Below are positions 1-21,659 of a stretch of 21,659 bases of DNA, piece after piece; the first letter of the stretch is position 1, and every line of letters begins with the position of its first letter. The translations under genes were made by a program, and so were the position numbers. The notes under the pieces are model-generated. The model had not been told where the DNA came from. It made no database searches and was given only the letters and a program-made list of their open reading frames with translations. The stretch comes from a virus: IMG/VR virus record IMGVR_UViG_3300035145_002537, positions 1 through 21,659 of that record. The stretch is one strand, 5' to 3'.

Positions 1-135
1 GCCAGTTTCGGTCTTATCCTTCATGTATGGTTTTAGAGATTGTAATTCTTGAAGTATTAAACTCGCTTCTCGTGGACTATAATAATCGTAAATTATAGTG
101 TGAGGGAAAGGATTATTTAGATTATGAATTCTCAT
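1..135 (-). CDS. Partial 2OG-Fe(II) oxygenase-like protein (N-terminus only)
   Basis: A reading frame opens with ATG at 135 and runs 45 codons without a stop to the left window edge, so only the N-terminus is visible. The peptide begins MRIHNLNNPFPHTIIYDYYS. An N-terminal NPFPHxII...E pattern is common in small phage 2OG-Fe(II)/prolyl-4-hydroxylase-like oxygenases. The Fe and 2OG ligands would lie outside the window, so this call rests on a short stretch. The start overlaps the last 14 bases of the upstream 69-aa gene, as expected for translationally coupled phage genes, and a purine-rich AAAAGG lies about 10 bases upstream. Seen: an open frame with coherent composition. Inferred: the family. 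Confidence 0.55.
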   Translation of the reverse strand, partial: MRIHNLNNPFPHTIIYDYYSPREASLILQELQSLKPYMKDKTETG

Positions 136-331
136 TCCATACTGCCTTTTCTTCTAAAGCGTACTTGGCTCCTTCGATATAATCTCGATCTTCTTCTGAA
201 AGCACACTCCAAAATTTGGAAATACTCGAGATATGACTACTAACTTCATCTGGTTTGTTTAGATGAAAATTAGAATCCATCATATGCTCGAGTTCATCCA
301 TTCTTAGTTTAATCTTATTTTTAATGTTCAT
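122..331 (-). CDS. Conserved small phage protein, 69 aa, function unknown
   Basis: A small acidic, probably helical soluble protein with no signal peptide or membrane segment. The stretch FWSVLSEEDRDYIEGAKYAL near residues 41-60 resembles small conserved proteins of T4-like marine phages, but I cannot assign a function. It is the first gene behind a strong sigma-70-like promoter whose -10 box ends only six bases before the ATG, so the transcript may have almost no leader. No Shine-Dalgarno sequence fits in that gap. The next gene overlaps its end by 14 bases. Its promoter suggests early expression. Confidence 0.75.
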   Translation of the reverse strand: MNIKNKIKLRMDELEHMMDSNFHLNKPDEVSSHISSISKFWSVLSEEDRDYIEGAKYALEEKAVWNENS

Positions 332-366
332 ACTTGTATAATACTACAAGTTGTACAAAAAGTCAA
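332..366 (-). promoter_or_regulatory. Sigma-70-like promoter with a palindrome over the -10 box
   Basis: On the minus strand, -35 TTGACT (366-361) and -10 TATTAT (343-338) are separated by exactly 17 bp. A dyad with 7-bp arms, ACTTGTA and TACAAGT (332-338 and 345-351, 6-bp centre), covers the -10 box and looks like an operator. Expected transcription start is at or next to the ATG at 331. Confidence 0.7.
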
Positions 367-368
367 GA

Positions 369-1415
369 CTAAAATTTATATCTAATTGATCCTACGACCT
401 GTTGTCCATGATCTGTAAACGCACCTGTATAAACATTGGTTTGTTCTTTGTCATGTAGATATAAACCTAACTCTAATCCATCTTGTTTGTCAGGACGTTT
501 GCTTGGATCATAGTTTGCATAGATATTATGTACTATACCATAATAGTTGCCATCATATCCAAGATCATCATTTTCCGTTCTATGTGCTGTAACATAAGTT
601 GAATTAGTTACATTATACATTACGCCATAATCTAAACGATCATCTTTTGTATATGTGCCTGTGTTCTTGTCGTCCCACAGTTCAACACCCCAAACTAAAG
701 GAGTACCAAATCTGTGTAAACTTCCGCCAATTGAATAACCTTCTTGGTCACCTTTGGTTGTTTCTTCAGGTCCTGTGATACGCATATATGACACTTCTGC
801 AAATCCAATATCAACTGTTGCTGTACCATAAAATACATTGCCGTCATTATCATAACCTAATGATACACCCCATGGTGTTTCTTTCTTTAGTCTATGAGAG
901 TCAAAATCAAATTCGTTGTCATATTCCCAACCACCAAATGTTAACACAGTTTTTTCTCTGTGATCAATTCTGTAGTTTGTTTCTGTATAGATTAGTGGAA
1001 CTGAAATCTTTGGAGTCTTTGCAAATCCCATTCTTTGTGCGTCAGTTTCACCAATATAGAAACGTGCATATTCATTACCGAATCCAAGTTGTTTTTCTTG
1101 TACAGTATTGTTTAATGATGTGTCTAATGAATAGTGTGTATCATAAGTCATTGATGCACCTACCCAATCAACTGAAAGAGTTTCTGGAACATTAGATGAA
1201 ATACCTACTTGTAATTCACCTCTTGAATCCCAGCCTGAATCGTATGTTTTATCGTCGTAGTATCCTTCTACTTCACCATTGACAAAAAAGCCATTTGGTA
1301 AGTTTGGATTGCTATTCTCAAGGGCAGTAACTCTATCCTCAAGTGTTTTTTCGTTAGCCAATACGCCTGTTGTTAATCCAAACAGAACGGCTAACATTAT
1401 TGTTAGTTGTTTCAT
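369..1415 (-). CDS. Phage-encoded outer-membrane porin-like beta-barrel protein
   Basis: The 348-aa protein starts with a classical Sec signal peptide (about residues 1-20, ending in VLA). A short coiled-coil-like segment, LEDRVTALE, follows at about 26-34. The rest alternates polar and hydrophobic residues with many Tyr, Gly and Asp, as in beta-strands. It ends in SIRYKF, with the terminal Phe expected of outer-membrane proteins handled by the BAM complex. This architecture fits a porin-type barrel exported to the outer membrane; I see no phage structural domain. It lies alone between a terminator (1441-1467) and the promoter of the next gene, with AAGGAA about 9 bases before the ATG. Possible roles are solute uptake, masking or replacing a receptor (superinfection exclusion), or an acquired host gene. 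Porin class and substrate cannot be told. Confidence 0.75.
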   Translation of the reverse strand: MKQLTIMLAVLFGLTTGVLANEKTLEDRVTALENSNPNLPNGFFVNGEVEGYYDDKTYDSGWDSRGELQVGISSNVPETLSVDWVGASMTYDTHYSLDTSLNNTVQEKQLGFGNEYARFYIGETDAQRMGFAKTPKISVPLIYTETNYRIDHREKTVLTFGGWEYDNEFDFDSHRLKKETPWGVSLGYDNDGNVFYGTATVDIGFAEVSYMRITGPEETTKGDQEGYSIGGSLHRFGTPLVWGVELWDDKNTGTYTKDDRLDYGVMYNVTNSTYVTAHRTENDDLGYDGNYYGIVHNIYANYDPSKRPDKQDGLELGLYLHDKEQTNVYTGAFTDHGQQVVGSIRYKF

Positions 1416-1440
1416 TTATTTTTATTTCCTTATTTTATTC

Positions 1441-1467
1441 GAATAAAAAAGGCACACCAGGTGCCTT
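1441..1467 (-). terminator. Rho-independent terminator after tRNA-Trp
   Basis: The minus strand forms a 7-bp stem AAGGCAC/GTGCCTT with a CTGGT loop, followed directly by TTTTTTATT. It closes the tmRNA/glycine-zipper/tRNA-Trp unit and separates it from the porin gene. Confidence 0.85.
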
Positions 1468-1481
1468 CATTATTAGTTATT

Positions 1482-1498
1482 TGCACTCTTAGAGTGCA
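1482..1498 (-). other. Hairpin in the tRNA-Trp 3' trailer
   Basis: A perfect 7-bp inverted repeat, TGCACTC and GAGTGCA with a 3-base loop, lies 10 bases past the CCA end of tRNA-Trp. There is no T-run beside it, so it is more likely an RNA-processing or stability element than a terminator. The true terminator follows about 15 bases later. Confidence 0.5.
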
Positions 1499-1508
1499 GT
1501 TTTAAAAG

Positions 1509-1582
1509 TGGCATCGGAACAAGGAATCGAACCTCAGTTTACAGTTTTGGAGACTGTCGTGTTTCCACTACACTATTCCGAC
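1509..1582 (-). tRNA. tRNA-Trp (anticodon CCA)
   Basis: The minus strand folds into a full cloverleaf. The acceptor is GTCGGAA with TTCCGAT (the first pair is G-U). The D-stem is GTG/CAC. The anticodon stem ACAGT/ACTGT holds the loop CTCCAAA with anticodon CCA. The T-stem TGAGG/CCTTG has loop TTCGATT. The discriminator is G and the CCA end is encoded in the DNA. It begins 4 bases after the stop codon of the glycine-zipper gene, so it is probably cut from the same transcript. No intron or missing arm is visible. Confidence 0.95.
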
Positions 1583-1586
1583 ATAA

Positions 1587-2012
1587 TTACTTTTGAAAAC
1601 GAAGTGAGTGCTTTCTTCCGTTATACCAAAAAGTCACTGTTGAGTGAGAATACACTTCTTCTACAGTTTGATTATAACGTGTTTCTCTACGGCATTGGGT
1701 TTCTACACGACTTTGTGCTTTGGAATTATTGTGTCCAATAATACCGCCAAGCAATGCTCCAACTGCTCCACCGTTTTCTACATTCTTTGTTACATTGTTA
1801 CCAATGACTCCGCCAATGATCGCACCTGTTAGTGCATCACCCGTTTTGTCTCCGCCAACAACAACATCTTCACAAATTTCGATACTGTATGGTGACTTCT
1901 TTACTACAGATTTATAATGATCGTTTACAACTTCTGCGTGTGCCACACCTGATAAAAATCCTACGCCAATGCAGATGGCGACGGCATGGAAATAAAACTC
2001 TTTAAACTGCAT
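1587..2012 (-). CDS. Exported glycine-zipper (2TM-like) envelope protein
   Basis: The 141-aa protein has an N-terminal signal peptide, hydrophobic to about residue 26 and ending AHA. A glycine-zipper segment at about residues 57-93 is rich in GAIIGGVIG and GALLGGIIG patterns, the hallmark of the Rick_17kDa/glycine-zipper 2TM families. Those proteins sit in or at the outer membrane or periplasm. No lipobox cysteine is seen next to the signal peptide, so it is probably not a lipoprotein. Two pairs of Cys/Tyr-rich segments flank the zipper. AAGGA lies about 7 bases before the ATG. The gene sits between tmRNA and tRNA-Trp in one transcription unit and next to a porin-like gene. A role in envelope modification, lysis or exclusion is inference. 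Confidence 0.75.
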   Translation of the reverse strand: MQFKEFYFHAVAICIGVGFLSGVAHAEVVNDHYKSVVKKSPYSIEICEDVVVGGDKTGDALTGAIIGGVIGNNVTKNVENGGAVGALLGGIIGHNNSKAQSRVETQCRRETRYNQTVEEVYSHSTVTFWYNGRKHSLRFQK

Positions 2013-2035
2013 TTGATTGTCCTTCTCTGTTGATG

Positions 2036-2299
2036 TAAGTGCAACTTTTCTGTTGCCAGGTAAGTTGCCAACCCCGTAGCCTAACTAATTAGGCCGCAAG
2101 AGCAAAGTTTTCGTTTGCGTCTATAGATTTGCTTGATTTACGGTCATCGCCTACCGGTAACTCCACAATGCCTAATCCGCCAGTCGATCCTACATCACCC
2201 CCTCAAAGCACACTCATTGAATGTGTTTTAAGTGATTGGTGGAGGTGCCGGGAATCGCACCCGGGTCCTGTTCGTCGTCGCCACGCTTCAACGTTACCC
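2036..2299 (-). ncRNA. ssrA: Circularly permuted two-piece tmRNA
   Basis: The gene is in permuted order. The acceptor piece comes first (about 2299-2237): T-arm CCGGG/CCCGG with loop TGCGATT, then CACCTCC, discriminator A and CCA (2239-2237). A 34-base spacer (2236-2203) with a small ACAC/GTGT hairpin follows. The coding piece starts at 2202 with GGGGGTGATG, whose first seven bases pair with CACCTCC to rebuild the acceptor stem (one G-U). The D-loop-like GGATCGAC, a PK1-like fold (2143-2117 region), the tag frame, a GCCTAA/TTAGGC hairpin spanning the tag stop, and an H-type pseudoknot (GTTG/CAAC interlocked with GCAACT/AGTTGC, ending 2041) follow. The resume region TAGAC-GCA matches known tmRNAs. 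Cleavage of the spacer would give two RNAs. The exact ends are estimates. Confidence 0.93.
2089..2118 (-). other. tmRNA proteolysis-tag reading frame
   Basis: From resume codon GCA to TAA it encodes ANENFALAA, so the full tag after the alanine carried by tmRNA would be (A)ANENFALAA. The ALAA end matches tags recognised by ClpXP/ClpAP. The stop codon lies inside a GCCTAA/TTAGGC stem, as in other tmRNAs. Confidence 0.9.
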
Positions 2300-2301
2300 T
2301 T

Positions 2302-2332
2302 TATTTATAACACCTCTATGCGAGGATGTCAA
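2302..2332 (-). promoter_or_regulatory. Combined sigma-70-like and T4-late-like promoter of tmRNA
   Basis: On the minus strand, consensus -35 TTGACA (2332-2327), a 17-bp spacer and -10 TATAAA (2309-2304). The -10 reads on as TATAAATA (2309-2302), the T4 late-promoter consensus, so one site could serve both programmes. The spacer holds a CCTC/GAGG dyad. The predicted start is the GGG at 2299-2297, the first bases of the acceptor piece. The promoter lies partly in the 3' end of the 99-aa gene. Confidence 0.8.
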
Positions 2333-2615
2333 GTTCTTTTTTAGTTTTTTGTTTGGATTTTGGTTGCCTAATTGGTTCAAGCCAACTATCGGCAATGTAT
2401 GCTTGTGGACTTGGTCCAAGTAATGTAGTTAGATCGTCTGCTTCTATCCACCAATAATGATCATGAACCAAACATTGGCAGTTCATTCCTCTAAATTGAA
2501 ATTGTTCGCCTACATTGTATTTTCCAATGTACTCTTTTACTTTGACTATTCTACCAACATTCTGTGGACGCACAGAAAAGACTATTCGGGCGATATCGCC
2601 TTGATTACATTTCAT
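2316..2615 (-). CDS. Conserved phage protein, 99 aa, function unknown
   Basis: The protein begins MKCNQGDIARIVFSVRPQN and has GRIVKVKEYIG in the N-terminal third, which suggests a small beta-barrel (SH3/KOW-like). It then has two Trp in HYWWIEADD and a C-terminal ADSWLEPIR segment, a pattern I associate with small phage proteins of unknown role. The tail is Lys-rich. It follows the cold-shock gene after 21 bases, so the two are probably co-transcribed from the late-type promoter at 2892-2899. Its last codons contain the -35 box of the tmRNA promoter. Fold is inference and no function is assigned. Confidence 0.7.
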   Translation of the reverse strand: MKCNQGDIARIVFSVRPQNVGRIVKVKEYIGKYNVGEQFQFRGMNCQCLVHDHYWWIEADDLTTLLGPSPQAYIADSWLEPIRQPKSKQKTKKELDILA

Positions 2616-2636
2616 AAAATTACTTAGTTGCGATGA

Positions 2637-2849
2637 TTATTTCTTTTGAATATTTCCGGCGACAATCTTGCCGCGAAAATCAAGTTCTTCGTATGTCAGT
2701 TCCATACCCTCAACAATTAGGTCTTCTACAATACCTGCTTTTTTAAGTTCGGATATATGAACAAAGATGTCTTTGGCACCAGGAGTTTCCGGTGTTATAA
2801 ACCCGAAACCCTTAACTGGATTGTACCATTTTAATTTTCCGTTATGCAT
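2637..2849 (-). CDS. Cold-shock-domain protein (CspA-like)
   Basis: At 70 aa this is the standard length of a single cold-shock domain. RNP1 is KGFGFI (about residues 13-18) and RNP2 is DIFVHIS (about 27-33), with the N-terminal GKLKWYNPVKG strand. These bind single-stranded nucleic acid, so the product is likely an RNA chaperone or single-strand binder in the cytoplasm. A late-type TATAAATA promoter (2892-2899) sits about 45 bases upstream of the ATG, directly after the terminator of the preceding operon. This suggests expression independent of the nrd block. GAGGG lies about 12 bases before the start. Cold-shock genes are known in marine phages. The domain call is secure; the RNA target is not known. 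Confidence 0.93.
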   Translation of the reverse strand: MHNGKLKWYNPVKGFGFITPETPGAKDIFVHISELKKAGIVEDLIVEGMELTYEELDFRGKIVAGNIQKK

Positions 2850-2891
2850 ATTTAATGTTACCCTCTGTACTGTATTTACCGTTTTTGGATA

Positions 2892-2899
2892 TATTTATA
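2892..2899 (-). promoter_or_regulatory. T4-late-type promoter TATAAATA before the cold-shock gene
   Basis: An exact TATAAATA on the minus strand, immediately downstream of the T-run of the Hc1-operon terminator. This terminator-promoter junction starts a new unit with the cold-shock gene. Confidence 0.7.
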
Positions 2900-2936
2900 C
2901 AAAAAAATAGCACAAAGGATTTCTCCTCTGTGCTAT
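2900..2936 (-). terminator. Strong rho-independent terminator after the Hc1-like gene
   Basis: The minus strand forms an 8-bp stem ATAGCACA/TGTGCTAT, then a G-U pair, AGGA/TCCT and a GAAA tetraloop (13 pairs in all), followed by TTTTTTT. It ends the nrdA-to-Hc1 block. Confidence 0.93.
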
Positions 2937-2948
2937 ATTCAATTGAGA

Positions 2949-3128
2949 TTATAGAGAGTTTTTCTTCTCTTGGATTTCCGCTCTTCTTGATTTTGCAAGT
3001 TTACCAATGTTTCCTAAGGCTTTTCTTGCTCTTGCCGCGGCCGCTTTAACATTCTTAGTATCGAATGCTTCTGCTTCTTTCAAGTAGTTTTCATATTCAG
3101 CAACGATTTGCTCATGAATTGTTGACAT
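2949..3128 (-). CDS. Histone H1-like (Hc1-type) small basic protein, 59 aa
   Basis: The ATG at 3128 is chosen because CAGGAGAAAGAT precedes it; the longer frame starting at 3215 would lie deep inside the HAD gene without such a site. The 59-aa product has an acidic helical N-terminus and a basic C-terminal half reading VKAAAARARKALGNIGKLAK, close in pattern to the N-terminal part of Hc1-type bacterial histone H1-like proteins (AAxxRxRKAL...LAK). It probably binds DNA or helps compact it, perhaps on the phage genome or the host nucleoid. It overlaps the HAD gene by 17 bases and is the last gene before a strong terminator. The family call is by pattern only. Confidence 0.65.
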   Translation of the reverse strand: MSTIHEQIVAEYENYLKEAEAFDTKNVKAAAARARKALGNIGKLAKSRRAEIQEKKNSL

Positions 3129-3726
3129 ATCTTTCTCCTGTAATGTGTTTATAAACAGTGCTCCAGAATTTAGCAGTTGGAATTTCATGAGCATATTCGT
3201 TTTTGTTATACTCATGTTCGATGATAATGGGTTTCAAACCTAAGTCTTTCCCTAACTTAGCATTTTCAACTTTATCTTCAATCCACCAGGCCCCTGAACC
3301 TTCGTACTTGGTTAGTGCTTCACGTTTGTCTGCACCAGTTGGTAGAAAGGTAATGTCGGATATTGTGCCTTCCCCAAATACATCAGCAAGATTCATTCTG
3401 CGTAATTGTTGTGCTGGCTTATCCGTGTGCATAGAAGTAATAGCCTTAAATTCATAGCCTTGTTCTTTAAGTAACTTCACTACTTCTACTGCGTCTCTAT
3501 GAGGATCTAAAAAGCACATCCATGCTGAGCGATTAAAATACTCAATCATAAATCTACCTTTAGACTCATCGATTTCTTTTTTGTCTGTAGTCTCCATCCA
3601 TTCCCATACATGGTATTTGGTATTATCTTTTTCAATGATATTTTCCAATGCCATAAACTGTAAAAAAGCATTTTTCCAGTCTAAGAGAACTCCGTCAACA
3701 TCAACTAAAATTAACTTATCATTCAT
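3112..3726 (-). CDS. HAD-superfamily phosphatase (5'-nucleotidase-like)
   Basis: The four HAD motifs can be followed in the 204-aa protein: motif I DVDGV with D9 and D11, motif II TS at 97-98, a motif III Lys at about 134-140, and motif IV WWIED with E150/D151. The cap region between residues 20 and 80 is helical and aromatic-rich, as in C1-capped 5'(3')-deoxyribonucleotidases. Beside nrdA, nrdB and glutaredoxin, removal of phosphate from nucleotides is plausible, but the substrate is not visible. The start codon overlaps the stop of the Sm-like gene by one base (TAATG), so translation is probably coupled. Confidence 0.8.
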   Translation of the reverse strand: MNDKLILVDVDGVLLDWKNAFLQFMALENIIEKDNTKYHVWEWMETTDKKEIDESKGRFMIEYFNRSAWMCFLDPHRDAVEVVKLLKEQGYEFKAITSMHTDKPAQQLRRMNLADVFGEGTISDITFLPTGADKREALTKYEGSGAWWIEDKVENAKLGKDLGLKPIIIEHEYNKNEYAHEIPTAKFWSTVYKHITGERYVNNS

Positions 3727-4013
3727 TATGTTTTAATCCCTGTTGTTGCTTCGATGTATCTTTTTGCATGGTCTTCAAGTGTTTTTGCAATCACCATAAC
3801 GTTTGATTTTGGAATTGATACATCTTGTGTCGGATCGGAAGTGATCATCCATTGACCTAATACTAATCCGCTTGGACCTTGCATTAATGTTAATGGCTTA
3901 TGTACTACCCACGATGTATCTTTTTCTTCTGTAACACGAGCAACAATTTCCTCACCCGAGGTAAGTTTTATTGATACTGTGTCTCCTGATTTTGCAGGTG
4001 TGTTCACTAACAT
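3726..4013 (-). CDS. Sm/LSm-like small protein, 95 aa
   Basis: Residues about 9-30, SGDTVSIKLTSGEEIVARV, have the strand-turn-strand pattern of an Sm1 motif, where a G-x-x-V-x-I-x-L-x-x-G-E-x-I sequence makes the first three strands of an Sm fold. A second hydrophobic strand, SNVMVIAK, lies at about 70-77. Proteins of this fold (Hfq, LSm) form rings that bind RNA; this one is not clearly Hfq, as no YKHA-type motif is seen. Similar small Sm-like proteins occur in T4-like marine phages. It is coupled by one-base overlaps to the genes on both sides. RNA binding is inference from fold. Confidence 0.6.
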   Translation of the reverse strand: MLVNTPAKSGDTVSIKLTSGEEIVARVTEEKDTSWVVHKPLTLMQGPSGLVLGQWMITSDPTQDVSIPKSNVMVIAKTLEDHAKRYIEATTGIKT

Positions 4014-4279
4014 TATTGGCTCAGTCCTTCCATTCCGGTTTCTTCTACATACTTGGCTAACGCATCGTAGCCTCCTATATACTTACCGTGCAGGATAATT
4101 TGTGGAACTGATCTTGGCGCTGGTAATCCGTTTGCTTCGAATTCTTCTGTAAGTTGTTGCACTGAAATGTCTGAACCAACTTGGATTGATTCATATTCAA
4201 TGTTTAATGTTTTCAATAAGTGTTTTGCTTTGTCACAAAATGAACACATTGGTTTTGAGTATACTACTGTTCTGCTCAT
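4013..4279 (-). CDS. Glutaredoxin
   Basis: The 88-aa thioredoxin-fold protein has the redox pair C12-S-F-C15 after a short VVYSKP strand, the cis-proline segment SVPQI and the glutathione-site GGYDAL near the C-terminus. It would reduce the disulfide formed in NrdA at each turnover, using glutathione. It overlaps nrdB by 4 bases (ATGA) and the Sm-like gene by one, so the reductase and its electron donor are made from one message. T4 uses a comparable phage-encoded donor (NrdC). The CxxC is intact, so the dithiol mechanism is expected. Confidence 0.93.
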   Translation of the reverse strand: MSRTVVYSKPMCSFCDKAKHLLKTLNIEYESIQVGSDISVQQLTEEFEANGLPAPRSVPQIILHGKYIGGYDALAKYVEETGMEGLSQ

Positions 4280-5379
4280 AGTTTAAATCCTTTAAATGTA
4301 TCTTTTTCTACATCTTGTTTGACACCACCAATAATGTAAGACTCAACTTCAGTCTCTTGCGGTGCAACCTGCAAGCCTGCGGAACTTAACCAATGTTGTG
4401 TCCAAGGTAGAGGGTTAGTATTAAGTGGACGATCATAAATCGTCTTAAGTCCAAGTGCTTTCAATCTCTTGTTAGCAATGAATTCTACATATGCGTGTAG
4501 CAAGTTTTCGTTAAGACCAATAATTGATCCGTCTTTGAACAAATAGTCTGCCCAACGTTTTTCTTCATCTACACAATTACGCCACATCTCATAAACTTCT
4601 TCTTCACACTCTTTTGCAATTTTAACAAAGTCTTTGTCGTCATCACCTTTTGCCCAATGCTTAAGAATATGTGTAGACAAGTTCAAGTGTGTTGCTTCGT
4701 CACGTGCAATAAGTGAAATAATTTTAGCAGAACCTTCCATAAGTTTAAGTTCGCCAAAAGCAAACGTACAAGCAAACGATACATAGAAACGTAAACCTTC
4801 AAGTATGTTTACAGTCATCATTGCTTTGTAAAGAGATTTTTTAACTTCATATAAGTCGCCTTTGCCTTTGTTGAAATAATCATTAGCAACATTATAAAAA
4901 TTATCGTATTCTTTACATACACTTTCAGCACGTTCGATAATCTTTTCGTCATCAAGAATAGTGTCAAACACTTCGCTTGGATCTGGATATACATTTTTTA
5001 CAATGTGTGTATATGAACGTGAGTGAATAGTTTCAAAAAAGTCCCAAGCAACAATACAACTTTCAAGTTCAGGTAATGAACAATATGGTAAGAATGCCAT
5101 ACAAGGTCCTCGACCTTGTACACTATCTAATAGTGTTTGATATTTTAAATTAGAGGTAAAAATATGTTTTTGTTCAGGTCTGAATTCTGCATAATCTCCT
5201 CTGTCTTTTTGAAGACTTACTTCTTCAGGTCGCCAAAAGTACCCTAACATAGTTTGATTAAGTTTGTCATACTCTGGAAACTTAAACGTATCGTATCGTT
5301 GAGTGTTTTGATCTTCACCGAAAAACATATGCTGTTTTGTGAAGTCAACCTTATTCCTGTTAAAAACCGTTTTTGCCAT
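4276..5379 (-). CDS. nrdB: Ribonucleotide reductase class Ia beta subunit
   Basis: The 367-aa protein has full NrdB length. Di-iron ligands line up with the E. coli enzyme: D85 in LLDSVQGR, E116 and H119 in ETIHSRSY, E194 in ILEGLRF, E228 and H231 in RDEATH. Tyr123, the radical site, is present. With NrdA it reduces ribonucleoside diphosphates to deoxy forms in the cytoplasm. The gene follows nrdA after 63 bases, and that gap holds a sigma-70-type promoter of its own, so beta can be made without alpha. GAGGAACA lies upstream of the start. No intron or intein breaks the frame. Confidence 0.97.
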   Translation of the reverse strand: MAKTVFNRNKVDFTKQHMFFGEDQNTQRYDTFKFPEYDKLNQTMLGYFWRPEEVSLQKDRGDYAEFRPEQKHIFTSNLKYQTLLDSVQGRGPCMAFLPYCSLPELESCIVAWDFFETIHSRSYTHIVKNVYPDPSEVFDTILDDEKIIERAESVCKEYDNFYNVANDYFNKGKGDLYEVKKSLYKAMMTVNILEGLRFYVSFACTFAFGELKLMEGSAKIISLIARDEATHLNLSTHILKHWAKGDDDKDFVKIAKECEEEVYEMWRNCVDEEKRWADYLFKDGSIIGLNENLLHAYVEFIANKRLKALGLKTIYDRPLNTNPLPWTQHWLSSAGLQVAPQETEVESYIIGGVKQDVEKDTFKGFKL

Positions 5380-5400
5380 TTTAATATTGTTCCTCTAATT

Positions 5401-5439
5401 GTGTATTTCTATAATACACTATGTTTGTTACTGTGTCAA
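5401..5439 (-). promoter_or_regulatory. Sigma-70-like promoter of nrdB with a dyad over the -10 box
   Basis: On the minus strand, TTGACA (5439-5434), 17-bp spacer, TATTAT (5416-5411). Inverted arms GTGTAT and ATACAC (5401-5406 and 5414-5419) flank and overlap the -10. The -35 starts four bases beyond the nrdA stop codon. Confidence 0.78.
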
Positions 5440-5442
5440 CAA

Positions 5443-7761
5443 TTAAATTGCACAACTATCACAAACTTCCTCATCATTTTGTTCTGCTGGTTGTTCTTGG
5501 ACCAGCGGAGTACTTATCTCTTCTTTTGGTTCTTCTACGTCATCAGCACCTTTAAAGTCGTAAGTGTTTTGATAATATGAAGTTTTCCACCCGTATTTGT
5601 ATGTATTTAATAAGTCCTTGAACATCACACTCATTGGAACTTCATTGTCTTCATACTGTAATGGATTATACGACCAATTACCGCTAATTGCTTGGTCAAA
5701 GAACTTTTGCATAACTGCAACGATATTAATATAACCTTCGTTGCCTGGCATCTCCCAAAGCAATGTATAATGGTTCTTCAGTGTTTGATACTGTGGAACA
5801 ATCTGCTTAAGAGGTCCTTTTTTCGATTTCTTAACGGACAAATATCCACGTGGTGGTTCAATTCCGTTTGTTGCATTTGACACAATGGAACTGCTCTCTG
5901 ATGGCATTTGTGCGGACAGTGTCGAGTGTCTAAGTCCGTGTTCTGTAATGTTTTTGCGAAGACTATCCCAATCATATTTTAATTTAATGTTACATACTTC
6001 ATCAAGATCTTTTTTATATGTGTCAATTGGTAGAATACCATCTGAATATTTTGTTCTATCGAAGTAATCACATTTTCCTTTTTCTTTTGCAAGATTATTT
6101 GAAGCAACTAATAGATAGTATTGAAATGCTTCTGTAAGTTGATGCACTTTTGTAAGTGCTTTCTTGTCGTTGTATTTAACACCTTCACGTGCCAAATAGT
6201 GTGCAAGTCCAATATATCCAACACCTAATGAACGTCTTGCTTTAGTGCTTACCTCTGCCGCCTTCACAGGATATTTTTGATAATCAATAATCTCGTCTAA
6301 TGCTCTTACTGCCAAGTCACATAGTTCTTCTAAGTCATCAAGTTCTTTAAGAAGTCCTACGTTAATTGCAGAAAGAATACATAAAGCAATCTCGCCTTGT
6401 TCGTCATCAATGTGCTGTAATGGTTTTGTAGGCAATGTGATTTCTTGGCAAAGATTGCTCATGTAAACTGTGTCTTTGAATGAACTGTGTGTATTAGCAT
6501 GGTCAACATTCATAATATACATACGTCCTGTTTCTGCACGTTCTTTTAACAATGACGAGAAAATATCCATTGCCTTTACAGTACGTTTCCTAATTGAAGT
6601 ATCTTTTTCATACTTCTTGTATAGTTTTTCAAACTTGTCTTGATCGGCGTAAAATGCTTCATATAATTCTGGCACATCATGTGGCGAGAAAAGAGTAATG
6701 TCTGCATCAGACAATAGTCTTTCATACATCAATTTGTTAAGTTGAATTGAATAGTCTAACTTACGTACACGATTGTCTTCTGTGCCTTTGTTATTTTTCA
6801 ATACAAGGATGTCTTCAATTTCAAAATGCCAAAGTGGGAAATGGACAGTAGCACTACCGCCACGTACACCATTCTGTGTACAGCATCTCACAGTCGATTC
6901 GAACTTTTTAAGGAACGGAACGATTCCTGTGTGTGCTACTTCTCCTCCTCTGATCTTCGAGTTAATTGCTCTGATTCTACCAGAGTTAATTCCGATACCT
7001 GCTCTTTGGGCAGTATAACGTCCAATAGCCATATCACTACTAAAAATGGAATTGAGAGTATCATCGCTATCAACAAGAACACAAGAAGCAAACTGACGAA
7101 TAGGAGTTCGTACACCTGCCATAACGGGTGTGGGGATGTTGAGTTTAAAAAGCGAGGTCGCGTCATAGTATCTCCTTACGTAATACATTCTATCTTGTTT
7201 AGGATAGTTTGCAAAAAGTGTCGCCGCAATCATCATGTACATATGTTGTGGTGTTTCAAACAACTGACCTGTACTTCTATCTTGACATAGGTACTTATCT
7301 ACAATTTGTCTTAGTCCTGCATAGGTAAAGTTTTCGTCACGGTTACGTTTAATATATTTGTCAAGGCTGTCAATTTCTTCTTCGGAATACTTGTCAAGAA
7401 TCTCGGAATCGTATACACCACGCTCGATATTTAATTTTATCATGTCAATAAGGCTTTTACCTTTAAAGCCACCGTAAACATCTTTGTATGTTGCATATAG
7501 TAAAAGTCTTGCCGCTACATATTGGTAATTAGGATTTTCTAATGTAATCAAATCGTTTGCTGATTTGATCATAATTTCTTGTATTTCTCTTGATGTCATA
7601 CCATCGTAGAATTGAATATGAGAACTCATTTCAACCTGTGATGCACTTACATTTGATAATCCTTCACAAGCAAATTCCACAACTTTATGAATTTTGTTGA
7701 CGTCTAATGGCTCATGTCCGCCATCTCTTTTTACAATATTGATTCCTGTTCCGTTTGACAT
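5443..7761 (-). CDS. nrdA: Ribonucleotide reductase class Ia alpha subunit
   Basis: The 772-aa protein has an N-terminal ATP-cone (KRDGGHEPLDVNKIHKVVEF, about residues 11-30), so dATP feedback may be kept. Active-site residues match E. coli: the cysteine pair C227 and C461, and N436, C438 and E440 in SNLCQE, the radical cysteine cluster. The C-terminal CDSC pair (C767, C770) is what glutaredoxin reduces. The radical-path Tyr pair is in SYYQNT. It is uninterrupted by introns or inteins, unlike many phage nrdA genes. AAGGAAG lies about 6 bases before the ATG. A CTAAATAT late-type box lies about 25 bases upstream, overlapping the stop of the preceding gene. Confidence 0.97.
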   Translation of the reverse strand: MSNGTGINIVKRDGGHEPLDVNKIHKVVEFACEGLSNVSASQVEMSSHIQFYDGMTSREIQEIMIKSANDLITLENPNYQYVAARLLLYATYKDVYGGFKGKSLIDMIKLNIERGVYDSEILDKYSEEEIDSLDKYIKRNRDENFTYAGLRQIVDKYLCQDRSTGQLFETPQHMYMMIAATLFANYPKQDRMYYVRRYYDATSLFKLNIPTPVMAGVRTPIRQFASCVLVDSDDTLNSIFSSDMAIGRYTAQRAGIGINSGRIRAINSKIRGGEVAHTGIVPFLKKFESTVRCCTQNGVRGGSATVHFPLWHFEIEDILVLKNNKGTEDNRVRKLDYSIQLNKLMYERLLSDADITLFSPHDVPELYEAFYADQDKFEKLYKKYEKDTSIRKRTVKAMDIFSSLLKERAETGRMYIMNVDHANTHSSFKDTVYMSNLCQEITLPTKPLQHIDDEQGEIALCILSAINVGLLKELDDLEELCDLAVRALDEIIDYQKYPVKAAEVSTKARRSLGVGYIGLAHYLAREGVKYNDKKALTKVHQLTEAFQYYLLVASNNLAKEKGKCDYFDRTKYSDGILPIDTYKKDLDEVCNIKLKYDWDSLRKNITEHGLRHSTLSAQMPSESSSIVSNATNGIEPPRGYLSVKKSKKGPLKQIVPQYQTLKNHYTLLWEMPGNEGYINIVAVMQKFFDQAISGNWSYNPLQYEDNEVPMSVMFKDLLNTYKYGWKTSYYQNTYDFKGADDVEEPKEEISTPLVQEQPAEQNDEEVCDSCAI

Positions 7762-7785
7762 TTTGACTTCCTTTGTTTACAAAAA

Positions 7786-7793
7786 ATATTTAG
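7786..7793 (-). promoter_or_regulatory. Late-type promoter variant CTAAATAT before nrdA
   Basis: On the minus strand, CTAAATAT overlaps the TAA of the 142-aa gene and sits about 25 bases before the nrdA ATG. It differs from TATAAATA at the first two bases and at the last. CTAAATAY recurs in the gaps at 14061 and 15340. Confidence 0.4.
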
Positions 7794-8218
7794 TGGATAG
7801 CAGGCATCTGGTAAATCTTTTGTGAGATCCAGTTACTTGGTACTGCACTCCTGTTAATATAACGACCTTCCAACGGTTGTATTACTACATCATCAACTGC
7901 TAAAAGTAAAAAGGTTTCCTTTGTTTCGTTATTCGTACTAATATGTATCTCAAACTCACTCTGAGAAAACTTTTCAGTTAATTGTAAAGTATAGCATAAT
8001 CCACAAATAATGCAAGTATCTGTATAACCATTTTGCTTAATTAATTCCCAAGGACCTAACCAAGTCTTCTGATCCCACATATCAATACCTTTGTTGTGTA
8101 TGCGAGGGGCTTTGCTGTAGATTGCTAAGAGTTCATCGAAAGGATTATCTGCGTGGTTTATTCGCTCTCTCACCTGACGCCATGATTTTAATCTATCTTC
8201 AAATACTTCTGAAAACAT
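7790..8218 (-). CDS. Conserved T4-like phage protein, 142 aa, function unknown
   Basis: A soluble protein beginning MFSEVFEDRLKSWRQVRERI, with an Asp/Trp-rich middle (WDQKTWLGPWELI) and a CIICGLCYT segment whose three Cys could bind metal or be structural. The FSQSEFEIHI segment followed by beta-strand-rich sequence suggests an alpha/beta domain. Similar proteins are common in marine T4-like phages near tail or nrd genes, as far as I recall, without known function. It lies 4 bases after the tail-fibre gene and probably shares its transcript. Confidence 0.75.
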   Translation of the reverse strand: MFSEVFEDRLKSWRQVRERINHADNPFDELLAIYSKAPRIHNKGIDMWDQKTWLGPWELIKQNGYTDTCIICGLCYTLQLTEKFSQSEFEIHISTNNETKETFLLLAVDDVVIQPLEGRYINRSAVPSNWISQKIYQMPAIH

Positions 8219-8222
8219 CTAA

Positions 8223-9842
8223 TTAATTTAAGATTTTAACTTTATATGAAAATGTTGCTGATTCACTTGTAACTGTGTTTTTCATTCTAATACCGACAGT
8301 ATCAAAACTTGCATCAGTATTAAGATCAAGTAACTGTGCTTTAAGTTGCATTGTATCTGAGAAACTTAATTCTCCGTTGTAATCATACTCGTCAGTATAT
8401 GTTAATGTACCTGTTGTTTTGTTAACAAGAACTTCAAGCACACCTTGACGCATTGCATCAACTTGATTACTTTTGAAAACATACTCTATTTTGTAAGTTC
8501 TTGTTAGGTTTCCTGGAAGATTGAAAATAGTTTCAAATGCACTTTGTTGTCCAGTCTCTATTTTATTTGTGTAAACATATTCAGTATGTAAAGGTCCTTC
8601 AATTTCTGAAACATATTCTGTTGAATTATTAAATGTTACATCTGTTGATAGATCTTTAGTTCTACTAAACCAATCATTAATACTAACGTTTTCAGTTGGA
8701 ACAGATTTAATAATACTATATGCTACCGCGGCACTTGTACCGCCATTGTTACCTACACCAACAAATTTATTGTGTGTACTTTCGTTGTATTGTCCTGTTT
8801 CAAAGATAATAGCATTTTTATCAATGTTTGAAAAAATACTGTTACTAAAAGTATTACGTTCAGGTCCTGTTGCTTGTCCTTGATCGCCAATGGTTGTATT
8901 CTCTCCGAAATGAACTGCATAACCTAATGTGTCAAAAAGACAATTAGTCCAAACATTTTCGTAGATATCGTAGTCTGATTTGACTCCATAACTCCAACCT
9001 GTTATCTTAACATTTTCAAATTTGTTATTGAAGCAACCTGTAACAGTACTTAGGTTTGACAGTTGGATAGCAATATTTCCTGCATTAGCAGTATTGCCAG
9101 AAGTCCAAGTTGCAATTAATTCTAAATTTCTAAATAAACTGTCTTTACACGTTACAAGATCTAATCCTACAAAACCATTTGAATAATGTGAAAGAGTAAG
9201 TCCTTCTAAATGAATTTTTCTTGCTTGGTTAAGTGAAGTTGAACCTGAATCATCTGGATAGTTTCCAGGAGTTGCTGTTTCGTTTACAGTTTTAAAAATA
9301 GGTTTATCAACTGTTTGATTGATTACTGTTTTTCCTTGACCTGCACCAATGATAGTTGTAAAGGGAGGAAGATAAACAGTATCGTTAAGTGAGTAAGTTC
9401 CTGCTTCAAGGCGTAGTATTACACGACTTCCCGTTGTGCCTTTAGTAGCAGTATTAATATATAATTGATCAATTGCTCGTTGCAAAATACCAGTATGATC
9501 TGAACCGTCACCTGTTCCACCGAATGAACGAATAGAAACAATATCATCTAATCTATCTTGTAAAGTACGTTTAATTGGACCACTTACTGTAGCACCTGTT
9601 TGTACTGTTGTTCCTGATTTATAAGTATATTGGTCTGCAAGGGTAAACAAGTTATCATTTTCTGTAAGAATTTTAGTATTACCAACTGCTGGAGAACCTT
9701 CTGAAACTGCTCCATTACCAATGAATAACTCTTGTGCATCAACTGCCCAACCAAGTTCACCGCCTGCAAGTTGCGGAATACCTGACCCTGTGTTTTTACG
9801 TCCTCTACGAACTTGAATACGTGATATTTGTACGACTGCCAC
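8223..9842 (-). CDS. Tail fibre/tailspike with right-handed beta-helix (pectate-lyase-like)
   Basis: The 539-aa protein starts with GTG at 9842, preceded by GGAG at a good distance. Residues about 6-45 (ISRIQVRRGRK..., LAGGELGWAVDAQELFIGNG) match the N-terminal domain found in Mtd-like phage receptor-binding proteins. From about residue 100, SIRSFGGTGDGSDHTGILQRA begins a pectate-lyase superfamily beta-helix with many Asn/Gly/Ser turns up to about 400. The C-terminal 120 residues are beta-rich. It is likely a receptor-binding fibre or tailspike on the virion. Whether it cuts polysaccharide cannot be told. A CATAAATA late-type box lies 21 bases upstream. Confidence 0.88.
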   Translation of the reverse strand: MAVVQISRIQVRRGRKNTGSGIPQLAGGELGWAVDAQELFIGNGAVSEGSPAVGNTKILTENDNLFTLADQYTYKSGTTVQTGATVSGPIKRTLQDRLDDIVSIRSFGGTGDGSDHTGILQRAIDQLYINTATKGTTGSRVILRLEAGTYSLNDTVYLPPFTTIIGAGQGKTVINQTVDKPIFKTVNETATPGNYPDDSGSTSLNQARKIHLEGLTLSHYSNGFVGLDLVTCKDSLFRNLELIATWTSGNTANAGNIAIQLSNLSTVTGCFNNKFENVKITGWSYGVKSDYDIYENVWTNCLFDTLGYAVHFGENTTIGDQGQATGPERNTFSNSIFSNIDKNAIIFETGQYNESTHNKFVGVGNNGGTSAAVAYSIIKSVPTENVSINDWFSRTKDLSTDVTFNNSTEYVSEIEGPLHTEYVYTNKIETGQQSAFETIFNLPGNLTRTYKIEYVFKSNQVDAMRQGVLEVLVNKTTGTLTYTDEYDYNGELSFSDTMQLKAQLLDLNTDASFDTVGIRMKNTVTSESATFSYKVKILN

Positions 9843-9862
9843 TGTTTACTCCTTATTACAAC

Positions 9863-9870
9863 TATTTATG
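9863..9870 (-). promoter_or_regulatory. T4-late-type promoter CATAAATA before the tail fibre
   Basis: CATAAATA on the minus strand overlaps the stop codon of the RecB-like nuclease and sits about 20 bases before the fibre GTG start. It fits the NATAAATA form of the T4 late -10 box and a structural gene. Confidence 0.6.
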
Positions 9871-10546
9871 CGAATTTGTCGTAATACTGATACACTCTAT
9901 CCCACCATTTAGACTCCCAGTGTTTAAACTGGTCTGGTGTTAGGTCAAATTGCTGATATTGTAAGTCTCTACTGCACATAAACACATGGCCTTCTTGTAT
10001 GTTTGTGCCATATATTTCGTTGTGTGCAAGAGCGTAGGCTACAAGTTGTAGATAGTAATCTTCTACCCATTCTTCTTTTTTAGGTTTATTAGTTTGTTTA
10101 AAATCCATAATTGCTGGCTTGCCTTTATATTGTCCTACAAGATCAGTAGTGCCTGCATAAATTTTAGGATGAAACAAATTAACTTCGCTACCCCATATTT
10201 CGTCTACATCTGTCATTGCTTTTTCTTTGATTTGTTCTGCCATTTTATGTGCCTGCTGTGCATATGGATTACCACCAGGTGTAGGCCATTCACCAAACTC
10301 TATGTAGTCCTCGAGATATTTGTGCATTCTTGTTCCTACTCCTGCGGCCTCAGTAACAATTTCTTGTGCTTTTTGTTCGCCTACACGTTTCTTCCAAGCA
10401 ATTAGATGTGTCTTGTCTTTTGTTTTATCAAGTATAGTTGTAACACTTGCAACAGCATTGCCGTCTGGACAAGCATACAATCGTTTGCCGTCTACTTGCT
10501 GTCGTTTGATTTCACTATACTGGTATCTTTCGGTTATTAATGACAA
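9866..10546 (-). CDS. RecB-family PD-(D/E)XK nuclease
   Basis: The 226-aa protein carries the RecB-type nuclease motifs in order: G71-TRMH75-KYLE, E121 in SEVNL, D135 in GTTDLVG, D148-F-K150, and Q167-L-V-A-Y171. This full set marks an active metal-dependent exonuclease of the Cas4/MGME1/RecB group. A role in phage recombination or host DNA breakdown is likely. The start is TTG at 10546 with AAAAGGAAA about 7 bases upstream; no ATG in the frame would keep the first strand and helix. It begins 3 bases after the 2OG-oxygenase gene. Exact substrate is unknown. Confidence 0.85.
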   Translation of the reverse strand: MSLITERYQYSEIKRQQVDGKRLYACPDGNAVASVTTILDKTKDKTHLIAWKKRVGEQKAQEIVTEAAGVGTRMHKYLEDYIEFGEWPTPGGNPYAQQAHKMAEQIKEKAMTDVDEIWGSEVNLFHPKIYAGTTDLVGQYKGKPAIMDFKQTNKPKKEEWVEDYYLQLVAYALAHNEIYGTNIQEGHVFMCSRDLQYQQFDLTPDQFKHWESKWWDRVYQYYDKFA

Positions 10547-10548
10547 AA

Positions 10549-11121
10549 TTATTTCCTTTTATATTCTATATCGTAAACTACAGTACGTCGAATACTGTCG
10601 GTTGGATAAACTCCATGCCATACTCTTCCGTCAAGGCAAACTACTCCGCCTTCTACACTTGGAAAATGATCAGGATGTTGAAAGCCGTCGGGCTCTGGCA
10701 TAATTGACCAAAGCATTCCGTTAAACTTATTCTTTGTGTTATGTAAAATTGGAACTGTGTCCAAATGAATTACTGCACTAAACGTATTTTTATTCATGTC
10801 TCCTTGATGTACATGAAGGCCTTGATATCCACCTTTTTGATAATAGATTATCCAAGACTGAATGCATTTGAATTCGTGAATGTTTTTAAATTCAAATTGT
10901 TTTTCAAGCCATTCAAAAAATCTATCTTGTATTGCTTGGTATTCCGGATTATCTTTTGGAATATAGATCTGTTCACCATCGACAGTTGTTGTGCCTTCAC
11001 TTTCGTCGTCAGCAATTATCTTCTCAAAAAGAGTTTCAAATTCTTTATATTGGGGATAATGGGAATGTAGTACCCATTGGTTTCCTATTTCTTTATAGTT
11101 TTGAATCATCTCGACCTTCAT
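10549..11121 (-). CDS. 2OG-Fe(II) oxygenase-like protein
   Basis: The 190-aa protein has the double-stranded beta-helix pattern of PF13759-like phage oxygenases: a YYQKGGYQGLHVHQGDMNKN strand with H103, H105 and D108 as candidate Fe ligands, a later strand SVEGGVVCLDGRVWHGVYP with H169, and R178/R179 for 2OG. It would hydroxylate a protein, nucleotide or small molecule; the substrate is unknown. A sigma-70-like promoter lies just upstream, with a palindrome on its -10, so early expression is likely. It is followed by the RecB-like nuclease with 2 bases between. A second oxygenase-like gene is partly visible at 1-135. Confidence 0.75.
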   Translation of the reverse strand: MKVEMIQNYKEIGNQWVLHSHYPQYKEFETLFEKIIADDESEGTTTVDGEQIYIPKDNPEYQAIQDRFFEWLEKQFEFKNIHEFKCIQSWIIYYQKGGYQGLHVHQGDMNKNTFSAVIHLDTVPILHNTKNKFNGMLWSIMPEPDGFQHPDHFPSVEGGVVCLDGRVWHGVYPTDSIRRTVVYDIEYKRK

Positions 11122-11128
11122 TCATAAC

Positions 11129-11161
11129 GTGTACTATACACTACTTACGCAACAAAGTCAA
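11129..11161 (-). promoter_or_regulatory. Sigma-70-like promoter with palindromic -10 region
   Basis: On the minus strand, TTGACT (11161-11156), 17-bp spacer, TATAGT (11138-11133). The arms GTGTA and TACAC (11129-11133 and 11137-11141) make a 13-bp dyad over the -10. An extra ATG at 11125 lies near the expected start but opens only a 10-codon frame. Confidence 0.72.
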
Positions 11162-11172
11162 GTGTTTAATTA

Positions 11173-11472
11173 TTACTGAGACATAGCATTAGCCGTTGCC
11201 GACTGTGCCATTTGATCAACTGTGTTATCTTGTGCAGGTTGTTGTGGTTCTTCGCCACCTTTGAGTGTTACACCTTCGGGATCGAAACTTGATACAAGTG
11301 ATTTGATTTGTGGATCTTGATCGTAAGCGGCTTTAAAAGTCTCTTGGTTGTATTCTTCAGCACCCATGTTGTCCATGTAGCCGTTGAGTTCTTCCCAAGA
11401 GACTGTTGCCTTTTTGTTTTTTACAAGAAAATTTAAGATTTTCAGCAGATTGGGTGAGGCTGATTCAATTAC
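11173..11472 (-). CDS. -1 frame extension of the acidic virion-type protein (99 codons)
   Basis: This frame opens just after an in-frame TGA and passes through the A9 tract. It runs from GTA at 11472 to TAA at 11173, 99 sense codons. The first ATG is at 11376, 32 codons in, and no clear start with a ribosome site precedes it. The peptide before that ATG (SPNLLKILKFLVKNKKATVS, then WEELNGY) looks like real protein and joins smoothly to YNQETFKAAYDQDPQIKSLV. Slippage on the upstream A AAA AAG would fuse it to the 257-aa protein. The alternatives are an independent 67-aa gene from ATG 11376 or one A missing from the assembly. Function unknown; Gln/Ala-rich tail. Confidence 0.65.
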   Translation of the reverse strand, partial: VIESASPNLLKILNFLVKNKKATVSWEELNGYMDNMGAEEYNQETFKAAYDQDPQIKSLVSSFDPEGVTLKGGEEPQQPAQDNTVDQMAQSATANAMSQ

Positions 11473-12242
11473 TTTTTTTTTGAATCACCCAGGATAGTTC
11501 CGAGCCTTCTGCTTCTTTCGATTGACTCACGTTTTTCTCTACCGGCTTCTTCTTCGCCGCCAGCCGCCGGAGCCGCCGCGCCAAATTCATCTTCGCCTTC
11601 AACAGGTGCTTCTGCTTCTGCTTCTGCATCAACTGTTGGTTCCATTTCTGGCTCTTCTGCTGGTACTTCGTCGCCCATAGTTTCCGGAGCCCCTTCGCCT
11701 GTTAAGATGGCTACGCCACCTGTAAGTGCGTCACGAGTCTGTTCAAGTGTTGTGAAAAGTGTTTCAAGTGCTGGCTTAACTGTGCCAATAAAGTTTTCTG
11801 ATTGTTCACTGCCCATTTCGTCGCGAATCTTATCGCCAATTTCGAGCATTGATTCTGTTTGCATTTCTGCTGTGTCTTCCATCCAGCCTGTAACTCTATC
11901 AACCATGTCCTTAGCGGCCATGACCAATGTTGCGGCTTCTTCAGCGCCTTCTGTGATTGCTTCGTCAGTGTCTACATCGCCTTCTACAATAGATGCTCTT
12001 TCTTCAATTGCCTGATTAATTACTTTAAGGAACATATTTGTTTTTTGATACTCGTCATTGTTTACAGAGTCAAAAGATTCGTTAGTTTCAATATCGCTAA
12101 TTTTTGTACGCAATTTATTACGAGCGTCTTGTAACTGCTCTGTGGAAAATGCATCAATATTGATTGTTTCTCCGAAACGTTGCTCGAGACTCTCGTTTAA
12201 GCGTTTCGCTGTAATTGGTTTTGTAAATTGACTTACTTTCAT
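11469..12242 (-). CDS. Acidic virion-type protein, 257 aa, ending at a slip site
   Basis: The N-terminus is helical: MKVSQFTKPITAKRLNESLE, then STEQLQDARNKLRTKISDIE and YQKTNMFLKVINQAIEERAS. A very acidic Glu/Ala/Pro-rich linker lies at about 180-232 and a basic tail RSRRLGTILGDSKKK follows. The organisation resembles conserved structural proteins of T4-like marine phages. The N-terminus is also like T4 capsid-targeting sequences. The last codons AAA AAA AAG precede TAA, forming an A AAA AAG heptamer in the right phase for -1 slippage into the 99-codon frame. The gene follows two overlapping NATAAATA boxes at 12262-12273, and its RBS is AAAGGAA. Confidence 0.8.
   Translation of the reverse strand: MKVSQFTKPITAKRLNESLEQRFGETINIDAFSTEQLQDARNKLRTKISDIETNESFDSVNNDEYQKTNMFLKVINQAIEERASIVEGDVDTDEAITEGAEEAATLVMAAKDMVDRVTGWMEDTAEMQTESMLEIGDKIRDEMGSEQSENFIGTVKPALETLFTTLEQTRDALTGGVAILTGEGAPETMGDEVPAEEPEMEPTVDAEAEAEAPVEGEDEFGAAAPAAGGEEEAGREKRESIERSRRLGTILGDSKKK
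11472..11481 (-). other. A9-G slippery site for -1 frameshifting or transcriptional slippage
   Basis: The minus strand reads TCA AAA AAA AAG TAA, so the dnaX-type heptamer A AAA AAG is in frame just before the stop. The -1 frame is closed by TGA six bases upstream of the A tract, so the overlap window is almost exactly the tract. Nine As could also cause polymerase slippage. TGATTC and GAATCA (11482-11487 and 11461-11466) could pair around the site. Confidence 0.6.
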
Positions 12243-12261
12243 TATACTGTTCCTTTAACTA

Positions 12262-12273
12262 TATTTATTTATC
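12262..12273 (-). promoter_or_regulatory. Overlapping late-type boxes GATAAATA and AATAAATA
   Basis: The minus strand reads GATAAATAAATA, two overlapping NATAAATA matches about 20 bases before the 257-aa gene, overlapping the stop of the 143-aa gene. AT-rich background matches also occur inside genes (near 12446 and 14516), so position is the main support. Confidence 0.45.
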
Positions 12274-12696
12274 AAATATGTAGTTTTCAATCTGTTCTCT
12301 TATGATCCAACAATCATCAATAGCAATATCAAAACGCATTAAGGCCGCCTCTTTTTTAACTTCGTCCTTAGTGTTTTCTACAGTATGCTTGTAAAATACA
12401 GCATCATTGTAGTGTTTGCTTAGTTTGTTGTCTAAATATTTAATGTTATTTATTGATTCTGTTTGCTTTGTAGCAATACAATGAGCAATAGCAACCGCGG
12501 TTAATTTAGTAGGCCAATAGCCAATATGCTTTTTTTCTGCCAAATCAAATACATGATAGCCATACTTGTTCTTTCTTACAATAGCGTTTTTTATACGGAT
12601 ACTGTTTCCTTTAACCACAGGTAAAGGACTCTGATCTAACTCAGCATCTACAATTTCTTCGAGTATTTTAATTAATTCAGGATTTGTATTCTTCAT
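12265..12696 (-). CDS. Conserved phage protein, 143 aa, function unknown
   Basis: A mixed alpha/beta protein. Residues about 28-60 (GNSIRIKNAIVRKNKYGYHV, then DLAEKKHIGYWPTKLTAVAI) suggest a small beta-sheet followed by a helix with ALA-like packing, and the C-terminal half is helical with coiled-coil-like Lys/Glu spacing. No signal peptide or membrane segment. It overlaps the preceding 71-aa gene by 20 bases, so translation is likely coupled within the virion-type block. Function cannot be assigned. Confidence 0.75.
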   Translation of the reverse strand: MKNTNPELIKILEEIVDAELDQSPLPVVKGNSIRIKNAIVRKNKYGYHVFDLAEKKHIGYWPTKLTAVAIAHCIATKQTESINNIKYLDNKLSKHYNDAVFYKHTVENTKDEVKKEAALMRFDIAIDDCWIIREQIENYIFDK

Positions 12697-12892
12697 TAGC
12701 CATTACCAAAACAGTTCCATTCTTCACTACTTTACTTACAAGTGCCTTGCGTATAAGGGTTTCAATTACGAATTGTTCCCTGGGAGTGTAAGAATATATT
12801 GGACTTACTTTGTCCTTCATATTCTCAAGTACACTTGCTTCTTCATTGCTTAATGCAATAGTGAATTTAGATATTAGTTCATTAATTTTCAT
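12677..12892 (-). CDS. Small protein with possible winged-helix fold, 71 aa
   Basis: Begins MKINELISKFTIALSNEEAS. The middle PREQFVIETLIRKALVSKVV reads as two helices and is followed by NGTVLVMAN, which could be the wing of a winged-helix domain; that is inference only. The first residues fit the shared M-K-x-x-E-hydrophobic N-terminus of neighbouring genes. It overlaps its downstream neighbour by 20 bases and the upstream gene's stop by one. It is likely co-expressed with the virion-type genes. Confidence 0.65.
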   Translation of the reverse strand: MKINELISKFTIALSNEEASVLENMKDKVSPIYSYTPREQFVIETLIRKALVSKVVKNGTVLVMANEEYKS

Positions 12893-13413
12893 TATAATCC
12901 TGCTAATTGTTTAATAATTGGATCTAAGTCTTTTTTATTATGAACTGTTTTGATTGGCTCGCCTGGCTTAACCTTTGGATTTTTTAAGGTTATCTCGTTA
13001 CCTTTGACGTCATCGATTTCAAACTCTTGTTCTTTGCCTTGGGCATCTGGCATAGGTAGTGTTGCACCTTTCTTAAGAACTTGTTGTGCCATTTTTCCTA
13101 CAGCCTTATCTGCTACTTTGCCCATGGCTTTGTTGGCTAATTTATTTGCGGCACTCTTCACAGCACCTTTGGCCATATTAGCCGCACCCTTCGCGGCCGC
13201 TTTACCCATTTGTGCTCCTACTCTACCAGCGGCTTTAACTCCAGCGCCAACAGCCTTTGCACCCATCTTGGCCGCACCTGCTCCTATACGTCCTGCCACT
13301 GCTCCAAGAGCAGGTAGTATTTCATCTAACTGTTCTTCGGTTAGATGAGGATAACGCTCTTTGAGTTTTGCTTTTACATTGTCTTCATTTATTTGAAATT
13401 CATTGTATCTCAT
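12892..13413 (-). CDS. Ala/Gly/Lys-rich protein with repeats, 173 aa
   Basis: After an N-terminus MRYNEFQINEDNVKAKLKER, close to a T4-type capsid-targeting sequence, residues about 36-115 are almost entirely Ala, Gly, Lys, Val and Met in repeats such as GAKAVGAGVKAAGRVGAQMG and KGAANMAKGAVKSAANKLAN. This would form amphipathic helices, possibly able to insert into membranes or bind DNA. The C-terminal 50 residues are beta-like (FEIDDVKGNEITLKNPKVKP). It may be an internal virion protein released on ejection; this is inference. It overlaps the basic-protein gene before it by 4 bases. Confidence 0.7.
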   Translation of the reverse strand: MRYNEFQINEDNVKAKLKERYPHLTEEQLDEILPALGAVAGRIGAGAAKMGAKAVGAGVKAAGRVGAQMGKAAAKGAANMAKGAVKSAANKLANKAMGKVADKAVGKMAQQVLKKGATLPMPDAQGKEQEFEIDDVKGNEITLKNPKVKPGEPIKTVHNKKDLDPIIKQLAGL

Positions 13414-13745
13414 TTGCGTTTCCTTGTTTTTCTTTTACTTGTTTTTGGTCTAATATTTTTCAAATTACGTCTACCTGATTTATTAATCCTTGTTAGACGT
13501 TGAGTTGTTCCTCTTGCTCTCTTTGTTCTTGCAGAAGCAACTTTCATTGCACTGCTTCTTCTTGCCTTTGCTTTTTTAATATTAATACTACTTTTAACTC
13601 TTTTAGGTTTATTACAAGTATCAGGTGATGCTACAATTCTACCTTTACGTGATCCCGCAGTGCAACGATATTTACGGACAAGTTTATTTCCCTTCCTGCC
13701 CATTATCTGAATAGCACCTTCTGTAAGGATTTCTGATATTATCAT
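13410..13745 (-). CDS. Very basic two-Cys protein, 111 aa (paralogue 1)
   Basis: The N-terminus MIISEILTEGAIQI is followed by a core KLVRKYRCTAGSRKGRIVAS and a second Cys, CNKPKRV, about 20 residues later; the remainder is dense in Arg and Lys up to KTSKRKTRKRK. It shares the RKYRCT-G-RKGRIV core with its neighbour at 13742-14053, so the two come from a tandem duplication. Such composition suggests nucleic-acid binding, perhaps with DNA in the capsid. The ILTE end of the N-terminus resembles a prohead-protease cleavage site. It overlaps both neighbours by 4 bases. Confidence 0.78.
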   Translation of the reverse strand: MIISEILTEGAIQIMGRKGNKLVRKYRCTAGSRKGRIVASPDTCNKPKRVKSSINIKKAKARRSSAMKVASARTKRARGTTQRLTRINKSGRRNLKNIRPKTSKRKTRKRK

Positions 13746-14053
13746 CTTCCTGTTTTAATCCTTGTTCTTTTACCACCTGAGGCTTTATTTAATTTTTGCA
13801 CTCTAATACTTGCAGGATTAACTCTTTTAGTCCTACGAGCCTTACGTGCCATTCTTGCTCCAAGTTTTGCTCTTGTTTTCTTCATGCGTATCTTTGCTTT
13901 TACATTAGGAGCCGCAAAACATTGTCCTATTTTAGAAACAATACGACCTTTGCGTTGTCCTGTCGTACAACGATACTTTCTAACTACTTTTTTTCCACTT
14001 CTTGCCCATATTTGTTTTTCAGCCAGAGGTGTGATAATTTCATCTATTTGCAT
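13742..14053 (-). CDS. Very basic two-Cys protein, 103 aa (paralogue 2)
   Basis: The N-terminus MQIDEIITPLAEKQIWARSG leads into KVVRKYRCTTGQRKGRIVSK with a second Cys in GQCFAAP, then an Arg/Lys-rich tail. The core matches the 111-aa neighbour closely, while the tails differ. It is the first gene of the basic pair, and its ATG lies only 8 bases after a CTAAATAC box (14061-14068) without a visible ribosome site. Likely virion-associated and DNA-binding (inference). The two conserved Cys may form a disulfide or bind metal. Confidence 0.78.
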   Translation of the reverse strand: MQIDEIITPLAEKQIWARSGKKVVRKYRCTTGQRKGRIVSKIGQCFAAPNVKAKIRMKKTRAKLGARMARKARRTKRVNPASIRVQKLNKASGGKRTRIKTGR

Positions 14054-14060
14054 AACACTT

Positions 14061-14068
14061 GTATTTAG
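14061..14068 (-). promoter_or_regulatory. Late-type variant CTAAATAC before the basic-protein pair
   Basis: CTAAATAC on the minus strand, 7 bases before the ATG at 14053. If it is a promoter, the message would be almost leaderless. Confidence 0.4.
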
Positions 14069-14080
14069 TGTTTAAATTGC

Positions 14081-14317
14081 TTAATTAAAGTTGATAAGAA
14101 TTACGATAATTGTGGAAAGTAGTCCTGCTACAATAGTACCTGCGGCACCAATTACTACTTTGATCATGGACTTGTTGCCATGTGTGATATCGTTATGGAT
14201 GTGTTCTACTTTTTCTTCGATCTTGGAAAGGCGACCCTCTAATACTTCGTACCTTTGGGCACAAAGATCAACGTGGGCTTCTAAGTTTTCTTTTTCTAAA
14301 TCTGTGGCTTTTGCCAT
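14081..14317 (-). CDS. Coiled-coil protein with C-terminal membrane anchor (XhlA-like)
   Basis: The start at 14317 (MAKATDLEKE) is favoured over the longer frame from 14332 because GGAGAG lies 8 bases upstream. The 78-aa protein has a coiled-coil region at residues 6-42 with a leucine/isoleucine heptad-like pattern, and one membrane segment at about 52-76 (VVIGAAGTIVAGLLSTIIVI). This layout is that of XhlA/hemolysin-like small phage membrane proteins that help holins. A lysis role is possible but unproven. It sits behind a repeat-bearing 120-base leader with a late-type TATAAATA. Confidence 0.7.
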   Translation of the reverse strand: MAKATDLEKENLEAHVDLCAQRYEVLEGRLSKIEEKVEHIHNDITHGNKSMIKVVIGAAGTIVAGLLSTIIVILINFN

Positions 14318-14340
14318 CTTTAATCTCTCCATTGTACCCT

Positions 14341-14356
14341 GCTCAAGGGTAAAATT
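14341..14356 (-). other. Small hairpin just before the XhlA-like start
   Basis: On the minus strand, ACCCT and AGGGT pair across TGAGC immediately ahead of the GGAGAG ribosome site. No T-run follows, so a translational role is more likely than termination. Confidence 0.3.
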
Positions 14357-14373
14357 AGTAAACTCGTTAGTTG

Positions 14374-14430
14374 GCCTAATTGTAATTTATGGATGCCTAA
14401 TTGTGATGTAAAGTTGCCTTAATGTAAAAA
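14374..14430 (-). repeat. Three degenerate 21-base tandem repeats
   Basis: On the plus strand GCCTAATTGTAATTTATGG recurs as GCCTAATTGTGATGTAAAG and degenerate GCCTTAATGTAAAAA, starting at 14374, 14395 and 14416, a period of 21 bases. They fill the gap between the late-type promoter (14431-14438) and the XhlA-like gene. A binding site for a regulator or mRNA repeat is possible. Confidence 0.6.
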
Positions 14431-14438
14431 TATTTATA
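14431..14438 (-). promoter_or_regulatory. T4-late-type promoter TATAAATA
   Basis: Exact TATAAATA on the minus strand, starting directly after the stop codon of the 138-aa gene and leading into the repeat-bearing leader of the XhlA-like gene. Confidence 0.65.
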
Positions 14439-14855
14439 CTATTCTGTAGTATCATTATCTGGTAAGATAAACACTATGTTGCGTTTCTTCTTATTAGTTG
14501 TCATAAACACATTGTTATTTATTGTAATTGATTCTGTAAGTCCTGGAATCATAGGTATAAGATCAAAGTCCTCTACCAGCGTTTTGTGATCAATGCCTGC
14601 TACTGCTGTATCAACGTTGAACTCAAATGTCCATACTTTATGTACCCCTTTGTAATCACTGCCAAAGCCAATGTCTGCTACATCTTGTTCTGTTACTTGT
14701 GGTTCAACATCATAATAGGGATTGAAACGCATACTTAAACAATTAAAGAAACTCATAAAGTTGCTTTGTTGATTCACTAACAGTTTATCAGTAGTATTAT
14801 GTTTATGCTTTTTGGTTTCGGTGATGTCCAATAATGTCTTAACAATGATTTTCAT
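14439..14855 (-). CDS. Conserved T4-like phage protein, 138 aa, function unknown
   Basis: The start MKIIVKTLLDITETKKHKHN and core QQSNFMSFFNCLSMRFNPYY, then IGFGSDYKGVHKVWTFEFNV, resemble conserved virion-region proteins of marine T4-like phages as far as I recall. The C-terminal half is beta-rich (KKRNIVFILPDND). It has no signal peptide or membrane segment. It follows a strong terminator by 18 bases, so transcription from above would be limited; no promoter is visible in that gap. It may depend on readthrough. No function can be given. Confidence 0.7.
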   Translation of the reverse strand: MKIIVKTLLDITETKKHKHNTTDKLLVNQQSNFMSFFNCLSMRFNPYYDVEPQVTEQDVADIGFGSDYKGVHKVWTFEFNVDTAVAGIDHKTLVEDFDLIPMIPGLTESITINNNVFMTTNKKKRNIVFILPDNDTTE

Positions 14856-14873
14856 AACATTACTTATCGGTCA

Positions 14874-14906
14874 TAAAAAAAGGGCCCAGTAAAAACTGAG
14901 CCCTTT
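14874..14906 (-). terminator. Strong rho-independent terminator after the 110-aa gene
   Basis: The minus strand forms a 12-bp stem, AAAGGGCTCAGT with ACTGGGCCCTTT (one G-U), around a 4-base T loop, followed by TTTTTTT. Its strength suggests the preceding 110-aa gene is a discrete, highly expressed unit. Confidence 0.93.
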
Positions 14907-14926
14907 AGTGTTAATACTAAAAAGTA

Positions 14927-15259
14927 TTATGATGCGTCGAAAGCGTCTAAGTCTCTTACCACAACTGTTTGTGCAGAAAGATCAACACCGTCAACTGTAC
15001 CCATGTTCTGTAAACGCTCTGTAGCCGCAGTTGCGTCAAAAGCATGACCATCTACGATTGCAAAAATTTTACCTTGTGTACCTGTTGATTTGTACATTAA
15101 AGGTGAAAACTCTTGTACGATTTGAGCAAGAGCACCGTCAACACCGTCTTTCGCCGCTAATGATACACCAGCGTCGATTTCGATAGCAATAGTTTGCCCT
15201 GGGTTATATTGAACGTCATGATCGCGTCCGTCTTGATTTACTTTTGTGATTCCAGCCAT
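14927..15259 (-). CDS. Small acidic, probably abundant structural protein, 110 aa
   Basis: The protein reads MAGITKVNQDGRDHDVQYNP, then a regular Gly/Ala/Asp-rich beta-like sequence without Cys or Trp. An autonomous unit surrounds it: a CTAAATAC box, an 80-base leader with two hairpins, a strong AGGAG ribosome site, and a 12-bp terminator. This is the arrangement of a highly expressed small virion protein, such as a capsid decoration or head protein. I do not recognise the fold, so that role is inference from context and composition. Confidence 0.75.
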   Translation of the reverse strand: MAGITKVNQDGRDHDVQYNPGQTIAIEIDAGVSLAAKDGVDGALAQIVQEFSPLMYKSTGTQGKIFAIVDGHAFDATAATERLQNMGTVDGVDLSAQTVVVRDLDAFDAS

Positions 15260-15285
15260 TTTATTTCTCCTATATGTTTTTCTCT

Positions 15286-15347
15286 GAGAATGTATTCTCT
15301 CTAATGACCCATCTTCGTTACTCTACGAAGTTGTTATAAGTATTTAG
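15286..15347 (-). promoter_or_regulatory. Late-type box and structured leader of the 110-aa gene
   Basis: CTAAATAC lies at 15347-15340. The leader then carries a perfect hairpin CTTCGT/ACGAAG with a 6-base loop (15330-15313) and a second GAGAA/TTCTC hairpin (15299-15286), before AGGAG at 15272-15268. Such 5' hairpins commonly stabilise phage messages. Confidence 0.55.
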
Positions 15348-15362
15348 TCTTTTTTGGAATTA

Positions 15363-16238
15363 TTACTTCTTATGCTGTTGTTTTGCACGTTTTTCAAGTG
15401 CTCTTAGCATAGAAATAAAGGCAGGACCGCCTTTTACTATATTATCTATAGTTTCGATAGCAGGCATATAACCCTGTACGATGTTCTTAGGAATGCTTTG
15501 ATTTGCCTTAGCCATTTCTATAAACTTCTTAGCAAATATAAGATTCTTTGTTCCAACAAGATATCTATACAGTGCAAGGTCTCTTCCTTGTACAATAATA
15601 TCTGGTGTGCTAATAGTTGGTTCTGGATCACTAATCTTAGCAGTTTCAAGATCTCTAACTGAAGCAAGTTTTTCTACATATTCAATTATATCACTTGAAC
15701 GTAGTTTTGCCCTTACTGCAAATATCAAACGTGTTACAATCTTTTTCTTGTCTGCTGTTGATAATCTTTCTAAATTAAAAATACTTCTTCGCACATCTTT
15801 ATAGTCTGCATTCTGTATTCTTAACGCTGATTCAATACTAACTAATACCTGCTGATCGTTCATGTTAGATGAACGGCCACTTGCTAATCCCATTAGGTAT
15901 CTATTGAATGCCATAACAGGTAAAGTTGTTTGGCTTCTAACAGCAAGAGCACTTTTTGGATCTTTTAATTTCTTAAGTGCTTCTGCATCGCCTGTGACAA
16001 AGTAAGCAAAATTATACAGATCAGTTGAATACATTCTAAAATGTTTATAACTATCTCTGCTCGTGGTCTTTTTGGCATATCCATGAGCGAATGGAGCAAA
16101 CTGTGGATATCTTCTAAGCAGTTCTAAACTTAGCAAAGTAAGATACAATCGCTCACAACAATCTGTATAGGTAAGAACCTTTTGATTATTGCTATCGCGA
16201 GTCATTCTCGCTTCATGAAGTTCTGCCAAAAATTGCAT
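15363..16238 (-). CDS. Helical conserved phage protein, 291 aa, possibly virion-internal
   Basis: Nearly all-helical, starting MQFLAELHEARMTRDSNNQK; the LHE-A segment resembles a prohead-protease cleavage site. No catalytic motif is obvious. Basic residues dominate the C-terminal end (RALEKRAKQQHKK). It is coupled by a one-base overlap to the 142-aa gene upstream. The length and all-helical pattern fit conserved structural-region proteins of T4-like phages. Function unknown; membership of the virion block is inferred from position and N-terminus. Confidence 0.7.
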   Translation of the reverse strand: MQFLAELHEARMTRDSNNQKVLTYTDCCERLYLTLLSLELLRRYPQFAPFAHGYAKKTTSRDSYKHFRMYSTDLYNFAYFVTGDAEALKKLKDPKSALAVRSQTTLPVMAFNRYLMGLASGRSSNMNDQQVLVSIESALRIQNADYKDVRRSIFNLERLSTADKKKIVTRLIFAVRAKLRSSDIIEYVEKLASVRDLETAKISDPEPTISTPDIIVQGRDLALYRYLVGTKNLIFAKKFIEMAKANQSIPKNIVQGYMPAIETIDNIVKGGPAFISMLRALEKRAKQQHKK

Positions 16239-16666
16239 TAGTAGTTACTCTTCTCCGGTGAATCACCTGGTTGGTATTTGTCTAAGAATGCTTTGACCAT
16301 TGCGTTTTGATCACCTGCATTTAATAACATAGAAAGTGTATCTGCCTGCTGTACATCTTTTGTAAACTGACGCTTAACATCAGGCTTAACTTTGTCTGTA
16401 GTTAATAACATTTTAATAACCATTGCTTGTTGTACTGAGACGTTGTGTTTTTTACCATCGTCAGTTGTAACTTGTTTAACTGGATTAGGATTGCCACGCG
16501 AGTCAAGTATCTTGCCCACTTGTACAATCATTGGTGTTTGTTTAAAATCAGGATCAAGACCAGCATTGTCATCGTCTGCTGAGTCTGGACCTCCAAGACC
16601 TAAGTCTCTCATATCGTCATCGATTTCGTGCATTTTCACGTCATCTAACATTTCTTTAAGTTTCAT
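16238..16666 (-). CDS. Acidic conserved phage protein, 142 aa, function unknown
   Basis: The N-terminal 45 residues are very acidic (MKLKEMLDDVKMHEIDDDMR, then Asp-rich), followed by a compact region PMIVQVGKILDSRGNPNPVK and a helical half with VQQAMVIKMLLTT. The N-terminus fits the shared MK-x-x-E-hydrophobic pattern. It lies 9 bases after the 540-aa gene and overlaps the next by one base. An acidic small protein among capsid-type genes could be a scaffold or cargo factor, but this is inference. Confidence 0.68.
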   Translation of the reverse strand: MKLKEMLDDVKMHEIDDDMRDLGLGGPDSADDDNAGLDPDFKQTPMIVQVGKILDSRGNPNPVKQVTTDDGKKHNVSVQQAMVIKMLLTTDKVKPDVKRQFTKDVQQADTLSMLLNAGDQNAMVKAFLDKYQPGDSPEKSNY

Positions 16667-16675
16667 AGTTTGCTC

Positions 16676-18298
16676 CTATCTCATTTGTGCTCTGTTAGCC
16701 GCAGTAAATCCTCTGCGATTAACAAGTTTCATATCTCCTGTTGGATCAGACAGCACATATCCTTCTCCTCCAGGTTGACCATTAATGGTCGCAACTACAT
16801 CACTATCCTGTGAATCAAGTTGACTAATAATGTTATCTTTAACTTTCATAATACCATTTACTGTATCCCAGATAGCACTAAAAGTATTAATGTTTTGTTT
16901 GATATATTGTGTAATCTTTTCTTGTTTGTTTCTGCTTACTTTGCTATTACTTAACCATTTAAGGAAGTCACGCCCTAAGTTATCTAATCCTGTGTCAACT
17001 TTACTGTTGGTATATGAATATAATATGTCGGCAAAGTCAGAGACTTTCATTTGTTGCAATTTGCTTTTGTCAAGGAAACTGTCAATAGAACTTGCATTTT
17101 TATTAATGAGAGCCTCTAACTTGTTTACCGACGTTTCGTCTACCTTAGGGGCTTCGGAAACTGTTACAGGTGGAATAACAAATAGGTCATTGCCTTGGAA
17201 CATATCAAATGTTGTCAACGGCGATTCTGTACCATCTTCATCTACCACCTTGTGAATAACTACACCAACTGAACTTTGTCCTATCCTCTTGCCAATCTTA
17301 CTGTCAGCCTTAACCATATACTGTACAATTTGTGGCTTGAACATATACACATCTTGTTCTAAGTTTGGTGTGTTAAAATAGAGCATATCTCCTTTGAAGT
17401 ATCCTCTAAAACTTTCTGGGGTTGCTTTCTCCATTACAGAGTAAGCCTTTTTCATATTACTTGCAAGTGCTTTGAAACCTTCTGGATTCTTTTGTGCACC
17501 TGGACGATTTAGAAACATTTTTTCTACTGCTTCAGGACTTTTGTTTTTTCCATCGTATCCTTTTGCTCCAAATCCTCCTTTGTCGGTAAGCATAAACTTT
17601 CCATCTTCATCGCGTCCAAAAATGACTGCGGGAGACCCGTCCCATTTAATAGTAACTTTTCCCTGTCCGCCACCTGCTAACTCCTTCAACTGTTGTAAAG
17701 CACGTTTCGCACCAGCACTACCTTGAAAGAAAACTAAATCTTCTGCGTGTTGGATACGTGCTTCTGCTTCATATAATTTGCTTTCAACTTTTGTTCTTGT
17801 TTTTGCTTTGTTATAAAGTTCTATACCTTGTTTTGCATTTATTGGCTTAGGATATGTTTTGCTATTTGAATACCAAGCCTTTTGACTGTAAGTCCAAGTA
17901 ATACCTTGCTCATCAGTAAATGCACTACCGTCTTTTAATTCTCTTGGAGACAAGATAGGTTCACTTGAAAGAACACCTCGCTTTTGTGTTCCTTGTCCAG
18001 TTGCTGGAGCATCATCTTTCTTTTGAAACTTTGTTCCTGCTTTGGGTTTGTCAGGTGTAAGAGCACCTTTGACATCACTTGCAGTCTGTCCAATTGATCT
18101 AATTACACTACCAAGGTCACCTTTGGCTTTATTACCTGCTCCGACTTTACCAAGTTCTCTGCCTTTCTTAAATGCCGCTTTGGCTTTAGAAAGTATACCT
18201 GGTTCTTTCTCTCCGGGATTTGTAATCTGCTGAGTGGTAGTTTGATCGTCATACTTTTGTTTGACGGGTGCTTCTATTTTAAAATCTTTAAACTTCAT
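16676..18298 (-). CDS. Protein with ligase/nucleotidyltransferase-like motifs (DUF6267-like)
   Basis: Four parts are visible in the 540 aa. Residues 1-14 (MKFKDFKIEAPVKQ) resemble a capsid-targeting sequence with an IE-A cleavage site. A low-complexity Lys/Gly/Pro linker covers about 15-115. A core from about 178 has K218-W-D-G (TIKWDGSPAVIFGRD), like ligase motif I; FKGD at 301-304 is like motif III; EGYV at 512-515 is like motif IV; and K524-LV is like motif V. These match the order in covalent nucleotidyltransferases (DNA/RNA ligases, capping enzymes), which bind AMP or GMP to the motif I Lys. The 11-base overlap with the pol-beta-like gene suggests a joint task. I recall this family as DUF6267. 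Enzyme activity is inference; motifs IV-V lie unusually far from motif I. Confidence 0.7.
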   Translation of the reverse strand: MKFKDFKIEAPVKQKYDDQTTTQQITNPGEKEPGILSKAKAAFKKGRELGKVGAGNKAKGDLGSVIRSIGQTASDVKGALTPDKPKAGTKFQKKDDAPATGQGTQKRGVLSSEPILSPRELKDGSAFTDEQGITWTYSQKAWYSNSKTYPKPINAKQGIELYNKAKTRTKVESKLYEAEARIQHAEDLVFFQGSAGAKRALQQLKELAGGGQGKVTIKWDGSPAVIFGRDEDGKFMLTDKGGFGAKGYDGKNKSPEAVEKMFLNRPGAQKNPEGFKALASNMKKAYSVMEKATPESFRGYFKGDMLYFNTPNLEQDVYMFKPQIVQYMVKADSKIGKRIGQSSVGVVIHKVVDEDGTESPLTTFDMFQGNDLFVIPPVTVSEAPKVDETSVNKLEALINKNASSIDSFLDKSKLQQMKVSDFADILYSYTNSKVDTGLDNLGRDFLKWLSNSKVSRNKQEKITQYIKQNINTFSAIWDTVNGIMKVKDNIISQLDSQDSDVVATINGQPGGEGYVLSDPTGDMKLVNRRGFTAANRAQMR

Positions 18299-19049
18299 TT
18301 AACTTATCCAATGTATTTCTAAACCATTCTCGTCCTTCTAACGCAACTGCTTCAGGTAATTTTAATCCGTCTTTTTCAAAGTACTTCATTGCATCGTCTA
18401 CCATTGCTTTGTAATTAGGATCACCTTTGATCTTAGCAACAATAGTTTCAACACTATCTAAGTCTTGTCCTTTTGCATTGTCCCCTAACAAGTATTGTGC
18501 AATCTCATCTGGGTTTTTAGAAACTGTTTTATTTGTAATTCTATCTACAAGTCCTGTTTGACTGTTAAATTTATATCCATGAAACTTTGCAATGCTTGAA
18601 ATAAGAACTGCTCTGTGCATACCTTTGTAAGGTGTATCATCGCCCGAACCTTTCATAGCAAACTTCATAAACTCTGGTTCGCCAAACATCAAGTCTAATT
18701 GCACAAAGCCATTTTTAACATCACCTTTGATTGGAGTTTTAAAATGTACATTAATACCTGACTTAGCAATCCATGCTCTGTCATCGTCACCTGGTGCATT
18801 CTTTTGTTTCCAGGCTTTTAGTTTTGCAACAATGTCATCTTTGGAAACTTTGTCTTTGTCAACAGCAATATCCATATCGCCACTGGTACTACGAATACCT
18901 GTTGATCCAAGTTTATGATTAACAAGATCTATTCCAATGATCTTTTCTGCCCATTGTAGAGTAGGATCTACATCTGCTTGATTAATGCGTTGGGTTACTG
19001 GAGTTCCGTCTTCGTTTTTAAAAACATTTCCACCTTCTTTTAGAATCAT
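18288..19049 (-). CDS. Pol-beta-like nucleotidyltransferase
   Basis: Residues 48-60 read GSTGIRSTSGDMD, the GS...DxD signature of the pol-beta nucleotidyltransferase superfamily, with D58 and D60 as metal ligands and a third acidic residue, D119, in FVQLDLMFG. The following helical half fits a nucleotide-binding helical domain. It could add nucleotides to an RNA, a protein or a small molecule. It overlaps the ligase-like gene by 11 bases and the 85-aa gene by one, so the three are translated together. Its own N-terminus, MILKEGGNVF, is short before the domain. Similar genes occur in T4-like marine phages near the same partner. Target unknown. Confidence 0.78.
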   Translation of the reverse strand: MILKEGGNVFKNEDGTPVTQRINQADVDPTLQWAEKIIGIDLVNHKLGSTGIRSTSGDMDIAVDKDKVSKDDIVAKLKAWKQKNAPGDDDRAWIAKSGINVHFKTPIKGDVKNGFVQLDLMFGEPEFMKFAMKGSGDDTPYKGMHRAVLISSIAKFHGYKFNSQTGLVDRITNKTVSKNPDEIAQYLLGDNAKGQDLDSVETIVAKIKGDPNYKAMVDDAMKYFEKDGLKLPEAVALEGREWFRNTLDKLNEV

Positions 19050-19306
19050 TACTGCCCCTTTTTGCTCTCTTGTACTTTTTGAACGCCTCTTCTAAATTTC
19101 TTAGGATCACCTGTTCTGATGCTATTAATAAATCTACGTTCAAGATCCAACGCTTCTTCACTGCCGTAAGTTTCGTTAATTCTGTTAAGAAGATTTACAG
19201 CACTTTCAATAATATTTGCGCCAGTAGTAGCAATAAAAGAGTCATTATCTCTATCGCGGTGAAGATTGTTTAATTCTTCGAGTATTGATCTGGTTCGTTT
19301 TTTCAT
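19049..19306 (-). CDS. Conserved T4-like phage protein, 85 aa, function unknown
   Basis: A small basic helical protein, MKKRTRSILEELNNLHRDRD, then GANIIESAVNLLNRI and ALDLERRFINSIRTGDPKKF. I recognise this as a conserved small protein of T4-like marine phages located before the nucleotidyltransferase, but its role is unknown. AAGGAAA precedes the ATG. It is the first gene after a CATAAATA late-type box (19326-19333), so it probably starts the long leftward virion-type unit. Confidence 0.75.
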   Translation of the reverse strand: MKKRTRSILEELNNLHRDRDNDSFIATTGANIIESAVNLLNRINETYGSEEALDLERRFINSIRTGDPKKFRRGVQKVQESKKGQ

Positions 19307-19325
19307 AATACAGTTTCCTTACTAC

Positions 19326-19333
19326 TATTTATG
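19326..19333 (-). promoter_or_regulatory. Leftward late-type promoter CATAAATA
   Basis: CATAAATA on the minus strand about 20 bases before the 85-aa gene; it lies only 10 bases from an opposing AATAAATA serving the lipase. Confidence 0.6.
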
Positions 19334-19343
19334 GCGATTTACA

Positions 19344-19351
19344 AATAAATA
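19344..19351 (+). promoter_or_regulatory. Rightward late-type promoter AATAAATA for the lipase
   Basis: AATAAATA on the plus strand about 22 bases before the lipase ATG, followed by AAGGAGGG as the ribosome site. With the minus-strand box it makes a compact divergent pair. Confidence 0.45.
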
Positions 19352-19372
19352 TTGTAAAGAAGGAGGGCAACA

Positions 19373-20128
19373 ATGTCAATCAAAGACTTTACTTTTAACG
19401 AACGCAGTTTATTGTTCGCTAAATTAGCACAAATTGCATACTTAAAGCCTGAAGATGCAACCAAACACGTTAAAAAATTAGGCTTTACAACTGTAGAATT
19501 TTACAACATAGACGGAGCCCAAGCATATCGCTTTATGAACAAGCATGATCTGGTAATTGCTTGTAGAGGAACTGAGCCAACAGAATACAATGATATCAAA
19601 GCAGATGCAAACGCATTACCTGTTATTGCTGAAACTGTTAGCAGAGTACACAGAGGGTTCAAACAAGAAGTAGACGAACTATGGCCGTTGGTATTGGAAG
19701 ACCTTAAACGTAAAGCCAATGATAAAAAAGAAATTTGGTTTTGTGGTCATTCATTAGGAGCGGCTATGGCAACTATTATGTCAAGTCGTTGTCACTTATA
19801 TCCAGATGTAGAACCTGTACAGGAACTTTACACATTTGGCTCACCAAGAGTAGGTTGGCCAGAATATGTAAAGAGCCTTGGAGTTACACATCATCGTTGG
19901 GTAAACAACAATGACATAGTTACACGAGTTCCGTTATGGTTAATGGGATATAGACACCACGGCACTGAACACTATCTAAATGCCTATGGATTAAAACGTA
20001 GTCCAACAGGTTGGCAAAGAGTAAAAGATCGTTTCCGAGGTATGTGGATGGGTGTCAAACAAGGAAAAATTGATAACTTCTCTGACCATAGCATGGTTGA
20101 GTATGTCAAACACATTTCTAAATTATAA
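19373..20128 (+). CDS. Class-3 lipase (alpha/beta hydrolase)
   Basis: The only rightward gene. The 251-aa alpha/beta hydrolase shows the class-3 lipase pattern: LVIACRGTEP near 60-69 (oxyanion strand), the nucleophile elbow GHSLGA with S127, then FGSPRVG, D181 in NNNDIVTRVP and a His (196 or 200) in YRHHGTEHYLN, completing a Ser-Asp-His triad. It should cleave ester bonds in lipids. There is no signal peptide, so it would act in the cytoplasm, perhaps on the inner membrane at lysis or on host storage lipids. AAGGAGGG precedes the ATG. It ends convergent with the dehydrogenase gene, 6 bases overlapping, without a terminator between. An inverted, self-contained gene suggests late acquisition. 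Confidence 0.87.
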   Translation: MSIKDFTFNERSLLFAKLAQIAYLKPEDATKHVKKLGFTTVEFYNIDGAQAYRFMNKHDLVIACRGTEPTEYNDIKADANALPVIAETVSRVHRGFKQEVDELWPLVLEDLKRKANDKKEIWFCGHSLGAAMATIMSSRCHLYPDVEPVQELYTFGSPRVGWPEYVKSLGVTHHRWVNNNDIVTRVPLWLMGYRHHGTEHYLNAYGLKRSPTGWQRVKDRFRGMWMGVKQGKIDNFSDHSMVEYVKHISKL

Positions 20129-20851
20129 AGATTGTATTATTTTATTATATTCTAATGCAGTTTTAAGAAGTGTAAGATCTATTTGGTTATTGGCGGCTGT
20201 CTTTACTATTGCTTTTGTGTCTTTAGGAAAACAATGTCCGCCAAATCCTCTTTCTTCTGTTATCCAAGTATGACTTTCTTTAATACGATCATCTGCTGTA
20301 ACGGCTTTACGGACAGATTCATAGTCAACATTAGTAGCACCGCATAAATCGAACATTTGATTAAAGAAAGAAACTTTTAATGCAAGGAAACTGTTCCTAA
20401 AATATTTTGCAAGGACCAAAGCACGAGGATCCATTTCAACAGTAGGTTTCTGTATTACCCATTTCCAAAATTCAGTGTCCCCTCCGCCTATGAAAGTTTC
20501 TTTAGAATTTTTTAAATCTTCTACTGCTGTAACGGCTCTAAGAAATTCAGGCGAAAAACTAATTTTATGATCAGGAAATGTATCAACAAGCATATCCCAT
20601 CCTTCAAGACTAATAGTGCTTTTAATTAGAATAGGCACACTGGGTGAACGTTCGATAACATCATATACGTTTTGCATTTCACAACTGCCATCTTCTCGTG
20701 AAGGTGTGCTAACACATACAATAACACACTCTGGATTACCAAAGTCCTTATATCCTTTTGCAGGATCATATACGGTTATTTCGTAATTGTTTTTTAGTAA
20801 TTGTTCATAGGCATGACCTACAAACCCGTAACCAGCGATTGTTATCTTCAT
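20123..20851 (-). CDS. UDP-glucose/GDP-mannose dehydrogenase-like protein, short form
   Basis: The 242-aa protein begins with a Rossmann motif G7-Y-G9-F-V-G12. Catalytic residues of UDP-sugar 6-dehydrogenases are present: E102 in SPEFLR, K159 and N164 in FLALKVSFFNQ, and C207 in GGHCFPKDT. It stops after the central domain, whereas usual enzymes are about 390-440 aa with a third UDP-binding domain. So the sugar-binding end is missing or replaced. It may oxidise a nucleotide sugar to a uronic acid for surface polysaccharide, or it may act on another substrate. It overlaps the upstream gene by 4 bases. Confidence 0.82.
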   Translation of the reverse strand: MKITIAGYGFVGHAYEQLLKNNYEITVYDPAKGYKDFGNPECVIVCVSTPSREDGSCEMQNVYDVIERSPSVPILIKSTISLEGWDMLVDTFPDHKISFSPEFLRAVTAVEDLKNSKETFIGGGDTEFWKWVIQKPTVEMDPRALVLAKYFRNSFLALKVSFFNQMFDLCGATNVDYESVRKAVTADDRIKESHTWITEERGFGGHCFPKDTKAIVKTAANNQIDLTLLKTALEYNKIIQSL

Positions 20852-21084
20852 TGTTTTTTACCTAATGCTTTTAGCAATTTCTTTTGTTCTCTACGTTTGA
20901 CAAATTCATCTTCGTCAGCATAGGAACTACATTTATCCAAACTATCTTCCACATACCAAAGTATTTCGTAGAGATCTTGTTTGCAACCCCAAGTATTAAA
21001 GCCATCCATTTTTGGATCAGTTGCCGCGAATACTATTTTATCCACTTGGCTTTTAACTTTCTTAAGGTCCCAATCTATAATCAT
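20848..21084 (-). CDS. Conserved small phage protein, 78 aa, function unknown
   Basis: Begins MIIDWDLKKVKSQVDKIVFA and continues DGFNTWGCKQDLYEILWYVE, with a basic Lys-rich end. Probably helical and soluble; no motif is recognised. It starts 5 bases after a TTAAATAT sequence and no ribosome site is visible, so it may be read from a leaderless message. It is followed by the dehydrogenase with a 4-base overlap. Confidence 0.65.
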   Translation of the reverse strand: MIIDWDLKKVKSQVDKIVFAATDPKMDGFNTWGCKQDLYEILWYVEDSLDKCSSYADEDEFVKRREQKKLLKALGKKQ

Positions 21085-21097
21085 AAAAATATTTAAG
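21085..21097 (-). promoter_or_regulatory. Possible late-type box TTAAATAT, nearly leaderless
   Basis: On the minus strand TTAAATAT lies between the terminator T-run and the ATG at 21084. It resembles the CTAAATAY boxes elsewhere, but the match is weak. Confidence 0.3.
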
Positions 21098-21125
21098 AAA
21101 AGGATAGGCCCCGAAGGGCCTATTC
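21094..21125 (-). terminator. Rho-independent terminator with UUCG tetraloop
   Basis: On the minus strand, ATAGGCCC and GGGCCTAT form an 8-bp stem (plus two outer pairs) around TTCG, a very stable cUUCGg loop. CCTTTTCTT follows. It ends the permease gene, whose stop is 6 bases before. Confidence 0.85.
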
Positions 21126-21130
21126 TGGTT

Positions 21131-21659
21131 TTACATTCCTATTTGATTAGGAACAATGATGTAGTGAATAGCAAGTACCACTCCAACTGATGCGCCTAAG
21201 CCAATCATCATCTTAAAGAAGTCCTTACCTATAAGTGGAAATACTGTCTTGAACTTTTCCTTGCCTGTTATCGTTGCCATAGCAAGTTCACGTCCACACA
21301 GTAGACCTACGAACACCCAAGTTGTACTCATCGGTATGTCATTTAGTTCTTTGAAGAACCAAAGGATTAGCCAATACACAGCATCAATAATAGTTGCTGA
21401 CCTTACGTATCTCGTGTTGTGTTTTTCCAATACAATCTTTTGTATCTTACCTCCACCTTCACGGAACATAAATCCTAAGCCAACAACAAAAACTATGCTG
21501 ACAAGAATCATTAGGTCCCAAGGTATCTGTCTTGGTAGGAACACAGCGATGTTGGCCATGTCATGACTCAACCAAGTGAACCATAGGAAGCCTGTGGTTA
21601 CCCACTGTCCTATTCGCCACCAACGTTTGTGTTCTTCCTTAACTGGTTTTGCTTCATTA
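21131..21659 (-). CDS. PiT-like inorganic phosphate permease, C-terminal part
   Basis: The frame is open to the right window edge, so this is the 3' part of a longer gene; an internal TTG at 21571 is not its start. The 175 visible residues have about four membrane segments. Two stretches match the PiT/PHO4 symporter repeats: TWLSHDMANIAVFLPR, like the SHGxNDxANAxGP signature, and NDIPMSTTWVFVGLLCGREL, like the later PVSTTH... segment. PiT proteins import phosphate with H+ or Na+ across the inner membrane. A phage copy could raise phosphate supply for DNA synthesis in a phosphate-poor sea. A sequence search should confirm the family, since sulfate or other anions are also possible. Confidence 0.75.
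   Translation of the reverse strand, partial: NEAKPVKEEHKRWWRIGQWVTTGFLWFTWLSHDMANIAVFLPRQIPWDLMILVSIVFVVGLGFMFREGGGKIQKIVLEKHNTRYVRSATIIDAVYWLILWFFKELNDIPMSTTWVFVGLLCGRELAMATITGKEKFKTVFPLIGKDFFKMMIGLGASVGVVLAIHYIIVPNQIGM

Follow-up and report, generated by a model that had tools for sequence, protein, structure and literature searches.

tmRNA releases ribosomes that have stalled and marks their incomplete proteins for breakdown. The tmRNAs of mycobacteriophages Bxz1 and Wildcat are one-piece molecules and are not known to be permuted. They are phage-borne, like the gene described here, and come with actinobacterial hosts (PMC4131195). Two-piece ssrA genes have already been published for the phages Melnitz and Mosig, and a 2021 survey counted tmRNA in 402 of 18,146 phage genomes, with 53 distinct two-piece forms, mostly aquatic (PMC9004378). 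A preliminary description of the present locus that treated a phage tmRNA as unusual was therefore overstated on this point, although the gene is indeed phage-borne. A 2025 database holds 79 unique phage tmRNAs (PMC11915505), and a 2022 paper drew phage tmRNAs along host lineages, with Melnitz as the exception. As far as the literature found shows, prior listings of phage two-piece tmRNAs came without an analysis of tag evolution.

Three described systems are among the closest to the gene examined here. Melnitz (MZ577097, a Methylophilales phage; PMC9004378) is likewise a marine tailed phage with a permuted alpha-type tmRNA of the same tmRNA clade, and it carries TTGACA-N17-TATAAATA upstream of ssrA. 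It differs in its 14-aa tag (ANDNYVPVDYALAA), in a long spacer with an open frame, in a glutamine riboswitch behind ssrA, and in its gene neighborhood, where ssrA adjoins a nuclease and a late co-activator rather than nrd genes. Mosig EXVC030M (MT647606), whose host is SAR11, shares the permuted form, a 9-aa tag, and membership of the phage tmRNA clade, but its tag is GEDNFALAA, its body has diverged, and its gene lies at another genome position. The chromosomal tmRNA of SAR11 (Pelagibacterales) is also permuted with a 9-aa tag of the ANxxxALAA kind, but it belongs to a separate clade and carries the tags ANESYALAA, ANDKFALAA, or ANNKFALAA. The glutamine riboswitch by ssrA, reported for both Melnitz and Mosig, is common and not defining, and our window had no match to the Rfam Glutamine model.

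A complete two-piece tmRNA gene

The window, meaning the whole 21,659-base IMG/VR virus record analyzed here, contains a real permuted tmRNA gene that is not degenerate (Table 1). ARAGORN called a permuted tmRNA (tmRNA*) at c[1998,2331] with the tag ANENFALAA. Two Rfam models matched over their full length, RF04321 (tmRNA_permuted) with 121.8 bits at 2297-2089 (cut-off 47) and RF01849 (alpha_tmRNA) with 113.8 bits at 2336-2038 (cut-off 50), and the model E-values of 1e-23 to 1e-30 are well past chance. Alphaproteobacterial chromosomal copies score higher on RF01849, at ~195-313 bits for those listed vs. 113.8 for the window.

All three calls bear out the preliminary description's claim of a circularly permuted two-piece tmRNA with the tag ANENFALAA, and the check that it had proposed, a search with Rfam permuted-tmRNA models, gave these two matches well above their cut-offs. 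The short tag with its ALAA end was read from the frame as nine residues, and the alpha type was also right. Both strands of the suggested acceptor stem (GGGGGUG/CACCUCC) were located, and their pairing covaries in relatives. The limits given, 2036-2299, were near-exact, but the strand was missing and the predicted promoter at 2332-2302 was left outside.

Table 1. Features of the permuted tmRNA gene and its surroundings in the window
Feature	Position	Strand	Basis or remark
Permuted (two-piece) tmRNA gene, complete	2038-2297	minus	ARAGORN and two Rfam models
Predicted promoter	2302..2332	minus	TTGACA 2332-2327, 17-nt gap, TATAAATA 2309-2302
Acceptor piece	2237..2297, 5' end approximate	minus	RF04321, RF01849, covarying consensus fold
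T arm	2264-2248	minus	
Acceptor 3' strand CACCUCC	2247-2241	minus	
Encoded ACCA after acceptor 3' strand	2240-2237	minus	
Intervening spacer, 34 nt	2203..2236	minus	Expected to be removed in processing
Coding piece	2038..2202	minus	ARAGORN, RF01849; G1 at 2202, 3' end near 2038
Acceptor 5' strand GGGGGUG	2202-2196	minus	
Piece-joining helix	GUAAC 2297-2293 (5' strand) with GUUAC 2157..2161 (3' strand)	minus	
Tag frame, ANENFALAA codons	2118-2092	minus	ARAGORN
Tag stop TAA	2091-2089	minus	
3' hairpin of coding piece	2068-2041	minus	
Upstream neighbor, phrog_2529, function not assigned	2316..2615	minus	Found in 61 related loci
Downstream neighbor, glycine-zipper 2TM protein	1587..2012	minus	PF05433; 13 related loci
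tRNA-Trp (CCA), downstream, outside tmRNA	1509..1582	minus	ARAGORN; RF00005 61.9 bits

The transcript would be cut into two RNAs, with the spacer presumably removed by host enzymes. A hairpin in the spacer prolongs the acceptor stem (fold −17.7 kcal/mol, z −2.75), and spacer length ranges from 9 to 205 nt across relatives. The alanine identity elements G3-U70, A73, and an encoded CCA are all present, and G3-U70 is the pair recognized by alanyl-tRNA synthetase. We considered whether the two halves might be separately encoded in some relatives and rejected this, as the relatives that lack CTCCACCA in the nearest 110 nt proved, with two exceptions, to have a longer spacer. In one of these two (L138), the acceptor piece was recovered by a looser search, and the other (L163) is a cut-off record.

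Some of the longer spacers have contents of their own. The 205-nt tmRNA spacer of one contig (L162) contains, at 945-1130 on the minus strand, a complete 62-aa gene that is 69% identical to the Melnitz gene directly upstream of ssrA, and open frames of 31-68 codons occur in the spacers of L122, L125, L138, L155, L157, L172, and Melnitz. A ribosome-site-like sequence accompanies several of these long-spacer frames, and the frames would be protein genes lying inside the segment that a tmRNA loses in processing. Another spacer (L413) holds a tRNA-like T arm (GAGGTTCGAATCCTC).

Phage setting

The claim that the gene is phage-borne stood, as the window is a virus record with phage genes on either side of the tmRNA. 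Its nrdA and nrdB have their best matches in marine T4-like phages (71.5% and 66.5% identity, respectively), and further genes encode a phage-type exonuclease, a protein from a virion structural family, and a DUF6267 protein. The nearest tmRNAs sit in viral contigs with a matching gene neighborhood, and one related contig of 107 kb has matches to 13 window proteins together with a baseplate-hub lysozyme and a DNA ligase. Among named phages, we found no direct DNA relatives of the window tmRNA. Gp23 (T4 capsid family) was tried as a marker and set aside; it was absent from 20 related viral fragments and found only in Mosig and Melnitz.

Elsewhere in the window, two adjacent and similar small proteins (13410-13745 and 13742-14053) are very basic, share RKYRCT, and have no Pfam match. 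A class 3 lipase gene (19373-20128) lies on the strand opposite to its neighbors and has a counterpart of 70% identity in the 107-kb contig.

Predicted promoter

The TTGACA-N17-TATAAA form upstream of the gene is the sole strict sigma70 match in the window on either strand. Before the acceptor piece, TTGAC precedes a box resembling T[A/T]TAAATA in 61 of the 61 listed subclade sequences, and in 48 of the 61 the box reads TATAAAT, a −10 box fitting the T4 late consensus. The strict promoter regex matched 60 of 63 records plus three ANESYALAA-tagged phages of the window's subclade, and most of the remaining phage tmRNA lineages in the collection lack this form. The −35 box of the window shares bases with the end of the upstream gene, so the overlapped protein gene may explain some of the conservation of the box. 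The promoter pattern points to recognition by a host-type RNA polymerase.

Late expression, as the preliminary description had it, was unsupported, since the upstream element is sigma70-type, though with a −10 box that agrees with the T4 late consensus as well. The reading of TATAAATA at 2309 as a T4 late promoter loses weight from the comparison, as TATAAATA varies among the 61 listed sequences and every one of them retains TTGAC. An additional late use of the −10 box is possible.

Conservation and selection among relatives

To compare the gene with its relatives, we gathered these from IMG/VR, which gave ~100 unique phage sequences among the matches listed. The 7-bp acceptor stem was fully paired in 104 of 104 unique phage sequences among the matches listed, with the acceptor strand taken as the nearest upstream CCACCA, and shuffled partners reached a maximum of 92%. 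One spurious record aside, there are nine acceptor-stem types with both-sided changes at pairs 4, 5, and 6, and the G3-U70 pair is constant in every genuine record. In a consensus fold of 40 sequences, pairs of the T arm and of the piece-joining helices likewise change on both sides. Within the GUAAC/GUUAC helix, 199 of 200 cells over the 40 sequences are paired, and two of the five pairs vary on both sides.

The tag is encoded by 18 DNA variants of AN[DE]NFALAA, which differ from the commonest form at 65 synonymous codons and 1 replacement codon, compared to an expectation of 20 synonymous to 70 replacement among the single changes possible; these counts, like those for the stem, are not independent events because the relatives share ancestry. 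The codon pattern shows that it is the tag peptide itself that strong selection keeps. Purifying selection of this kind shows in turn that the tag is translated, although the purpose of the tag is not thereby given.

Tags of candidate hosts

The tmRNAs of SAR11 genomes, which were found via a 16S probe sequence, are permuted and have 9-aa tags, most commonly ANESYALAA but also ANESYAIAA, ANDKFALAA, and ANNKFALAA, and the SAR11-type tag pattern matches 86 of 147 SAR11 genomes. In our alphaproteobacterial tag sample, 58 of 60 tags were longer than nine residues, and one of the two 9-aa tags came from the SAR11 order. Judged by sequence, the window tag is SAR11-like in length and form, because SAR11 tags have nine residues and the other sampled alphaproteobacterial tags are nearly all longer. 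That SAR11 hosts have 9-aa tags refutes the idea that such a tag is a phage invention.

At residues 3-5, however, the window tag reads ENF, not the ESY or xKF of the sampled SAR11 tags. The AN[DE]NFAxAA pattern was present in 60 viral contigs but in 0 of 297 SAR11 genomes and 0 of 385 alphaproteobacteria, and with the stricter GGATCGAC pattern, it was found in 0 of 84,980 genomes scanned. The comparison with SAR11 tags proposed in the preliminary description thus agreed in length and form, but the exact tag occurred in no sampled bacterium.

SmpB was detected in 9 of 10 SAR11 genomes. In some bacteria, SspB assists ClpX in tag reading, and we considered it as a tag-reading adaptor here. It was not detected in any of 10 SAR11 genomes, with a positive Caulobacter control, and this absence would suit a short tag read directly by ClpX. 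For the hosts themselves, the lack of SspB across these ten genomes (G002 and others) may explain why SAR11 tags are short.

Two further observations concern tags in other viruses. One viral contig has, next to numerous tRNAs, a one-piece tmRNA with an unrelated body but the identical tag ANENFALAA (L345:4045-4349; RF00023, 116.9 bits), and the same is seen in L354 and L382. Some viral permuted tmRNAs, e.g., those of L052 and L077, have unusually long tags, such as ANDNALSNVTFVDFSAPVTAVNEDFALAA.

A probable phage lineage with probable tag switches

Trees of tmRNA were computed without the tag codons and from a limited host sample. A careful tree with 93 rows is divided by a branch supported at 100/100, which separates 59 of 59 phage or viral rows, including Mosig and Melnitz, from SAR11 and other alphaproteobacteria. 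A larger quick tree agrees, with the exception of one viral contig. Of 173 rows from phages or viruses, 151 have a GGAG motif ahead of the tag, vs. 1 of 89 host rows. The body of the window tmRNA has a median identity of 51% to SAR11 and does not group with it. This comparison suggests that marine phage tmRNAs are a separate lineage of their own.

Phages carrying the exact SAR11 tag might be expected to have captured a SAR11 gene, but this was rejected. The tmRNA bodies of all 59 viral contigs tagged ANESYALAA are of the phage TGGAG type. A topology uniting SAR11 with the main ANESYALAA phages was rejected (p-AU 0.003), as was the descent of every ANESYALAA phage from one origin (p-AU 0.00003), both values being weakened because the groups for the AU test were picked after the first tree had been seen. 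Three ANESYALAA phages (L396, L413, and L448) lie within the window's wider subclade and have the same promoter and gene neighborhood; compared to their ANENFALAA relatives, they read AGT-TAY for AAC-TTY, with identical flanking codons.

The best reading of these observations is that tags have switched repeatedly and that the SAR11 tag took part in this. Within the window's subclade, ENF and ESY were apparently exchanged at least two times, as a six-base patch with phage-like surrounding codons. A single marine-phage tmRNA lineage might even change only its tag to match that of each infected host, a tentative idea to which we give slightly less than an even chance. No report of tag switching or of a single phage tmRNA lineage was found in the open-access literature, and the comparison result, i.e., a phage clade apart from hosts together with several tag switches, looks new.

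Proposed function

We favor, at a probability of roughly 70%, that the gene encodes a working phage supplement to host trans-translation that relies on the host's SmpB and on a degradation tag resembling that of the host. The two-piece tmRNA would be transcribed from its own sigma70-type promoter during infection, and host enzymes would remove the spacer and charge the phage RNA with alanine. Host SmpB would then bring the phage tmRNA into stalled ribosomes; it is the host protein that is assumed because no known SmpB is brought by the phage, and a search of 18 records from related phages, including two complete genomes, found none. Ribosome stalling could be frequent as mRNA is degraded in infection, and the phage tmRNA would rescue these ribosomes while its ALAA-ended tag would direct the stalled product to host ClpXP. 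The tag of this lineage of marine phages would accordingly be tuned to the host degradation machinery.

Besides rescue of stalled ribosomes, the preliminary description had raised diversion of host tagging, in which the phage tmRNA competes with the host's and alters the fate of stalled proteins, e.g., through a protease-distinct tag. Although ENF at residues 3-5, seen in no sampled bacterium, would be in line with this, the ALAA end is kept and ENF and ESY switch in place. Imitation of the host tag fits better because many phage relatives have exactly the SAR11 tag ANESYALAA, and we consider diversion unlikely.

A decoy is less probable again. Its tRNA-like part would sequester SmpB and block host trans-translation, as suggested for phage DS6A, whose tag-less type of molecule inhibits tmRNA (PMC4131195, PMC11915505). 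Such a molecule needs no tag, however, and the window gene has an intact tag frame under peptide-level selection, which leaves this reading quite improbable.

Prophages do integrate at ssrA (PMC9004378, PMC11915505), so that imprecise excision could leave a phage with a functionless passenger from its host. We regard this as highly improbable given a full-length gene with covarying stems, a conserved tag, and its own predicted promoter. Moreover, no integrase was found among the window proteins searched, and the phage genes form one clade rather than repeated captures. Finally, a bacterial chromosome fragment misfiled as viral can be virtually discounted: SAR11 hosts have the same gene class, but the flanks are phage nrdA/nrdB, exonuclease, and virion families, related viral contigs share the neighborhood, the related 107-kb contig has the lysozyme and ligase noted above, and the tmRNA body is only 51% identical to SAR11 at the median.

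The idea that tags follow hosts is testable with Mosig, a SAR11 phage with a culturable host. If a single lineage does change its tag to match each host, the tag would be readable as a host signature and trans-translation would be a target of phage adaptation. A nine-residue peptide could then link metagenomic phages to their hosts, and ribosome rescue would join the host systems taken over by phages.
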